From Glaciecola nitratireducens FR1064 (lineage in GTDB: Bacteria > Pseudomonadota > Gammaproteobacteria > Enterobacterales > Alteromonadaceae), in contig NC_016041.1 of NCBI RefSeq assembly GCF_000226565.1, positions 496,001 through 560,000 of the forward strand: DNA of 64,000 nt, in the 5' to 3' direction. Positions 1 to 64,000 of this stretch are shown piece by piece (within the stretch, counting starts at the first letter, position 1; the number at the start of each line of letters is the position of its first letter). Under the pieces are notes generated by a model. The model ran no database searches and was not told where the DNA came from. It worked only from the letters and a program-made list of their open reading frames with translations. The translations under genes and the position numbers were made by a program.

Positions 1-130
1 GTTCACCTTTATCATTGATTACCATGAGGTGATGGAATGAATTCTTCTCAAACAATTCTTTTACTTTTATTAACCTGTCGTCGATATGCACCGTGATCAC
101 GTTTTTCGACATTAAATCTTCAATTTTCAA
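1..130 (-). CDS. CBS domain protein, N-terminal part only (runs off left edge)
   Basis: Reading the minus strand from 130 leftwards gives about 43 open codons to the window edge. The translation includes IEDLMSKNVITVHIDD and FHHLMVINDKGE, the opening pattern of a CBS domain (short helix, MS-x-x-VITV strand, then HLMVVND-type strand). CBS pairs bind adenosyl ligands and act as regulatory modules. An in-frame stop lies 5' of the frame, so the start is either TTG at 130 (giving MKIEDLMSKN, the usual beginning for stand-alone CBS proteins) or ATG at 112. No strong ribosome binding site separates them. Any partner domain lies outside the window. The family call comes from the pattern only. Confidence 0.6.
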   Translation of the reverse strand, partial: MKIEDLMSKNVITVHIDDRLIKVKELFEKNSFHHLMVINDKGE

Positions 131-173
131 ATGTGTTCTACCCGCATTTACATAGATTATTGATACATCTTAC

Positions 174-402
174 GTCATCCTTGCGACGACATAATACTGT
201 TTGTTTAAGCACCCGTCTTTCTTGCGACGACATAATACTGTTCGTTTAAGCACCCGTCTTTCTTGCGAAGGCAAGAATCTCCCTGATGCTACCTCTATCT
301 GTTCAAAAATAAAGGATTTTTTGGGAGATCTTTGCCTTCGCAAAGACGACGAGTGGGATATATTGCTTAAGCGAACAGCTCTATGCGCCGGCAAGGATCT
401 CT
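174..402. repeat. REP/MITE-like palindromic repeat block
   Basis: This gap between the 3' end of the ABC permease gene and the CBS gene is filled with repeats. Two 41-bp direct copies (181-221 and 222-262) differ at one base. An imperfect palindrome spans 238-378: its outer arms 238-251 and 365-378 match at 13 of 14 bases, and its inner arms 255-283 and 323-348 share the core TGCGAAGGCAA. A further partial copy is at 385-402, and a CGTCATCCTTGCGA half lies at 174-187. The cores resemble the dispersed 'cgtcat..ttgcgaaggcaa..atct' intergenic repeats of many gammaproteobacteria. No transposase is present. The short open frames here follow the repeat and are not believable genes. Confidence 0.7.
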
Positions 403-508
403 CCATGTACCAAAAAGATAAAGAGTTTTTTAACTTAGCAATAAGCCTGTTCAGCGGCTTTTTTCATAACTCAGACGCCAAGCTTGATAATGAGATGCTT
501 TACTTTCC

Positions 509-3064
509 CTAACTTCCTTCCCTGAGTAATCGTGCCGGCTGTAGCTTCAATTTCTGGAACAAATACAAGGCGCCCAAGCCAAACACAATAGCCGATGATA
601 GTAGCGCAACAGCAACACCAAGCCAGTAAACATCCCATTCAAATACTTTCAGTCGAACTTGAAGTACCAGGGCAGCAATTGTGAGCCCAAGTGTTATTGA
701 GAATGCACTGACGACGGTTGCCAAAAGCGTATATTCAATCGCAATTGCCCTGCGAATATAGGATATCCGCGCGCCAATACAGTAGAGAATAATGGCATGA
801 TAGCTCTGCTTGCTTCTGCCTGCCGCCATCACGCTGGCAAGCACCATCAAACTAACTATTAAGCTGATGAAAGAGATGACACTAAGACCGTTGGTCCCCT
901 TGTTAAGTAAATCGCTTGCTGAATCTATAAGATCTTTTGTGCGAACGGTAATGATGTTTGGATAGTTTCGCGCTAGTTCGGTTTGCAGCGCTAATGCTTG
1001 TTGGTCGTCCATATAGGCAGTGCCAACATAGGCGTTAATAAAGTCATCAAGAGCGCCGTCTGAGAATATGGCTTCAAACCAAAAACGGGTTTGTATACCT
1101 TTTTGGCTGTAAATGCCGGTGAGTAATCCGGTTCTTTCTATTCCCACTATCGTGAACTGTACCTCATCACCTGGCTCTAGCTGCATTTGGTCGGCTTCAC
1201 GGTCTTCCATAATGAAGGCGAAGTCGAGGTTCTCATTTTTACTTATGTTTTGCGTGATCGTTGCATCCCAAATTGCGCCGTCAACAATGGTGATGCCGTC
1301 TATATTGCCCGACAAGTAACTCAATTTATGCTCGTCACGCGCCATGTCTTGCCAATCAACCTCAGGATCGGTGATATCGCGAATAAGCGTATCGTTGATG
1401 CCTGATACTCTGCCGCGCACCATTGGCGAAAGCGTCAGTTTTGTCACACTATTGAAGTTTCCTGCAACTTTGTTGACTGCGTCCTTTTGATCATCCAGTA
1501 CATCATAGAGCACTAACGCCGGCGATTCTTCTGGGATAGTGGTCTCTACTAGGCGAAGCAAGGAAACTACAATAACCGTGCATGCAACCAAGAGGGTAAG
1601 CGCTGTGCCTAAAGAAAGAAGGGTAATACGAAGTGGCGTGCCGGGGCGATGCATATTCGCCAGGGCCAAACGTGTTGCTGCATGACTGGCTAACCAAGGG
1701 CGCTGCTCCATGGTGCGGGAAAGCCAGCGAAGCGCGTGCACTACGCCTTCAAAAAAGGCCAAACAAATGAGCACGGTGACAACAAATGCAAGACCAAAAA
1801 ACACGTTTGGAATCGCGATTAATACGAGTCCGCTAAGCAAGACCGCAAAAAAGTAACTGGCGAAGCGCCAGCGTGGTGAGATTGCGTGTCCGCTTAGCTC
1901 ATTTGCTCGAAATAAATGTGCAACATCTATTTGCAAGGCGCGCCCAAGCGCGGGAAGCGCAAAGGTAAACGCGGTAACGATACCAAAGAACCAAGCGGCT
2001 ATCGCTGCGATCAGCATATCGGTGCTTTGTATGGCAAGCGGCAAGTCTTGGGCTAAAATTTCACTGCCCAATAACGCCAAAACACTACCAATGAGTACGC
2101 CAATTAAACCGGAGAGCGCCGCCAAAATAGCAATTTGTATAATAAAAACTTGCCCAATACGTGAATCTCTTAAACCACATGCTTTTAGTGTGGCAATGGT
2201 TTCGCGCTTGCTTTGTAAATAAACAGAAATACTGTTAAATATACCTAGGCCACCAATGAACAGGGTGCTAAACGCAACAATAAGTAAACCAGAAGCAACT
2301 TGGGATAAACGTTCGGCGACGCGTTCACTTCTATCCTCAAATGTTTGAATTTCCCATTCTGTATTGGGGAATTGGGCAACAAAATTAGCTTCCCACGTTT
2401 GTGCGTCTACTGTGGTTCGGATGCGATATTCATGTTCAACGCGACTACCGGGGCGCAGTAAGCCAGATGCGTCCATGGCTTCTTCTGAAATTAAAACAGG
2501 CGTGCCCCGCCAGCTCGCGTTGAGCCGTCGGTCGGGTTGTTCTAATATCAACGCTCTTACAATAATTGCTAAATCGCCAATGTAGACCGTATCTCCGACG
2601 CTTAGTTTTGAGCGCTCTGCTAGAACGGGATCGATAGCGATACCCCACAGACCGTCCTTACTCGCCAACGTGTTGCTCAACGTTTGAGTTGGCTGTAGCT
2701 TAAGTTCACCATAAAGCGGGTAAGCAGCATCTGCGCTTAATAGTTCGACCAAGGCGAACTCACCGTCTTCGGTACTCATCATAGTGGCGAGTTCACGGGT
2801 TAGCGAAATGTCTCCAGTTTTCGCTATCCAATTTAAGACTTCTTGATTAATCGGCTCGCTCGATTCAATCTCGACGTCGCCGCCCATGAGTGCGCGAGTG
2901 TCTGAAAGCAATACTCTGTCGAGCATTTGGTAGAGGCTTGCCGCAGCCATCACCAAGCACACACCAAACACTAGGCAAGCACAGAATAACCAAAGGCGCT
3001 TCAGACTTTGTAATAAGTCGCGCCAGGCAAATTTACACTGAAAGTTCACTATTTTCCTCAACAC
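509..3064 (-). CDS. ybbP: ABC transporter permease, YbbP/FtsX-MacB type
   Basis: An 851-residue inner-membrane permease. It has an N-terminal membrane anchor (about residues 22-45), a MacB-like periplasmic domain, a first FtsX block with three helices (about 255-385), two more central helices, a second periplasmic segment, and a C-terminal FtsX block with three helices ending near residue 845. This duplicated ten-helix layout is the YbbP form. It overlaps the preceding ATPase gene by 32 bp, so the two are probably translationally coupled and form one complex. Family members are predicted to move lipophilic or envelope compounds; the substrate is unknown. In E. coli ybbAP lies next to tesA, which is absent here. 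Confidence 0.85.
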   Translation of the reverse strand: MLRKIVNFQCKFAWRDLLQSLKRLWLFCACLVFGVCLVMAAASLYQMLDRVLLSDTRALMGGDVEIESSEPINQEVLNWIAKTGDISLTRELATMMSTEDGEFALVELLSADAAYPLYGELKLQPTQTLSNTLASKDGLWGIAIDPVLAERSKLSVGDTVYIGDLAIIVRALILEQPDRRLNASWRGTPVLISEEAMDASGLLRPGSRVEHEYRIRTTVDAQTWEANFVAQFPNTEWEIQTFEDRSERVAERLSQVASGLLIVAFSTLFIGGLGIFNSISVYLQSKRETIATLKACGLRDSRIGQVFIIQIAILAALSGLIGVLIGSVLALLGSEILAQDLPLAIQSTDMLIAAIAAWFFGIVTAFTFALPALGRALQIDVAHLFRANELSGHAISPRWRFASYFFAVLLSGLVLIAIPNVFFGLAFVVTVLICLAFFEGVVHALRWLSRTMEQRPWLASHAATRLALANMHRPGTPLRITLLSLGTALTLLVACTVIVVSLLRLVETTIPEESPALVLYDVLDDQKDAVNKVAGNFNSVTKLTLSPMVRGRVSGINDTLIRDITDPEVDWQDMARDEHKLSYLSGNIDGITIVDGAIWDATITQNISKNENLDFAFIMEDREADQMQLEPGDEVQFTIVGIERTGLLTGIYSQKGIQTRFWFEAIFSDGALDDFINAYVGTAYMDDQQALALQTELARNYPNIITVRTKDLIDSASDLLNKGTNGLSVISFISLIVSLMVLASVMAAGRSKQSYHAIILYCIGARISYIRRAIAIEYTLLATVVSAFSITLGLTIAALVLQVRLKVFEWDVYWLGVAVALLSSAIVFGLGALYLFQKLKLQPARLLREGS

Positions 3065-3716
3065 GAAGTTTGCCAGATTCTAGCCAAAATAGCCTTTTGC
3101 AGCGCTTAGCTAGGCGCATATCATGGGTAACAATTACTAGGGTCGATTGCGATTGAGCGTGTAGTTCAAACAACAAGTCGGCAACGCGCTTACCGGTTTT
3201 CTCATCTAAGTTGCCGGTGGGTTCGTCGGCGAGAATGAGTCTAGGTTGATGCACAAGTGCGCGTGCGATGGCAACACGCTGTTGCTCGCCGCCAGATAGT
3301 TGTTGTGGGTAATGCTGAACTCTGTCTTTCAGCCCCACACGGTCAAGCATGGTTTTAGCTAGCTGTGTAGCATTGGGCTTGCCTGCGATATCTAAAGGCA
3401 GCGCCGCATTCGCGAGTGCGCTTAAACTGTCTATTAGATGAAAGGATTGGAAAACAATGCCCATATTGTCGCGTCTAAAGTCAGCTAGTTCATCAGGGGA
3501 TAGTGCTGATAGCGTTTGACTGTCTAGGTTAATCTTGCCTTGTGTGGGTTGCTCCAGCGCAGCTAGAAGTTGCAGTAGTGTCGTTTTTCCTGAACCTGAA
3601 GGGCCCACAATTGCAACGGTATCGCCGCGTTCCATATTAAAGTTCAAATTATCGAGAACACGCAACGGCGCTTCTTCTTGGCCATACTCCATCGTAAGGT
3701 TGGAAACCTGTATCAA
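3033..3716 (-). CDS. ybbA: ABC transporter ATP-binding protein, YbbA/LolD type
   Basis: A 227-residue nucleotide-binding subunit. Walker A is GPSGSGKTTLL (about residues 39-49), the signature is LSGGEQQRVAIARAL, and Walker B is RLILADEPTG followed by the usual switch histidine (VTHD). The length is normal for the LolD/MacB/YbbA group. It starts with TTG at 3716, preceded by a strong AGGAGG at about 8 nt spacing; no better ATG is available because the next in-frame ATG is already inside the conserved N-terminal strand. It energises the permease encoded by the overlapping downstream gene. Assignment to YbbA rather than LolD or MacB rests on the ten-helix partner. Confidence 0.87.
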   Translation of the reverse strand: MIQVSNLTMEYGQEEAPLRVLDNLNFNMERGDTVAIVGPSGSGKTTLLQLLAALEQPTQGKINLDSQTLSALSPDELADFRRDNMGIVFQSFHLIDSLSALANAALPLDIAGKPNATQLAKTMLDRVGLKDRVQHYPQQLSGGEQQRVAIARALVHQPRLILADEPTGNLDEKTGKRVADLLFELHAQSQSTLVIVTHDMRLAKRCKRLFWLESGKLRVEENSELSV

Positions 3717-3854
3717 CTTATCCTCCTGCCAGCACAGTCTTTTGTTTTAAATCAATTTAACATACGCTAAAAACCCTAAGTCAGACCAACATATCGTAGT
3801 TTAACCATTAATTCACGGTCACATTTGGGGCGGCAATCCTAATATGAAAATGAA

Positions 3855-3877
3855 AACAAGTAAGATAGTTACTTGTT
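3855..3877. promoter_or_regulatory. Operator-like perfect inverted repeat between ybbA and the DUF3087 gene
   Basis: Two perfect 9-bp arms, AACAAGTAA and TTACTTGTT, are separated by 5 bp (GATAG). The dyad lies in the divergent promoter region, 64 bp before the DUF3087 start and about 140 bp before the ybbA start. No T-tract follows on either strand, so it does not look like a terminator. The size and spacing suit a dimeric repressor of the TetR or MarR kind, but no such regulator gene is adjacent. Confidence 0.45.
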
Positions 3878-3940
3878 AAGTGCAATGTTTCGTTACAATG
3901 ACCATTCTTTTATTCCTTCACGTCCACTTTTTAGGCTGTT

Positions 3941-4489
3941 ATGCAACTCATTAAGATTAATAAAGAACGTTATCGCCGCCATTTGAACTATGTCATCGTT
4001 GCCTGTGTGGCTGCTTTACTTATTGGAAGCTTGGGCATTTCGCAGACTTTAATTGCACTCTTTCCTGACGAAAGCGGCAGCCATTTTCACTGGAATTTGA
4101 CGGGGGTCATTGTTACAAGCTTAATCATCGGCCTAATGCTTAATAAGTACAAGTCTCACAACTTCATGACTGAAGTTGCATATGTATGGGAGCTAAAAAA
4201 AGCGCTCAATAGAATAAACCGAAGAATGTTGAAATTAAAAGCGGCTGCGCAAGAGGGAGATATAGATGCAATGCTTGCGATTAACTACAGTTACGCAGGC
4301 TCACGCCTGTTATGGCAGTTGGACGATAACACCATAATTATGGACCAGCTAGATGTCGATCAAGCAGCGCTTGATAGCTTGGTCGTGAAGTATAACTTAA
4401 CGCTTTCTCTTTATCTATTCGCCTTTTCTTCTTTGATTCGGCCTAAATCTTCGTTGTTTGCTCTATCATCGAGAATATCATCCTTGTAA
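3941..4489 (+). CDS. DUF3087-like two-helix membrane protein
   Basis: A 182-residue protein with two N-terminal membrane helices (about residues 19-40 and 52-68), a short loop, then a basic helical cytoplasmic region containing NRINRRMLKLKAAAQEGD and DDNT. This resembles the DUF3087 family of Alteromonadales and Vibrionales; its function is unknown. The last 25 or so residues (from about 157) are encoded within the 3' end of the convergent mechanosensitive channel gene, overlapping it by 79 bp, and read as low-complexity Ser/Leu. They may be a late extension after loss of an earlier stop codon. The start ATG follows a weak AGGCT. Confidence 0.7.
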   Translation: MQLIKINKERYRRHLNYVIVACVAALLIGSLGISQTLIALFPDESGSHFHWNLTGVIVTSLIIGLMLNKYKSHNFMTEVAYVWELKKALNRINRRMLKLKAAAQEGDIDAMLAINYSYAGSRLLWQLDDNTIIMDQLDVDQAALDSLVVKYNLTLSLYLFAFSSLIRPKSSLFALSSRISSL

Positions 4490-5070
4490 TTTTCTAAAGA
4501 AACGGTCGGTAGTAACTTGCCAAACCCTTGCAACCGTCTTCTTGGATTGAGCATCGTCAAACGAGTTAGTAACAGGTTGTTAGGATACATTATGATTTCT
4601 TCTTCATCGGTAATAAGCTTGATATTAAACAAGTTTACATCGGCTATTGTTCCTTCAACAAAGTTGTCACCCTCGAATACCCGAATGAAGTTGCCGCGGC
4701 TGTATGAAGGTTGAAATAACAAGATAAAGTAGGCCGTAATATTGCTGAGCAAAGACCAGTTAGCAAATAAAGCAACACCTGTAATGGTAATCAGTGAAGT
4801 TGAAACCAGTAACAACCCCGAGAAGTCGATACCCCAAACTAGGAATAATGCGGCTAGCGTCATCGTGCCAATAATAATACGCATGATATTAAACGCCTTT
4901 AGCGCGCTTTCTTCGCTGAGCTTACTAATCTTCACGCCTTTTCTTATCTTCGGCAAGGTCCATTTTACAATAATGATATGCAGCAATATAACGCCGCCGG
5001 ACCATAATAGGGTGATGTAGTACTTGTCCATCCAAGTAATAAAATTTGAAATAATCGGTAAGTCGGACAT
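4411..5070 (-). CDS. Small mechanosensitive channel of the MscS family
   Basis: A 219-residue membrane protein. Helices lie at about residues 15-35, 63-85 and 88-115; the third carries the Gly/Ala-containing pore stretch that ends in the QPSYSRGNFIRV beta-domain entry typical of MscS proteins. The following EGTIADVNLFNIKLITDEEEIIMYPNNLLL is the MscS beta domain (given here only as a landmark around residues 133-165). The protein is shorter than E. coli MscS (286 residues) and lacks most of the C-terminal alpha/beta domain. It would release solutes on hypo-osmotic shock. Its 3' end overlaps the convergent DUF3087 gene by 79 bp. Confidence 0.8.
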   Translation of the reverse strand: MSDLPIISNFITWMDKYYITLLWSGGVILLHIIIVKWTLPKIRKGVKISKLSEESALKAFNIMRIIIGTMTLAALFLVWGIDFSGLLLVSTSLITITGVALFANWSLLSNITAYFILLFQPSYSRGNFIRVFEGDNFVEGTIADVNLFNIKLITDEEEIIMYPNNLLLTRLTMLNPRRRLQGFGKLLPTVSLENYKDDILDDRANNEDLGRIKEEKANR

Positions 5071-5206
5071 TAAGTTTTCCAGTAGGGAGTGAGAAGATAG
5101 CTGGCCATTCGATATTGTGTTCGTATTTTAGTATGATTCATCAGTGAAAGTATTATCAAATTAGATAAATAAACCAAATAAAAGTATGCAAATATAATTT
5201 TTAACG

Positions 5207-5227
5207 ATATATAGTGGCGCTATATAT
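5207..5227. promoter_or_regulatory. rimK: Operator-like dyad in the rimK leader
   Basis: Perfect 8-bp arms ATATATAG and CTATATAT flank a 5-bp spacer, 17 bp upstream of the rimK ATG and just before its ribosome binding site AAGGA (5234-5238). Bound protein, or the equivalent RNA hairpin, could control transcription or ribosome access. No T-tract follows. The dyad contains the GTG that would be the upstream alternative rimK start, a further reason to prefer the later ATG. Confidence 0.4.
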
Positions 5228-5243
5228 GTTACCAAGGAAAAAT

Positions 5244-6149
5244 ATGAAAATCGCAATTTTGTCGCGGAATCCTAAGCTTTATTCTACTAAAAGATTTGTT
5301 GAAGCGGGTGAGAAACTAGGTCACGAAGTCGATGTTATCGATACAATGCATTGCTACATGGATGTAACGAGCAGCCGCCCTTCGGTGCGCTACAAAGGTA
5401 AAGCATTACCACGCTATGATGCAGTAATCCCTCGAATTGGTGCATCGGTTACCTTTTATGGCACCTCTGTCGTTCGTCAGTTCGAAATGATGGGGACGTA
5501 TTCAATCAATGAGTCTGTTGCGATCAGTCGCTCAAGAGATAAATTACGCTCACTGCAGTTACTGTCTCGCAAGGGTATCGGTATGCCGAGAACAGGATTT
5601 GCCAATCACCCAGATAGAATTGACGACTTAATTAAAAACGTAGGCGGCGCGCCTGTTGTTATTAAATTGCTTGAGGGTACTCAAGGTATTGGTGTGGTAT
5701 TAGCCGATACTGCTAAAACTGCTGAAGCTATTATTGAGGCATTCATGGGGCTAAATGCGAGTATCTTGGTCCAAGAATATATAGAAGAAGCTGGTGGTGC
5801 GGACATTCGCTGCTTGGTTGTCGGTGGCAAAGTGATTGCTGCGATGAAGCGTCAAGGCGCGCCGGGCGAATTTCGTTCGAACTTGCACCGAGGCGGTTCA
5901 GCCAGCTTAGTTCGCTTGTCGCCCGCAGAAAGAAAAACAGCCGTAGATGCTGCAAAAACCATGGGTTTAAATATGTGTGGCGTTGACATTCTGCGCTCAA
6001 AAAATGGTCCAATGGTGATGGAAGTGAATTCTTCGCCCGGATTAGAAGGGATTGAAACTGCCACTGGAAAAGACATTGCTGGCATGATCATCGAATTCAT
6101 TGCCAACACAGCAACACCGAACAAAACAAAAACCAAAGGTAAAGGCTAA
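5244..6149 (+). CDS. rimK: RimK, ribosomal protein S6-L-glutamate ligase
   Basis: A 301-residue ATP-grasp ligase that adds glutamate residues to the C terminus of ribosomal protein S6. Visible features: the N-terminal [15 protein letters not shown], the nucleotide loop GTQGIGVVL (about residue 145), [10 protein letters not shown] (about 213) and the metal-binding [12 protein letters not shown] near residue 260, all as in E. coli RimK (300 residues). The ATG at 5244 is chosen over an in-frame GTG at 5214 because AAGGA lies 5 nt before it and because family proteins begin exactly here. The stop is 2 bp before the next gene, so the three genes to 7653 form one operon. Confidence 0.95.
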
Positions 6150-6151
6150 GC

Positions 6152-7177
6152 ATGAAGCGCCAAAACTTTGTAATTGGCGGGGAAGTCATTAAACCTGGCG
6201 AACAAAAGCGTTTGTTGCTGCTGATGCCTCCTTTGTATACCGCTACTACTATGGGTATTCCCGTCTTTGTACTACACGGTAAAAGGCCTGGACCCACTTT
6301 GTTTGTCAGTGCTGCAATTCATGGTGATGAACTAAACGGTATTGAGATTGTTAGTCGTCTAATAAAGGCGCGTGCAATAAAAAACCTCAGAGGCACACTT
6401 ATAGCGATACCGATGGTGAATGTGTACGGCGTTCTCAATCAAAGTCGTTATTTACCCGACCGCAGAGATTTGAATCGCTGCTTCCCAGGTAGTAAAAAGG
6501 GCTCGCTTGCAGGACGTATTGCGCGTTTATTTTTGGATGAAATCGTTAGCAAGTGTGATTATGGTATCGACTTGCATACAGGGGCTATACATCGTTCTAA
6601 TTTACCGCAAATACGCGCTAACTTGGACGACCCTGCAACATTGGAAATGGCCGAGGCGTTTGGCGTACCGGTGTTGTTGAACGCTGATATCCGTGACGGC
6701 TCATTGCGCCAAGCTGCAGCAGATGAAGGTGCTAAGGTACTACTTTACGAAGCGGGCGAAGCTTTGCGCTATGATGAATTCTCAATTGCAGCCGGTGTAA
6801 AAGGTATTATAAAAGTGATGCGTCACGTCGGCATGTTGAATAAAACTAAGTCGGTAGGACACAGCATTAAGCCATTCGTAGCAAGACAAAGCGGCTGGGT
6901 TAGAGCAAACGAAAGCGGCTTTGTTATGCACAAAGCGCAGTTGGGTGACCACGTCGTGAAGGGGGATTTACTTGCAGTTATCTCTAACCCTTTCGGTGAG
7001 CAGTTAGGTACGATTGACTCCCCAAGCACGGGTGTGGTCATAGGTAAGCAAAACATACCCCTAGCGCAAGAGGGCGAGGCGATTTATCATATTGCATACT
7101 TTAAAAAACCCATTGAAGTCGCTGAGCATGTCGAATTGTTGCAAGACAACTTGGATATAATTGATTCGTCTGATTAG
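6152..7177 (+). CDS. Succinylglutamate desuccinylase/aspartoacylase-family zinc hydrolase (RimK-linked)
   Basis: A 341-residue member of the AstE/AspA branch of the M14 carboxypeptidase fold. Zinc ligands are visible as HGDE (His57, Glu60) and DLHTG (His142), with the substrate-binding DLNRCFPG at 106-113 and a likely catalytic Glu200 in LYEAGEAL. A C-terminal beta-rich domain (about 245-325) resembles a biotinyl-lipoyl fold. It begins 2 bp after rimK stops and precedes a protease gene. Although annotated in databases as AstE-like, it is not in the ast cluster 3' of it, and the RimK link suggests that it acts on a glutamyl or acyl-glutamyl bond in that pathway. The substrate is not known. Confidence 0.85.
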   Translation: MKRQNFVIGGEVIKPGEQKRLLLLMPPLYTATTMGIPVFVLHGKRPGPTLFVSAAIHGDELNGIEIVSRLIKARAIKNLRGTLIAIPMVNVYGVLNQSRYLPDRRDLNRCFPGSKKGSLAGRIARLFLDEIVSKCDYGIDLHTGAIHRSNLPQIRANLDDPATLEMAEAFGVPVLLNADIRDGSLRQAAADEGAKVLLYEAGEALRYDEFSIAAGVKGIIKVMRHVGMLNKTKSVGHSIKPFVARQSGWVRANESGFVMHKAQLGDHVVKGDLLAVISNPFGEQLGTIDSPSTGVVIGKQNIPLAQEGEAIYHIAYFKKPIEVAEHVELLQDNLDIIDSSD

Positions 7178-7221
7178 GTAACCAATACAAATGGTTAACC
7201 TTTATTATTGAGAAGTGTAAA

Positions 7222-7653
7222 ATGAAAAAGAAGCTTACGGTTGGAAATTTGGAACAATGCGACCTCCCTGAACTAGGTATCAAAGGCCTCCATGTTCGAG
7301 TCGATACAGGCGCTACCACGTCATCTTTGCATGTCGATAATATTGAAGAAATTGATGTTGGCGAAGACACTTGGATAAAGTTTGATATTCACCCAGATAT
7401 TCATGATGTGAAAAAGCTGATCCGCTGCGAAGCTAAAGTAGCAGGTCAGCGCAAAGTAAAAAGTTCAACGGCCACAAGGCAGCGCCGCTATGTCATTGAA
7501 ACAGATATCGTGATGGCCGGTGAGCGCTGGCAAATTCAATTGACGCTGACGGATCGCTCCGAAATGACTTACTTGATGTTATTTGGACGTGAAGCAATGG
7601 CCGGCAGGTTCATTGTGGATCCAGAGCTAGAATATTTGCTGAACAAGACTTAA
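7222..7653 (+). CDS. Retropepsin-like protease (COG4067 / RimB-like), RimK operon
   Basis: A 143-residue protein with DTGATTSSLH at 28-37, the DTGA catalytic signature of retroviral-type aspartic proteases, and a flap-like strand region. Such proteins are often labelled 'ATP-dependent zinc protease', but I see no zinc motif. In Pseudomonas a protein of this kind (RimB) is encoded with RimK and is reported to act with it on S6 modification. Here it is third in the rimK operon, 44 bp after the hydrolase gene, and is followed by a terminator. Its role as an eraser of S6 glutamate tails is inference from family and position. Confidence 0.8.
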   Translation: MKKKLTVGNLEQCDLPELGIKGLHVRVDTGATTSSLHVDNIEEIDVGEDTWIKFDIHPDIHDVKKLIRCEAKVAGQRKVKSSTATRQRRYVIETDIVMAGERWQIQLTLTDRSEMTYLMLFGREAMAGRFIVDPELEYLLNKT

Positions 7654-7716
7654 TAAACGAGTGCAGGCACTTAAGCTTGCATGAAGCAGTCATTGAACTG
7701 TGATATCGAACTAAGG

Positions 7717-7749
7717 AGGCTCATTTAATCATAAATGAGCCTTTTCTTT
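7717..7749 (+). terminator. Rho-independent terminator of the rimK operon
   Basis: An 11-bp perfect stem (AGGCTCATTTA / TAAATGAGCCT) with a 4-nt ATCA loop is followed by TTTCTTT. It lies 64 bp after the protease stop codon and defines the end of the three-gene operon. Confidence 0.9.
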
Positions 7750-7879
7750 CCTGAGAAATGTTTCACTAGAGCTTGTGTAGAAACACGTTATAAAAGGCTC
7801 TTATAGATGCTTTTTATAAAACATTTTTATGCAAGCTAAGTTGCTCAATGCTTTTACATCATTGGTTTGTTCTAGTCTA

Positions 7880-8686
7880 TTACTGAACGTTTGTACTTTC
7901 AAAAATCTTGTCTGCCGATGCAGCTACAAAGCCTTGATAGTACTCGCCGTTTTGCATTTTATAGCGCTGTGCAAATTCATAAAAACAGCTTGGAATAGAC
8001 ACTTCTATATCGCTGAACTTAACTTTTGACGCGTCAGCCATCGTTGATGACTGAGCTAAACACACGTCTTCGCCGCCTTTGATTTCGCCACCGGATGTAT
8101 TTAACGTAAATCCAGCCTGTTTAAGAATGTCATTTACTTCAGCCAATTCATCAATCTTATGAAGATGATTAACACTAACCGTGAAATGATTAGCGCGGTA
8201 GCCCCAAGCTGCCATCCATGCAGCGTATTCAGACTCAGCTAACAGCGTTTTATAGTCATCGTGTGAAACTGACCAATGGGTTCCTGAATATAGGAAGTTG
8301 TCTGCTTCAGTCGCACCTTTTTCTACGCTCGAAACCATCTTGTTGATAATCGTTTGTGCAGCTTCAGAAAGCTCGTTTACTCGTAACTCACTGATAAATA
8401 CTTTAGGTTGCGTTGTATCAGGGTGCTCAAAGTGCTGTGCGCTTAGCTTCTTACTTGCAAAGTCGTAGTCACCCTTCTGCTCATAACCCAGCGCAAGAAA
8501 ATGCGCAGCCAGTTTTTTCAAATTAACGCTTTCAAGATTAAAGGTGCGCAGGGCAATATGATCGTTAATGATCTCAGCTTCACCGGTTTTCTCCGCAAGC
8601 AACTGGTGTATCTTGTTCGCCGATGGGGTTATTTGAATATAGTTCTCCCAGAGGCCCTGAAACAACTTATTAATATCTGTGTGCAT
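7880..8686 (-). CDS. DUF1338 protein, 2-oxoadipate dioxygenase/decarboxylase-like (short form)
   Basis: A 268-residue protein of the DUF1338 family, whose characterised members (HglS/YdcJ, about 460 residues) turn 2-oxoadipate into 2-hydroxyglutarate using one iron. Candidate metal ligands are His43 in DHIALRTF and a histidine in NHFTVSVNHL. It is much shorter than HglS, so substrate range may differ. It is the last gene of the ast cluster, 20 bp after astD, with a good AAGGA upstream of its ATG. The context suggests a 2-oxoacid or lysine/arginine breakdown step, but activity cannot be read from sequence. Family call firm, function inferred. Confidence 0.75.
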   Translation of the reverse strand: MHTDINKLFQGLWENYIQITPSANKIHQLLAEKTGEAEIINDHIALRTFNLESVNLKKLAAHFLALGYEQKGDYDFASKKLSAQHFEHPDTTQPKVFISELRVNELSEAAQTIINKMVSSVEKGATEADNFLYSGTHWSVSHDDYKTLLAESEYAAWMAAWGYRANHFTVSVNHLHKIDELAEVNDILKQAGFTLNTSGGEIKGGEDVCLAQSSTMADASKVKFSDIEVSIPSCFYEFAQRYKMQNGEYYQGFVAASADKIFESTNVQ

Positions 8687-8706
8687 GTTTATTTCCTTAT
8701 CAGCTA

Positions 8707-10179
8707 TTAAAATTTAAGCCCAGGACTTAAAGATGATGGCAACGTTACGACATCTAGTTCTACCGACGCTACTGGGTAAGCGCAGTAGTCTGCCGCATAG
8801 TAAGCGCTTGCACGATGGTTTCCGCTTTCGCCGATGCCACCAAATGGCGCTGCACTGCTCGCGCCCGTAATAGGACGGTTCCAGTTAACAATACCAGCTC
8901 TAATACGCGCTAAGAAGTAGTCATAATCTGCTTTAGAGTCGCTTAACAGACCAGCAGATAAACCAAAGCTGGTGTTGTTTGCGTGCGCGATTGCGTCATC
9001 AAAATTGGTGTATCTGATCACCTTTAGAAGAGGACCGAAGTGCTCTTCATCGGGCATGTCGTTTGCGATTGCAGTAACATCAATAATACCAGGAGTAACA
9101 AAACCGGTATCTTTTTCTGTGTGTTCAAGCGCGACCAAACTTGTTGCACCTAAGCTTAAAAGCTGTTGCTGAGCACTTAACATGCCCGCAGCTGCAGCCG
9201 AGCTGATCATTGCACCCATGAAAGGTTGTTCTTCTGCGTCGTAATGGCCTACTTGAATATTTTTAGTGACTTCTAGCAAGCGCGCTAGCAAAACATCACC
9301 TTGGGCGTTGTCTTGAATGAATAAACGTCGAGCGCATGTGCAGCGTTGACCACTTGTCACGAACGCTGACTGCACAATATCATGTACGGCAGCGTCAACA
9401 TCGGCAACATCTTTAACGATGAGCGGGTTGTTGCCACCCATTTCCAAGGCTAAAATTTTGCCTGGATGACCTGCAAATTGTTCGTGAAGAATTTTACCAG
9501 TGCGAGAGCTTCCAGTGAAAAATAGACCGTCAATATTCGCATGACTAGCTAAGGCTTTGCCCGTTTCAACTTGACCTTGAATGAGGTTTAATACGCCATT
9601 TGGCAAGCCTGCTTTTTCCCAAAGCTGAACAATGAATTCGGCTACCATAGGAGTCAGATCGCTGGGTTTAAAAACGACTGTATTACCAGCAATCAATGCT
9701 GGAACAATATGACCGTTGGGTAAATGTCCTGGGAAATTATAAGGGCCAAACACAGCAACCACACCGTGTGGTTTATGGCGAATGATTGCTTGTCCAAGCG
9801 GCATTGCGTTTTCAACAGTGCCCGTGCGTTCGTGGTAAGCCTTTTCAGAGATAGCAATTTTACCAATCATTGCGCCTACTTCAGTGGCAGTTTCCCACTC
9901 CGGCTTTCCCGTTTCTTTCGCAATAATCTTCGCAAGTTCAGTTTTGTGTTCACCTAGAAGTTCAGCAAACTTCTTAATAATTACTAAGCGTTCATCTACC
10001 GTCATTAAAGACCAAGCTGGAAAGGCATTACGAGCGGCAACAACTGCTTCGTTTACTTGTGCCGAGGACGCTGATTTTGCTGACCATATAACGACATTTT
10101 TTGCAGGATCAATTGAGTTAATATCATGGCCTGAGCCGGCTATCCATTGACCATTGATAAAGTGTGTTGAATTTGTCAT
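8707..10179 (-). CDS. astD: AstD, N-succinylglutamate 5-semialdehyde dehydrogenase
   Basis: A 490-residue NAD-dependent aldehyde dehydrogenase catalysing the fourth step of the arginine succinyltransferase pathway. Visible are NAD-binding [15 protein letters not shown], the glycine loop FTGSSRTGK, the general-base glutamate in [11 protein letters not shown], and the nucleophile Cys in [11 protein letters not shown]. Length and the [10 protein letters not shown] signature fit AstD closely. ATG at 10179 has AGGAG upstream. It lies 8 bp after astA, in the order astC-astA-astD. Confidence 0.93.
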
Positions 10180-10187
10180 TTGTACTC

Positions 10188-11222
10188 CTAGTGCTTTGTG
10201 TTGGCAGGTGAGAAACGAATTGAGTCGCCGTCTTTAATACCTAATGCCTTGGCAGTTGCACGTTCTATTGCAACACGATTACCGTCAACATAAGCGATTT
10301 CTGCGATACAAGCTCTAAAGTCTTCTACCGATGTATTGATTGCAAAACAGGTTTCACCGTCGGTTTGAGCGAGGTTGTCATTAATTACAATAGATACTTT
10401 GCGGCTAGCTTGCACCGTTGCAATGTTCTTTACGTCGGCTTCAACCGTAGGGCCAGCATCAAATATATCCACGTAACCACGACATTTGAAGCCCTCTTGC
10501 TCGAGCAAGCGTAGCGCGGGTTTGGTTTTTTCATGCACCTTACCAATGCAATCTTGCGCAGCTTTACTGAGCAGTTTCACATAAATAGGATATTTAGGCA
10601 TGAGTTCAGCAATGAACACTTTATTACCAATCCCTGTTAGGTAATCGGCAGTTGGGAAATCCATTGAGAAGAAATGCTCTTCAAGCCACGCCCAAAAAGG
10701 AGAACGGCCTTTATCGTCACTAATACCACGCATTTCAGCAATGACAACGTCAGCGAAACGTTCTTTATGCTCAGCCATGAAAAGAAAGCGCATTTTAGAT
10801 AGAAAGCGACCGTTTAGACCCTGTCGTGCATTCTCTCTCAAGAACAGTGTGCAAATTTCACTGACGCCAGTGTAATCGTTGCAAAAATGCAGTATTTCAG
10901 CAGTATTGTGCACATTCAATTCACGTGATGCATGCACCACTTTACTTACGTGATAGTGATAAAATGCATCTTGCAAACCGACGGTTGCTTCAATGCCGCT
11001 AGTACCGACTACTTCACCAGTTTCCGTATCTTCCATCACGAAAAGGTAGCTTTGCATACCTGGTTCAGTCGGCGTTGACTGAATAGCGGCTTCTGCTTTG
11101 ACTAATTTGCGTCGCAGCAAAGCTTCGTTCACTGGAAGTGAAGTAAAGCCTATACCTGATTCTTGCGCTATTTCATTCAGTGCCTTGTAATCAGACACCT
11201 TAATAGGACGAATAATTTTCAT
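10188..11222 (-). CDS. astA: AstA, arginine N-succinyltransferase
   Basis: A 344-residue enzyme transferring succinyl from succinyl-CoA to the alpha-amino group of arginine, the first step of the AST pathway. It begins [15 protein letters not shown] and contains [22 protein letters not shown] (around residues 125-150), a hallmark of this family, plus [17 protein letters not shown]-like sequence near residue 255 (here [15 protein letters not shown]). ATG at 11222 is preferred to the TTG one codon earlier; AGGGAT lies upstream. It is followed 8 bp later by astD. astB and astE of the full pathway are not in this cluster. Confidence 0.93.
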
Positions 11223-11262
11223 CAAATGATCCCTATGGTTGTTGGTGACAACCTAAAAAAGA

Positions 11263-12468
11263 CTAAGCGGCAACGACTGAGGCGACAGCCTTCTCGAAAC
11301 GAGCTAAACCTTCAATAATGTCTTCATCTGGGATAACTAATGATGGAGCAAAACGAATAACGTTCACGCCTGCTATTAAGCACATCATATGCTGTTCGTT
11401 TGCTGCGACCATGAAATCACGTGAGCGGCCCGCATATTTCTCATTTAACGCGCAACCTAATAACATTCCTTTGCCGCGAATTTCGCTAAACACATGGTAC
11501 TTGTCATTAATTTTACCTAAAATTTCGCGAAACAGAGCTTCTTTCTTCAGCACGCCAGCAAGTACTTCTGGCTTGTTAACTACGTCTAATACTCTTTCCG
11601 CTATAGCACATGCTAGTGGGTTACCACCATAGGTACTGCCGTGTGTACCTGGCTTTAAACTACTCGCTATTGCGTCGGTAGTTAACATTGCGCCGATTGG
11701 AAAGCCGCCGCCTAATGATTTAGCTGTCGTCAAAATGTCAGGAGTTACGTCAACGCCCATATAAGCGTATAAATAGCCTGTTCTGCCAACACCACTTTGC
11801 ACTTCATCAAAAATGAGCAAAGCATTGTGTTTATCACAAAGCTCTCTCACGCCTTTAACAAATGCAGGGTCAGGAACGATAATGCCGCCTTCACCTTGTA
11901 AGGGCTCCATCATGATGGCGCAAGTGCGCTCTGACATCATTTCAGCTAGCATTTCGAGGTTGTTATATTCACAATGCACAATGCCGCCTGGCTTTGGACC
12001 GAAGCCGTCTGAATAAGCCGGTTGACCACCTACAGTAACGGTAAAGAAAGTACGACCGTGAAAGCCCTGTTTGAATGAGATGATTTGATCTTTGTCTTCG
12101 TTGTAATGGTCAAGAGCGAATCGACGAGCGAGTTTTAAAGCAGCCTCGTTAGCTTCAGCACCTGAGTTCGCGAAATAGACTTTATCAGCAAAAGTAGCGT
12201 CACATAACTTTTTAGCCAAGCGCATAGCTGGTTCGTTCGTGAATACATTACTTAAATGCCATAGCTTGCTGCCTTGTTCCTGCAATACGTTTACTAGTTC
12301 AGGATGACAATGGCCTAGCGCATTAACCGCAATACCGCCCGCAAAATCGATGTATTCGTTACCCTCTTGATCCCAAACGCGAGAGCCTTCTCCACGCACC
12401 GGCACCATTTGTGCAGGGTTATAGTTAGGTACCATTACATCATCAAACGTTGAACGATTCACTTGCAT
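11263..12468 (-). CDS. astC: ArgD/AstC, acetylornithine/succinylornithine aminotransferase
   Basis: A 401-residue class-III PLP aminotransferase. The PLP lysine is in [15 protein letters not shown], with the cofactor Asp in [15 protein letters not shown] and the substrate-side [17 protein letters not shown]. Proteins of this type serve both arginine synthesis (acetylornithine) and AST catabolism (succinylornithine). The genomic place, first in astC-astA-astD, points to the catabolic role, but the argCBFGHA operon elsewhere in the window has no argD, so it may serve both. I chose ATG at 12468 because AGAGGTG lies 7 nt before it; a GTG start at 12477 is possible. Confidence 0.88.
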
Positions 12469-12477
12469 GTCATACAC

Positions 12478-12835
12478 CTCTTTGCTTAGCTATATTGCAC
12501 TCACACAATGTAATAGGTGCGAGTAAATTGGCTACGTATTATGCCAGAAGGCGAGACGAAAGCAATTAACTTATTCGTCGCAAGGCCAGTAAAAATAAGG
12601 GTTATGCACTTATTTGCAGAATTAGTGAATATTTATTTTGCGAAAATTTGGCTGCAAAAATAACACGGTGATTCGACGCTCTAGCTAGCAACAATGGCTT
12701 GTAGACGCACTAGATATTTCTTAAAATCGGGGAATACAGATGCATTAGACGAATTGCAAGTTGGATGAATAGGCATATTCATGCAGAAATTCTTATTGAA
12801 AAGAAATGTTTATTGCCAATTATATAATGCAATTG
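12478..12835. other. Intergenic region upstream of astC with ArgR-like sequence and a dyad
   Basis: No gene is visible in these 358 bp. Two elements stand out: 12624-12641 contains TGAATATTTATTTT, an 8-of-10 match to the ARG-box arms TGAAT-N4-ATTCA, and 12765-12782 has a perfect inverted repeat, ATGAATA / TATTCAT, with a 4-bp centre. The latter has the wrong arm spacing for ArgR. Neither is followed by a T-tract. The region presumably holds the astC promoter. Confidence 0.35.
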
Positions 12836-14050
12836 TCAGTCGTTGAGAGCTCTGGGGGTTTGCTGGATCTCCGGTATCTTTATTTCAAACCCAGTGAGGT
12901 TAGTTTTCATCAACAGCACAACGTCATCTGACACAATACCGTAATTACGTAAGTACAGCATAGATGCTTGCTTAGATATTAGACCATTGGCCTTCATCAT
13001 TTTAAATTGCATGTACCCCTGGCAGCGAAACAAAAGGTCGGTGAGAGGGTGCAATTTGTTTTCCTTTACATGGGCATAACTGATTTCTTTGATTCGCGTG
13101 TAGTCCTCAAGTCCAATGCCGATCATTAACCAGCGGCATTTTAAAGCGCCTACTAGCTCGTTAGTTAGATGATCAGCGTAACGACTCCAAAGTGAAATAA
13201 GATACTTATGCGATGGAACGAGCGTGTATAGCGCTTTAGCTTGCACTGGATTATTGTTTTTCTGCGCTTCGATTACTTTCTCTCGCAACTTACCGTCAAA
13301 TGCCTTGAGATACATTTTGGCAATAGCGCTTCTTCCAAGCGTGCTCATCAAGCCTATGTTGTAGCCTAGATACCACTTCATTCCTTCTTTTTCTGCAATT
13401 GCTCGGCAGGCCTTACCGCTTCCTAGCGTGTATTCCCACATGTGTTTTTGCAACTCTGGAAAAATAGCTGATTTTGGCGGCAAGCCGCGTTTAGCGATCA
13501 AGGCCGGTAGAAGTGTACGCAAACTTTCAATCCCAACAAAACTCAGTGCACTGCGTAAGCTGTTGATAACAATTAACTTTCCTTTAGAATCGAAGCGACG
13601 GTATTTAGGTTGTTTTACAAATTTGATGATAGCATCTGACAGCCAATCTAATTGTAGGATGATAGCTTCTAAGCGAGATATTGAACAAGACTCGGTGTAT
13701 AAAACATCATATATCTTGCCTATAGAAGGGTCATACCCTAGCACTTTCTCTAATACATCCTCGGTATTTTTAAATCGCTCAGCGAGGTCATTAATGAGAC
13801 TGACATGAAATTCGGCCTCGACTTGTTGAATAAATAAATTTTGCTTTTGGTGCAATTCCTCGCGATTTTTTATCGCGACTTCTTCTACAAATAATAACTC
13901 TCTGCGAGCTTCGGCTTGCTCAGAGTCTTCCATGATTCGTTGTTTCTCAGTTTTCTGGCCAGACAGCAGCACCGCCTCGTCTAAACTGACAAGAAGGTGC
14001 TCGAATCGCGAATTTATTGTCGAGGCTAATTGAGATACGCTTAACTTCAT
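12836..14050 (-). CDS. HDOD-domain signalling protein
   Basis: A 404-residue soluble protein. The N-terminal third (about 1-110) is charged and helical, possibly a coiled coil. The HDOD domain covers about 115-330, with SISRLEAIILQLDWLSDAI, SLRSALSFVGIESLRTLLP and the remnant helix around GSGKACRAIAEKEG; the metal-binding HD pair of true HD phosphohydrolases is absent, as usual for HDOD. Such proteins act in signalling, often with c-di-GMP or two-component circuits. Its ATG overlaps the stop codon of pabA (ATGA), so it is translationally coupled to a glutamine amidotransferase, an unusual partner. Confidence 0.75.
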   Translation of the reverse strand: MKLSVSQLASTINSRFEHLLVSLDEAVLLSGQKTEKQRIMEDSEQAEARRELLFVEEVAIKNREELHQKQNLFIQQVEAEFHVSLINDLAERFKNTEDVLEKVLGYDPSIGKIYDVLYTESCSISRLEAIILQLDWLSDAIIKFVKQPKYRRFDSKGKLIVINSLRSALSFVGIESLRTLLPALIAKRGLPPKSAIFPELQKHMWEYTLGSGKACRAIAEKEGMKWYLGYNIGLMSTLGRSAIAKMYLKAFDGKLREKVIEAQKNNNPVQAKALYTLVPSHKYLISLWSRYADHLTNELVGALKCRWLMIGIGLEDYTRIKEISYAHVKENKLHPLTDLLFRCQGYMQFKMMKANGLISKQASMLYLRNYGIVSDDVVLLMKTNLTGFEIKIPEIQQTPRALND

Positions 14051-14646
14051 GTTGTTTCTCTACATCTATATTCTGTTTTTAAAAAATTATCCAGAATTCT
14101 ATGACCTTCCTGAGTTAACAGTGATTCGGGGTGAAACTGAACGCCAAATATTGGCAATGTTGCATGTTGAATACCCATTATCTCTATATCGTCACTTTCG
14201 CTGCAAACTGCAGTAATTTCGAGCAAACTTGGCAAGGTTTCCAGCTCTAACAGCAAAGAGTGATACCTTGTTGCCGTAAATGTGTCCTTAATGCCCTTAA
14301 ATATGCCTTTGGTTTGCTTTACCTGTACTTCTGAAGTTTTACCATGTTTGATATTTTTTGCACGTATTACTTTTGCACCAAATACTTGTCCGATCGCTTG
14401 ATGACCCAAGCATACGCCTAAAAGTGGCACTTTTCCTGCAAATGTAGCAATTGCATCAAGGCAAACTCCTGATTCGTTTGGCGAACACGGTCCAGGAGAA
14501 ATAACCAAATGCGTAAATTCGAGGCTTTGCAGTTCGATAATGCTCAGCTCATCGTTTTTAACGACTTTTACCGTAGCGCCCAACTCTTCAAAATAACGTG
14601 CTAAATTGAAGGTGAAGGAGTCATAGTTATCAATGATTAAAACCAC
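14047..14646 (-). CDS. pabA: Aminodeoxychorismate/anthranilate synthase glutamine amidotransferase subunit
   Basis: A 199-residue class-I glutamine amidotransferase. The nucleophile Cys is in LLGVCLGHQAIG, the catalytic His/Glu in FGVQFHPESLLT, and the N terminus is LIIDNYDSFTFNL. It supplies ammonia to PabB (folate) or TrpE (tryptophan). A single copy near trpS could serve either; the N-terminal pattern and the dam-trpS neighbourhood favour PabA. Start is GTG at 14646. It overlaps the HDOD gene by 4 bp downstream and follows trpS by 76 bp. Confidence 0.85.
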   Translation of the reverse strand: MVLIIDNYDSFTFNLARYFEELGATVKVVKNDELSIIELQSLEFTHLVISPGPCSPNESGVCLDAIATFAGKVPLLGVCLGHQAIGQVFGAKVIRAKNIKHGKTSEVQVKQTKGIFKGIKDTFTATRYHSLLLELETLPSLLEITAVCSESDDIEIMGIQHATLPIFGVQFHPESLLTQEGHRILDNFLKTEYRCRETT

Positions 14647-14722
14647 GTTAGTGACTCCAATTGTAAACCTTATACTGCCAAAGCATCATTGCTAATTGCC
14701 GTAAAATACCGCACGAATATTC

Positions 14723-15730
14723 TTATGGTGCAACGAACCCTAATGCTTTATATGTTTTCGCAAGCGTCACAGAAGCTTTTTCTCTTGCTTTAATTGCGCT
14801 GGCTCGTAAAACGTCATGCAAATAAGCATCGTCTGCGCGAATGCGAGCATATTCTGCCTGAATCGGAGTTAACATGTTAACCACAGCTTCAGCAACGTCA
14901 CCTTTTAAGTGACCATACATCTTATCTTCATATTTGGGCACTAGGCTTGCTACTGATTCACCGGTTGTACAAGACAACAAGGATAAAAGATTCGATACGC
15001 CAGGCTTCTCAGCAACGTCAAAGTAAATCCGGGCTTGCTCATCACTATCTGTAACTGCACGTTTAATTTTTTTCGCCAATTTTTTGGGATCTTCTAATAA
15101 GCCAATGACGTTATTTGGATTATCATCCGATTTGGACATTTTCTTCATGGGATCCTGTAAGCTCATAACGCGCGCGCCCGATTCAGGAATAAACGGGTCG
15201 GGAATGGTAAACACATCACCATATAAGTTGTTAAAGCGCGTTGCAATGTCGCGAGTCAGCTCCAAATGCTGCTTTTGATCTTCTCCTACTGGAACCTTAT
15301 TCGCTTGATACACTAATATATCAGCAGCCTGCAGAACAGGATAGCTATACAAACCTACGTTGATGTTGGATGCATTCTTCAACGACTTGTCCTTGAATTG
15401 CGTCATACGATTGAGCTCACCCATTTGCGTGTAGCAATTGAGTACCCAGCTGAGTTGCGCATGCTCAGGAACGTGCGATTGCATAAAGATGCTGCTCTTA
15501 TTTGGGTCAATGCCACAGGCAAGGTACAGTGCGAGTCCGTCAAGACAGGCTTTATTGAGCGCTTCAGGATCTTGACGCACCGTTATAGCATGCAAATCAA
15601 CAATCATATAAAGGCAGTCATTTTCATCTTGCATGTCAACCCACTGGCGCAAGGCTCCCATGTAGTTGCCCATGGTAAGTTGACCTGAAGGTTGGCAACC
15701 ACTTAAAACGATCGGTTTTTGCAAGCTCAT
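14723..15730 (-). CDS. trpS: TrpS, tryptophanyl-tRNA synthetase
   Basis: A 335-residue class-I aminoacyl-tRNA synthetase that charges tRNA-Trp. The HIGH-like motif is [15 protein letters not shown] (about residues 13-27), and the KMSKS motif is KKMSKSDDN (about 195-203). Length matches the E. coli enzyme (334). It follows rpe by 21 bp, as in the gammaproteobacterial rpe-gph-trpS cluster, but gph (phosphoglycolate phosphatase), normally between them, is missing. Confidence 0.96.
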
Positions 15731-15751
15731 TTTGTTTACGACTTCCTAGTG

Positions 15752-16414
15752 TTATTTAAATTTGTTTTTCATTGCCGCAATGGTGTCGGCATAATTATCG
15801 CTGTTGAATATAGCAGACCCTGCAACGAACATGTCAGCGCCCGCATCCCAAATGGATTGTATATTGTCGACTTTGACTCCGCCATCGACTTCTATTCGCG
15901 CACACAAGCCTTTCGCTATGATCATTTGCTTTAATTCGCTTATCTTTTCGAGTGTGCTTTCGATAAACGACTGACCACCAAACCCCGGATTCACTGACAT
16001 CAACAAGACATAGTCAAGCTTATCTAGCACGCAATCTAGGACGTGCAGCGGTGTCCCTGGGTTCAGTGCCAAGCCTGCCTTGCATCCATTATCTTTAATT
16101 AACTGAATACTACGATCCAGATGCATTGTTGCTTCAGGATGGAAACTGATCATAGTAGCACCCGCCTTAGCAAAAGCTTCAATCATCGTATCGACGGGTT
16201 GCACCATTAAATGCACATCAATATCTGCCGTAATGCCGTGTTTGCGCAACGCATCACAAATCATGGGGCCGAAAGATAAATTGGGAACATAGTGATTATC
16301 CATCACGTCGAAATGAATGAGATCAGCTCCAGCGTCCAGCACAGATTGAACATCCTGCCCCAAACGAGCAAAGTCAGCGGACAAAATTGATGGCGCAATT
16401 AACGGTGTGTGCAT
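15752..16414 (-). CDS. rpe: Rpe, ribulose-phosphate 3-epimerase
   Basis: A 220-residue TIM-barrel enzyme interconverting ribulose-5-phosphate and xylulose-5-phosphate in the pentose phosphate pathway. Signatures: [33 protein letters not shown] with metal ligands, [20 protein letters not shown] and the phosphate-binding IEVDGGVK and FVAGSAIF. Length is normal. It is first in an rpe-trpS operon. Confidence 0.96.
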
Positions 16415-16801
16415 TGTCTTATCCCAAAAGTCATAAGTTTACCGAACTTTTATGATTGACAAAAGCATTAACCGCGCCCTTTATTGGTGAGTATGCATCA
16501 TAATGGGGCAGTAGAGGTTTTAATAACTCCGATTTCGATCAATATATTTTCGAACAGGGCGCTATGAAAAAAATTAAATCAATATAATTCAGTAAGATAG
16601 GTTTTTTTATGTGGTTTTTTGTATTTAGGCACTACTTTTGCTCTACCACTCACATAAGCACAGTTAGCTTGCCAAATTAATGATTGCTGGATCAAAGACT
16701 TAAACTAATAACTCAGTTCAGCATCAGCATCAGCACACGAATAATAATAAGACGACAAGAAGAAATCGCTTAAACAACTTGGAATTATACGGAGAACTCA
16801 C
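16415..16801. other. Divergent intergenic region between rpe and the porin gene
   Basis: No gene is seen in these 387 bp. It holds the two divergent promoters. A loose dyad, TCATAAGTT / AACTTTTATGA, lies within 40 bp upstream of rpe, and a short CAGCATCAGCATCAGCAC repeat is near 16720. GGAGAA lies 6 nt before the porin ATG. I cannot assign a -35/-10 pair with confidence. Confidence 0.4.
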
Positions 16802-17443
16802 ATGAAAACATTTAAACGCGCAGCAATTGCTGCAACAATTTTGACAGCAACATTAGCAAGTCAATCTGCAATGGCGGGTTGGTCAGCGAATATTGGTGTA
16901 GTCTCTGATTACCACTTCCGAGGTATTCAGCAAACAGAAACTGCATCAACCAGCGCTGGTGTTGATTACGCTGCTGACTCTGGGTTTTACGTTGGCGCTT
17001 GGACGGCTGACGTTCAAGATGGGCTTGAAGTCGATTTATACGCCGGTTACGGTATCGAATTAGAAAGTGGTGTCACTCTTGATGCTAACTTTACCTCTTA
17101 TCAATACACTGGTGATTTTGACAGTGCATACAATGAAATTGGCTTGAGTGCTGGTTACGGTTTATTTTCTGTCGGCTACATACAAGGCAAATGGGACGGC
17201 GTAGTGGGTGATGAAGATGCAACTGAAGGCGATTACTCTCTTATTACCGTAGGTATCGAAAAAGACGGTTGGTCTGCACTTATCGGTTCATACGGTAAAG
17301 ATTCAGACGGTGAGTATGCTGAAATAGCATATGGCACAGAGATTGGCGGCTTTGAAGTTGGTGTCGGCCTTGTCATCAGTGGTTCAGACCTAGATGACAG
17401 CGAATCTTTGTATTTTTCGCTTAGCAAATCGTTTGAGCTATAA
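16802..17443 (+). CDS. TorF-family putative outer-membrane porin
   Basis: A 213-residue secreted protein with a clear signal peptide (MKTFKRAAIAATILTATLA, cleavage after SAMA, about residue 25) followed by alternating beta strands and the conserved WSANIGVVSDYHFRGIQQT start of the TIGR02001/TorF family. It ends in Leu after an aromatic-containing strand (SLYFSLSKSFEL), consistent with outer-membrane barrel assembly. Acidic loops dominate. Its substrate is unknown. It has a strong GGAGAA ribosome binding site and its own terminator, so it is monocistronic. Confidence 0.85.
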   Translation: MKTFKRAAIAATILTATLASQSAMAGWSANIGVVSDYHFRGIQQTETASTSAGVDYAADSGFYVGAWTADVQDGLEVDLYAGYGIELESGVTLDANFTSYQYTGDFDSAYNEIGLSAGYGLFSVGYIQGKWDGVVGDEDATEGDYSLITVGIEKDGWSALIGSYGKDSDGEYAEIAYGTEIGGFEVGVGLVISGSDLDDSESLYFSLSKSFEL

Positions 17444-17468
17444 TTTAAAATTATAAGCACGGATTTTT

Positions 17469-17506
17469 AAAACCCTGCGAATCTATTGGTTTGCAGGGTT
17501 TTTTGT
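17469..17506 (+). terminator. Rho-independent terminator after the TorF-type porin gene
   Basis: Stem AAAACCCTGC / GCAGGGTTTT with a 14-nt loop, followed by further T residues. It lies 26 bp after the porin stop codon. Confidence 0.88.
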
Positions 17507-17674
17507 TTATGATTTTGTGATTAAATATTGTGCATTTTGGCTTTTGCGTTATACTCACCGCAGCTTTTTTGTTTGTGTGTTGTGACTTAAGATAATCGTT
17601 TGCACTATTTGCATACACCATATTTTTGCAATGCACGTTAAAGAGAACTTACCGTAAAGAGTGTTAAATTGAGT

Positions 17675-17983
17675 ATGAAGACTAAACTAAATGCAAGAGC
17701 GTCGAGAAAAGCAACGGTGTTTACATCGGTGTCTGCTTGTGTTTTTCTAACGTTCGGTCTGTATTTTACATTTATCGCTATCCAGCCGTCCATTCGCGAT
17801 TGTGAGCAAAGCCGATACATAACACAAACTGACGAAAACGGTTTGCCGTCTAGCATTCAATGTGCAAATAATGGTAACGAGGTAAGTTGGTTGGCATGGG
17901 TTACGAATAAGTCGACATCAAATCAGTTTCATTTTCTTGATTTGTTAGAACTGCTCTCGCAAATCGACCCTGAAGAAAAATAG
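17675..17983 (+). CDS. Small membrane-anchored protein of unknown function
   Basis: A 102-residue protein with a basic N terminus, one membrane helix (about residues 14-37) and an exported tail containing two cysteines (DCEQS and QCANNGNEVSW) that could form a disulfide, ending acidic. I recognise no family. The start is ATG at 17675, though TTG at 17669 is possible and is spaced better from AAGAG. Its stop codon directly abuts the ATG of the following DUF2970 gene, so the two small membrane proteins are an operon. Confidence 0.6.
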   Translation: MKTKLNARASRKATVFTSVSACVFLTFGLYFTFIAIQPSIRDCEQSRYITQTDENGLPSSIQCANNGNEVSWLAWVTNKSTSNQFHFLDLLELLSQIDPEEK

Positions 17984-18175
17984 ATGATACAAGTGATAAA
18001 GAAGTGGCTTCGATTAGTTAAGAGTGTAACGGCAAGCATGATGGGGGTTCAATCCCAAAAGAACTATGAAGAAGACTTCGCCGAGCAATCAGTCCTTCCT
18101 TTCGTTGTTACAGGCATTATTCTCGTTATCTTATTTATACTCAGTCTTGTCTTATTGGTTAACTTCTTAGTTTAA
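17984..18175 (+). CDS. DUF2970 small membrane protein
   Basis: A 63-residue protein: amphipathic N terminus, then GVQSQKNYEEDF, the mark of the DUF2970 family, and a C-terminal membrane helix (about residues 39-62). Function is unknown across the family. It starts at the base right after the stop codon of the preceding small gene. Confidence 0.8.
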   Translation: MIQVIKKWLRLVKSVTASMMGVQSQKNYEEDFAEQSVLPFVVTGIILVILFILSLVLLVNFLV

Positions 18176-18284
18176 CGGCTGTCAATAAAACGTTCGCTAA
18201 ATGTAACTATTACAAAGCTCCCTAAGCTAAATTTTAAAGTGCTATCCTCTTACACAATACTCTTGCTCGAAGGCCATCCGCAAG

Positions 18285-20684
18285 CTAAACCTGAGTGTGT
18301 TTCTGTAAAAATATGGCAAGCTCTTCATGAGTAATGGGTTTTGAAATCAAATAACCCTGAATGAAGTCACATCCCAACTTTCTTAGTTGTTCAAATTGTT
18401 CCTCTGTTTCGGCACCTTCGGCAACGATTGGGACAGATAGGCTGTGTATCATTTGTGTCAGTGAGCCAACGATCCTTTGTTGACGGCTGTCTACGTCAAT
18501 TTTGTCCAGTAGAGACCTATCGAATTTAACCGTGTTGTAGTTAAACGCCGCAAGGTAAGAAAGAGAGGAATAGCCAGCGCCGAAGTCATCGATTGCTACT
18601 CTAAAGCCAATGCTCGCTGCCATTTCAGTCCAAGCCTTCGCTTGTTTGAAATTAGTTATTAAGGTCGTTTCCGTTATTTCAAGTTCGATACGATTTGGGC
18701 TGATTTTATTTTTGTCTAGCTGGTCTTTTAAGCTTTCGACAGCTCTATCATCACCCAGTTGAGAGGGACTTAAGTTAACGGAAATGACAATATCCTGCAT
18801 CCCAATACTATTTAAATAAACCGCTTCTTCGACAACCTTACTGACTATCCAGTCAAACAAGATGTTCATATTTTCACTTTCTTCAAGAACATCGATAAAA
18901 GTAGGTGGTGGAATAAAGCCAAGTTCAGGGTGCTTCCAACGACACAGCGCTTCAATTTTCACTACTTTTCGGGTACGGCTGTCTACAATAGGTTGGTAAA
19001 CTAAGAATAGTTGGCCATCTGCAAGTGAGGAGAGAAAATCGTTCTTTATGGTAAACTTTAATTGAGTTCGCGCCCTCATTGATTCATCAAAAAATTTATA
19101 CCGATTCTTTCCTTCCTGTTTTGCTTGATACATCGCAATATCAGCATATCGTAACAGTTGATCTGCATCGATGGCTTGGGCCTCTTGCAGCGCAATACCA
19201 ATACTGGCACTAATCGCGATATTCGTTTCATATACGTGAAAAGGAGCGGCAAACAGTTGAACAATCGACTCCGCCATTTGCAGCAAGGCTTCTTGACTGC
19301 TGTAATCGTTATAACAGATAACAAATTCATCGCCGCCGATACGATAGACTTTAATAAATTTATTGGCGACCCCTTTTAAACGGTAACCAATTTTCTTCAA
19401 CATGATGTCACCAGCTTCATGTCCTAAATTGTCGTTGACTGGTTTGAATCCATCTAAATCTAAAAAGAATATAGCGACATTGAACGATGCATTTTTGTTA
19501 CGGATATACAGAAGGTCGTCAACTAAAACGTTGCGTGTAAATAAGCCAGTAACGCCGTCAATTGTAGCCTGGCGCAACAATCGTTTCTGAGACACATCTA
19601 GCTCATGCTCATACAACTCGAGCATATCGATTGCATTTCTAAACTCGTCCTCAAGGTCATGAAGTTCGTCGTTAAACTTCCTTTTACGCGCTTGACCAAG
19701 GCGAAATCTGGCGGTGTTATATTCTTTATTTGCAATTAGCTTTATGGCGCGGCGAAGTTTGTTTATCTGTGATATCGGGATGATTGAAAAAGTAATCAGC
19801 GTCAGTAAAATGCCCAACGTAACCGTCATGAAGATAATGATGAGCTGCTCTTTTTGTTGGTTTTGGTCAGCGACAAGGGAAGTGATATCCCGAACGAAAA
19901 TAAGTTTTAGCTCGGAACCTGCGCTACTGATAGTCTCAAACCAGATAAAAAATTCTTGCTTCCCAAAGGACAGTACTATGCCCTTTGTTTCTGCCTGTTT
20001 TATTTTGTCTAGTGTGAGCTGTAAATTCAGCACACCATCAATTCGTTCAAGGCCTGTCATTATTTCTGTTATATAGCGTTTAAGGTTGTGCTGTTCTGTC
20101 AGAGGCGCTTCCAGCGGAGCCAAAACACCAATGTCACTGCCAACAATCTGGTACAAAAACTCGATGGAAGGTGCGATGTCAGATAAGAGAGTCAACGACC
20201 ACTTATCTTGCCAAAAAGGAACAGGTACTGAGGATGCAAGCTCACAAACTTGATGGCATATAATTGCTGATGTCGGTCTAGCATCAGTTAACATGTCGAG
20301 ACGTAATGAGTTAGTTTTCTCTTTAGGAAAGTCGCCGAATTCGAAAGCTTGTTTATCATTTGAGATAGACATCGAAGATAGAGCAAAGCTCAGTCGAACC
20401 CTTGGCCAAACGTCCTCAAAGTAAGCAGCAGCCTCTTGCGGAGTTCGATTAGCTAAGCCCCCGAGAGCAAAGAGCTCTTGAGCTTTAGATACCTGTTCCT
20501 TTAGCTGCTGTTTAAACAGTAATTGAGTGGCTTGCAAATGAGATTGTTTAATGCTGCTCATTTTTTCTTCAAAACGAATAGACTGCTGTGCCGTCACAAA
20601 CCCATAGGATGCTGCTAGAGACAAAATGGCAACAACAATCACCAGTAGAAGAGTTTTAAATAGTAAACCGCGGATTTGAATCAT
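18285..20684 (-). CDS. Membrane GGDEF-EAL protein (c-di-GMP cyclase/phosphodiesterase)
   Basis: A 799-residue inner-membrane sensor. It has helices at about 9-30 and 281-303 flanking a periplasmic domain of 250 residues that contains two cysteines (CHQVC), then a HAMP-like/coiled segment, GGDEF (RIGGDEFVIC, intact) and EAL domains. The EAL catalytic set looks complete: EAL in KIEALCRW, N in VNLSPSQL, E in LEITE, DDFGAGYS, K in VKFDRS, E in AEGAE. The cyclase lacks the RxxD inhibitory site five residues before GGDEF. Both activities are therefore possible. It interrupts the usual dam-rpe linkage. Confidence 0.88.
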   Translation of the reverse strand: MIQIRGLLFKTLLLVIVVAILSLAASYGFVTAQQSIRFEEKMSSIKQSHLQATQLLFKQQLKEQVSKAQELFALGGLANRTPQEAAAYFEDVWPRVRLSFALSSMSISNDKQAFEFGDFPKEKTNSLRLDMLTDARPTSAIICHQVCELASSVPVPFWQDKWSLTLLSDIAPSIEFLYQIVGSDIGVLAPLEAPLTEQHNLKRYITEIMTGLERIDGVLNLQLTLDKIKQAETKGIVLSFGKQEFFIWFETISSAGSELKLIFVRDITSLVADQNQQKEQLIIIFMTVTLGILLTLITFSIIPISQINKLRRAIKLIANKEYNTARFRLGQARKRKFNDELHDLEDEFRNAIDMLELYEHELDVSQKRLLRQATIDGVTGLFTRNVLVDDLLYIRNKNASFNVAIFFLDLDGFKPVNDNLGHEAGDIMLKKIGYRLKGVANKFIKVYRIGGDEFVICYNDYSSQEALLQMAESIVQLFAAPFHVYETNIAISASIGIALQEAQAIDADQLLRYADIAMYQAKQEGKNRYKFFDESMRARTQLKFTIKNDFLSSLADGQLFLVYQPIVDSRTRKVVKIEALCRWKHPELGFIPPPTFIDVLEESENMNILFDWIVSKVVEEAVYLNSIGMQDIVISVNLSPSQLGDDRAVESLKDQLDKNKISPNRIELEITETTLITNFKQAKAWTEMAASIGFRVAIDDFGAGYSSLSYLAAFNYNTVKFDRSLLDKIDVDSRQQRIVGSLTQMIHSLSVPIVAEGAETEEQFEQLRKLGCDFIQGYLISKPITHEELAIFLQKHTQV

Positions 20685-20893
20685 GAATTAAAAATTGTTT
20701 GCCAATTCCGTTGAAAGTGAGGGCTAGCACACTCGAGTAAAGGCGTCGTGCTGCTTTGTTCCGATGCGGTGTAACTTAACATAGAGAGTGATTTGCGTCA
20801 CTGAATTATCGGTATTCTATTGGCTTATTTAAGCATTCACAAGTCTGTCTTTTGTGATGTTTGCTTGTATATTTCCATTGAATAGACCGTATA

Positions 20894-21724
20894 TTAGGAT
20901 TCTTTGCAGAATACGGCAACTAGCTCTTTGACCGGCTTGCGCGTATTAGCGTTTTGACTGATGAATCTTCTTGCAGAAAAGCTTTTAAATTTTGCGCCTT
21001 GGTACAATTTACGGGAAAGTGGTGTATCGTGATTACTGATTACGATGGTAATTGGGCGATTGCGCACAGTTTCTTTTGCGGTTTCTGCCAGCTTTGCTTG
21101 TGCTTCTAAGTTGAAGCCATTACTTGCATATTGAGTAAACGATGCCGTTTTACTAATTGGGATATACGGAGGGTCGCAATAAATCACGCTGTTGTCAGGT
21201 GCTTGTTGAATCACATCGACATAGTCTAAGTTGGTAAACTCCGCTTTCGCAAAACGCTCTGCAAAATGACGAATTTCAGACGATGGCATCTTGGGCTTCA
21301 CGTAGCGGCCGAAGGGGACGTTGAAACCGCCTTTGCTATTGTAGCGACAAAGACCATTGTAACCGTGACGGTTGAGATAAACGAATAATAGCGCTCTACG
21401 AAATCCATCCTCAGTAGCGTTAAATTCTTCTCTGCGCTGGTAGTAAAATACTGATTCGTTAGATTCTGGCGTAAATAATCCGGCTAAGTCAGTGATGAAT
21501 TGCTCCGAAGAATGTTGCACTAACTTATACAAATTAACTAAATCAGCATTAATGTCATTTAGTTGATAGCTGTCATAATCTGCGTTTAATGATACAGAGC
21601 CTGCACCGAAAAAAGGTTCGATCAATTTTGGCGATGATGGTAAGTGAGGGAGAATATGCTCTAACAGAGAGTATTTGCCGCCGGCCCATTTTAAAAAGGC
21701 TCTATTCTTGTTATTTTTATGCAC
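20894..21724 (-). CDS. dam: Dam, DNA adenine methyltransferase (GATC)
   Basis: A 276-residue adenine-N6 methyltransferase. The AdoMet motif is FLKWAGGK with EPFFGAGSVSL, and the catalytic motif is CDPPYIP. Length is near E. coli Dam (278). It methylates GATC for mismatch repair and replication control. The furthest 5' start is GTG at 21724 (MHKNNKNRAFLKWAGGK); the ribosome binding site is weak. It is 56 bp after damX, as in other gammaproteobacteria. Confidence 0.95.
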   Translation of the reverse strand: MHKNNKNRAFLKWAGGKYSLLEHILPHLPSSPKLIEPFFGAGSVSLNADYDSYQLNDINADLVNLYKLVQHSSEQFITDLAGLFTPESNESVFYYQRREEFNATEDGFRRALLFVYLNRHGYNGLCRYNSKGGFNVPFGRYVKPKMPSSEIRHFAERFAKAEFTNLDYVDVIQQAPDNSVIYCDPPYIPISKTASFTQYASNGFNLEAQAKLAETAKETVRNRPITIVISNHDTPLSRKLYQGAKFKSFSARRFISQNANTRKPVKELVAVFCKES

Positions 21725-21780
21725 GACTGTGATTTTAACTGCGAAGTGTTTTCAAACGTGGCGCTACAGTACCATAAAAT

Positions 21781-23226
21781 TTAGCGATTTCGTATTTCTA
21801 GCTTTATTTGTGTCAGGTCTTTTGCAAACGGCTCAGTTAAGCGCACTGATTCCGGTAATAGTTCAGTCGCTTGTCGAGCTGCATTAAGCGAATCAAAACG
21901 CTGTTTGAATAAAACAACATGCCACGCACCACCGTATCTTGTCGTTTGATAAACCCAAACAATATCTTGTAATTGATTGTCAGCTATAAATTCATTGAGT
22001 ACAGATCTATTTTGAATACCCGACAGTTGCAGCAGCATCGCGGGCTCTGATAATGCTAATAAGGCCGCTTCATCAAATTCATAAAGAGGGTCAATTGACT
22101 GCTCGGGAGCAATTTCATCCTCAAATTCATCGTCTTGTGATGTTGATAATAATTGATTGCCTAATGTTGCGTCTAATTGCTCAACGCTAAGAATGTCTGG
22201 AACAGCGAAGTCACCTTCAGCATCTTCTATCGCTAGATTTGAATTTGACGTTTCACTGCTTAGCAATGGTTCGTCGAGTTTTGCTGTTGCCAGCGCATCC
22301 TGCTCTTGCGCCTCTTTTTTTTCATCAATGCTTAGCTTGAGAGCGTCAATTTTAGTCTCGCTAGTTTGCTTAGCCTCATCCCACGAGCTGACTAATTCAA
22401 GATTGTCTGGAATTGTTTCTGTGGCGGCGGTTTCATCAGCGATGTCTTCTTTTCGGTCAATTTCTAGCTGTTCGTTTCGTACCGCTAACTGGTCGGCGTT
22501 AATATCTACTTCTGGTGGCAGCGAACCTGTCTGCAGTAGGGACTTCACATGATCGGGATATTGCCAACTCATCAGCCCTATAAAAACCGATAAAAGCAGC
22601 ACCATTACGCTAACGATAAACCACTTTTGCGTCACAATTGGGGAAGAAAATTCGTCTCTGCGAAACATATCGAGAGAAAAGACGACTCTTTCTTCTGCCA
22701 TCAAGTTTTCTAATGCATTAACGTCAAATTTTGTTGAATCAACAGATTGAGTGGACAACAGAACAGGACGACTGCTGTTTCGTTTTGGAAGCCATTTTTT
22801 AGCCTTTTCAGCCCATTCGGTTTCGCCAAAAAGTATCACGTTAACGTGATGATTCGGGGAGAGTTTTTTACTCTCTGTTACCCAATCCCAAAGCTCTTGT
22901 AAAAACGGATTTGGAAGTGTTTGAGCCTGTTTAATACATAATAAAAATGGACCTGGCTGCTCGTGCAAATCTTTAAGAAGCTCTTTTAAAGGACGCACAA
23001 AACTACCGACTTTCTGACCTAAAAGTTGACGGCAAATAATGCGCCGAAAATCAGGAGATTCCATTGTTAGTTCAGATGTGAAGTAGGATATCTCGGTGTT
23101 TTCTTTTTGCACCGAAAGGAATTCTTCGAGAGCTCGTTGCTGTTGAGCAATACTATCCCCGCTCACGAATATCAACTGAGATGAATAATTAACTAAGTGT
23201 TCCAGTCGTTCTTGCAATTCTGACAA
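21781..23226 (-). CDS. damX: DamX-type cell-division protein with AAA-like and SPOR domains
   Basis: A 481-residue protein with an N-terminal AAA-like region (1-190) whose P-loop is degenerate (VSGDSIAQQQ), one membrane helix at about 202-221, a long acidic low-complexity periplasmic linker, and a C-terminal SPOR domain (about 400-481) that binds denuded peptidoglycan at the septum. This matches DamX in order and in its place between aroB and dam. Start is TTG at 23226 with AAGGA about 9 nt upstream; an ATG nearby is out of frame. Confidence 0.85.
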   Translation of the reverse strand: MSELQERLEHLVNYSSQLIFVSGDSIAQQQRALEEFLSVQKENTEISYFTSELTMESPDFRRIICRQLLGQKVGSFVRPLKELLKDLHEQPGPFLLCIKQAQTLPNPFLQELWDWVTESKKLSPNHHVNVILFGETEWAEKAKKWLPKRNSSRPVLLSTQSVDSTKFDVNALENLMAEERVVFSLDMFRRDEFSSPIVTQKWFIVSVMVLLLSVFIGLMSWQYPDHVKSLLQTGSLPPEVDINADQLAVRNEQLEIDRKEDIADETAATETIPDNLELVSSWDEAKQTSETKIDALKLSIDEKKEAQEQDALATAKLDEPLLSSETSNSNLAIEDAEGDFAVPDILSVEQLDATLGNQLLSTSQDDEFEDEIAPEQSIDPLYEFDEAALLALSEPAMLLQLSGIQNRSVLNEFIADNQLQDIVWVYQTTRYGGAWHVVLFKQRFDSLNAARQATELLPESVRLTEPFAKDLTQIKLEIRNR

Positions 23227-23277
23227 ACAGTCATGTCCTTTTAAATTTGCTTCTACGAATTTTTGCTTCAGTTTTAG

Positions 23278-24351
23278 TTAGTTTAATATTGCGCTTAGTT
23301 CGTCATTTGTAACATCATCTATTACCTTAGCTTCCCCGATAGTTGTGGGAACGATAAAGCGCATTTTACCCGATAAAACTTTCTTATCATGTTGCATATG
23401 CTGAATATAGTGCTCTGTAGACATATCTAAAGGGCCCGCAACAGGTAGATTAAAGACCTCAAGTAAGCTTTCTATGCGCCTAAATTCTGACGTTGTTATC
23501 CAATTTCTTAGCATTGCTAATCTAGCTGCAAGCACCATGCCAGCCGCAACCGCTTCGCCGTGCAACCAAACACCGTAGCCTTTTTCTGCCTCTATTGCAT
23601 GACCAAAGGTGTGACCAAGGTTCAATAGCGCTCTTATGCCATGTTCTTTCTCATCCAAATTGACGACTGCTGCTTTTATTGCGCAACATGTTGCAATGAC
23701 GTAGCGAAGTGCGTCGGCATCGCGGTTTTTGATGCTCGTACGTTGGTTTTCAATCCACGTAAAGAAGTCACCATCGTACATGATTCCGTATTTGATAACC
23801 TCAGCCATTCCGGCACAGAACTCTCGTTCAGGTAAGGTTGATAATGAATTCGTATCTATGAAAACAGCTTTTGGTTGATAAAAAGCGCCAATCATATTTT
23901 TGCCAAGTGGGTGATTAACCGCAGTTTTTCCGCCAACGGATGAATCGACTTGCGATAGCAGTGTAGTAGGTACCTGAATAAATGGAATACCACGTTGATA
24001 ACACGCTGCGGCAAATCCGCCCATGTCACCAATAACACCACCACCTAATGCAATTAGAGTCGTGTCTCTCGCTGCTCTGTTTTCGAGCAGTTGTGTTAGC
24101 ACAACATTAAAGTATTCGATTGTTTTGTATTGTTCACCGTCGGGCAGGATGATATCGAAAGTGCTAATGCCAGCCTCGCTTAGAGGCTTTTTGATGCTAT
24201 TAAGAAACAGCGGAGCGACAGTCTCATTGGTGACAATGGCGCATTGCTTTCCTTGAATCGCAGAAAGCAAAAAACCGGCTTGACTAAACAAACCGGTTTC
24301 AATGTAAATAGGGTAGCTACGCTCTCCCAAATCAACGTTTAATGTGGGCAT
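23278..24351 (-). CDS. aroB: AroB, 3-dehydroquinate synthase
   Basis: A 357-residue NAD- and metal-dependent enzyme making 3-dehydroquinate from DAHP in the shikimate pathway. Visible: the N-terminal [13 protein letters not shown]-binding [34 protein letters not shown], and metal ligands in [18 protein letters not shown] and [10 protein letters not shown]. Length is normal (E. coli 362). It lies 40 bp after aroK. Confidence 0.96.
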
Positions 24352-24391
24352 TGCGTGTTATCCTTTCTAAAAAATCCTAAAAATTACGCCA

Positions 24392-24907
24392 CTACAAACC
24401 GATTTTGCCGATAATTTGGTTTGCTACAGCGCGTGCGCTTTGGTCGTCCGTTTCAACTACGTAATCCGCTACTTCTGCGTATAAAGGATTGCGTTCGTCA
24501 GCTAAATCTCTCAATACCTGCTCTGGATCATCGTTTTGCAGCAGAGGGCGGCGCTTGTCGCGTTGTGTTCTTGCAACTTGCTTATCGATGGTGGTTTGTA
24601 AATAAACTACGATCCCACGTGCCGAAAGTCTATTTCGCACATTTTTCGATACAATAGAACCACCGCCGGTTGCTAGTACGATACCTTGTTTATCGGTAAG
24701 ATCGTTGATGATGTCTTCTTCACGTTTGCGGAATCCGTCCTCACCTTCAAGATCAAAAATCCAAGCAATATCAGCACCTGTGCGCTTCTCTATTTCTTGA
24801 TCAGAATCGTAAAAATCGAGGTGGAGTTCGTCTGCAAGATGCCTACCGATAGTGCTCTTTCCTGCTCCCATTGGGCCAACAAGAAATATATTACGTTTTT
24901 CAGCCAT
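24392..24907 (-). CDS. aroK: AroK, shikimate kinase I
   Basis: A 171-residue P-loop kinase phosphorylating shikimate. Walker A is [15 protein letters not shown] (about residues 11-25), the substrate site [16 protein letters not shown], and the glycine-rich LATGGGSI; the LID has QRDKRRPLL. Size and the aroK-aroB order match E. coli. Confidence 0.96.
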
Positions 24908-25130
24908 GTCTGATTAATTCACATTCTTTATATATGATTGAAGTCGGCTTGGTGTGTTCTTATCAACCAACTTTGACTACCACATTAACGCGTTTTTAAA
25001 TTTTTTAACGTCGATGCGAGCGAATAATTTCCTCATTGGAAAATCTATGCTTGGATTATCTCAATTAACTAGCCTGATATGCAAGCATTCTTATTCAAGC
25101 AAAATGTAAAATTCTGTGCTTTAGAACTGC

Positions 25131-25161
25131 AAAAGAGCGAAGGCTATGCCTTCACTCTTTT
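25131..25161 (-). terminator. Bidirectional-type hairpin terminator after pilQ
   Basis: A 14-bp near-perfect stem (AAAAGAGCGAAGGC / GCCTTCACTCTTTT, one mismatch) closes a 3-nt TAT loop. On the minus strand it ends in TTTT and lies 45 bp after the pilQ stop, ending the pil operon. The rest of the 298-bp gap to aroK shows nothing else I can name. Confidence 0.85.
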
Positions 25162-25205
25162 AAAGGGGTGATGATATTAGTGCAATTACACTAATAAATC
25201 AGCAA

Positions 25206-26966
25206 TTAAAAGCCTTCTTCAATAATTTTTGGCGTTACAAATATCAGCAACTCACGTTTTTGTTCAATTGTTGAGGTTGTTTTGAACAAATTACCGAAGT
25301 AAGGAATATCACCTAAGAGTGGTACTTTAGTCACATCATTCGTACTCACTTGTTGGAATATTCCGCCAAGGACAATTGTTTCGCCATTTTCAACCAATAC
25401 TTGAGTGCTAATTTCTTGAGTATCAATCGCTACTGCTGGACCTGTTGATGTCGAAACTGTATCACCACGTGTATCTTGAGTAACCACCAAGTTCAATATA
25501 ATTCTATTGTCAGGTGTAATGTGCGGCGTTACTTTTAAGCTCAATACTGCCTTTTTAAACTCTACTGACGTTGCGCCGCTGGATGTTGCTTGTACGAACG
25601 GAATTTCCGTACCTTGTTCAATGTATGCTTCTTGTTGGTTGGCCACAGTAATACGTGGGCTAGCAATAATTTCACCTTTATTCTCTGCTTCTAGTGCACT
25701 TAACTCAAGGTCAAGGATATTACCATCTAATAAATTTGCTATCTGAAAGCCAATGCTGCCGGCTGCGCTTGATACTGGTAAGTTAACGTTAAGTCTGTCG
25801 CCAATATCAGGAACCACGCCTTGGCCAGCAGTATCGGCACCAATAATTGAACCTGAAACAGAGTTGTTGTCACCAGCACCGGTAAAGCCCCAGCGTACAC
25901 CTAGTTGCTCATCCACATTATCACGAACGGTGACCATGCGAGACTCTATAAGTACTTGCTTTACAGGAATGTCTAGGGCATTGATTACGCGTCTTGCTTC
26001 ATCAATACTTTCTTGAGTATCTCGGATTAATATAGTGTTTGTACGAGTATCAACCGTCACATTACCGCGAGTAGAAAGTATACCGCCATCACTTGTTTTA
26101 AGGATAACCGCAATTTCGTCTGCTTTCGCGTAGTTAATTTCAATATTCGCTGATTTCAATTCTGCAAGATTCTGCACTTGTTGCTTTGATTGAAGCTGCT
26201 GTGTTTCACGGGCAGTTAATTCTTCAGTTGGTGCGATAAGCAGGATATTGCCTTCCAAACGCTTGTCTAAGCCTCGAATTTTTAAAATCATATCGAGCGC
26301 CTGGTCCCAAGGAACACCGGATAAACTGATAGTGACATTACCGTTCACCGTGTCAGTAGTTACCAAGTTAAAACCATTGACCTGTGCAATAATTTGCAAC
26401 ACTTGACGCACTGGCACGTCTTGGAAGTCGAGAGAAATAGGCTTTCCTTCATAAGTCGTATTTTTAGACTGCTGAACTTCTTCTTTGCTTAGCGGTGTTA
26501 CTGCAATAGTAACAATGCCGTCAACTTCCATTTTTTGAATCTTTACTAAGCCAGTATAACGAACTTCGACTTTAGCTTCGTTGTCGTCTTGAAAAGTTTC
26601 TATGCTTTGCACTGCTGTACCAAATTGACTCACGTCAACTTCAACATACTGGTCCTCGGCTAGCATGGTTTCTTTCATCGTTAACGTCACAAAGCCTTTT
26701 GCCTCTACGATCGTAACGGAAGGAACATTGCCTTCAAAACCAATAAGCACATTGCCGGTTTTTGCAGAGCGATTAAAATCGATGCTGTTCAATGTGCTTG
26801 AACTTCCTAGGCTTGCTTCGCCTTGTGGGTCAACTAAATCGATCAAGTTTCCAGGTTCTTGCGCAACAGCGCCTAAGCTGACAATGGCTAGCACGAACGC
26901 AATTATTAAGGCCCAGTGAGGTCTATTGCTGTTTAAGCGTTTGTTAAAAATATATTTATTAGACAT
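25206..26966 (-). CDS. pilQ: PilQ, type IV pilus secretin
   Basis: A 586-residue outer-membrane secretin through which the pilus passes. Order: signal peptide (cleaved near AVAQ), one AMIN peptidoglycan-binding domain (about 55-155), STN/N0 domain (about 170-245), secretin N1 domain, then the secretin barrel with VPLLGDIPYFGNLFK near the C terminus. Many PilQ proteins have two AMIN domains and exceed 700 residues; this is a compact form. I use ATG at 26966; an ATG two codons earlier overlaps the pilP end by 14 bp. Confidence 0.93.
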   Translation of the reverse strand: MSNKYIFNKRLNSNRPHWALIIAFVLAIVSLGAVAQEPGNLIDLVDPQGEASLGSSSTLNSIDFNRSAKTGNVLIGFEGNVPSVTIVEAKGFVTLTMKETMLAEDQYVEVDVSQFGTAVQSIETFQDDNEAKVEVRYTGLVKIQKMEVDGIVTIAVTPLSKEEVQQSKNTTYEGKPISLDFQDVPVRQVLQIIAQVNGFNLVTTDTVNGNVTISLSGVPWDQALDMILKIRGLDKRLEGNILLIAPTEELTARETQQLQSKQQVQNLAELKSANIEINYAKADEIAVILKTSDGGILSTRGNVTVDTRTNTILIRDTQESIDEARRVINALDIPVKQVLIESRMVTVRDNVDEQLGVRWGFTGAGDNNSVSGSIIGADTAGQGVVPDIGDRLNVNLPVSSAAGSIGFQIANLLDGNILDLELSALEAENKGEIIASPRITVANQQEAYIEQGTEIPFVQATSSGATSVEFKKAVLSLKVTPHITPDNRIILNLVVTQDTRGDTVSTSTGPAVAIDTQEISTQVLVENGETIVLGGIFQQVSTNDVTKVPLLGDIPYFGNLFKTTSTIEQKRELLIFVTPKIIEEGF

Positions 26967-27513
26967 TATCATTTTCCCCAGCTACTGATGACATGGTTAA
27001 TGTGGCGGTTTTAGTTTTCCAACAACCAGCTCCGTCAGGTAACATTTCTTCAATAACCACTTCTTTATCCGTTATGTTAATAATTTTGCCGAAAAATAGA
27101 CCGATGTATTGGCCTCGTTTCGCCTTGTGTAAAGTGCCATCATTGGCTTTTATAAGAACCCACTTTTGACCGCCAGTGTCAAAGACACCTGCCATCTGCA
27201 GTGCATCAATACCGTAAGATTCTAATTTTTGTTTCGCTCGTTGACGGTTTGGCTGACTGCAGTTAGCTGTCTGCACCGTCACGCTTGTTGCTGCTTCATT
27301 TCTTTGCTGCAGCCTTTGAAAAGGACTGCGCATATTGCTGGCTGTGTAGTTAACAGGCTGCAACTGCTTAAATTCAGGGTATTCATCTATGTTGATGCTG
27401 GTGTTTGCCTTAACGCTGTCGGTGTATGCAATTAAATCATCAATTTGCGCATTGCAAGCTGACAAACCAACACAAGTAGCAAGGATAAGATACTTATTCG
27501 ACGCATTTATCAT
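26959..27513 (-). CDS. pilP: PilP, type IV pilus lipoprotein
   Basis: A 184-residue inner-membrane lipoprotein. The lipobox is LSAC with Cys20, followed by a flexible tail and a C-terminal HR-type beta domain with GKIINITDKEVVIEEMLPDG. PilP links the PilNO dimer to PilQ. The start overlaps the pilO stop by one base, and the end overlaps pilQ. Confidence 0.92.
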   Translation of the reverse strand: MINASNKYLILATCVGLSACNAQIDDLIAYTDSVKANTSINIDEYPEFKQLQPVNYTASNMRSPFQRLQQRNEAATSVTVQTANCSQPNRQRAKQKLESYGIDALQMAGVFDTGGQKWVLIKANDGTLHKAKRGQYIGLFFGKIINITDKEVVIEEMLPDGAGCWKTKTATLTMSSVAGENDNV

Positions 27514-28130
27514 TATTTTTGCTCCTCAATTGCTATATCGGCCTGAGTAATCGCAGCACGATAAGTTTTTGCCTGCATCTTTAAATTAAGTACCCCTTTG
27601 TTACTTGTAATATCAAAGTCATGTAGCGTCACAATCCTTGGGAGATTGGCGATGTTAGACGTAAATGAGCCGAATTCGTGATAAGTTCCGGAAACTTCGA
27701 GTTGTATAGGCAACTCAGTATAAAATTCTTTCGGATTTTCTTGCTGCCAATTAAGTAACTTGAATGACAAACCCGCATCAGTGCCGACATACGTAATATC
27801 GTCCAACAGTCCTGGTGTTTCATTGCTAGTTGGCAAAGTCTTCAACATTGATGAGAAATCACTCTTCATTCTCACAAGCTGCTTTTCGTATGCGTCCAAA
27901 TTAACTGCAATCCGATACTTCGATTCAAAGGTTGTTCTAAGCTCACTTTCTTTGCTTTTAGATGCGTCCAGCTGCGGTAATTTGCCGCTAATGATGGCGT
28001 AATAACAAATAGCACCGACGACGACGACGCAAAATATAGCAACCACGGTTTTGATTTCTTTCGGCCAAATGGCAACTTGTTCAAAATCAAGATCGTTTAT
28101 TTCTTTTAATTTAGAAAAATCAAAGGCCAT
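27513..28130 (-). CDS. pilO: PilO, type IV pilus alignment protein
   Basis: A 205-residue protein with a short cytoplasmic tail, one membrane helix (about residues 29-50), a coiled coil (about 55-100) and a ferredoxin-like periplasmic domain. It pairs with PilN and contacts PilP. Start and stop codons overlap both neighbours by one base, typical of the coupled pilMNOPQ operon. Confidence 0.92.
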   Translation of the reverse strand: MAFDFSKLKEINDLDFEQVAIWPKEIKTVVAIFCVVVVGAICYYAIISGKLPQLDASKSKESELRTTFESKYRIAVNLDAYEKQLVRMKSDFSSMLKTLPTSNETPGLLDDITYVGTDAGLSFKLLNWQQENPKEFYTELPIQLEVSGTYHEFGSFTSNIANLPRIVTLHDFDITSNKGVLNLKMQAKTYRAAITQADIAIEEQK

Positions 28131-28717
28131 TATCGATTCCCCTCTTCATCCGTTTCTGCATTTTGAACCGGAGCAACTTTCGGCGTAATAGAGAATGTTA
28201 ATTTAAAGTCACTCACTGCATTCGAAGTGCTCACGTCTGCAGTAATTGAGGACAATATGCCGCTAGTAAATACATCCGACTGCTCAAGATTTCGCATGAA
28301 TGAGGACAGGCGATTATTTGATTCGCTAATACCAACAATTTCGATTAAGTTGCCGCTACGAGACAATTTCTCAAATGAAACACCTGCAGGTACAATTCGT
28401 GCTAATTCATCAAACACGATTGGCGATACGTTCTTGCTTACTTGCAGCTGCTCAATAAGCGCCATGCGTTGAGCGATCTCAGCTTTTGAACTACGAATAT
28501 CTTTAATACGCTCAATTTGTGTATCTAACACGCCGATCTGTTGTTCAAGGTAGTTGTTTCTTGAGTTCTGATTACGAATTTGCTGTTCAATAACTTCGCC
28601 GAGTATCCAAAACACAGCCAGCACAAGAATCGAAATAACTACCAATGAACCAATATACTGTTTCTTATGGCGCTGACGTTGGGCTTCACGCCATGGAAGT
28701 AAGTTTACATGTGCCAT
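28130..28717 (-). CDS. pilN: PilN, type IV pilus alignment protein
   Basis: A 195-residue protein beginning MAHVNLLPWREAQR; the INLLPWR-type sequence is the tail that docks into PilM. One membrane helix (about 22-44), a coiled coil and a ferredoxin-like periplasmic domain follow. It overlaps pilM by 13 bp and abuts pilO. Confidence 0.94.
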   Translation of the reverse strand: MAHVNLLPWREAQRQRHKKQYIGSLVVISILVLAVFWILGEVIEQQIRNQNSRNNYLEQQIGVLDTQIERIKDIRSSKAEIAQRMALIEQLQVSKNVSPIVFDELARIVPAGVSFEKLSRSGNLIEIVGISESNNRLSSFMRNLEQSDVFTSGILSSITADVSTSNAVSDFKLTFSITPKVAPVQNAETDEEGNR

Positions 28718-29769
28718 TGCGAATAACTCCTACTTGCTAAGCCCATCGCAATCGCCAGTTGTGCAGCAAACTTTTTCAGTCTATCAGCGTCAACGTTTTC
28801 AGCGATGGTCAAATTTAAGAACGGATTAAACGCTTCAACTTCAATCCCGAGGTCTTTTGCTAATTCCTCAACCACCATTGGCAGTGAACCAGCGCCGCCT
28901 GATATTAAGATCTTGTCAGGCTGCTGCTTATGAGTCGTTGACGCATACATTTGTAATGCGCGTTGAATTTGCTGTTGCAGAGCGGATAAAAACATAGGCA
29001 ACGTATCTTTAAACCAAGATTCTGGTGCTGAACCATCAGCAATTTGGTTCTCAACTTCTTGAATGTCTAGCGAATGAATAACCGCTAAATCTTGTACGAA
29101 TTTATTCATACCGAAGTTGTGTTCTTTGCTGTAAATAACTTCACCGTCTTCAACGAAGCATACTTGAAGTAAGCTTGCCCCGACGTTAATGCAGCAAGTT
29201 GGCTTGTCTTTTTTGTGAGTTGCAAAGTGAATCAGTGCGTTACCCAGTGCGTATCCTTCGATATCCATAACGACTGGTTCGAAAGGCGCTTCTCTCACTA
29301 CCGTGATACGACTATCAATCATGTCTTTATGAGCGGCGCTAAGTAACACTTCAACTTTTCCGCCATGAGTTTTGCTTTCACCCAATTCTTCAAAGTCTAA
29401 GTACACTTCTTCTAAAGGATAAGGAATTAAGCTATCTGCTTCGATTTCAATTTGACTTTCCAATTCAAAATCAGTTTGATTCGGCTCCATGAAAACCACT
29501 TTACTTAAGACGGATGCGCCGGCAACGGCTATCGCGACATTTTTGTTTTTGGCCTTCAAATTATGCTTGACCTTAGCTAATGCTTTGCTCACAGCGTCAA
29601 AATCTTTAATTTCACGCTCATTAAATGCGGCACCAATAATAGGTTCGCAAGCGAAAGCATTTACTTTGGCGACAGAACCGCTAACATCTAGGCATACAGC
29701 CTTGACGTATTTAGTTCCGATGTCTAGCCCGATAATACTTTGGGCTTTTTTCTTAAAAAGCGGTTTCAT
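28705..29769 (-). CDS. pilM: PilM, actin-like type IV pilus assembly ATPase
   Basis: A 354-residue cytoplasmic protein of the FtsA/actin fold: phosphate-1 loop IGLDIGTKYVKAV (about 14-26), ISGGAGSLP adenosine loop (about 292-300). It binds the PilN tail and forms the inner ring of the pilus machine. It is first in pilMNOPQ; its promoter must lie in the 138 bp shared with the divergent mrcA gene, the standard arrangement. Confidence 0.95.
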   Translation of the reverse strand: MKPLFKKKAQSIIGLDIGTKYVKAVCLDVSGSVAKVNAFACEPIIGAAFNEREIKDFDAVSKALAKVKHNLKAKNKNVAIAVAGASVLSKVVFMEPNQTDFELESQIEIEADSLIPYPLEEVYLDFEELGESKTHGGKVEVLLSAAHKDMIDSRITVVREAPFEPVVMDIEGYALGNALIHFATHKKDKPTCCINVGASLLQVCFVEDGEVIYSKEHNFGMNKFVQDLAVIHSLDIQEVENQIADGSAPESWFKDTLPMFLSALQQQIQRALQMYASTTHKQQPDKILISGGAGSLPMVVEELAKDLGIEVEAFNPFLNLTIAENVDADRLKKFAAQLAIAMGLASRSYSQWHM

Positions 29770-29907
29770 TCAATAGTAGCTCTGTCATAGTTCTAGTATC
29801 ATAGGTTCAAATAATACTGATTTTTTTAAACTGTATGGATCTGTTAACGACACCTAAGTATAAAAATTGAGTATTTAAGCCCAACAATTAAAAGTGAAAA
29901 CAGTTCA

Positions 29908-32586
29908 GTGAAGTTAATAAAGAAGCTTATATTACTGACCACCCTAGGTTTTTTTCTAGGGGTCATTAGCATCATAGGTATGTATTTTTATCTCAAACCA
30001 GAGCTTCCTAGTGTGGAAGTGCTGCGAGAAGTAAAATTACAAACACCCATGCGTATATTTACCCAAGACGGTAAATTAATATCTCAATATGGGGTGAAAA
30101 GAAGGATACCGGTTTCTCTAGAGGAAGTCCCCGAGGCCTTGGTACAGGCTTTGATCGCAACCGAAGATAGCCGTTTCTACGACCATATTGGCGTCGATCC
30201 AATCGGCGTAGCGCGCGCCTTCTTAAATTTAGTCACTACGGGCGAACGAGGGCAGGGAGCAAGTACTTTAACGATGCAAATGGCGCGTGGTTTCTTCTTA
30301 ACCAGGGAAAAGAAATTTAGCCGTAAAATTAGGGAGCTGTTCATTGCACTGCATATGGAGCAAGAATTAAGCAAAGATGAAATTCTTGAATTATATCTCA
30401 ATAAAGTTGAATTAGGACACCGCGCCTTCGGTTTTGGCGCTGCCGCTCAAGTTTATTATGGGAAAAACTTAAATCAGTTAGATTTAGCCCAGATAGCAAC
30501 GTTAGCAGGGCTACCGCAAGCACCATCGACACTAAATCCAATTAGTCGTCCCGAGCGCTCAAAAGAGCGTCGGCGCATCGTCTTGCTGCGTATGTTGGAT
30601 GAGGGTTACATCAACAGGCAGCAATTTGATGAGGCTGCACAAGCACCCGTGACGGCGAAGAAGCACGGTGCCGAATTGGCGCTTGATGCTCCTTATTTGG
30701 CTGACCTTATCTATAACGAGATGGTAGAGATATACGGCAAAGAAATAGCAGAGACTAGCGGTTTCAATGTGTATGCAACGGCGAGTTATGACATGCAGAA
30801 AGCGGCGCAAGAAGCGGTTATCCAAAACCTACATGATTATGACGAAAGGCACGGATTTAGAGGCCCTCTTGCGCAGCTGTGGGAGCCACTCAAACGCCAG
30901 GCAGTAACACCGAGTGCTGCATCTGATAGTTCAGAACAATCTAATGTTGAACCCGAAGAAACGCCGGCTCCCTTCAATGAAAACGCCTGGTCAGTTGAAA
31001 AAGTGACAGCCTACCTCGACAGCGTCGATGAAATAAAACCATTGTTGCCAGCAGTGGTAATGGCAGTTCAACAAAAAACTGCAGACGTGATTATCGCAGA
31101 CGGGCGAATGATTAGACTAACTTGGGACGGATTAGATTGGGCGAGGCCTTATATTAGCGATCAGTCGCAAGGTGATGACCCAGAATACGCTGCAGACATT
31201 CTTGCTGAAGGTATGCTGGTATATATCCGAAAGCGTCCTCAAGATGACGTTTGGCAATTAGGACAATTTCCCGATGCAACAGGAGCTTTGGTTGCACTTG
31301 ATCCAAACGATGGCGCTGTAAAGGCTGTTGTAGGCGGGTACAGCTTTTACCAAAGTCAATTTAACCGAGCCACGCAGGCGAAACGTCAAGTGGGTTCAAA
31401 CATTAAGCCCTTTGTGTACGCTGGCGCCATTGAAAGTGGCTATAATCTAGCAAGTATTATTAACGATGCTCCTATAAATCAATGGGATAGCTCATCGGGT
31501 GTTGCTTGGCGTCCACAAAATTCGCCTGCTGTTTATGAAGGACCAATACGGATGCGCGTCGCGATGGGCATGTCAAAAAACGTTGTGTCGGTTCGTTTGT
31601 TACGAGGAGTTGGTTTGGATGAGACGGTAGACTATATTGCCCGTTTTGGATTCGACAAAGACGACATACCAAGAGACGAAACCTTGTCCTTGGGATCAGG
31701 GTCGCATACGCCCATTGAAGTTGTTTCTGGGATTGCCGTTTTAGCCAACGGTGGTTTTGCCGTTCGCCCTTATTTTATTGAACGCATTGAGAATGATCTG
31801 GGTGAGTTATTGTGGCAGGCAGAGCCTGTTTATGCATGCAACCCATGTGATACTGACACACCTTCTAAACAAGAGTCTGCAGAAGATGAGCGAGACATAG
31901 AAGCGATGCTTGCCGCAGAGTTTGGCCGACAAACAACAAATACTGCGGTAAAAGCCAAAGTTAAACAATCTGCAGAACAAGTGATTAGTCCGCAAACTGC
32001 TTTCCTAGTTACTGAAATGATGCGCACTGCCGTGAAAGCTAACGGCAGTTGGAACAATAAAACCTACTGGTTGGGCACAGGGTGGCGCGCAAAGAACTTG
32101 CTGCAGCGAGACGACATAGGCGGTAAAACAGGAACGACAAACGATTCAAAAGATACTTGGTTTAGTGGCTTTGCTGGTAACTTAGTGGCAACAACATGGG
32201 TTGGATTTGATGATGCATCGCGTCAACTTGGTAGAGCGTCGAGAAATCAAAACTTAGTTAACAAAAATCCAGAGAAATTTAATTGGATTGGCAATGCTGT
32301 CATTGGTGTTGAAGATGGCGCTAAAGGAGCTCAACCCGCCTGGATCCGGTTTATGCAGGATGTGCTGAAGGATAAGCCTGAAGTGCAAAAGCAAATTCCA
32401 GAAGGTATTGTTCGAGTAAGAATTGATATTAAAACAGGTAAGCTAACGAAGCGAACAGACCATACTGCTATGTTTGAATACTTCAAAGTTGGAACTGAAC
32501 CAACCACTTATGTGACCGATGATGAGTTATCATTGCCGATAGATGAAGAAAATCCGGAACAACCAAAAGATGATGATATCTTTTAA
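29908..32586 (+). CDS. mrcA: MrcA, penicillin-binding protein 1A
   Basis: An 892-residue bifunctional peptidoglycan synthase. A membrane anchor (about 7-28) is followed by a GT51 transglycosylase with ATEDSRFYDHIGVD and QGASTLTMQMARG, an OB-like insert (about 330-440), and a transpeptidase domain with the Ser nucleophile in VGSNIKPF, SKN in MSKNVVS and KTGTT in DIGGKTGTTND. Length is slightly above E. coli PBP1A (850). The start is GTG at 29908. It is divergent from pilMNOPQ, as commonly found. Confidence 0.95.
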   Translation: MKLIKKLILLTTLGFFLGVISIIGMYFYLKPELPSVEVLREVKLQTPMRIFTQDGKLISQYGVKRRIPVSLEEVPEALVQALIATEDSRFYDHIGVDPIGVARAFLNLVTTGERGQGASTLTMQMARGFFLTREKKFSRKIRELFIALHMEQELSKDEILELYLNKVELGHRAFGFGAAAQVYYGKNLNQLDLAQIATLAGLPQAPSTLNPISRPERSKERRRIVLLRMLDEGYINRQQFDEAAQAPVTAKKHGAELALDAPYLADLIYNEMVEIYGKEIAETSGFNVYATASYDMQKAAQEAVIQNLHDYDERHGFRGPLAQLWEPLKRQAVTPSAASDSSEQSNVEPEETPAPFNENAWSVEKVTAYLDSVDEIKPLLPAVVMAVQQKTADVIIADGRMIRLTWDGLDWARPYISDQSQGDDPEYAADILAEGMLVYIRKRPQDDVWQLGQFPDATGALVALDPNDGAVKAVVGGYSFYQSQFNRATQAKRQVGSNIKPFVYAGAIESGYNLASIINDAPINQWDSSSGVAWRPQNSPAVYEGPIRMRVAMGMSKNVVSVRLLRGVGLDETVDYIARFGFDKDDIPRDETLSLGSGSHTPIEVVSGIAVLANGGFAVRPYFIERIENDLGELLWQAEPVYACNPCDTDTPSKQESAEDERDIEAMLAAEFGRQTTNTAVKAKVKQSAEQVISPQTAFLVTEMMRTAVKANGSWNNKTYWLGTGWRAKNLLQRDDIGGKTGTTNDSKDTWFSGFAGNLVATTWVGFDDASRQLGRASRNQNLVNKNPEKFNWIGNAVIGVEDGAKGAQPAWIRFMQDVLKDKPEVQKQIPEGIVRVRIDIKTGKLTKRTDHTAMFEYFKVGTEPTTYVTDDELSLPIDEENPEQPKDDDIF

Positions 32587-32737
32587 GCATCTTCATTTTT
32601 TTGAGTTGTGTAAAGTAAAACTCGATTTTACGATTTTATAAGCGTCTACGGTAGGGTTTGTTGGAAGGTTAGCAAGCCGGAAATGAACATAGTAGTATTA
32701 ATTATTAACGCACCAGGCAAAAAAAGAGAATTCACGA

Positions 32738-34432
32738 ATGAGCGACAAGAGTCAGCGCAATCACCTATATATTCCCCACTCAGGGCCATCTTTACTTGAA
32801 ACGCCTTTGCTGAACAAAGGCAGTGCATTCACTGAGAAAGAGCGCAAGAATTTTAATTTACTTGGCTTACTACCTCCACGATACGAAACAATTGAAGAAC
32901 AAGTCGGCAGAGCCTATAAACAATACAAAGGTTTCGAGGATCCGCTTAATAAGCATATCTATTTACGTGCTATTCAAGATAATAACGAGACCTTGTTCTA
33001 TCGTCTTCTGCAAGCGCACATTGAAGAAATGATGCCCATCATTTATACGCCTACAGTAGGTGATGCATGTGAGAGTTTCTCTGACATCTATCGCAGCTCT
33101 CGTGGGTTATTTATCAGCTACGAAGAACGTCATTTGATGGACGATATTTTACGCAATGCAACCAAACGCAAAGTAAAAGTCATCGTTGTGACGGATGGCG
33201 AGCGTATCTTAGGTTTAGGTGACCAAGGTATCGGCGGCATGGGTATCCCTATTGGTAAGCTTTCCTTATACACGGCGTGCGGCGGTATCAGCCCTGCTTA
33301 CACCTTGCCCGTAATGCTAGATGTTGGGACCAACAATCCGAAATTACTCAATGACCCAATGTACATGGGTGCGCGGCATGAAAGAATAAACCAAGAGCAA
33401 TACTATGAGTTTGTCGATATGTTTATTTGCGCAGCTCGCAGACGTTGGCCTGAAGTAATGATTCAATTTGAAGATTTTGCACAACCAAATGCGATGCCGT
33501 TATTGAAAAAATATCGTGAAGAAGTGTGCTGCTTTAATGATGATATCCAAGGTACTGCAGCGGTCACCTTAGGTACGATTTTAGCGGCCTGCCGTGTGCG
33601 TGGTTCTAAATTGTCGGATATGAATATTGTTTTTGTAGGGTCTGGCTCAGCTGGTTGCGGCATTGCTGAAATGCTTGTCCAACAAATGATATTTGAGGGC
33701 CTGACTGATGTAGAAGCGCGCAAACATGTATTTATGATTGATCGTTTTGGCCTGTTAACCGAAGGAATGGAAGGCTTACGCGATTTTCAGCGGGCTTTGC
33801 AACAGCCTAAAGAAGCGATTGAATCTTGGTCTTACAGCGGCGAATATGCTTCGCTGTTAGACGTTGTTCATTGTGCTAAGCCTGACATATTGATTGGGGT
33901 TTCTGGCCAACCGGGTCTATTTAGCGAACAGGTTGTAACCGCAATGGCACAAAATAGTAAGAAGCCTATTATTTTCCCGCTAAGCAACCCATCTCGTCAG
34001 GTCGAAGCAAGACCAGAGCAAGTGATTGAGTGGACCGACGGCAACGTTGTGATTGCAACTGGAAGTCCATTTAAACCTGTGGAATATAAAGGTCGTGTAT
34101 ATCCAATAGCACAGTGTAATAACAGCTACATATTCCCAGGTATTGGGCTAGGTGTTATTGCTTCTAAAGCACGTATTATTAGTGATGAAATGTTAATGGC
34201 CGCTAGTAACGCGCTCGCTGATGCTTCGCCGATGGTAAATGATCCTAAGGGTGAGTTACTGCCCCCTTTAACCGAAATTGAGAACTTGAGTCGAAAGATT
34301 GCATTTGCGGTTGCAAAAGTGGCGATGGAGCAGGGCTTAGCACTCCCTATTCCAGATGAAATGTTAATGCAGCGTATAGAGGGTGATTTCTGGAAGCCTG
34401 AGTACCGCCCTTATAAGCGCGTTAGCATCTAA
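32738..34432 (+). CDS. maeA: MaeA, NAD-dependent malic enzyme
   Basis: A 564-residue enzyme that oxidatively decarboxylates malate to pyruvate. Catalytic Tyr is in [12 protein letters not shown], metal ligands in FEDFAQPNA and [13 protein letters not shown], and the NAD loop is [13 protein letters not shown]. Length and motifs match E. coli MaeA/SfcA (565). It is monocistronic, with a terminator 20 bp downstream. A short GTAAAA / TTTTAC dyad lies about 110 bp upstream. Confidence 0.95.
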
Positions 34433-34451
34433 TTTATCAGTTCATTAAACA

Positions 34452-34482
34452 CCTGCTTACATCAATTGTAAGCAGGCGTTTT
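34452..34482 (+). terminator. Rho-independent terminator after maeA
   Basis: A perfect 9-bp stem CCTGCTTAC / GTAAGCAGG with a 7-nt loop is followed by CGTTTT. It lies between the convergent maeA and argA genes. Confidence 0.85.
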
Positions 34483-34617
34483 CCAAGTAACTACAATGCG
34501 GCAATTAGCCCTTTATCGGAAATATCATTTTTTAGGTTGCTACAAAAAATGAGCTATTAAAAAGTCTATAACCGTAATATATTCATAGGGTTATATTTTC
34601 CCATGTATCAAAAAAAC

Positions 34618-35937
34618 TTAGTTCGGCGCTAGTGACAACATAAACACCTTGCTGTTGCGCGTAAAGTTATACATTTCTTTTTTGGCTGAGGGCAATGCGT
34701 CCACTGTCGTTTCTGCAAAGCCCTGCTCTAAAAACCAATGTGCCGTGACTGTAGTGAGAACAAATATACGCTCTAGTCCACTTAAAATAGCTTTTTTGCG
34801 GATCTCCTCTAGCAATCTCTCGCCTCTGTTTCCGCCTCTATAGTCGTGATGGGTTGCCACGCAGGCTAACTCTCCGCAAGCGTCGCTCTTATACATATAC
34901 AAAGCGGCGCAGGCGATAATCATTCCATCTCGGACAATCACGGTAAATAAATCAATCTCATTTTCTAAGCGCTCTCGCGAACGCTTCACTAAAGCACCGC
35001 TTTCTTCTAAGGGTTTAATTAGCTTTAAAATACCGCCAACGTCGTCTATCGTGGCCGTTCTCAGCTGCTCATAGTGATTCTGTAATACAAGTGAACCGGC
35101 ACCATCGCGAGTAAATAGTTCTTTCAGCAGCGCACCATCAGTATGATAATTGATGCAGTGCGCGCGGCTTACTCCTGCCTCCACGGACGCAATCATCGCG
35201 GTTAAGCATGTAGTTTCTGCATCAATGTTCGCAAGTGCTAACTCTTTCTTTATGAGATTTAACTCAATCGTTCTGAGCAATCTACCATCCTGATTAAAAA
35301 TGCCATCCCGCTCTGAAAGCGTGATGATTTTGTCCGCTTTCATGGCAATCGCTGCTTGGGTCGCAACGTCTTCATGTGACAAGTTAAAAACTTCGCCAGT
35401 GGGTGAGTATCCCATGGGTGATAGCAGCACAATTGAGCCATCGGAAAGATGATCATTAATGCCCTGTACATCGATACGACGAACTAGACCGGTATTTTCA
35501 AAGTCGACACCATTTCGCACACCTAATGGACGCGCGACCACTAAATTACCAGAACACACCCTTATTTGTGAACCATGCATTGGCGAATTGGGCAAGCCCA
35601 TCGTCAGTAAAGCTTCAATTTGGCTGCGCAAAGAGCCCGCAGCGTCTTTAACGCATTCTAAGGTTTCTTTATTTGTAACCCTGATGCCGTCTCTAAACAT
35701 CGACTCCTTATTACGGAGCTGCAAACGAAGATCAATTTGAGGACGAGCGCCATGCACAATGATAAGTCGGACACCAAGACTATTTAACAAGGCTATATCT
35801 TGAATGATCCTAGGAAAATTAGGGTCCTCTATAGCTTCGCCACCGAACATGATCACAAAGGTTTTACCTCGGTGTGCGTTAATGTAAGGAGCAGAGCTCC
35901 TAAATAGACGAATACTTTCAGTATCAGACAGTGCCAT
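34618..35937 (-). CDS. argA: ArgA, N-acetylglutamate synthase
   Basis: A 439-residue enzyme for the first step of arginine synthesis. It has an amino-acid-kinase domain (about 1-290; FVIMFGGEAIEDPNF and LIIVHGARPQID), usually the arginine feedback site, and a GNAT acetyltransferase domain (about 295-439; ACVATHHDYRGGNRGERLL). Length matches E. coli ArgA (443). It follows argH by 64 bp on the same strand. In Vibrio-type genomes a short GNAT is fused to ArgH instead; here argA is full-length and separate. Confidence 0.94.
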   Translation of the reverse strand: MALSDTESIRLFRSSAPYINAHRGKTFVIMFGGEAIEDPNFPRIIQDIALLNSLGVRLIIVHGARPQIDLRLQLRNKESMFRDGIRVTNKETLECVKDAAGSLRSQIEALLTMGLPNSPMHGSQIRVCSGNLVVARPLGVRNGVDFENTGLVRRIDVQGINDHLSDGSIVLLSPMGYSPTGEVFNLSHEDVATQAAIAMKADKIITLSERDGIFNQDGRLLRTIELNLIKKELALANIDAETTCLTAMIASVEAGVSRAHCINYHTDGALLKELFTRDGAGSLVLQNHYEQLRTATIDDVGGILKLIKPLEESGALVKRSRERLENEIDLFTVIVRDGMIIACAALYMYKSDACGELACVATHHDYRGGNRGERLLEEIRKKAILSGLERIFVLTTVTAHWFLEQGFAETTVDALPSAKKEMYNFTRNSKVFMLSLAPN

Positions 35938-36001
35938 TCTGGTCTCTCTTTATTACGCTCTTTAAAGATTTCTTCAATGCTTCACGAAATACACTCACCG
36001 G

Positions 36002-37387
36002 CTACCCCGTGAGTTGGTCAAGTTTTTCGAGTTCGACATAGAGTGCTCGAATGACCAACTCCTTATTCGTTCCGCCAAGCACATTACGTTTGTTCAATAC
36101 TGACTCTAATTCTAGAACTGGGTAGACATCTTCTTCGATCTTGTCGTTAATTGATTGAAACTCGGCAACACTTAAATCTTCTAAGGCTTTGCCTTTTGAA
36201 ATTGCGAAAACCACGGCCTGCCCAGAAATATCATGTGCAGTTCTAAACGGAATACCTTTCGCTACTAGATAGTCGGCTAATTCTGTTGCGTTTGCATAGC
36301 CCTGTTGAGCAGCAGCTCGACACCTTTCTTCATTGAGTGAGAGGGTGTCGAGTACTTCAACCGCAATACATAAACAAATATGCCATTGGTTGACGCTGTC
36401 GATTGCTCCCTCTTTATCTTCTTGCATATCTTTGTTGTAAGCTAGCGGTAAGCCTTTCATTGTAACTAACAATGCCTGCAAATTACCGAACACACGACCA
36501 CATTTTCCGCGCATCAGTTCAAGCGCATCTGGATTCTTTTTTTGTGGCATAAGTGATGAGCCGGACGTAACAGAATCGCCCAGCTGCAGAAAACCAGCTT
36601 CGCCGCTATTGTAAAAAATTAAGTCTTCAGCCATGCGCGACAAATGCATCATACTTGTGCTGGCATTAAACAGAAGTTCTAGCACAAAGTCGCGATCGGA
36701 AACGGCATCTAAACTGTTTAAACAGGGTGAATCAAAGCCCAATTCTGCTGCGATTTTGTCGCGATCAACTGGAAACGTGGTTCCTGCTAGCGCGCCGGAG
36801 CCCAATGGACATTGATTCAGACGCTTTTGTAAGTCTTCAATGCGACTTACGTCACGTTTCAACATTTCGACGTAAGCAAGACACCAATGAGCGAAATAAA
36901 CTGGCTGGGCGCGTTGTAAATGAGTGTAGCCAGGAATAATTGCATTTTCGTGACGAGTCGCGACTTTTAGCAGCGCACTAATGACATTTAGGCAATCTTC
37001 TCTCAGCGATGCCAGATGCGAACGACACCACAAACGAAAGTCAGTAGCGACTTGGTCGTTTCTGCTGCGGCCAGTGTGAAGCTTTCTAGCTATATCACCT
37101 AGTTCAGCTGTTAATGTTGCTTCAACAAAGCTGTGAATATCTTCTTCAGGAGAGTTTGCGAAATCTAAGGTTCCTGCTTCAGCTTGCTTTTTTAGCGCAA
37201 TTAGCGAGCTTTCTAGTTGAAACTGTTCATTTTCGTTTAATACTCCGGCTTCCTTCAAAGCTCGTGACCAAACGATAGAGCCCCAAATATCTTCAGATGC
37301 CATTACATAATCGAAAGGCAGTGAATCATTAACCTGCTTAAACATGTCGCTGCTACCGGACTGAAAGCGCCCACCCCATAATGCCAT
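36002..37387 (-). CDS. argH: ArgH, argininosuccinate lyase
   Basis: A 461-residue fumarase-superfamily enzyme splitting argininosuccinate into arginine and fumarate. The signature is [12 protein letters not shown] (about residues 280-291), with [13 protein letters not shown] and the catalytic His in [10 protein letters not shown]. It ends without any GNAT extension. It lies 9 bp after argG. Confidence 0.96.
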
Positions 37388-37396
37388 GATGCTTCC

Positions 37397-38617
37397 TTAT
37401 TTCTGTTTTAATGCTTTGATGCGGCTAGACAAACTAAAGAGTCTGATAAAACCTTCAGCGTGGCTTTGATTGTAAACATCGTCTGCACCAAAGGTTGCGA
37501 AGTCTTCTGAATATAGACTGTTCGGCGATTGACGCTGCACAACGGTAGCCTGGCCTTTGTATAGTTTTACGACAATTTCGCCAGTAACCAATTTTGCAAA
37601 GCTTGCTGCGCTCGCTAATAAAGCATCATTGAGAGCTGTAAACCAGCGACCGTCGTACATCACATGTGAGAACTCAAGCGCAAGTTGCTCTCGGAATTTC
37701 AGTGCTGACTTGTCTAACACAAGACACTCGAGGGCTTTATAAGCTTTCATTAACACGGTACCGCCTGGCGTTTCATAGCAGCCGCGAGATTTCATGCCAA
37801 CCAGTCTATTTTCTACAATATCAATCCGTCCAACGCCGTGTGGTGCCGCTAGTTGGTTAAGCTCTACCAAGGCTTGATAAGGAGACAATGCTTTGCCGTT
37901 GACATGCGTTAAGCGGCCTTCATCGAAGCTAAGAGAAATACGCTCTGATTTATCTGGCGCATCCTCAGGATCAGTTGTCATTGTCCAAACTTGCTTGCTT
38001 GGTTCACACCAAGGATCCTCTAGTTCACCGCCTTCGTGCGATATGTGCCACGCGTTTGCATCACGGCTGTATATTTTAGTTGCTGACGCACTTGACTTAA
38101 TATTTCGGCTAGCCAAGTAGTCGAGTAAGTCTTCACGCGATACCATGTCCCATTCACGCCAAGGAGCAATTACTTGTAAATCCGGCGCTAATGCTGCGAA
38201 CGCGCCTTCAAATCGTACTTGGTCGTTGCCTTTACCGGTGCAGCCATGGCTTAGCGCATCGGCACCTACTTTGCGAGCAATCTCGACTTGGGCTTTGGCA
38301 ATTACTGGTCGAGCCATCGATGTTCCCAGCAAATACTCGCCCTCATATACCGCACCCGTTGTAATGGTAGGGTAGATAAAGTCGCTAACAAACTCTTCTT
38401 TCAGATCGACAATGTGGCATTCACTTGCCCCAGACGCGATGGCTTTGTCATACAAGCCTTCAAGCTCTTCTTCACCTTGACCAACATCGGCAGCAAAGGC
38501 GACGACTTCGCAATCATAGTTTTCCTTGAGCCAAGGCATAATTGCCGATGTGTCGAGTCCGCCAGAGTAGGCTAATACGACCTTTTTTATATCGTGTTTG
38601 TTGTCTGTTAACGCCAT
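37397..38617 (-). CDS. argG: ArgG, argininosuccinate synthase
   Basis: A 406-residue ATP-dependent ligase joining citrulline and aspartate. The PP-loop is [11 protein letters not shown] (about residues 15-25), with [13 protein letters not shown] (about 120-132) and the C-terminal [14 protein letters not shown]. It belongs to the short (type I) ArgG group. It follows argF by 106 bp, a gap containing two AGTTGCTAA repeats 15 bp apart near the argF stop. Confidence 0.96.
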
Positions 38618-38723
38618 TCTTAAATCCTTAATTACTGATAAGCCAATGTTATTAGCTCAGTTGTATAAATAGGTAGTGATATTTGTCTATGTACTATAGT
38701 TGCTAATCGCAAAGTTGCTAACT

Positions 38724-39644
38724 TCAATCTAGCGCAACATTGCCAACCAGCATCGCCAAAATGGCATTTTGTGCATGCATGCGATTTTCAGCCTGGAGCA
38801 TTAATAATGATTGCTCGCTGTCCATTAAGCTGCCGCTTATCTCTAAATCACGATGAGCTGGTTGGCAGTGCATCACGTAGCTTGCGCCTGACTTTTTCAT
38901 CAGTGCTTCATTTACTTGATAGGCTGCAAACTTTTCTTTTATTTGTGCCAATGGCGTGTTGTCGCCCATGGAGAGCCATGTGTCGGTATACAGAATGTCG
39001 GCCTGTCCTAATTCGTCAATGTCATTTGCAATGGTTAGGCTCACATCGTTTTCAAACGCTAATTTAGCCGCATGTTTAGCGATGTTCGGGTTAATTTCGA
39101 AACCTTTTGGTGTGATGACTGTTTGATGGCAGCCTAAAAGTGCACCCACTATCAATAGTGAATGAGTCACATTATTGCCGTCTCCAATATAGGCCATCGT
39201 TTTACCTTTAACCCCACCCAACTTTTCAAACATAGCGAGATAGTCAGCTAGCGCTTGGCACGGATGATAGAGATCGCATAAGGCATTGATAACCGGAACA
39301 TTGGCACCTTTGGCGAGATCAACCAGCGTCTTATGCTCGTAAACTCGCGATACAATGGCATCGGCCCAGCAGGCTAGATTAGCGCCAACATCAATGGGGT
39401 CTTCTCTGTCTTTGAGCGGAGAGCCTTGGCTGTCGACATAAACCATATGTCCACCGAGTTTATGAATGCCAATATCGAAGCTCACTCTTGTGCGTAGCGA
39501 CGGTTTCTCAAAAATCGCAACGATTGATTTACCCTCTAAAGGGCGGCCAAATTTTTCAGGATGCGTTTTAAGTTCGACTGCAAGTTTTAATAACGAATGC
39601 ATCGAAGTTGGTTTCCATTCTCTGAAGCTGAGTAAGTCCTGCAT
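38724..39644 (-). CDS. argF: ArgF, ornithine carbamoyltransferase
   Basis: A 306-residue transcarbamoylase. The carbamoyl-phosphate loop is FEKPSLRTRVSFD (E. coli has the STRTR form), followed by DLYHPCQALADYL. The ornithine loop is MHCQPAHRD instead of the usual HCLPA. Proline in place of the first Ser and Gln in place of Leu also occur in other OTC proteins, and the arg operon context makes ornithine the most likely substrate; N-acetyl- or N-succinylornithine forms remain possible alternatives. It makes citrulline. Confidence 0.9.
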   Translation of the reverse strand: MQDLLSFREWKPTSMHSLLKLAVELKTHPEKFGRPLEGKSIVAIFEKPSLRTRVSFDIGIHKLGGHMVYVDSQGSPLKDREDPIDVGANLACWADAIVSRVYEHKTLVDLAKGANVPVINALCDLYHPCQALADYLAMFEKLGGVKGKTMAYIGDGNNVTHSLLIVGALLGCHQTVITPKGFEINPNIAKHAAKLAFENDVSLTIANDIDELGQADILYTDTWLSMGDNTPLAQIKEKFAAYQVNEALMKKSGASYVMHCQPAHRDLEISGSLMDSEQSLLMLQAENRMHAQNAILAMLVGNVALD

Positions 39645-39698
39645 TATCTATTCCTATCCTTTTCTATATTCAGTATATTTTGCTCGTATTCACAATCG

Positions 39699-40511
39699 TT
39701 ATGAGGAAGGGCTCGAGGTGATTGAAGTGCCTATCTTTCTGTTTGTTTGTGAAAACATCATGTTGATATCATTCCAACTGCCTATGCTGACTGCTTTACC
39801 CAAGGTTTTAGATGCCTCTTGTGCCGCTTTTACTTTAACTATCATACCGTCTGTAATAACGCCTGCGTTGATGAGGCTCGCTATTTTAGCGTCGTCTAAA
39901 TTCTGGATATGTGCTTTATTTTCGTCTAAAACGCCGCTAACGTCTGATAAAAGATATAAGTCTGCATACAGTAATGAGGATATGCATGTTGCTGCTTGAT
40001 CGGCATTTACATTATAAAGTCGACCCTTCAGATCGCTACCAATAGAGCAAATAATCGGGGTTAAATTTGCGTGCATAAGCTGATGCAATAATTTTGCGCT
40101 ACGTGGATGCGGATACCCAACAGCCCCAAGCATTGGCATGACTTCCTCGCAAACAGCTAAATTACCATCAGCTAAAGAGATACCAACACAGGTTAAACCT
40201 GCTTTTGTTGCCATGCAAACCATCTGTTTATTTAATGTGCCTGCCAATACACCGGTCACTGCTGGCATTTGTTCATCGGGCGATATACGCAAACCTTCAT
40301 GCTTTTCGCTAACAAAACCAAGCGCAGTTAGTTGAGTTTGCAATTGCGCGCCTCCGCCATGCACTATTGCAACGTTATGACCTTGATGCTTAAGAGCGGC
40401 GACGGAGGAAAAGAAACTATCTTGCGCCTGCTGGTCTTCAAAAAAATTGCCACCCACTTTTAATACAATATTGCTGATATGGTGTTTGGCTGCTTGAGCA
40501 GTATTATTCAT
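39699..40511 (-). CDS. argB: ArgB, acetylglutamate kinase
   Basis: A 270-residue amino-acid kinase phosphorylating N-acetylglutamate. It has LKVGGNFFED (the usual KxGG), VAIVHGGGAQLQTQL, and the ADQAATCISSLL and LLSDVSGVLD segments. I chose ATG at 40511, 2 bp after the argC stop, because a longer reading from 40562 would overlap argC by 49 bp and add a basic tail not seen in the family. It lies between argC and argF. Confidence 0.92.
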   Translation of the reverse strand: MNNTAQAAKHHISNIVLKVGGNFFEDQQAQDSFFSSVAALKHQGHNVAIVHGGGAQLQTQLTALGFVSEKHEGLRISPDEQMPAVTGVLAGTLNKQMVCMATKAGLTCVGISLADGNLAVCEEVMPMLGAVGYPHPRSAKLLHQLMHANLTPIICSIGSDLKGRLYNVNADQAATCISSLLYADLYLLSDVSGVLDENKAHIQNLDDAKIASLINAGVITDGMIVKVKAAQEASKTLGKAVSIGSWNDINMMFSQTNRKIGTSITSSPSS

Positions 40512-40513
40512 AT

Positions 40514-41527
40514 TTACAATAGTCCTGTTTCGGTTGCTTGGTTGAATACTAAATTTGCGCATTGAACAGCTTGAGATGCTGCGCCTTTCAATAAATTATC
40601 TATCGCCGAACATACCACTAAATAGCCGCTATCTTCATCGAATTTCCAATGTATGTCACAAAAAGCAGTATTTGCAACATCGTCAATTTTCGGCCATGAA
40701 TCACGTAAGCGAACCATCGGTTGATTGGCATAATGCTGTTCAAATTTCTGTTGAATATCGGCCGTCGTTATACCGGTGCGCAAACGCATTGTAATGGTTG
40801 CCAAAATACCTCTTTTGAATTGACCAAGATGAGGTGTAAAGATAACCGAAGTGCCGCAATATTCTTCAATCTCTGGCGTATGACGATGCCCCAAAACACC
40901 GTATGCTTGCAAACTTACTTCAAAATAACTGGTGGTCATAGAAGGTTTCCGGCCTGCTCCACTTACACCCGATGTTGCATTTATTATCGGTCTGACATTG
41001 GGATCGAGAAAGCCTGCTTCAGTCATTGGTTTGAGAGCTAATAAAGATGCAGTGGGGTAGCAACCGGGCACAGCAATAAAACTGGCTGTCTTGATTGCAT
41101 CTTCGTGCCATTCGGCTAAACCATAAACTGCGCTACTAAGCACGCCAGTTTCTTGATGTTGAAAGCCATAAAATTGCTCGAATACTCGCGCATCTTTGAG
41201 TCGAAAAGCGCCAGACAAATCGAAAATTTTGGCTTTTTTTCCACTCAACGCTTGCGCCCAATCGTGGCTTGCTTCATGTGGTGTTGCTAAAAAAATGGCA
41301 CCATATTGCTCGGCTATTTGGCTTAATTCGCCAGAGTCTAATGACTGAGTGACAAGTTCGGTTTGTCCAAACAACTGTGGATGAATAGCGCCGATCGGCT
41401 TATCACTGTCAGCGCTTCCAGCAGAAACATAGCAGGTGTCCAAAGAAAAATGTGGATGCCGAATCAATATTTTAATTAATTCGGCGCCTGTATAGCCACT
41501 GGCGCCGATGATACAAGTTGAAATCAT
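40514..41527 (-). CDS. argC: ArgC, N-acetyl-gamma-glutamyl-phosphate reductase
   Basis: A 337-residue NADPH-dependent reductase. Dinucleotide loop IIGASGYTGAELI (about residues 6-18), catalytic Cys in FIAVPGCYPTASLLAL (about 154), and His in HRHTPEIEEY. It is the first gene of argCBFGH(A). argE, divergent from argC in E. coli, is absent; mgsA occupies the divergent position. Confidence 0.96.
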   Translation of the reverse strand: MISTCIIGASGYTGAELIKILIRHPHFSLDTCYVSAGSADSDKPIGAIHPQLFGQTELVTQSLDSGELSQIAEQYGAIFLATPHEASHDWAQALSGKKAKIFDLSGAFRLKDARVFEQFYGFQHQETGVLSSAVYGLAEWHEDAIKTASFIAVPGCYPTASLLALKPMTEAGFLDPNVRPIINATSGVSGAGRKPSMTTSYFEVSLQAYGVLGHRHTPEIEEYCGTSVIFTPHLGQFKRGILATITMRLRTGITTADIQQKFEQHYANQPMVRLRDSWPKIDDVANTAFCDIHWKFDEDSGYLVVCSAIDNLLKGAASQAVQCANLVFNQATETGLL

Positions 41528-41694
41528 AGTAGTGTCTTTTTTTTGAAGGTAAAAATCCCTCTCACCCTCAGTGTAACCTAGCAGTAAAGATTACACCAAG
41601 AGCGAAAGTGCTATGGTCTTTTAAACGACAATCTCGAAGCAATGCTTGAAGCAATAACCAGAACGATATCGTCGTAAGAATTCCCGATAGCAAA

Positions 41695-41712
41695 GGGAGG
41701 GAGGGAGATGGG
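41695..41712 (+). promoter_or_regulatory. G-quadruplex-type motif upstream of argC
   Basis: Four GGG runs with loops A, A and AGAT, a regular intramolecular G-quadruplex pattern. It is on the plus strand, which is the template for argC, 168 bp before the argC start. Short loops usually give stable folds. Its effect on transcription is a guess. Confidence 0.5.
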
Positions 41713-41829
41713 ATAATGGCATCGATAATAAAAATTTAATAGTAAATTTAGTCACTTAAAAAAACTCAGTTACAATTTAGTCTCAAACACAATGGTTATT
41801 GTGATGTATATGTTAGGAGAATAGTAAAT

Positions 41830-41868
41830 ATTGAATATTTATGCAATAAAAATGTATAAATAATTATT
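41830..41868. promoter_or_regulatory. Tandem ArgR (ARG) box candidate
   Basis: Box 1 (41830-41847) contains TGAATATTTATGCA, a 9-of-10 match to the arms of the E. coli consensus TGAAT-N4-ATTCA. After exactly 3 bp, box 2 (41851-41868) is a weaker match (7 of 10). Paired 18-bp boxes 3 bp apart are the known ArgR hexamer arrangement. The boxes are about 300 bp from argC and 100 bp from mgsA, so the argC promoter would have to lie well upstream of the gene. Confidence 0.5.
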
Positions 41869-41970
41869 GCTTGGTTGTTGCTCTTTATTGCTATGTTGTG
41901 ATTTTTCATAAATAGCAATACTATTTACCTTATCGGATTGAATTGTTATCCAACCTTGAAGCGAGGTCTT

Positions 41971-42387
41971 ATGTCTGTAAAAACCATTGCCCTAGTTGCA
42001 CACGATCATAAAAAAGCAGATATCGTTGTATGGGCGCAAAAGAACAAGGAAGCGTTGGCGTTATTCAAAGTGGTTGCCACAGGTACGACAGGAAGTTTGT
42101 TGCTTGAAAAAGTCGGTTTAGATATCACGCGCTTGCAAAGTGGCCCCTTAGGTGGCGATCAGCAAATCGGTGCCCTCATTGCCGAACAAAAACTGGATGC
42201 GCTATTTTTCTTTTGGGATCCAATGAATCCCGTGCCGCATGACCCTGACGTGAAAGCTCTGCTGCGTCTGTGCTCGGTATGGAATGTGCCAGTGGCTTGT
42301 AATGTTTCTAGCGCAGATATGCTGGTCTCATCACCTTTGTTCTTAGACCCAAACTATAAGCCTGACTTACCCAACTACGACAAATAA
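41971..42387 (+). CDS. mgsA: MgsA, methylglyoxal synthase
   Basis: A 138-residue enzyme converting dihydroxyacetone phosphate to methylglyoxal, a bypass of lower glycolysis. Visible: [19 protein letters not shown] phosphate loop, [12 protein letters not shown], the catalytic Asp in [20 protein letters not shown], and [15 protein letters not shown] at 41971 is chosen over a codon 11 residues earlier because GAGG precedes it and homologues start here. Confidence 0.94.
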
Positions 42388-42533
42388 TTAATTAATAGGA
42401 ATCGAAAAGCACCAAGCATTACTCATTATTAGTTGTCTTCAGCCGATAGCAACTTATACACATTTTTTTGCTTGGGTTAGCGCTATTTTGTTTTAGTCAC
42501 ACCCGAGTACTTTATCGCGAAATGGATGATCAT

Positions 42534-44027
42534 ATGACCGAACAAACACAATACCCGTGGACGCTTCAAGCCCATAAAATATTCAGATGGATCCTCTTAG
42601 TACAACTTGCGATATCTATTTTTATCGGGTTTATTACCGATGATTTGTTTACCGCGTTCATTGTTGGGCTGCCAATTGTCGCGATCCCTTTTATTTTTAG
42701 TCTCCAACAACCGCATGCCGTTATCAGTCGACATATGATAGCGGTTGCGACCCAGCTGATGACTGCTCTGCATATTCAACAAGCATATGGCATGACCGAA
42801 ATGCATTTTGAAGTGTTTGTTGTTTTGGCCTTATTGATCCTCTTCCGCGACTGGAAAGTTGTCATTTCCTGCACCCTGACGGTTGCCGTTCACCATATAT
42901 TGTTCTTCATTTTGCAGACCAATGGTGGCGGAGTCTTTATTTTTGAAGACAATAAACTGTTCTTCTATATTCTTGTTATTCATGCCTTATTTGCTTTAGC
43001 GGAAGGCGGCGTGTTGACTGTGCTGTCGCGCAGCAGCCACAAAGAGGCTGTAGCTGGAGAATTATTGAAAAGATCAGTGATGAGAATAATGGGTTCTGAC
43101 GGTCGCATTGACCTGCAAGACTCGCAGCTATACGACCATCCACAACTAGCAGAATTTAACCGTTTGATTCGCGGCTTTAAAGCACTCATCGATAAGGTGA
43201 ACAGCGTTGGCGTGGGCTTGGTTAACATTGTTGAAAAAGTAAAAGGCGCGTCGGATGATTTGGATAGCTCTGTTGACCAGCAAAATCAGCAGGTCAGCAG
43301 TATCTCATCCGCAATGCAAAATATGACGACAAGTATCAATGACGTAGCAACCTTATCCCACAGTGCCAATCAAATTGCCGATAGAGCAAAAGTAGATACC
43401 GACGAAACGAGAGACTCCATTGAAGGCTCTAGCAGAAATATTGCTCAGTTAAAGTCAACATTGCAAACGACATCACAAGCGATCGGTGATTTGAGCCTGA
43501 AATGTTCTAATATATCTGAAGTGATGCAATCGATAAAATCAATCGCAGAGCAAACCAATCTTCTAGCGCTAAATGCTGCCATTGAATCTGCAAGAGCGGG
43601 AGAGCATGGTCGCGGTTTTGCTGTCGTGGCTGATGAAGTGCGAAATTTGGCTATTAAGTCAAAAGAAAGTGCTGAAGAGATCGAACAGATCACGAGTCAA
43701 CTAACCGAGAGTGCAAATCATTCGGTCGAGAACATGGACAACTGCGTCGCAATGGTTGAAAAGGCTGTTGAGTCTGCGGCTCAATCTTCAACAAACATGG
43801 CGGCGGTACTCAGAGGAATTATTGAAGTCAACCAAAACGTAACGACGGTTGCAGGCTCGGCCACGGAGCAAGCTCAAACTTCTCAGTCAATTAGCCAATC
43901 GGCTCAAGAGTTGGTTCTACTATTCACGGATGAAAAGGAACAAGTTCAAGGACTCAAATTGGACGTTGCAGAACTCAATCAACTTGCAACCGATTTAGCA
44001 ATGCAGTTGAAAGCTTTTAAGGTTTAG
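42534..44027 (+). CDS. Methyl-accepting chemotaxis protein with His-rich multi-helix membrane sensor
   Basis: A 497-residue receptor. Unlike classical receptors it has no large periplasmic domain: residues 15-160 form about six membrane helices carrying conserved polar residues (His80, Glu89/His91 in TEMHF, RDW at 105-107, HH at 120-121, His150). A HAMP-like region and a long cytoplasmic signalling coil follow, with the tip [20 protein letters not shown]. The same membrane pattern occurs in other receptors and kinases. It could bind a metal or haem, or sense the membrane state; that is a guess. Start ATG 42534 or 42522. Confidence 0.85.
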
Positions 44028-44040
44028 GCTTTACAGGCTT

Positions 44041-44667
44041 ATGGGCTCTACAAATAGTAAAAGCGAGCGCAGAATCATTCGATGGCTGCTTCCATTGGCA
44101 GCGGTAGTCTGGTTCTGCATTGCGTTCTGGGCCATCAACTGGGTCGGTGAGAGCAAATTTAAGGATTTCGATCCAGAGTTGAGACTCTCATCTGAAATGA
44201 TGTCACTTTCAATGGAAGCAGAGTTGCTTAGCTTGCTGCCAGCTAGCGTCGAACAGAATGGCGAAGAAAATATAGATAGTGATGCTGAAAATGTAAACGG
44301 GACTATCTACCATATTACGCAAGGCTCATGCTTTTGTGAAACATTAAGCGAATCACATAAAAATACGCTGAATGAGTGGGCATCAAGTGAGCAAATATCT
44401 TACCAAAATATCGATGTTTCAAGTATGTCTACGCTGCGACGCTTTGTGCCCTCAACTCCTGCTGTTATTGTTTTGAACAAAAATCGAGAGCTTGTTTATT
44501 TGGGACCATATTCGACGGGTATGGGATGCTTTCAAAGTTCCGGTATGGTAGATGATAGAATTAAACCTTACTTTCAAAACTCCGCGGATACACTTCGTGC
44601 AACAATACAGAGTGAGGCTAAAGGCTGCTACTGCGCCACGACAGCCCCACTTGGTCTGCAAACTTAA
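44041..44667 (+). CDS. Membrane-anchored thioredoxin-like protein with CxC motifs (DUF6436-like)
   Basis: A 208-residue protein with one N-terminal helix (about 13-34) and a periplasmic thioredoxin-like domain (88-190). The redox site is CFC at 97-99 rather than CxxC, with a cis-proline type STPAVIV at 138-144, another Cys163, and a second CYC motif at 196-198 near the C terminus. I believe this is the DUF6436 family of Alteromonadales and relatives; function is unknown. It starts 13 bp after the chemoreceptor gene stops, so probably the same transcript. Disulfide handling or metal delivery are both possible. Confidence 0.65.
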   Translation: MGSTNSKSERRIIRWLLPLAAVVWFCIAFWAINWVGESKFKDFDPELRLSSEMMSLSMEAELLSLLPASVEQNGEENIDSDAENVNGTIYHITQGSCFCETLSESHKNTLNEWASSEQISYQNIDVSSMSTLRRFVPSTPAVIVLNKNRELVYLGPYSTGMGCFQSSGMVDDRIKPYFQNSADTLRATIQSEAKGCYCATTAPLGLQT

Positions 44668-44671
44668 GTCC

Positions 44672-45514
44672 TTAATTCATTGAAGATGAGTCATCGCTTT
44701 CTTCTTTGAACACTTCGTCATGGTCTTCTCCATACTTTCTGTCTCGTTGTTGATGCATTTTGCCTTTTCTGTCTTTCTTCATGATTTTTTCGAACTTTTT
44801 GCGCTGCTCTGCGCTTAATACACTCAGCATCTCAAATCGCGCTTTGGCTTTGTTAACAGCCATATTGAGTTTCTGCTGTCGGTTGTCTGCATGGATCGCT
44901 AGCCACGCATCTTCATCGAACTCCTTGGCTTGAATTATCTGAGTAAGTTGCGCTTTAACAATTTTAGCTTGTGCTCTATTTACTTGCTTTTCGGTTTTAT
45001 TCGCTAGCATCATTTCCGTTAACTTTGCCTGTTGCTCAGTGTCCAGATCTAAAGCTTTAACGATACGCTGCATTTTTTTTCCTGGATTTTTATGCTTTTT
45101 ACCGTATTTTCTGTCTTTTTTATCCTCTCGAGCTGCAATAAACTGTGCTTGCTGTTCTGGGCTTAGCTGATTGAACACTCTATTTTTACTTTTTGCTTCA
45201 ATTAGCTTACTTTGTAAATTAAGTTGCATTTGCTGGTCGATGGCGTTTGTAACTGCGACTTCATCCCAGCTGCTGCCTTGCATAATAGAACGCATATTTT
45301 CTCGCAACTGCTGTTGTTCAGAGCGATATACGCTTAAATCTTGTTTGTTTTCTTTGCGTATTTGCTTGATGTCTTCTTTTTGTTGCTGAGTTAACGACAG
45401 GCTCGCCATCAATGCGCATTCATGTTCACCGTGGTTTCTTTCTTTCGCATTCACTGCATATGAACCCGCACTCAACAAGCTTGCTAGTGTTAAACTAAGT
45501 AGTAATTTTTTCAT
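44672..45514 (-). CDS. CpxP/Spy-like periplasmic protein with duplicated LTxxQ domain
   Basis: A 280-residue secreted protein; signal peptide 1-24 (cleavage near AVNA). Four LTxxQ-type motifs occur: LTQQQ 41-45, LSPEQ 117-121, LDTEQ 157-161 and LSAEQ 233-237. The spacing within each pair is 76 residues, so this is two CpxP/Spy domains in tandem (E. coli CpxP, 166 residues, has one). CpxP holds the kinase CpxA inactive and acts as a chaperone. It is divergent from cpxRA, with CpxR-type sites between. Start ATG 45514 has AGAGGAAAG upstream; an upstream in-frame extension would bury the signal peptide. Confidence 0.85.
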   Translation of the reverse strand: MKKLLLSLTLASLLSAGSYAVNAKERNHGEHECALMASLSLTQQQKEDIKQIRKENKQDLSVYRSEQQQLRENMRSIMQGSSWDEVAVTNAIDQQMQLNLQSKLIEAKSKNRVFNQLSPEQQAQFIAAREDKKDRKYGKKHKNPGKKMQRIVKALDLDTEQQAKLTEMMLANKTEKQVNRAQAKIVKAQLTQIIQAKEFDEDAWLAIHADNRQQKLNMAVNKAKARFEMLSVLSAEQRKKFEKIMKKDRKGKMHQQRDRKYGEDHDEVFKEESDDSSSMN

Positions 45515-45608
45515 ATTCTTTCCTCTCGAATTAAGCGAGTTATTAAAGTTAGGTCTTAATAAACTGTCGAGATAAATCATAGCGCAGTCAATGCAAAGAA
45601 ACGCCAAG

Positions 45609-45630
45609 CTAGTGTAAAGCTAGTGTAAAG
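45609..45630. promoter_or_regulatory. CpxR-box candidate (tandem GTAAA repeats)
   Basis: A perfect 11-bp direct repeat, CTAGTGTAAAG twice, giving GTAAA at 45614-45618 and 45625-45629 with a 6-bp spacer. E. coli CpxR sites are GTAAA repeats about one helical turn apart. It sits between the divergent cpxP-like and cpxRA genes, 104 bp before cpxR and 95 bp before cpxP, right for autoregulation of both. Confidence 0.65.
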
Positions 45631-45733
45631 GTGTCAGGACCTTGCTTAAAATTCACTTATAATAGTGTTGATGATAAGCTCAAACCTGCTATGAGGCCTG
45701 TCGTATAGGTCAATAAAGCATTAAGGCGGATAA

Positions 45734-46420
45734 ATGTACCAAGTATTAATAATTGACGATGATGTAGCATTGACGCAAATGCTAGCCGAATATTTACAGC
45801 AAAATGGCTTTGCCGTTGATGTTCAAAATTCTCCATTGTCGGCTATTGCAGAAGTACGAGAAAAAAGTTTCGACATCGTTTTGTTGGACGTCATGATGCC
45901 TGAATTAGACGGTTTCGAAACGCTAAAACAAATCCGTGCTTTTTCTATTGTGCCGGTCATCATGTTGACCGCTAAAGGGGAGGATTATGATCGTATATTA
46001 GGCCTGGAACTGGGCGCCGATGATTATCTTGCGAAACCATTCAATCACCGCGAACTGTTGGCTCGAATGAAGGCTCTCACGCGAAGACTTGATGACTTGA
46101 GCAGCTTCAACCAAGTTCAGAACCTAGAATTTCACGGCATAAAAATAGAGGAGTCTAGCCAACGAGCCTTGATTGCTAATCACACCGTTGATTTAACGAG
46201 CACTGAGTTTCACTTACTGGTGCTTTTGATGAAGCACGCTGGTCATTTGTTAAGTAAAGAAAAGTTGAGTGAGGAGGTATTAGGCCGTCGACTCAGCGCT
46301 TTCGACCGCAGTTTAGATATGCACGTAAGTAATGTGCGCAAAAAGCTAGCGCAACATGGTATTGAAAATGTGATTAAAACCACTCGAGGTTCAGGCTACA
46401 TATTTATGAGTGAACTGTAA
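45734..46420 (+). CDS. cpxR: CpxR-like response regulator
   Basis: A 228-residue OmpR-family regulator: receiver domain with acidic pocket IIDDD, phospho-Asp in VLLDVMMPELDG (about residue 53), switch Thr in IMLTAKG and Lys in YLAKPF, followed by a winged-helix domain (about 130-228) with SLDMHVSNVRKKL and TTRGSGYIF. Strong AAGGCGG ribosome binding site. It is divergent from a CpxP-type gene, and its stop overlaps the kinase start (TAATG), which together support Cpx identity. Confidence 0.88.
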   Translation: MYQVLIIDDDVALTQMLAEYLQQNGFAVDVQNSPLSAIAEVREKSFDIVLLDVMMPELDGFETLKQIRAFSIVPVIMLTAKGEDYDRILGLELGADDYLAKPFNHRELLARMKALTRRLDDLSSFNQVQNLEFHGIKIEESSQRALIANHTVDLTSTEFHLLVLLMKHAGHLLSKEKLSEEVLGRRLSAFDRSLDMHVSNVRKKLAQHGIENVIKTTRGSGYIFMSEL

Positions 46421-47904
46421 TGCGGCTTGCTAAGTTTAATCCTTTCAATTCGCTATTTGGACGCGTTTTTGTTTGGTTCTGGACTGCTTTGCTCGTTATT
46501 TTAGTCAGCGCGTTCTTTTTGACAAAACAACTTACGGACGTGTTGGAAGTTAATGCAGTGAGCGAAAAGCAAGAAATGGAGGCCGGTGCAACAATTCAGC
46601 GTCTCAGTAAAGTCTTGTTGCGCAGTAGTAATTTGCATCAATCTTTGCGCAGATTGGGCAAGCGGAATGGGCTTCAGATAGTAGCAATTAATACTAAAAC
46701 AGAGCAACTTCGTACTAGCTTTCCAGGACCATTGGCAGGCAACGTCAACGAATTAAAAGCTTTCGTTGAAAGTGATGCACCACTGCTAATAAGACTCAAT
46801 AATATGGAATTCGTTGGGCCTTATAGTCTTAGTTTTAAGCAGGAAGAATACGAGGTGTATGTTGGCCGCCTTTTGATGCGCTCAGAGAGGAATGTGATGT
46901 CTCGCTCTAAAGTTGCTACAGCGGGTTTAGTGTTGGCTATTTTTCTGAGCACAGTGTTTTGCTTTGTTTTGGTTTTGAGTATCACAAAGCCCCTTGGCGC
47001 ACTGCGTTCTGCTAGCAATCGATTGGCTAAAGGCGATTTGACCACACGCATTCAAGGACTAGAGAGTAGGAAAGACGAGATAGGTCATTTGGCTAACGAT
47101 TTTAATACGATGGCGTCTCGTCTACAAAGTCTGATCGATGGGCAGAAGACATTGATGGCAAACGTATCCCATGAATTGCGCACACCTCTGACCCGCCTGC
47201 AGCTTGCGGTCGCTCTGTTAGAGGGGCAACTGAGTACGGAATCTGACAATACATCGAGAGATTTAAATGAAAAACATTTGGCACGTATTGAAAGTGAAAT
47301 AATCAAGATGGATCAGATGATTGGACAAGTACTAACATTGGCAAAAATTAATGCTTCTCAGCAATCTATTGATTTGCAGGAAGTAAGCTTAAGTTCGTTG
47401 CTAAAAGATGTCCTTCACGACGCAAGCTTTGAGGCAGAGGCATTGAGAAAGAAGCTTACGATCAGCGCTATTCCAGATCTTGTGATACACGCTGACATGC
47501 GTTTACTAATCAGTGCAGTCGAAAATATTCTTCGAAATGCCATTCGTTTTGCTAAAAAGGAGGTTAGCTGTGAATTTAATATTACTTTGTGTGAATTAGC
47601 TGCAAATGAGTCAACTTCCGGTAAATTCAGCACAGAATGTATTGAAATTAAGATAACGGACGATGGTTTGGGTATGACTGGGATTGAACTCGACACCGTG
47701 TTTGATCCCTTTTTCCGTGGCAGCCATCAAGTGCATGAAGTAAGTAAAGGCGCTGGACTTGGTTTATCTATCGCCAAGGCAGCGATTGAAATGCATGGTG
47801 GTCAGATTTTTGCGCAGGCTCGCGATATAAAACTCGCAGAAGCATCGCCTTTGTCTGGCTTATCAGTAATAATACAGCTTCCGATTGTCCGAAAATCAAC
47901 ATAG
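46420..47904 (+). CDS. cpxA: CpxA-like sensor histidine kinase
   Basis: A 494-residue membrane kinase: helices at about 15-36 and 165-190 flank a periplasmic sensor of about 130 residues; HAMP (about 190-240) follows; phospho-His is in NVSHELRTPLTRLQ; the ATP domain has ENILRNAIRFA (N box), ITDDGLGM (G1) and GAGLGLSIAKAA (G2). CpxA senses envelope protein misfolding and phosphorylates CpxR. It begins one base inside the cpxR stop codon. Confidence 0.88.
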   Translation: MRLAKFNPFNSLFGRVFVWFWTALLVILVSAFFLTKQLTDVLEVNAVSEKQEMEAGATIQRLSKVLLRSSNLHQSLRRLGKRNGLQIVAINTKTEQLRTSFPGPLAGNVNELKAFVESDAPLLIRLNNMEFVGPYSLSFKQEEYEVYVGRLLMRSERNVMSRSKVATAGLVLAIFLSTVFCFVLVLSITKPLGALRSASNRLAKGDLTTRIQGLESRKDEIGHLANDFNTMASRLQSLIDGQKTLMANVSHELRTPLTRLQLAVALLEGQLSTESDNTSRDLNEKHLARIESEIIKMDQMIGQVLTLAKINASQQSIDLQEVSLSSLLKDVLHDASFEAEALRKKLTISAIPDLVIHADMRLLISAVENILRNAIRFAKKEVSCEFNITLCELAANESTSGKFSTECIEIKITDDGLGMTGIELDTVFDPFFRGSHQVHEVSKGAGLGLSIAKAAIEMHGGQIFAQARDIKLAEASPLSGLSVIIQLPIVRKST

Positions 47905-47911
47905 CGATGAC

Positions 47912-48937
47912 ATGCAGTTAACGAAAGAGACAGAATTGCCAGAAAAGTTTGATAGCGTTATCAAACCCTGGTTCAAAACCAAGATGACGTCTGGGTTTTG
48001 GACTTTAGCTGACGGCACTTCGCTGCATTATCGATATGCGCATCACAGTGCAGCCAAATCCATTATTGTAATTTCCTCTGGCCGCGTGGAGTGTGCAGCT
48101 AAATACGCCGAAATTATCTATGATTTACATCAAAATGGTCATTCGGTGTTTATTCATGATCATCGTGGTCAAGGCTTGTCTACTCGTTTAGATGAGAATC
48201 CTCACTGGGGTTATGTTGAGGATTTTAATCAGTATGTAAGTGATTTTGGCAGCATGATTGACGACGTTTTGCTGCCGATGTTAAATGAGAATTATGTAAA
48301 AGCGGATCACAATGCAACAAATACTGAAGCGCTAATGCTTAACCACGCGCTTCCACCACTGCATCTGCTTTGTCACTCAATGGGAAGCGCAATTGGTGTG
48401 TTGCTTGTGAAAGCTCGTCCTGAACTTTTTGCTAAAGCCGTTTTTTGCTCGCCTATGTTTGGGATAACCCCACCATTGCCGCCATGGATTGCAAACTTTT
48501 TAGTTCGACTTGGTGTTCGTTTCAACAAGTTGAGAGGAAAACGGACGAGTTACTTTTTTGGGCAAAGCGACTACAGTCCAACCGCGTTCTACAAAAACCG
48601 TTTGATGAGCAGTAAGCTTAGATATGAGATTTTTCGTAGAACCTATGCAGAGCAACCTGAGTTGCAGTTAGGTGGAGTAACCTACGAATGGTTAAATGCG
48701 TCTTTAATTGCGATGAAAGAAATACGTGAACAGGCCAGCAAAATTGAACAGCCTTGCCTTGTTCTCTATTCTGGCGCCGACACGGTAGTGGCGAATGAAG
48801 ATATTGAACAGGTAATCAGTGACTTCAAACACTGTGAATCAACATTGATACCCGAAGCATTGCATGAGTTACTATTCGAAAAAGACAAGTTTAGAACGCC
48901 TGTTTTAACGAAAATACTGAGTTATTTTTCACCGTAG
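47912..48937 (+). CDS. pldB: Alpha/beta hydrolase, lysophospholipase (PldB-like)
   Basis: A 341-residue serine hydrolase. Nucleophile Ser is in LLCHSMGSAIGVLL, oxyanion-side IHDHRGQGLSTR, acid Asp in LYSGADTVV and catalytic His near EALHELLFE. The pattern matches monoacylglycerol lipase/lysophospholipase L2 (PldB), which removes lysophospholipids from the inner membrane. ATG at 47912 is 8 bp after cpxA; a TTG start at 47885 would overlap cpxA by 20 bp. Co-transcription with cpxRA suggests an envelope-repair role. Confidence 0.8.
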   Translation: MQLTKETELPEKFDSVIKPWFKTKMTSGFWTLADGTSLHYRYAHHSAAKSIIVISSGRVECAAKYAEIIYDLHQNGHSVFIHDHRGQGLSTRLDENPHWGYVEDFNQYVSDFGSMIDDVLLPMLNENYVKADHNATNTEALMLNHALPPLHLLCHSMGSAIGVLLVKARPELFAKAVFCSPMFGITPPLPPWIANFLVRLGVRFNKLRGKRTSYFFGQSDYSPTAFYKNRLMSSKLRYEIFRRTYAEQPELQLGGVTYEWLNASLIAMKEIREQASKIEQPCLVLYSGADTVVANEDIEQVISDFKHCESTLIPEALHELLFEKDKFRTPVLTKILSYFSP

Positions 48938-48972
48938 TAAGGTTAAATGGAGATTTATTACCGTTCCCTTGT

Positions 48973-49500
48973 TTAGAATGAAAGTGAGAATTGCATGCCA
49001 TAAAAAAGTGTTTTATTTGCATCCCAATATTCAGCATCAATTTGACGCGCTTTCATAAAGCCTTCAATTCGTAAATTCCCTGCTTGTATCCCTGCACCGA
49101 AAGCAGCGTAGCCATCTAGATGATCTGAATCATAATTGCCATAACCGTAATGAGAATCAAAAACTTGGTCGTTATGCTCTTGTTTGTAAAATGCCTCAAA
49201 TACGTCGAAACCACCTTCAACATACATGAATACGTCGCTAAAGTACCCAAAGCGAACGCCTAGATCTAGTCCAAAATACTCTTGTTGATAACCAAAGTCG
49301 TCTATTACGGTGATGCTATTAAGGGAAGTAATAAGCTCGCTTTTAAAGTTGCTGTAGCGAGGGCCCATTATGCCCGAAAAACCGACGCCGGAAATACTGT
49401 CGGTGTCGTTTAATTCATGCTTAGTAAAAATAGTGAAGCGATCAGAAGCGACTGCGCTCGCGGATACGAATAGTAAAATAATTAAGGCTGTTTTTTTCAT
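48973..49500 (-). CDS. Secreted outer-membrane beta-barrel-like protein, unknown function
   Basis: A 175-residue protein with a signal peptide (cleavage after SAVAS, about residue 19), then alternating strands rich in Tyr, Phe and Gly (such as YFGLDLGVRFGYF and YAAFGAGIQAGNLRIEG) and a C-terminal Phe (FYGMQFSLSF), the usual BAM signal. Size would suit an eight-stranded barrel. I do not recognise a family. It stands alone on its strand. Confidence 0.65.
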   Translation of the reverse strand: MKKTALIILLFVSASAVASDRFTIFTKHELNDTDSISGVGFSGIMGPRYSNFKSELITSLNSITVIDDFGYQQEYFGLDLGVRFGYFSDVFMYVEGGFDVFEAFYKQEHNDQVFDSHYGYGNYDSDHLDGYAAFGAGIQAGNLRIEGFMKARQIDAEYWDANKTLFYGMQFSLSF

Positions 49501-49978
49501 TATTTTTGCGAGTTAGTTATTGTCTTTAGGTTTTAAGATACACACTTGTATCTGAATCAAACCTGAATGCAGGATAGTTCGTTCTCTTTTGTTTCGATAG
49601 GTACAGTTAACTAATACTTCTGTGTTAGTTTCATACTCAACATGCCACCTAAGGCCCGTATACTCATTGAGTCAGACATTATCAAGGTACTTTAGGTCGA
49701 TTCAATATCGCTAAAACGCTTGAATGAACTAGGATTATATGCGGTTGTTAAAAAGAAGTATTAAGTACATTTATAATGAATTAATATCAAGTTAGCATAC
49801 AATACGAAAAACCATTTTAAAAAACAAAAATTTATCGAAGACATTGAGGACAGCCTATAACAAAGTAACTTTGCAAAAGTCTTGTGGGTAACATTGTGTC
49901 ATATTCAATTCTGTGCATTCAAGTTATTGCGTTTTAAGCGGTTTTAAATCGACTTAACTGAAAAGAGTGATACTGATT
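49501..49978. other. Intergenic region with no recognised element
   Basis: These 478 bp separate the divergent barrel and DUF2892 genes. Both promoters must be here, but I see no gene, strong dyad, terminator or repeat. It is AT-rich around 49740-49840. Confidence 0.5.
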
Positions 49979-50197
49979 ATGAACCTACCAGTGAAGAACT
50001 TATGTTTGGCAGACCGGGTTATCAGAGGCGGCTTAAGCCTTAGCCTGTTAGTTTTCGCAGTACTTTGGGCTGAGCAAATTGGTGATGTCGTGCTACAAGT
50101 GCTTATTATTATTTTTGCAGGATTAAATTTCATTTCATTTGCTATTGGCTGGTGTCCTGTCTATAAATTGGCAAATATTTCTACCTGTAAGAAATAA
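49979..50197 (+). CDS. DUF2892 (YgaP-like) small inner-membrane protein
   Basis: A 72-residue protein with two membrane helices (about residues 14-35 and 38-57) and a GWCPVYKLANIST-type ending with cysteines, the mark of DUF2892. In YgaP this module is fused to a rhodanese; here it stands alone. Start ATG 49979 is preferred to GTG four codons earlier. The next gene begins 19 bp downstream. Confidence 0.8.
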   Translation: MNLPVKNLCLADRVIRGGLSLSLLVFAVLWAEQIGDVVLQVLIIIFAGLNFISFAIGWCPVYKLANISTCKK

Positions 50198-50216
50198 AGC
50201 TTAACAAGGGTTTATA

Positions 50217-52151
50217 TTGTCCAAACTACATTCGGCTATATCTGACATCAGCTTAAGGCGACGATTGATTATTGGCTCAATCAGCTTGGCGATTGCAGTA
50301 TCTATCATTTTTATTGTAGTCGCCTATCGTTTAGCAAGTGACTTAGCTGAATCAACCGAAGTAAAACAGTTTAACAAACAATTTAGTTGGCTTTTTGAAG
50401 AGTTCGAAGTGTTACTCGATAATAATCAAAGCCCAAATCAACTCATTGATGCCTTAAAAGACACGCGCTCCTATAAAAGCATAGAAAGTGACATCGTTGC
50501 AATTGATATCATATCTCAACAACAGAAGTTTGCCGAAAATAATACGGTCAATCAGTCTATGATTTTAAATGAGCTTAAAGAATTAGACTTTCCTGAATCC
50601 GCGAATGGGACGTATTTTCTAAATGAACAACGTTTGTTTTGGCAATTTCAACGCACGCCAGAAAACACATTTTCTCTCTTAGTCGTATATAAAATTAGTA
50701 GCTTAGAAGCGGCTCTTGAATATGTTGCTAAGCGATTATCAATTACGGCTTTTTTAACTTTTTGGCTAGCAATATGGGCAGCCTTAACAATGTCAGCACT
50801 GATTACTAAGCGTTTCGAAGATAATCGTAAAAAGCTCGCTTTTCTAGCAATGCACGACAGTCTTTCCGGTTTAAAAAATCGCGCCTATTTACATGACTTT
50901 TTTGATAACGAAATAGAGCATAAATTATCAATTTCTTCGACTGAGAATGGCCCCATTGGGGCTTTGTTAATAATCGACTTAAACAAATTTAAAGACGTAA
51001 ATGATACTTTTGGTCATGCAGTTGGCGATGACTTGTTAAAAGTTATCTCGTCTCGCTTGCAAGCATTGATTGCCGATAAAGATTTATTGGTTCGCTATGG
51101 TGGTGATGAGTTCGTTATTTGGTTTACGATGGAAGCATCTCGAGATGTTAATCTTTTAGTCTCTGATATACTTCATTGTTGCTCTCTTCCTGTGCCGCTA
51201 GTGGATTCACCGTTTGAAGTAGGGGCAAGTATCGGGATTGCTTATTGTCCGCAAGACGGCAACAAACTAGATACCTTATGTAAAAATGCTGATATAGCAA
51301 TGTATCAAGCAAAAAAGATGCGAAATGGATTCGCGTTTTACCAAAAACAATTGCCGAACTTTAGTGAGAGGCAAGTGCTGCTGCGTGGACAGCTATCTCA
51401 GGCCCTCGAATTAAAACAATTTGTGCTCGTCTATCAACCTAAAGTGTCACTGCCTGACGGTAAAATTGTCGGCTTAGAAGCACTTGCCCGCTGGCAGCAT
51501 CCTATAGATGGATTGTTATCCCCAGCTGTATTTATCGATTTGATCGAGCAAAGTGACGCAATACACAGCTTTAGTAGATTTGTTATTTCAGAAGCGATTA
51601 GACAGGGCAAAGAGTGGTTAGATATGTCAATTTCTCTGCCTATTTCTATAAATTTGTCAGCATATAATTTAGCCGACACTGACATAGTGCCCTATTTAAG
51701 AGAGCAGCTAGCGCTCTATCAGTTGCCAGCTCATTTGTTGGAAGTGGAGTTAACAGAAAGTGCTAGTATGATTGATGTGGAAGTTACTCAAAGAGCCTTT
51801 GCTGAATTACGTTCACTTGGAGTCAAAATATCTATCGATGATTTTGGAACTGGAATGAGCTCTTTTGCATATCTGCGCGAGCTTGATATGGATTATGTAA
51901 AAATAGATCGTTCCTTTGTTGCTTCTATGATGCTAGATAGGCGCAATGAATTAGTCGTTAAAGGTATTATTTCAATGTGCCATGATCTAGATAGAAAGGT
52001 TATTGCTGAGGGCATTGAAACGAAAGAACAGGCTCAAAAACTTTGTGAGCTAGGGTGTCGCTTTGGGCAAGGATACTATTTTGGACGCCCCGCTAGTGCT
52101 ATAGATATCACTGAAGGTTTAGTCAGCACACCTGGGGATAAAGTTATTTAA
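50217..52151 (+). CDS. Membrane GGDEF-EAL protein (c-di-GMP metabolism)
   Basis: A 644-residue protein: helices at about 19-42 and 175-200 around a short periplasmic domain, then GGDEF (RYGGDEFVIW, intact) and EAL (GLEALARW) domains. EAL residues are complete: INLS, VELTES, SIDDFGTGMSS, VKIDRS, IAEGIE. The RxxD inhibitory site is changed to AxxD. TTG start at 50217 is supported by AAGGG 6 nt upstream. It is probably co-transcribed with the DUF2892 gene and ends in a terminator. Confidence 0.88.
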   Translation: MSKLHSAISDISLRRRLIIGSISLAIAVSIIFIVVAYRLASDLAESTEVKQFNKQFSWLFEEFEVLLDNNQSPNQLIDALKDTRSYKSIESDIVAIDIISQQQKFAENNTVNQSMILNELKELDFPESANGTYFLNEQRLFWQFQRTPENTFSLLVVYKISSLEAALEYVAKRLSITAFLTFWLAIWAALTMSALITKRFEDNRKKLAFLAMHDSLSGLKNRAYLHDFFDNEIEHKLSISSTENGPIGALLIIDLNKFKDVNDTFGHAVGDDLLKVISSRLQALIADKDLLVRYGGDEFVIWFTMEASRDVNLLVSDILHCCSLPVPLVDSPFEVGASIGIAYCPQDGNKLDTLCKNADIAMYQAKKMRNGFAFYQKQLPNFSERQVLLRGQLSQALELKQFVLVYQPKVSLPDGKIVGLEALARWQHPIDGLLSPAVFIDLIEQSDAIHSFSRFVISEAIRQGKEWLDMSISLPISINLSAYNLADTDIVPYLREQLALYQLPAHLLEVELTESASMIDVEVTQRAFAELRSLGVKISIDDFGTGMSSFAYLRELDMDYVKIDRSFVASMMLDRRNELVVKGIISMCHDLDRKVIAEGIETKEQAQKLCELGCRFGQGYYFGRPASAIDITEGLVSTPGDKVI

Positions 52152-52169
52152 AGCACAAGCCGAGAGGAT

Positions 52170-52197
52170 ATCGTCTAATCACGACGATAGTTTTTCG
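52170..52197 (+). terminator. Rho-independent terminator after the GGDEF-EAL gene
   Basis: A perfect 7-bp stem TATCGTC / GACGATA with a 7-nt loop, followed by GTTTTTC. It lies 18 bp after the stop and immediately before the convergent trmL end. Confidence 0.8.
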
Positions 52198-52200
52198 TTT

Positions 52201-52674
52201 CTATAGCTTTGTAACAGGCATACTAAAATCAAGCTGACGCCAAGCTTCATAGCTTACAATCGCAATGGAATTAGAGAGGTTGAGGCTGCGGGCATTCGCT
52301 AGCATTGGGATCCTAATCCGGCGATCTGGAGCAAAAGCGTCACGGATATCATCAGGTAAGCCTGAGGTTTCTGAGCCAAATAGAAGAACGTCACCCTCCT
52401 GATAAGTCGGTTCGTTATGCGGAATGGAGCCTTTGGTGGTTAACGCAAAAATTCTGCGCGGCCCCATTTCTTGTAAAAATGCATCGTAATTTTTATGAAT
52501 AGTCACGTTTGCTAAATCACGATAATCAAGAGAGGCTCGTCTCAACTGCTTTTCTTCCATGCTAAAACCAAGAGGCTCAATTAGGTGCAAATGGCATCCA
52601 TTGTTAGAGCAAAGCCTGATGGCATTACCGGTGTTCGGTGCAATTTGGGGTTCGAAAAGCGCGATATGAAACAT
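52201..52674 (-). CDS. trmL: TrmL, tRNA (cytidine/uridine-34-2'-O)-methyltransferase
   Basis: A 157-residue SPOUT methyltransferase that 2'-O-methylates the wobble base of tRNA-Leu. Visible: the N-terminal [31 protein letters not shown] and the knot motif [17 protein letters not shown]. Length equals E. coli TrmL (157). It follows gpsA by 39 bp, as in E. coli where cysE lies between; cysE is absent here. Confidence 0.94.
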
Positions 52675-52713
52675 GGGTAATTATTACCTAGTGTAAATAC
52701 GTGAGAAAGAGGG

Positions 52714-53724
52714 TTATTCTTGTTTTTGTTCGCGGCTCAACAATGCAATAGCAGCTTCTTTGGCAGATTTGCCATTATAAAGTACCTGATATATTTGCTC
52801 ACAAATGGGCATCTCAATATCGTTGGCCTGAGAAAGTAACCTTACTTCGTCAGTGTTGCGGTAGCCTTCAACAACTTGGCCAATACTTTCAATTGCTGCG
52901 TCGACGGTCATTCCTTTCCCAAGTGCTAGACCGAACCGTCGGTTTCGAGATTGATTGTCGGTGCACGTTAACACGAGGTCACCTAAGCCGGCCATTCCCA
53001 TGAACGTTTCTTGCTTTGCGCCGATAGCTAAACCAAGCCGGCTCATTTCAGCAAGTCCGCGGGTAATCAAGGCTGTGCGGGCATTAGCACCAAAGCCAAG
53101 CCCATCGGCCAGACCCGCTCCTATCGCAATAACATTTTTGACAGCTCCGCCCAGCTGAACGCCAATTAAATCATCGTTTTTATAAACACGAAATCCTTTT
53201 GAGCAGTGCAGTTTTTGAGAAAACGACTCGCAAAGTTCAGTGTCGGTAGAAGACAAGGTAATAGCGGTGGGCAGCCCAGCAACCATTTCTTTAGCGAATG
53301 TTGGGCCAGACACTACGGCAATAGGAATGCTGCCGCCCAATACGTCTATGGCGACTTCTTGCAAGATTCTACCTGTGCCAGGTTCAAGACCTTTGGTTGC
53401 CCAAATTAGTCGGTGTTGCTCATTTAAAAATGGCTTTATTGCTTCTAGGTTTTCTTTGAAGGCGTGACTTGGTACGACGACAAGTATGTCTTTAGCGCTC
53501 TCTACCGTTTCTTTAAGATTGGCTGAAACTGATAGGGCATCAGGGAATACTGCATCGGGCAGGTATTTATCGTTGCGTCGAGTTTCACGCATTGTGGAAA
53601 CGTGGTTTTCATCACGTCCCCACAGTACCGTTGGATTACCGTTTCGCGCTAAAACAAAGGCGAGCGCGGTGCCATAAGAGCCGGCACCGATGACTGCTGT
53701 GTTTGCTGTAAAATTGTTATCCAT
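52714..53724 (-). CDS. gpsA: GpsA, glycerol-3-phosphate dehydrogenase (NAD(P)+)
   Basis: A 336-residue enzyme making sn-glycerol-3-phosphate for phospholipids. Nucleotide loop [28 protein letters not shown], catalytic Lys in [13 protein letters not shown], and [21 protein letters not shown] chose ATG 53724 (MDNNFTA); another ATG four codons upstream exists. It follows secB by 24 bp. Confidence 0.95.
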
Positions 53725-53748
53725 TTTTGCCTTCAAAGTTTTGCAGTG

Positions 53749-54261
53749 CTATGCGTCAAGCTGTTGCGGTGCATCAGGTGCTGCGCCGCCTTGCTCTGCA
53801 CGCTTTTGCATGTATGCTGCAAATATCGCGTCGAAATTTACCGGTGCTAGGTTGAGCGGCGGGAAAGTACCACGGTTAACTAAATTCGACACCGCTTCAC
53901 GTGCATATGGGAATAACATATTCGGGCAGAAAGAACCTAATGTGTGTGCTTTATTTTGATCCGGCATGTCGCCTACAGCAAAGATACCGGCCTGCTGAAC
54001 TTCACATAAAAATGCGGTTTCTTCGCCAAGCGTTGCGGTAACGGTGATTGATAGAATCACTTCATACAAATTAGCATCAATTTCGTTTGTACGTGTGTCG
54101 ATATCAAGCTTCACTTCAGGCTTCCATTCTTTTTGAAAAATGGCAGGGCTATTGGGCGTTTCAAACGAGATGTCTCTTGTATAAATTCGTTGAACGCTGA
54201 ATTGCGCGCTTTGCTGAGCTTGTTCTGGTGCTGCTGCGGGTGTGTTGTTTTCTTCAGCCAT
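53749..54261 (-). CDS. secB: SecB, protein-export chaperone
   Basis: A 170-residue chaperone that keeps precursors unfolded and hands them to SecA. It has [49 protein letters not shown] and [15 protein letters not shown], all signature segments. Slightly long tails relative to E. coli (155). It has its own upstream region, because a terminator separates it from grxC. Confidence 0.96.
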
Positions 54262-54302
54262 GAATATTTCCTATTGATATTTCTTATCGTTATATTGTTT
54301 AA

Positions 54303-54335
54303 AAATGAAAAAAGGCTATGAGTACATAACCTTTT
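54303..54335 (-). terminator. Rho-independent terminator after grxC
   Basis: On the minus strand: an 11-bp stem with one mismatch (AAAAGGTTATG / CATAGCCTTTT), a 4-nt loop, then a T-rich tail. It sits between the grxC stop (54395) and the secB start (54261), so secB probably has its own promoter. Confidence 0.78.
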
Positions 54336-54394
54336 AGATTGTTTGAATCAGCGATATGTGAGCAATAACTCACATCGTGCTCAATCGTTACTAC

Positions 54395-54652
54395 TTATGC
54401 GTTAAGTAGAGCCTCAAGTTTGCCTGCCGATTCTAGTGCGAATAAATCATCGCAGCCGCCTACATGGGTTTCGCCAATAAAAATTTGGGGAACCGTGGTT
54501 CGACCGTTTGCACGTTCGATCATGACAGGACGTAATTCTGGTTTTTTGTCTATTTCATGGTCAGTGAAAGTAACCCCTTTCTGCTCTAATAGCGCCTTTG
54601 CGCGCGAGCAATACGGACAATAACCTTTGGTAAATAATTCTACTTTTTGCAT
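54395..54652 (-). CDS. grxC: GrxC, glutaredoxin 3
   Basis: An 85-residue glutaredoxin with the redox site CPYC (about 11-14), TVPQIFIG (cis-Pro) and GGCDDL glutathione-binding segment. It reduces disulfides with glutathione. ATG at 54652 (MQKVELF) matches family starts; an upstream in-frame ATG would add 17 residues overlapping the rhodanese gene. It lies 13 bp after that gene. Confidence 0.94.
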   Translation of the reverse strand: MQKVELFTKGYCPYCSRAKALLEQKGVTFTDHEIDKKPELRPVMIERANGRTTVPQIFIGETHVGGCDDLFALESAGKLEALLNA

Positions 54653-54665
54653 GTTTACTAATCTC

Positions 54666-55100
54666 TTATTTTGAGACGGGAAGGCTGGCTGACTGCCATG
54701 CACTCATTCCGCCTTTTAAAACGCTAACTTTCTCAAACCCTGCTTTCAACAACTGTGATGCTGTCTTTTTCGCAGTGGAACCCATCGCACAGACTACGAT
54801 AATGGGTTTATCTTTTGATTTTTCAAGTTTTGCGAAGTTTCCGTCTTTCAGTTCTTCCGGCTTTATTTGCCTAGAACCTAAGATATGTCCTGCTTTGAAT
54901 TCTTTTGGCGCGCGAATATCGAGTATCACAGCGTCTTCTTTATTCATGAGCAAGGTAGCGTCATGCGTTGAAAGTTCTTTGATTGGTGACAATGCTGCAC
55001 CAACATAGGAATAAATGATAAGTACGACTAGCGCTACCCAGGCGATTGATAAAATTGAAATCAATGGCGTACTGGTAGCAAACTCTATTATCTGGTCCAT
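54666..55100 (-). CDS. yibN: Membrane-anchored rhodanese-domain protein (YibN-like)
   Basis: A 144-residue protein with an N-terminal helix (about 11-35) and a rhodanese domain (about 50-140) with the active-site Cys104 in VVCAMGSTAKK. Rhodaneses transfer sulfur or handle persulfides; YibN's role is not settled. The start MDQIIEFA aligns with E. coli YibN, and the yibN-grxC-secB-gpsA order is conserved. ATG codons 5 and 13 residues upstream are less likely. Confidence 0.88.
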   Translation of the reverse strand: MDQIIEFATSTPLISILSIAWVALVVLIIYSYVGAALSPIKELSTHDATLLMNKEDAVILDIRAPKEFKAGHILGSRQIKPEELKDGNFAKLEKSKDKPIIVVCAMGSTAKKTASQLLKAGFEKVSVLKGGMSAWQSASLPVSK

Positions 55101-55395
55101 AAAAAACGCTGTCATCCTGTTACTGTTTGAAGTTGGCAAAGTATATAGAAAAAAAGGACAGAAACCAGCATTTATGCGGTTTCATCTCGAATTCTTTTCA
55201 ACTCGAATTGGCAAAGTGTTGTATCAAGAACAGTTTTTACACATCAAAATTTGATGATATAAAAAAAGTTTTATGCAAAAGCACGTAAAAATGATCATAA
55301 ACAGTTTATAAGACTGCGTTTTATTGATAGCTTTAGGTACAGATTTTGTCATTTTTTTATTTTTCACTTTAACGCATCTATTTTCAAGGTTATTC

Positions 55396-56931
55396 ATGAC
55401 ACATACTAAAACACCATTAGCGCTCATTATACTTGACGGTTGGGGGTATCGAGAAGACACAACAAACAACGCTATCGCGTTGGCCAATACTCCTGTTTTA
55501 GATGACTTGTATGCGACCAAACCTAACACCCTAATTTCCGGTTCAGGTTTAGATGTGGGATTACCAGAAGGGCAAATGGGAAACTCTGAAGTTGGCCATG
55601 TCAATTTGGGCGCCGGACGCGTCGTCTATCAGGACTTTACGAAAATTACGAAAGCTATTCATGATGGCACCTTCAAAACCAACCCGGTTATTGTTGGAGC
55701 AATCGATAAGGCTGTTGCTGCAGGAAAAGCTGTGCATATTATGGGATTGCTGTCGCCAGGCGGTGTTCATTCGCATGAGGAACATTTGTTTGCTGCAATC
55801 AAATTAGCCGCTGAAAAAGGCGCAAAGAGCATTTATTTACACGGCTTTACTGATGGTAGAGATACCGCGCCACGAAGCGCCGGCCCTTCTATCGAAGCTG
55901 CAGAAAAAATATTTTCTGATTTAGGCGTTGGTCAAGTTGCGAGCATTGTAGGACGTTATTTTGCTATGGATCGTGATAGCCGCTGGGATCGCGTTGAACA
56001 AGCTTACGATTTGATTATTTCAGCTCAGGGTAAATATGAATACGCTTCGGCATCTGAGGCACTGGAAGCCGCTTATGCTCGTGATGAAAATGATGAATTT
56101 GTTAAAGCATCGGTCATAAGCGGTTATTCAGGGGTTGAAAACGGTGACGCTATATTGTTTATGAATTTTAGAGCTGACCGTGCAAGAGCAATGTCACATG
56201 CAATGGTCGATGCGGATTTTAGCGGCTTCGAGCGCAGCAAAGTGGTAAAAACCGAGTTTATGATGTTAACCGAATTTGAGTCTAACTTGGATGTTCCGTG
56301 CGCCTACCCACCTGAGCCGCTTGTCAATGTGATGGGAGAGTGGTTATCAACTCATGACAAAACACAGCTGCGCATTAGTGAAACCGAAAAATTCGCTCAC
56401 GTCACTTTTTTCTATAGTGGTGGTAAAGAAGATGAATATCCTGGCGAAAAACGCATTTTGATCCCTTCACCAGATGTAGCCACTTATGACTTGCAGCCTG
56501 AGATGAATTCCGAAAAATTGACGGATGAACTGGTTGCCGCTATTAAATCGAAAGAGTTTGATGCAATTATTTGCAACTATCCTAACGGTGATATGGTCGG
56601 ACACACGGGCAAGTTAGATGCGGCTATTAAAGCCTGTGAAGCAGTTGATCATTGTCTTGGTCGCGTTCTTGAAGCACTTAAAGAAGTTGGCGGAGAGTGT
56701 TTGATTACAGCCGATCACGGAAATGCTGAACTAATGGTCAACCCTAACACTGGTGTTGCGCACACCGCGCACACAAGTGACCCAGTCCCGTTTATTTACT
56801 TTGGTCGTGATGCCACAGCAAGAAAGGGTGGAACGCTAAGTGACGTAGCACCAACGATGCTGCATCTGATGGGTATGGAGCAGCCGCCGGAGATGACCGG
56901 TAGCACCATAATGACCTTGAAAAAAAGCTAA
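55396..56931 (+). CDS. gpmI: GpmI, cofactor-independent phosphoglycerate mutase
   Basis: A 511-residue alkaline-phosphatase-superfamily enzyme interconverting 3- and 2-phosphoglycerate with Mn. Visible: [12 protein letters not shown], the phosphoserine in [30 protein letters not shown], and metal ligands in [12 protein letters not shown] and [13 protein letters not shown] 55396 is chosen because AAGGT precedes it and homologues start [15 protein letters not shown]; an earlier in-frame ATG would add a hydrophobic 24-residue tail. Confidence 0.95.
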
Positions 56932-56954
56932 TTGAAGGTTTTTAAGGCAATGCA

Positions 56955-58106
56955 ATGAAGTTGAGCATAATAAAAACAAAATGTAGCCTTGGTAGCTGTT
57001 TTCTAGCTGTCGGGCTATTTATGCTCATCCCGCACGCTTTTTCACAAGATACTGACTTGGCAACCATTCAAGAAAAGATCAAACAAACACAGGCCCAGCT
57101 GAACAAAAAGCTTGAATCTTCAGAGCGCTTGCAGCAAGAGCTAAAACTCGCCGAACTGGAAATTGCAAAAACGGCAACGCAGTTGAATCAAACCGATAAA
57201 TCATTGCAGACAACGCGTCGAGAAACAGTCGAACTTGAAAGCGAAAAATTACGAATTTCAACTGTGATTAAAGAGCAGCAAAAGCAGCTTGCAGGTCAGC
57301 TTAAATCTGCGTTCATGGCAGGAAATTACGATTTTGCAAAGATGTTTTTTAATCAAGACGACGCTGGTCGGTTCGAACGAACGCTAACTTATTATCAATA
57401 TCTAAATAAAGCGCGTCAGCAAGAAATTAGTAAATTTAGAGCACTGGTGTTGGAGCTTGAGCAACTGAATACAAAGTTAGCTGAAAAAACTCAGCGTTTA
57501 GAAAGCTTCTTGGTAACGCAAAAACAGCAAAGCAGTCAGTTGAGAGAACAACAAGCGTCACGGCATCAGAAGTTAAAACAACTGGATCAGCAGATAAAGT
57601 CTGATACTGCCAAGGTGAACCAGCTTCAACAAGAAGAGCGCTCGTTAATTAATGCCATCGAACAGGCAGAAATTGATGCGCGAAGCAGAACTAAAGATGA
57701 AGATATCGTTTTGGTAGGTTTAGCACAGTCAAAAGGAAAGCTAACGCGTCCCGCCGGTGGTAAAATCCAGCAGTTATTTGGCAAGAGAAGGCAGGGACAA
57801 GTACGCTGGAAAGGCATCGTTATTAACAGCAGTGAAGGTTCACCGGTTCAAGCAGTGCAAGACGGGAAAGTGCTTTATGCTGACTGGCTCAAAGGATTTG
57901 GTTTGGTGACGATAGTTGATCACGGCGAAGGCTACATGACGGTGTATGGACGCAATCAGGCCTTACTGAAACAGCCCGGTGATCCTGTGCTACAGGGCGA
58001 GACGATTGGTTTAGTTGGCAGTAGTGGAGGGCAATCGAGTCCAGGCTTATACTTTGAAATTCGTCATAAAGGTAAAGCGCTGAACCCGCAAAGCTGGTTA
58101 AAATAA
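56955..58106 (+). CDS. envC: EnvC, activator of septal murein amidases
   Basis: A 383-residue periplasmic protein: signal peptide (cleavage after AFSQ, about residue 31), long coiled coil (about 35-250, rich in Gln, Glu, Lys) and a C-terminal LytM domain (about 270-383). The LytM zinc ligands are lost (SSEGSPV where active enzymes have HxGxD, and LYFEIRH at the end), as in EnvC, which activates AmiA/AmiB rather than cutting itself. It follows gpmI by 23 bp, as in E. coli. Its end overlaps the convergent transporter gene by 9 bp. Confidence 0.92.
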   Translation: MKLSIIKTKCSLGSCFLAVGLFMLIPHAFSQDTDLATIQEKIKQTQAQLNKKLESSERLQQELKLAELEIAKTATQLNQTDKSLQTTRRETVELESEKLRISTVIKEQQKQLAGQLKSAFMAGNYDFAKMFFNQDDAGRFERTLTYYQYLNKARQQEISKFRALVLELEQLNTKLAEKTQRLESFLVTQKQQSSQLREQQASRHQKLKQLDQQIKSDTAKVNQLQQEERSLINAIEQAEIDARSRTKDEDIVLVGLAQSKGKLTRPAGGKIQQLFGKRRQGQVRWKGIVINSSEGSPVQAVQDGKVLYADWLKGFGLVTIVDHGEGYMTVYGRNQALLKQPGDPVLQGETIGLVGSSGGQSSPGLYFEIRHKGKALNPQSWLK

Positions 58107-59324
58107 TAGGCTAATCAGTTTATTTCCGCCCAGACCAATAATAACGATGAGTATGACACCGGCAAACAGATTCGCCAGTAGCGTATTGGTATGCTCTTGC
58201 ATTATTTTCTTTTGATTCATGACATACAGCAAAAACAGCACTGAAATTGGTAGCAAAAGTGCATTGGATGCTTGTGCTAAAATAATAATGCCTAGGGGTT
58301 TAAAGCCCGACGTTGCAACCAGCACCCCACAGACCAATATGCTGACACAAACCAACTTAAACTCCTTAGCCTGCAGTGTCGGTTGCCAAGAGAATAAACC
58401 ACAAATTGCATATCCAGCCGCTAGGGGCGCTGTTATCGCGCTTGTCAGCCCCGCAGAAAATAAACCTAGCGCAAAAAACAAATTAGCATAATCACCCAAA
58501 ATGGGTTCAAGCTGTGACGCAATGTTGCCTGGCGAAAGTACGTTACCCGTCAAGTAAAAAGCGTTCGCTGCGCACGACATAATAGCAAATGTCACAATGC
58601 CACCTAGACCAATTGATGAGAACAATTGTCGCTTGTGCGCAGGTAGTTCTGTGCTTATTTCAGCCTTAGATAGAGGCATCTCGCGCGATTGTTTAGCGCT
58701 TAGACCTGCATGCAAAAATAAATTGTAGGGAACGATGGTTGTGCCAATAATAGCAAGCAGTAAAGAGGTATTGGAAAAGCCAAATTGGCTTAAGCCCTTA
58801 CTTAACGCGGCTGTGTCGATGCCGGCAATCAGCATGATAGTAATAAACACAACGCTCATTAATGCAACGAGGCCAATAAGTACTTTTTCAACCAGTTGAT
58901 AGCGATTACTAAGTAGTAATATCAGAGCAATAGAGCCTAGGGTTAAAGCCCACAGCGTTATACTACCCGGCAATACGTTGGCCAAGCCTAGTGCTGCGCC
59001 CGTTAAATTCCCGCCTTCATAGGCTGCGTTACCAACGCCAATTGCTGCACACACTAGCGCAATACTAAACCATTTGATGAACGTATTTTGGCTGATATTG
59101 ACGATAGCTTCTGATAGACCTTGGCCTGTTATTAAGCCCAAGCGAGACGCCATTTCTTGTAAAACGTAAGTTGCGAAAATTGAAAAACACAGTGCCCAAA
59201 CTAGCCCATAACCCAAACTAGCGCCCGCCATTGATGCCGTGGTTACTGTGCCTGGCCCGATAAAAGCAGCGGCTATAATCAGTCCTGTTTTTCCTGATTT
59301 CATAAGTCGTTTTCCCCAAAACAT
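58098..59324 (-). CDS. NRAMP-like transporter with noncanonical metal site
   Basis: A 408-residue protein with eleven predicted helices and the NRAMP fold. The first helix has GPGT (23-26) where metal-transporting NRAMPs have DPGN, and helix six has VPYN (198-201) where they have MPHN. The canonical Asp, Asn and Met ligands are thus all missing. LQEMASRLGLITGQGLSE remains typical of the family. Divergent NRAMP-related groups include magnesium carriers and proteins of unknown substrate, so manganese or iron transport should not be assumed. ATG 59324 or seven codons later. Confidence 0.8.
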   Translation of the reverse strand: MFWGKRLMKSGKTGLIIAAAFIGPGTVTTASMAGASLGYGLVWALCFSIFATYVLQEMASRLGLITGQGLSEAIVNISQNTFIKWFSIALVCAAIGVGNAAYEGGNLTGAALGLANVLPGSITLWALTLGSIALILLLSNRYQLVEKVLIGLVALMSVVFITIMLIAGIDTAALSKGLSQFGFSNTSLLLAIIGTTIVPYNLFLHAGLSAKQSREMPLSKAEISTELPAHKRQLFSSIGLGGIVTFAIMSCAANAFYLTGNVLSPGNIASQLEPILGDYANLFFALGLFSAGLTSAITAPLAAGYAICGLFSWQPTLQAKEFKLVCVSILVCGVLVATSGFKPLGIIILAQASNALLLPISVLFLLYVMNQKKIMQEHTNTLLANLFAGVILIVIIGLGGNKLISLLF

Positions 59325-59409
59325 CTTTTAATAGTTGTTATTCGTTTGGAATTCCCTCTATCATCTACTGCATTGTTCGAATTCGCAAATTTAAGTCTTC
59401 CAATTAATC

Positions 59410-60057
59410 ATGAATTTACTGCTTATATATCAGAGTCCTGAAATCGCCGACATGCTGCATTCACGTTATTATGTTGAAGGAGCAATATTTGGTGCCGCTG
59501 TTACGCCTGAAATACCCATGCCTGATGTCTGGCTACCTTGGGCAATAAAAAATCATGGGCAAATGCAAAATAACCAACAAGCCGACTCGATTACAGATGC
59601 CTTGTTTGACTACTTTAAGTATTGTTTGCAGCAGATGAAGGATAACGCACAATGCCTGCCAAGTTATGCTGTTTTCGAAGATGATGGCGATGGTTTAGTG
59701 GATTTTCCAGGTAGTAATTCACCCCTTTCTCAATGGCTTCAAGGTCTTCTGATGGCGCATTCAAGCATGGAGTCAGTATGGCAACATGCGTGGCAACTCA
59801 TGCAAGAGAAAGCGCCAGAGCAGGCACCTGTATTGGCAAAAAAGTTGAAGCACAGTTTGGGTATGTTTAGTACGTTTGCAGATAATGCGCTTGCTATGGA
59901 GCAGGCAAAAAAGAGAGGACAAGCGGATTTTGAACGAAAACTGCCCTTGATCGCTCTTTCGCTCCCTGAAGCCCTGAATACCTACGTTTCTATTTCAGGT
60001 GAGCTTGCAAGCTACCTACCAAATCAGTTTGAGACCTTTGTTCAAAAACCGGTTTAG
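59410..60057 (+). CDS. UPF0149/YecA-like protein
   Basis: A 215-residue, mainly helical soluble protein. It contains LSQWLQGLLMAHSSMESVWQ, close to the FxxWLxGFLxG signature of the UPF0149 (YgfB/YecA) family, and SLPEALNTY. No metal-binding C-terminal SEC-C motif is present. Function is unknown. It is divergent from the NRAMP-like gene and convergent with hemJ. The family call is tentative. Confidence 0.55.
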   Translation: MNLLLIYQSPEIADMLHSRYYVEGAIFGAAVTPEIPMPDVWLPWAIKNHGQMQNNQQADSITDALFDYFKYCLQQMKDNAQCLPSYAVFEDDGDGLVDFPGSNSPLSQWLQGLLMAHSSMESVWQHAWQLMQEKAPEQAPVLAKKLKHSLGMFSTFADNALAMEQAKKRGQADFERKLPLIALSLPEALNTYVSISGELASYLPNQFETFVQKPV

Positions 60058-60067
60058 TTACGGTCAG

Positions 60068-60496
60068 CTAAAACGGTTTTAGAATCGCTAAAATCACAAT
60101 CGCAAGCAAGGCGAGCACGGGCAGCTCGTTGATCATTCGATAAAAGCGGGGGCTTTTTGTATTTTTATCTGCTGCAAACATCTTAAGCAACGAATACAGA
60201 TAAAAATGGTAAACATAAAACAGCGCTACAATGGCTAATTTTGCGTGCAGCCACGCCAATGCTTTGAACCACGCTAAACCATATTGATACATTATCAATA
60301 TTCCTAAGATGAGCGTTAGCAAGGCAAAGGGCGTCACGAAAAACCATAAACGACGTTCCATTATTTTAAATTGGTCTTTGGTTTCCTGATGCTGACTCTC
60401 TGCGTGGTACACAAATAATCGGGGTAGATAGAAAATACCAGCCATCCATGCAATCATAAAAAACACATGAAAAGCTTTTAACCACAAAATACTCAT
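60068..60496 (-). CDS. hemJ: HemJ, protoporphyrinogen IX oxidase
   Basis: A 142-residue membrane protein with four helices. It begins with LKAFHVFFMIAWMAGIFYLP and RLFVYHAE, the HemJ (UPF0093) signature, and ends with the YRMINELPVLALLAIV helix. HemJ oxidises protoporphyrinogen IX in haem synthesis in bacteria lacking HemG or HemY; conserved histidines (such as His10) bind haem. Length is typical. Confidence 0.9.
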   Translation of the reverse strand: MSILWLKAFHVFFMIAWMAGIFYLPRLFVYHAESQHQETKDQFKIMERRLWFFVTPFALLTLILGILIMYQYGLAWFKALAWLHAKLAIVALFYVYHFYLYSLLKMFAADKNTKSPRFYRMINELPVLALLAIVILAILKPF

Positions 60497-60541
60497 CGCT
60501 CTACCTTTTTACTTTATCGTTTGGTTGTTTGAATAAATAGT

Positions 60542-62260
60542 TTAGTGCTGCTGTCTAAACAAGTAAGAATGCAGCATATTCCACGTAATTATCCCTATTA
60601 TCTTAGGCTTGCCGTGTTCGAAAACATGAGCGTCAACATCAAGTTCTTGGTATATATAAACCGCGCCTTGTCTTTGTTTATGCAGTGTTTCGTATACCTC
60701 AGCCATGGTCGATTGGTCACTTAAACCTTCCATTTGATGAATAGCCAATGGCAGCACGCCTTCTTGCAAACTCACATCCATTGACACTATCTGATATTGC
60801 CTGTCTATTTCAAATATTTGTTCTTGCAGCACCAGTTGGTTGGGGTTGGATTGCAGATATTTATACAAAGCGGCTTTCGGTGCATCAACAAAGTGTTTAA
60901 ATTCTGTTTGCATAATAGCCATCACGCCAGTTTCTTGTAGTGAGTCTCGGATAGATGACGTGGTGTAGGGGAGATTTTGAAATTCTAATTGCTGAATGAA
61001 TATAGAGCGGTTATTGCATAATTGTTTGCTAGTGACATAAGCACTCACAATCACCACAATGGCAGGCAGTATGACCTGAGAATTTCCTGATAACTCCATT
61101 ACGGAGGACAGCGCTGCCATAGGAGCATGCAGAACTGCTGCCAACATACCTGCTAATCCGAGCAAAGCAAATGTCGACGTCATCTCGCTTTGATCGCTCA
61201 TACTGTAAAGCGGCTGCAGAAGAATGACGCCTGCCAGCATGCCGATGATCATAACAGCACCGATAATGCCGCCGGGTACACCTAGTCCGATAGCGAATAC
61301 GGCAAGAACGAACTTTAGTGCGAATAGCAGCAGTAGTAAACTTAATTGTGGATCATTGGCGAATAAGGTTTCAATAGCCGCAAACTCAGCCCCTAATGCC
61401 TGCGGCATAAAGTAACCAACAATTCCGGTGATAACAGCAGCAAGCAGCAAACGCGTTATCATGTTGACATGACGAAACAACCTTATGACTAGCATAAGTT
61501 GTTTGTTAAATAGTGCTGCCAACAAACCAAGCGCAATGCCAAACACAATTAGATATGGCAGCAATATATTATCGATAACTTGAAAGTTTAGAAACGTTAG
61601 CTCGTTTTCGTTACCAAATACGATCCGCGTTAAAACTGAACCACAAGCTGCGGCGAGCATAACTGGGATAAAAACGTGAACTCGGTATTGACGCAAAACG
61701 ACTTCCATGACGAAAATCACGGCGGCGAATGGCGTATTAAATGCGGCCGCTACACCTGCTGCAATGCCACAGCCGGTCAATATCCGTAAACTATTAAAAG
61801 GTAGCCTGAACCATTGACCTAAAAAGTGACTTCCTGCGGCAGCTAAATGCACGGTAGGGCCTTCTTTACCAACAACAAGTCCTCCGGCTAAAGAAAACAC
61901 ACCACCAAAAAACTGGTTGATAGAGGTTCTTAGAGGAATATGCCCATAGCGTGTTTTGATGCGATGGATAACAAAAGGAATACCCATTCGATAATGCTTA
62001 AACCCAGTCAGTTTAGCGACAAAAATAACACAAATAATTGCCGATACGGGCAAGAAAAAAAGGTATTTGCTCTCGATTGCAGCGTACTGCGCTACGCCAC
62101 CAAGAAGCATTTTTTGTATAAATTCAAAAGATAATCTGAATACAATAATAATACTTGCTGCGCACACACCCGCAATGATGCCTAATAAGCACAATTGAAG
62201 TGATGTTCTTGGGTGCGAGACTTCTCGCCTCAAGGATTCCAGTAAGGAGCGCAGAAACAT
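60542..62260 (-). CDS. ClC-family chloride channel/antiporter with CBS pair
   Basis: A 572-residue protein: ClC transmembrane domain (1-420) and a C-terminal CBS region (about 440-572). The gating glutamate is present in GKEGPTVHLAAAG, and GVPGGIIGAVM is the GxFxP-type segment. The usual GSGIPE selectivity motif is altered to RMGIPFVIH, as in several bacterial ClcB-like proteins. It would exchange chloride for protons or act as a passive channel. It follows hemJ upstream by 45 bp on the same strand. Confidence 0.88.
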   Translation of the reverse strand: MFLRSLLESLRREVSHPRTSLQLCLLGIIAGVCAASIIIVFRLSFEFIQKMLLGGVAQYAAIESKYLFFLPVSAIICVIFVAKLTGFKHYRMGIPFVIHRIKTRYGHIPLRTSINQFFGGVFSLAGGLVVGKEGPTVHLAAAGSHFLGQWFRLPFNSLRILTGCGIAAGVAAAFNTPFAAVIFVMEVVLRQYRVHVFIPVMLAAACGSVLTRIVFGNENELTFLNFQVIDNILLPYLIVFGIALGLLAALFNKQLMLVIRLFRHVNMITRLLLAAVITGIVGYFMPQALGAEFAAIETLFANDPQLSLLLLLFALKFVLAVFAIGLGVPGGIIGAVMIIGMLAGVILLQPLYSMSDQSEMTSTFALLGLAGMLAAVLHAPMAALSSVMELSGNSQVILPAIVVIVSAYVTSKQLCNNRSIFIQQLEFQNLPYTTSSIRDSLQETGVMAIMQTEFKHFVDAPKAALYKYLQSNPNQLVLQEQIFEIDRQYQIVSMDVSLQEGVLPLAIHQMEGLSDQSTMAEVYETLHKQRQGAVYIYQELDVDAHVFEHGKPKIIGIITWNMLHSYLFRQQH

Positions 62261-62398
62261 GATGTGTTTGGGTTTATACTGGTTGCGAATAGGTCTATCA
62301 TAGCGGTTTGAGCACCCCCTTGCTATCGGTGATTCGGTTCTCGTTGCTCTTTTTATATTTAGATATCAATAACAATGCCCTGAATTGTGGAGATTTCA

Positions 62399-63109
62399 TT
62401 GAAATTAAGCGAACTGCGCGGCCAACTTGGTTTTGTCAGATATTACTTAGCCCTAGCTTTTGTGCTTGCGTGTGTGTTTTACGCGGGTCATGAGTATGCG
62501 GACAAAAAGAATCACCTGCTATCCGCTGAGATAGATGTGATGCAGAGTAGTATCGACAACTTAAAACTAGAAAATCAAACCTTAAATTCTGAGCTAAATG
62601 TCAAGAAAGTTGAGCTAGAGGTAGCAAGTATTGCGAATGAACAGGCTCAATTATCGTATAAAGAATTTATGCGCAAAGATGCTGAACTTCGTGAGCAGAT
62701 TAGTTTTTATCAAAAGGTCATGGCGCCAGAGTTGACACAGGACGGTTTCGTAATTGAAAGTGTTGAAATATTATCAACAGCAAGCACTAATAATTACGCA
62801 GTTTCAGTCATGATGCTGCAACGTGAAAACATCAAAGCGATCATCAAAGGAACGCTAAATATTACGCTGCAAGGAAGTCAGAACACCGTACCGATCAAGT
62901 ATAATTTAAAAGAATTGCTAGATGATAAAAGCAACAATATGGCGTTTTCATTTAAATATTTTCAAGTGCTTGAATTAAGAGTGACGCTACCTGAAAACTT
63001 TATTCCTGAACAAATTGAAATCAAAACAGACATCTACAAGTATAAAACAAAACGCGGTTCGTACGCTCGCACAATACAATGGAAAGAAGCTTTCAGTGAA
63101 TCCGATTGA
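62399..63109 (+). CDS. Coiled-coil inner-membrane protein (DUF6776-like)
   Basis: A 236-residue protein with one membrane helix (about 15-32), a coiled coil (about 38-105, many Leu, Glu, Lys) and a C-terminal beta domain (about 115-225). The layout resembles PilO/PilN-type or DUF6776 proteins; function unknown. The likely start is TTG at 62399 because GGAG lies 6 nt upstream; a GTG four codons earlier overlaps that ribosome binding site. It precedes erpA. Confidence 0.65.
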   Translation: MKLSELRGQLGFVRYYLALAFVLACVFYAGHEYADKKNHLLSAEIDVMQSSIDNLKLENQTLNSELNVKKVELEVASIANEQAQLSYKEFMRKDAELREQISFYQKVMAPELTQDGFVIESVEILSTASTNNYAVSVMMLQRENIKAIIKGTLNITLQGSQNTVPIKYNLKELLDDKSNNMAFSFKYFQVLELRVTLPENFIPEQIEIKTDIYKYKTKRGSYARTIQWKEAFSESD

Positions 63110-63187
63110 ATACTTGATTAAATTACTCAGGTATTAGATAATTCGCGCCCGGTATTTTTAGCCCAACGCTTTTATTAGAGGAATATT

Positions 63188-63532
63188 ATGTCTGAAGAAA
63201 TGGCATTGCCAATTGAGTTTTCTGAAGCTGCGGCAAAAAAAGTGAAAACATTAATTATTGAGGAAGAAAATCCTGAGTTAAAACTCCGTGTATATGTTAC
63301 TGGCGGTGGTTGTTCAGGGTTTCAATATGGCTTTACGTTTGATGAAAAAGTCAACGAAGGTGATATGACAATTGAAAAAGAGAGCGTTACCTTGGTGATT
63401 GATCCGATGAGCTTGCAGTATCTGGTTGGCGGTATTGTTGATTATACTGAAGGCTTGGATGGCTCGCGTTTTTTCGTCAATAACCCTAATGCATCAACCA
63501 CTTGTGGTTGTGGTGCAAGCTTCAGTATTTAG
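63188..63532 (+). CDS. erpA: ErpA, iron-sulfur cluster insertion protein
   Basis: A 114-residue A-type carrier that delivers Fe-S clusters to apoproteins such as IspG/IspH. The three conserved cysteines are in [11 protein letters not shown] and [10 protein letters not shown]. Length is the same as E. coli ErpA (114), and the [15 protein letters not shown] start is typical. GAGGAAT ribosome binding site. Confidence 0.95.
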
Positions 63533-63573
63533 TAGATAAATAACCAGTATAAAATGAAGAGCGTGTAAAAATT

Positions 63574-64000
63574 ATGAAGCTAATTGGTTCAACAACATCA
63601 CCTTACGTTCGTCGCTTACGCATTTGGATGAGCGACATTGAGCACGGCTTTGAGCAAGTTGATATATTCAACAGTGCGGATCGCGCGAGACTGGTCACGT
63701 CGAATCCAACCCTAAAGGTTCCTATGCTAGAAGATGGCAAACGCACCATCTTCGACTCAGGCGCAATCTATCGTTATTTAACGAAAAAGTTGAGCAAGCA
63801 GGAACTCAGTTGGGAGCAGACTAATTTATTGACGCTGATCGACTCGGCAAATGATTCACTGGTACAGATTTTTTTGTTGTCTCGCTCTGATATCGATACT
63901 AGTGCTGACAAGTTATATTTTCGTTTACAAAGAGAGCGCTTTGATGTGATTTTTGCTGAGCTGAATAAAGCAGCTGAAGAAGGTCAATTCGAAGAGTGGA
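63574..64000 (+). CDS. Glutathione S-transferase-like protein, N-terminal part (runs off right edge)
   Basis: 142 codons are open to the window edge. The thioredoxin-like GST domain is clear: MKLIGSTTSPYVRRLRIWM (catalytic Ser/Tyr region), NPTLKVPMLEDG with the cis-Pro, and DSGAIYRYLT glutathione-binding segment, followed by the start of the helical C-terminal domain. Substrate unknown. It begins 41 bp after erpA and may be co-transcribed. Confidence 0.8.
   Translation, partial: MKLIGSTTSPYVRRLRIWMSDIEHGFEQVDIFNSADRARLVTSNPTLKVPMLEDGKRTIFDSGAIYRYLTKKLSKQELSWEQTNLLTLIDSANDSLVQIFLLSRSDIDTSADKLYFRLQRERFDVIFAELNKAAEEGQFEEW

What the first reader, a model, noticed from the sequence alone, without database searches (positions are those of the whole stretch)
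5244..7653. RimK operon with two hydrolases: possible write/erase system for glutamate tails
RimK (ligase), an M14/AstE-like zinc hydrolase (H57, E60, H142, E200) and a retropepsin-like DTGA protease share one operon with a clean terminator. The family roles and close linkage suggest that S6 or another target is glutamylated and then trimmed, the AstE-like enzyme releasing terminal glutamate and the protease acting on the protein. The AstE-like partner is the least explained member.
Basis: partly seen in the sequence, partly recalled or inferred. Interest (0 to 1): 0.6.

Follow-up and report, generated by a model that had tools for sequence, protein, structure and literature searches.

The report
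Polyglutamate operon tied to ion channels
Three neighbouring genes are kept together in many bacteria: one enzyme strings glutamates together, a protease like one known to cut such chains, and a third, unstudied enzyme that probably digests them to single glutamates; the set often sits beside magnesium transporters and pressure-sensitive channels, which hints at a role in salt and water balance.

Summary
In detail: rimK (5244-6149), an AstE/DoeB-fold zinc hydrolase gene (6152-7177) and a RimB-like retropepsin gene (7222-7653), one direction, strong terminator. Write/erase by RimK and RimB is already published for Pseudomonas. The hydrolase is the new part. In 148 genomes of the order its orthologue occurs in 57, all with rimK, 53 linked to it, 44 also to rimB; of the 80 best named loci 56 are rimK-astE-rimB, in several phyla and one archaeon. 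It is a distinct subfamily with extra invariant arginines (R148, R155, R186), kept in secreted paralogues but not in 5 other paralogues; the genome's true AstE lies elsewhere. Best reading: an exo- or dipeptide hydrolase finishing poly-alpha-glutamate breakdown. S6 as target is unproven: S6 here ends SEEGDA, not Glu. Unexpectedly, MscS channels and MgtE/CorA magnesium transporters lie beside these operons far above chance; a Vibrio plasmid has rimK-astE-rimB-mgtE-corA-mscS in one tight run. Published data show rimK 52-fold up in low salt in Photobacterium. This points to ionic or osmotic adaptation. Function is inferred, not shown.

The parts
5244..6149 (+). rimK, ATP-grasp alpha-L-glutamate ligase (301 aa from ATG 5244; an in-frame GTG lies at 5214)
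   Evidence: PF08443, PF18030, NF007764 above cut-off; linked to astE in 53 of 57 AstE-bearing genomes of the order
6152..7177 (+). AstE/DoeB-fold zinc hydrolase, RimK-linked subfamily (341 aa); predicted poly-alpha-glutamate exo- or dipeptide hydrolase
   Evidence: PF24827; model pLDDT 87.2; best solved folds 3cdx and DoeB, then CphZ; H57, E60, H142, E200, N108, R109 invariant in 131 of 131 rows
7222..7653 (+). RimB-like retropepsin (143 aa, DTGA at residues 28-31)
   Evidence: PF05618; best NCBIfam model RimB but below its cut-off; D28 in 69 of 69
7714..7745 (+). intrinsic terminator after rimB
   Evidence: 14-bp stem, 4-nt loop, T-rich tail, -16.9 kcal/mol, z -4.77
4411..5070 (-). short MscS-family channel gene, divergent from rimK (173 bp between)
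   Evidence: PF00924; related to the 190-aa MscS of the Vibrio europaeus operon, 32% identity, E 3.5e-18; MscS neighbours enriched at these operons

Best explanation
The locus encodes a module that makes and destroys poly-alpha-glutamate. RimK joins glutamates into chains, free or on an acceptor protein. The RimB-like retropepsin cuts inside such chains and may stimulate RimK. The AstE-like zinc enzyme then removes terminal glutamates or splits short glutamate peptides, returning free glutamate. The module works alongside ion and turgor control (MscS, MgtE, CorA). Shown here: the gene families, their co-conservation, the subfamily-specific arginine-rich residue set, and the transporter neighbourhood. 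Published for Pseudomonas: RimK synthesis and RimB cleavage. Inferred: the substrate of the AstE-like enzyme, the acceptor of RimK here, and the ionic or osmotic role.
For: AstE orthologues in 57 of 148 genomes, 57 of 57 with rimK, 53 linked, 44 also with rimB; 56 of 80 named loci rimK-astE-rimB and 13 more rimK-astE; overlapping or nearly touching genes in Vibrio europaeus. R105, R148, N150, Q153, R155, R186 are invariant (R148 in 130) in 131 orthologue rows and in 12 secreted paralogues, and other residues stand there in 5 other PF24827 paralogues, by one MAFFT alignment. N108-R109 is conserved as in DoeB; that this pair binds a free alpha-carboxylate in the M14/AstE fold is recalled. Precedent within the fold: CphZ, a dipeptide hydrolase that finishes breakdown of cyanophycin (fold match; passage in PMC10206079). 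RimK with RimB makes free poly-alpha-glutamate up to 28 units in vitro (PMC11957791). MscS, MgtE and CorA within 5 kb: 9, 8 and 9 genes against 0.36, 0.17 and 0.18 expected.
Against: No biochemistry was found for this subfamily. 25 of 148 genomes have rimK with neither gene linked and 16 have rimK-rimB without a linked astE, so astE is not required for RimK action. 11 of 80 named loci show astE with no rimK within 4 kb (some are short contigs, at least L185, L186, L204 and L214 are not). In 4 of 57 genomes astE lies away from rimK. Closest solved relatives are DoeB-type deacylases, so a small N-acyl substrate is possible. The Poisson estimates ignore shared ancestry, and 12 of the 19 genomes searched for MscS have none near.
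Confidence: 0.5

Rival explanations
1. One reading: a dedicated S6 tail editor. RimK adds glutamates to S6, RimB cuts the tail, the AstE-like enzyme trims the last residues and sets a defined tail length to tune translation.
For: RimK and RimB act so on RpsF in Pseudomonas (PMC7343187, PMC11957791, passages). S6 ends in Glu in 60 of 74 rimK-bearing genomes read against 11 of 17 without rimK, a weak tendency (Fisher P 0.19); within family f2, 2 of 2 with rimK end in Glu and 3 of 3 without do not.
Against: S6 of this organism ends SEEGDA, and 11 of 44 genomes with all three genes linked have S6 ending in Ala. Whether RimK accepts a non-Glu end was not tested; a need for a terminal Glu is recalled only.
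Confidence: 0.25
2. The AstE-like enzyme is a deacylase of a small acidic metabolite (like DoeB on N-acetyl-diaminobutyrate), perhaps a peptide osmolyte made by RimK, linked through osmoadaptation rather than through polyglutamate.
For: Closest solved folds are DoeB and relatives, Z about 30. The transporter context would fit osmolyte metabolism.
Against: Scores far below the DoeB, AstE and aspartoacylase cut-offs. The segment R148-R155 differs from DoeB and carries extra invariant arginines. A PF05618 retropepsin, the family of the Pseudomonas polyglutamate protease, is linked in 56 of 80 named loci.
Confidence: 0.15
3. The enzyme is the succinylglutamate desuccinylase of the arginine succinyltransferase pathway, whose astC, astA and astD genes lie next door on the other strand (8707-12477).
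For: astD, astA and astC models are met by the neighbouring genes; the fold is right.
Against: 28.8 bits against the AstE cut-off of 305.65. Another gene of the same genome (L035, G000:C1 about 1.80 Mb) passes that cut-off with 334.2 bits. No astC, astA or astD homologue lies in any of the 80 named loci (tblastn E 1e-20).
Confidence: 0.02
4. The genes travel together as an easily transferred cassette (also on plasmids) without functional coupling to the transporters.
For: 66 plasmid records hold relatives of the AstE-like protein, some of them distant; the quick tree places lineages from different phyla close together with moderate support.
Against: Order varies (K-A-B, B-K-A, K-A-MscS-B, B-A-K) while membership stays. 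Among genomes that have a CorA gene it is near 8 of 17 astE-linked operons and 0 of 15 lone rimK genes, P 0.003; for MgtE the same contrast is 8 of 21 against 0 of 6, P 0.14, not significant.
Confidence: 0.08

Closest known systems
rimABK / rimBK operon of Pseudomonas (PMC4741518, listing only; PMC7343187, PMC11957791 and PMC10092738, passages)
   Same: rimK with a PF05618 retropepsin; RimK adds and RimB removes glutamates; link to c-di-GMP there (rimA phosphodiesterase)
   Different: The words succinylglutamate, AstE and aspartoacylase do not occur in the two rim papers searched for them; no rimA beside rimK in the window; here astE is part of the unit and an MscS gene is divergent
RloABC system of Pseudomonas aeruginosa (PMC12239564, passages)
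   Same: PF05618 retropepsin plus ATP-grasp protein; RloA cleaves polyglutamate in vitro and the three RloA proteases together are needed in hypoosmotic medium
   Different: RloA is secreted and RloB is a membrane transglutaminase-like protein; the window's RimB has no strongly hydrophobic N-terminus; deleting rimB gave no such phenotype there
Cyanophycin pathway: CphA, cyanophycinase, CphZ (PMC10206079, passages)
   Same: Ligase-made polymer, a first hydrolase and an AstE-fold dipeptide hydrolase; CphZ is among the nearest solved folds, Z 25.7
   Different: Asp-Arg polymer, a different first hydrolase; 16-17% identity
Tubulin polyglutamylation: TTLL ligases and CCP deglutamylases (roles recalled)
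   Same: A ligase writes glutamate chains and an M14-fold carboxypeptidase erases them; CCP5 with a Glu-phosphinic peptide is in the fold list, Z 13.7
   Different: Eukaryotic, different subfamily; Z is no higher than for ordinary carboxypeptidases in the same list

Membership tests
RimK, S6--L-glutamate ligase (NF007764) | Score over the curated equivalog cut-off | tested here: met
   450.1 bits against 331
RimK, S6--L-glutamate ligase (NF007764) | S6 of the same organism with a C-terminal glutamate to extend | tested here: not met
   S6 ends SEEGDA; this bears on the substrate, not on the enzyme family
RimK, S6--L-glutamate ligase (NF007764) | Adds glutamates to S6 or makes poly-alpha-glutamate | not testable with these tools
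   needs purified protein
RimB retropepsin (NF052261) | PF05618 domain with DTG catalytic motif | tested here: met
   113.3 bits against 27; D28 in 69 of 69
RimB retropepsin (NF052261) | Score over the NCBIfam equivalog cut-off | tested here: not met
   114.3 bits against 200; therefore called RimB-like
RimB retropepsin (NF052261) | In one operon with rimK, no signal peptide | tested here: met
   same strand, one gene between; hydropathy only, no signal-peptide program
Succinylglutamate desuccinylase AstE (TIGR03242) | Score over cut-off | tested here: not met
   28.8 bits against 305.65; another gene of the genome passes with 334.2
DoeB N-acetyl-diaminobutyrate deacetylase (TIGR02994) | Score over cut-off | tested here: not met
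   92.6 bits against 402.7
AstE_AspA_cat superfamily (PF24827) | Domain score and zinc/catalytic residues HxxE...H...E | tested here: met
   143.9 bits against 25; H57, E60, H142, E200 in 131 of 131 rows
Pseudomonas rimABK operon | rimB, with or without rimA, as rimK's operon partner and no other gene | tested here: not met
   The gene before rimK is an MscS channel gene on the other strand and astE lies between rimK and rimB
CphZ cyanophycin dipeptide hydrolase | Encoded beside cyanophycin synthetase | tested here: not met
   RimK is the neighbour; it scores 73.4 bits against 850 for cyanophycin synthetase. By sequence CphZ matches only over profile positions 246-297

The most novel reading that the evidence does not exclude
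Many bacteria carry a polyglutamate buffer for ionic and osmotic change. When salt drops, RimK locks free glutamate into poly-alpha-glutamate, lowering the number of osmotically active molecules while keeping negative charge, with MscS and Mg2+ transporters adjusting ions. When salt rises, RimB and the AstE-like enzyme release glutamate again. S6 tailing is then one side branch, and the AstE-like family is the missing exopeptidase of the cycle.
Probability: 0.3. Interest if true: 0.82.

Novelty: new variant of a known kind. Interest (0 to 1): 0.62.

Why it matters
RimK has been known since 1989 (reference seen in PMC12239564), yet why cells make polyglutamate is still debated. A third conserved enzyme and a tight link to MscS, MgtE and CorA give a concrete, testable idea: polyglutamate turnover as part of salt and magnesium adaptation. 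It also gives a function hypothesis for a widespread family annotated only as 'succinylglutamate desuccinylase/aspartoacylase family protein'.

Tried and rejected
Considered and set aside: AstE or DoeB proper (scores far below cut-offs), and AstE for the astC-astA-astD genes next door (true AstE elsewhere, no ast genes in the 80 named loci). A plain rimABK copy (no rimA beside rimK). Chance adjacency. A fusion of the AstE-like domain with RimK or RimB: the long open frames that I looked at (L042, L047, L049, L052, whose output was cut; N-termini of 12) are signal-bearing paralogues, 35-40% identical; the AstE, RimK and RimB clusters stayed separate, so no fusion joined them. The consensus terminator scan missed the hairpin; folding found it. 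Plasmid hit H14 (Haloferax, 35% identity) has no annotated rimK within 5 kb, so distant archaeal plasmid relatives may have another function.

Results that weaken my reading: S6 ends in Glu only slightly more often with rimK (60 of 74 against 11 of 17, P 0.19). In the contrast with lone rimK genes 10 of the 16 such genomes have no MgtE gene at all; among genomes that have one it is 8 of 21 against 0 of 6, P 0.14, whereas CorA gives 8 of 17 against 0 of 15, P 0.003. One CorA lies near a rimK-rimB operon without astE. LysR-type and ill-defined antisense frames formed clusters of 18 loci each, as large as CorA and MgtE (17 each); LysR genes are common and no background was counted for them.

Literature: the paper I recall as most likely to have listed RimK with AstE-like and retropepsin genes (Iyer and colleagues 2009, amidoligases, Mol BioSyst; recalled, not read) is not held, so I do not claim that the gene association is unpublished. 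Searches that found nothing on the linkage: RimK with succinylglutamate desuccinylase, 0 papers; RimK with mechanosensitive, 24 papers, 15 listed, judged by title except PMC10219603; RimK with magnesium transporter or glutamate ligase, 34 papers, 15 listed; one search was too broad (18,433 papers) to say anything. Other searches. PMC4431377 was searched for AstE, retropepsin and mechanosensitive, 0 each. PMC9974463 (CphZ) is not held. The E. coli Cs+ paper (PMC10831881, passages) has a RimK substitution among three; too indirect to use.

Rows left out before counts: 26 of 86 AstE rows (E above 1e-90: secreted and other paralogues), RimB rows weaker than about 1e-18 and those the tool did not list. 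In one search, 91 of 145 genomes with an S6 match were read. In one search, 4 of 9 intended outgroup paralogues fell out by length, so 5 were compared; L020 was left out. In one search, 69 sequences passed a length filter, from a cluster in 75 loci. In one search the quick tree method was used and long branches meet; only the separation of the secreted clade and of the other paralogues is used. Named loci are the best 80 of 579 or more, so they lean to close relatives, and several are metagenome assemblies.
Full report
WHAT IS THERE. The window holds, on the + strand, rimK (5244-6149), an AstE/DoeB-fold gene (6152-7177) and a PF05618 retropepsin gene (7222-7653), with 2 nt and 44 nt between them. 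A 14-bp hairpin with a T-rich tail follows at 7714-7745, -16.9 kcal/mol and z -4.77. The gene before rimK, 4411-5070 on the other strand, is a short MscS-family channel (PF00924). The nearest named relatives are Alteromonas and other Alteromonadaceae (74-77% identity for the AstE-like protein).

CO-CONSERVATION. In 148 genomes drawn from the window's order, the AstE-like orthologue (E at most 1e-90) occurs in 57; 57 of 57 also have rimK; in 53 it lies within 4 kb of rimK and in 44 of these rimB is linked too (tallied). Of the 148, 9 have rimK-astE only, 16 have rimK-rimB linked without a linked astE (4 of them with astE elsewhere), 25 have rimK with neither linked, and 54 lack rimK at the cut-off used. 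Among the 80 best named loci from genome contigs, 56 are rimK-astE-rimB, 13 rimK-astE and 11 astE without rimK within 4 kb. Those with rimK include records named as Planctomycetes, Nitrospirota, Arcobacter, Bdellovibrionales, Omnitrophota, Acidobacteria and the archaeon Methanolobus; several are metagenome assemblies. An Acaryochloris (cyanobacterium) plasmid also has rimB-rimK-astE. The order of genes varies (K-A-B, B-K-A, B-A-K, K-A-MscS-B), which argues for selection on membership rather than a frozen block.

THE AstE-LIKE ENZYME. It scores far below the AstE, DoeB and aspartoacylase models. The genes astC, astA and astD of arginine catabolism lie next door on the other strand, but the genome's true AstE is another gene about 1.3 Mb away, and none of the 80 named loci has these ast genes. 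Over 131 orthologue rows H57, E60, H142, E200, N108 and R109 do not vary, as expected for the fold; R105, R148 (130), N150, Q153, R155 and R186 do not vary either. In 5 other PF24827 paralogues these last six positions hold other residues, while 12 secreted paralogues keep all six and mostly lose R206 (one MAFFT alignment). The profile alignment to solved DoeB shows GGKTLDFVPFAA where the window has GAIHRSNLPQIR. The predicted model (pLDDT 87.2, low at residues 91-102) matches 3cdx and DoeB best (Z about 30) and CphZ next (Z 25.7); AstE, aspartoacylase, ordinary M14 carboxypeptidases and CCP5 follow at Z 13-16. Inference: a zinc exo- or dipeptide hydrolase with a pocket for several carboxylates, which fits glutamate oligomers. 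Distances in the model were not measured. The cyanophycin pathway is a precedent for an AstE-fold enzyme finishing the breakdown of a ligase-made polymer (PMC10206079, passages).

RimK AND RimB. In Pseudomonas RimK adds glutamates to RpsF, RimB removes them and stimulates free poly-alpha-glutamate synthesis, with chains up to 28 units when RimB is present (PMC7343187 and PMC11957791, passages). The write/erase idea for these two is therefore known. The window's retropepsin is below the NCBIfam RimB cut-off, so I call it RimB-like; its catalytic D28 is kept in 69 of 69.

THE S6 QUESTION. S6 of this genome ends SEEGDA. Of 91 genomes read, S6 ends in Glu in 33 of 44 with all three genes linked (the other 11 end in Ala), 8 of 8 with rimK-astE, 8 of 10 with rimK-rimB, 11 of 12 with rimK alone and 11 of 17 without rimK. 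Together 60 of 74 against 11 of 17 is a weak tendency (Fisher P 0.19). The window's own clade and family f11 keep the full operon without a terminal Glu. S6 may still be a target if RimK accepts other ends; this cannot be decided here.

THE UNEXPECTED NEIGHBOURS. Clustering of flanking genes over 118 loci gave, right after the three operon genes, an MscS cluster (31 loci); CorA and MgtE clusters had 17 loci each, and a LysR and an ill-defined antisense cluster 18 each (identities of 10 channel or transporter proteins checked). Genome-wide counts give a background: within 5 kb of the operon or rimK there are 9 MscS genes in 7 of 19 genomes (0.36 expected), 8 MgtE genes in 8 of 41 (0.17 expected) and 9 CorA genes in 9 of 41 (0.18 expected). 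By class: MgtE near 7 of 17 three-gene operons, 1 of 4 rimK-astE, 0 of 4 rimK-rimB, 0 of 16 lone rimK; CorA 6 of 17, 2 of 4, 1 of 4, 0 of 16; MscS 7 of 10, 0 of 2, 0 of 3, 0 of 4. Counting only genomes that have the gene, astE-linked against lone rimK is 8 of 17 against 0 of 15 for CorA (P 0.003) and 8 of 21 against 0 of 6 for MgtE (P 0.14). So the excess over chance is clear, while the link to astE in particular is significant for CorA only. Within the 80 named loci, 29 have at least one of the three within 2.5 kb, and density near the operon is 6 to 14 times that farther out. These numbers do not correct for shared ancestry. The clearest case is Vibrio europaeus plasmid pVeu-CECT8426: a diguanylate cyclase gene, then rimK, astE, rimB, mgtE, corA, mscS with gaps of 28, -1, 10, -8, 77 and -1 nt, then a universal stress protein gene. 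Salinivibrio proteolyticus (mscS, mgtE) and Vibrio nigripulchritudo (mscS) plasmids show parts of it; in Photobacterium sp. DA100 only rimB-rimK-astE was found within 6 kb.

INDEPENDENT PUBLISHED SIGNS. In Photobacterium damselae rimK is 52-fold and mgtE 5.35-fold higher at 1% than at 3% NaCl (PMC10308900, abstract and passages); whether astE lies by that rimK was not seen, and the mgtE tag is far from the rimK tag. In aquatic genome comparisons K05844, K03284 and K03282 are more frequent in brackish than in marine relatives; the paper calls them a glutamate modification gene, a magnesium uptake system and a mechanosensitive channel (PMC10219603, passages; that K05844 is RimK and K03284 CorA is recalled and fits the cited references). 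The secreted RimB paralogues RloA are needed in hypoosmotic medium, but deleting rimB itself had no effect there (PMC12239564, passages).

CONCLUSION. The unit is a variant of the known RimK/RimB system with a third conserved, uncharacterised hydrolase. Most likely it turns over poly-alpha-glutamate, and its neighbourhood points to ionic or osmotic adaptation. The gene-level statements are shown; substrate and physiology are inferred.

Noticed in passing
L042-L052, L059 (families f9, f12, f17, f20): A paralogue of the AstE-like enzyme with a signal-like N-terminus and extra acidic sequence (35-40% identity) keeps the arginine-rich residue set and stands away from rimK; it parallels the secreted RloA paralogues of RimB and may act on polyglutamate in the periplasm.
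   Followed up: partly
L252:2346-9407 (Vibrio europaeus plasmid): A plasmid-borne run diguanylate cyclase-rimK-astE-rimB-mgtE-corA-mscS; with Pseudomonas rimA this is a second c-di-GMP link to rimK operons. Salinivibrio (L254) also has a diguanylate cyclase 0.7 kb downstream of astE.
   Followed up: partly
S6 genes of 91 genomes (L041, L082-L171): In family f2, S6 ends in Glu in 2 of 2 genomes with rimK and in Ala or Lys in 3 of 3 without, as if the terminal Glu is lost with rimK; too few for a claim.
   Followed up: no
window 3941-4489 and 4411-5070: A DUF3087 gene and the MscS-like gene converge and overlap by 79 bases.
   Followed up: no
window 7880-12477: Beyond the terminator, on the other strand, lie a 2-oxoadipate dioxygenase/decarboxylase family gene (PF07063) and astD, astA and astC of arginine catabolism; an AstE-annotated gene beside them could mislead an annotator.
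   Followed up: yes
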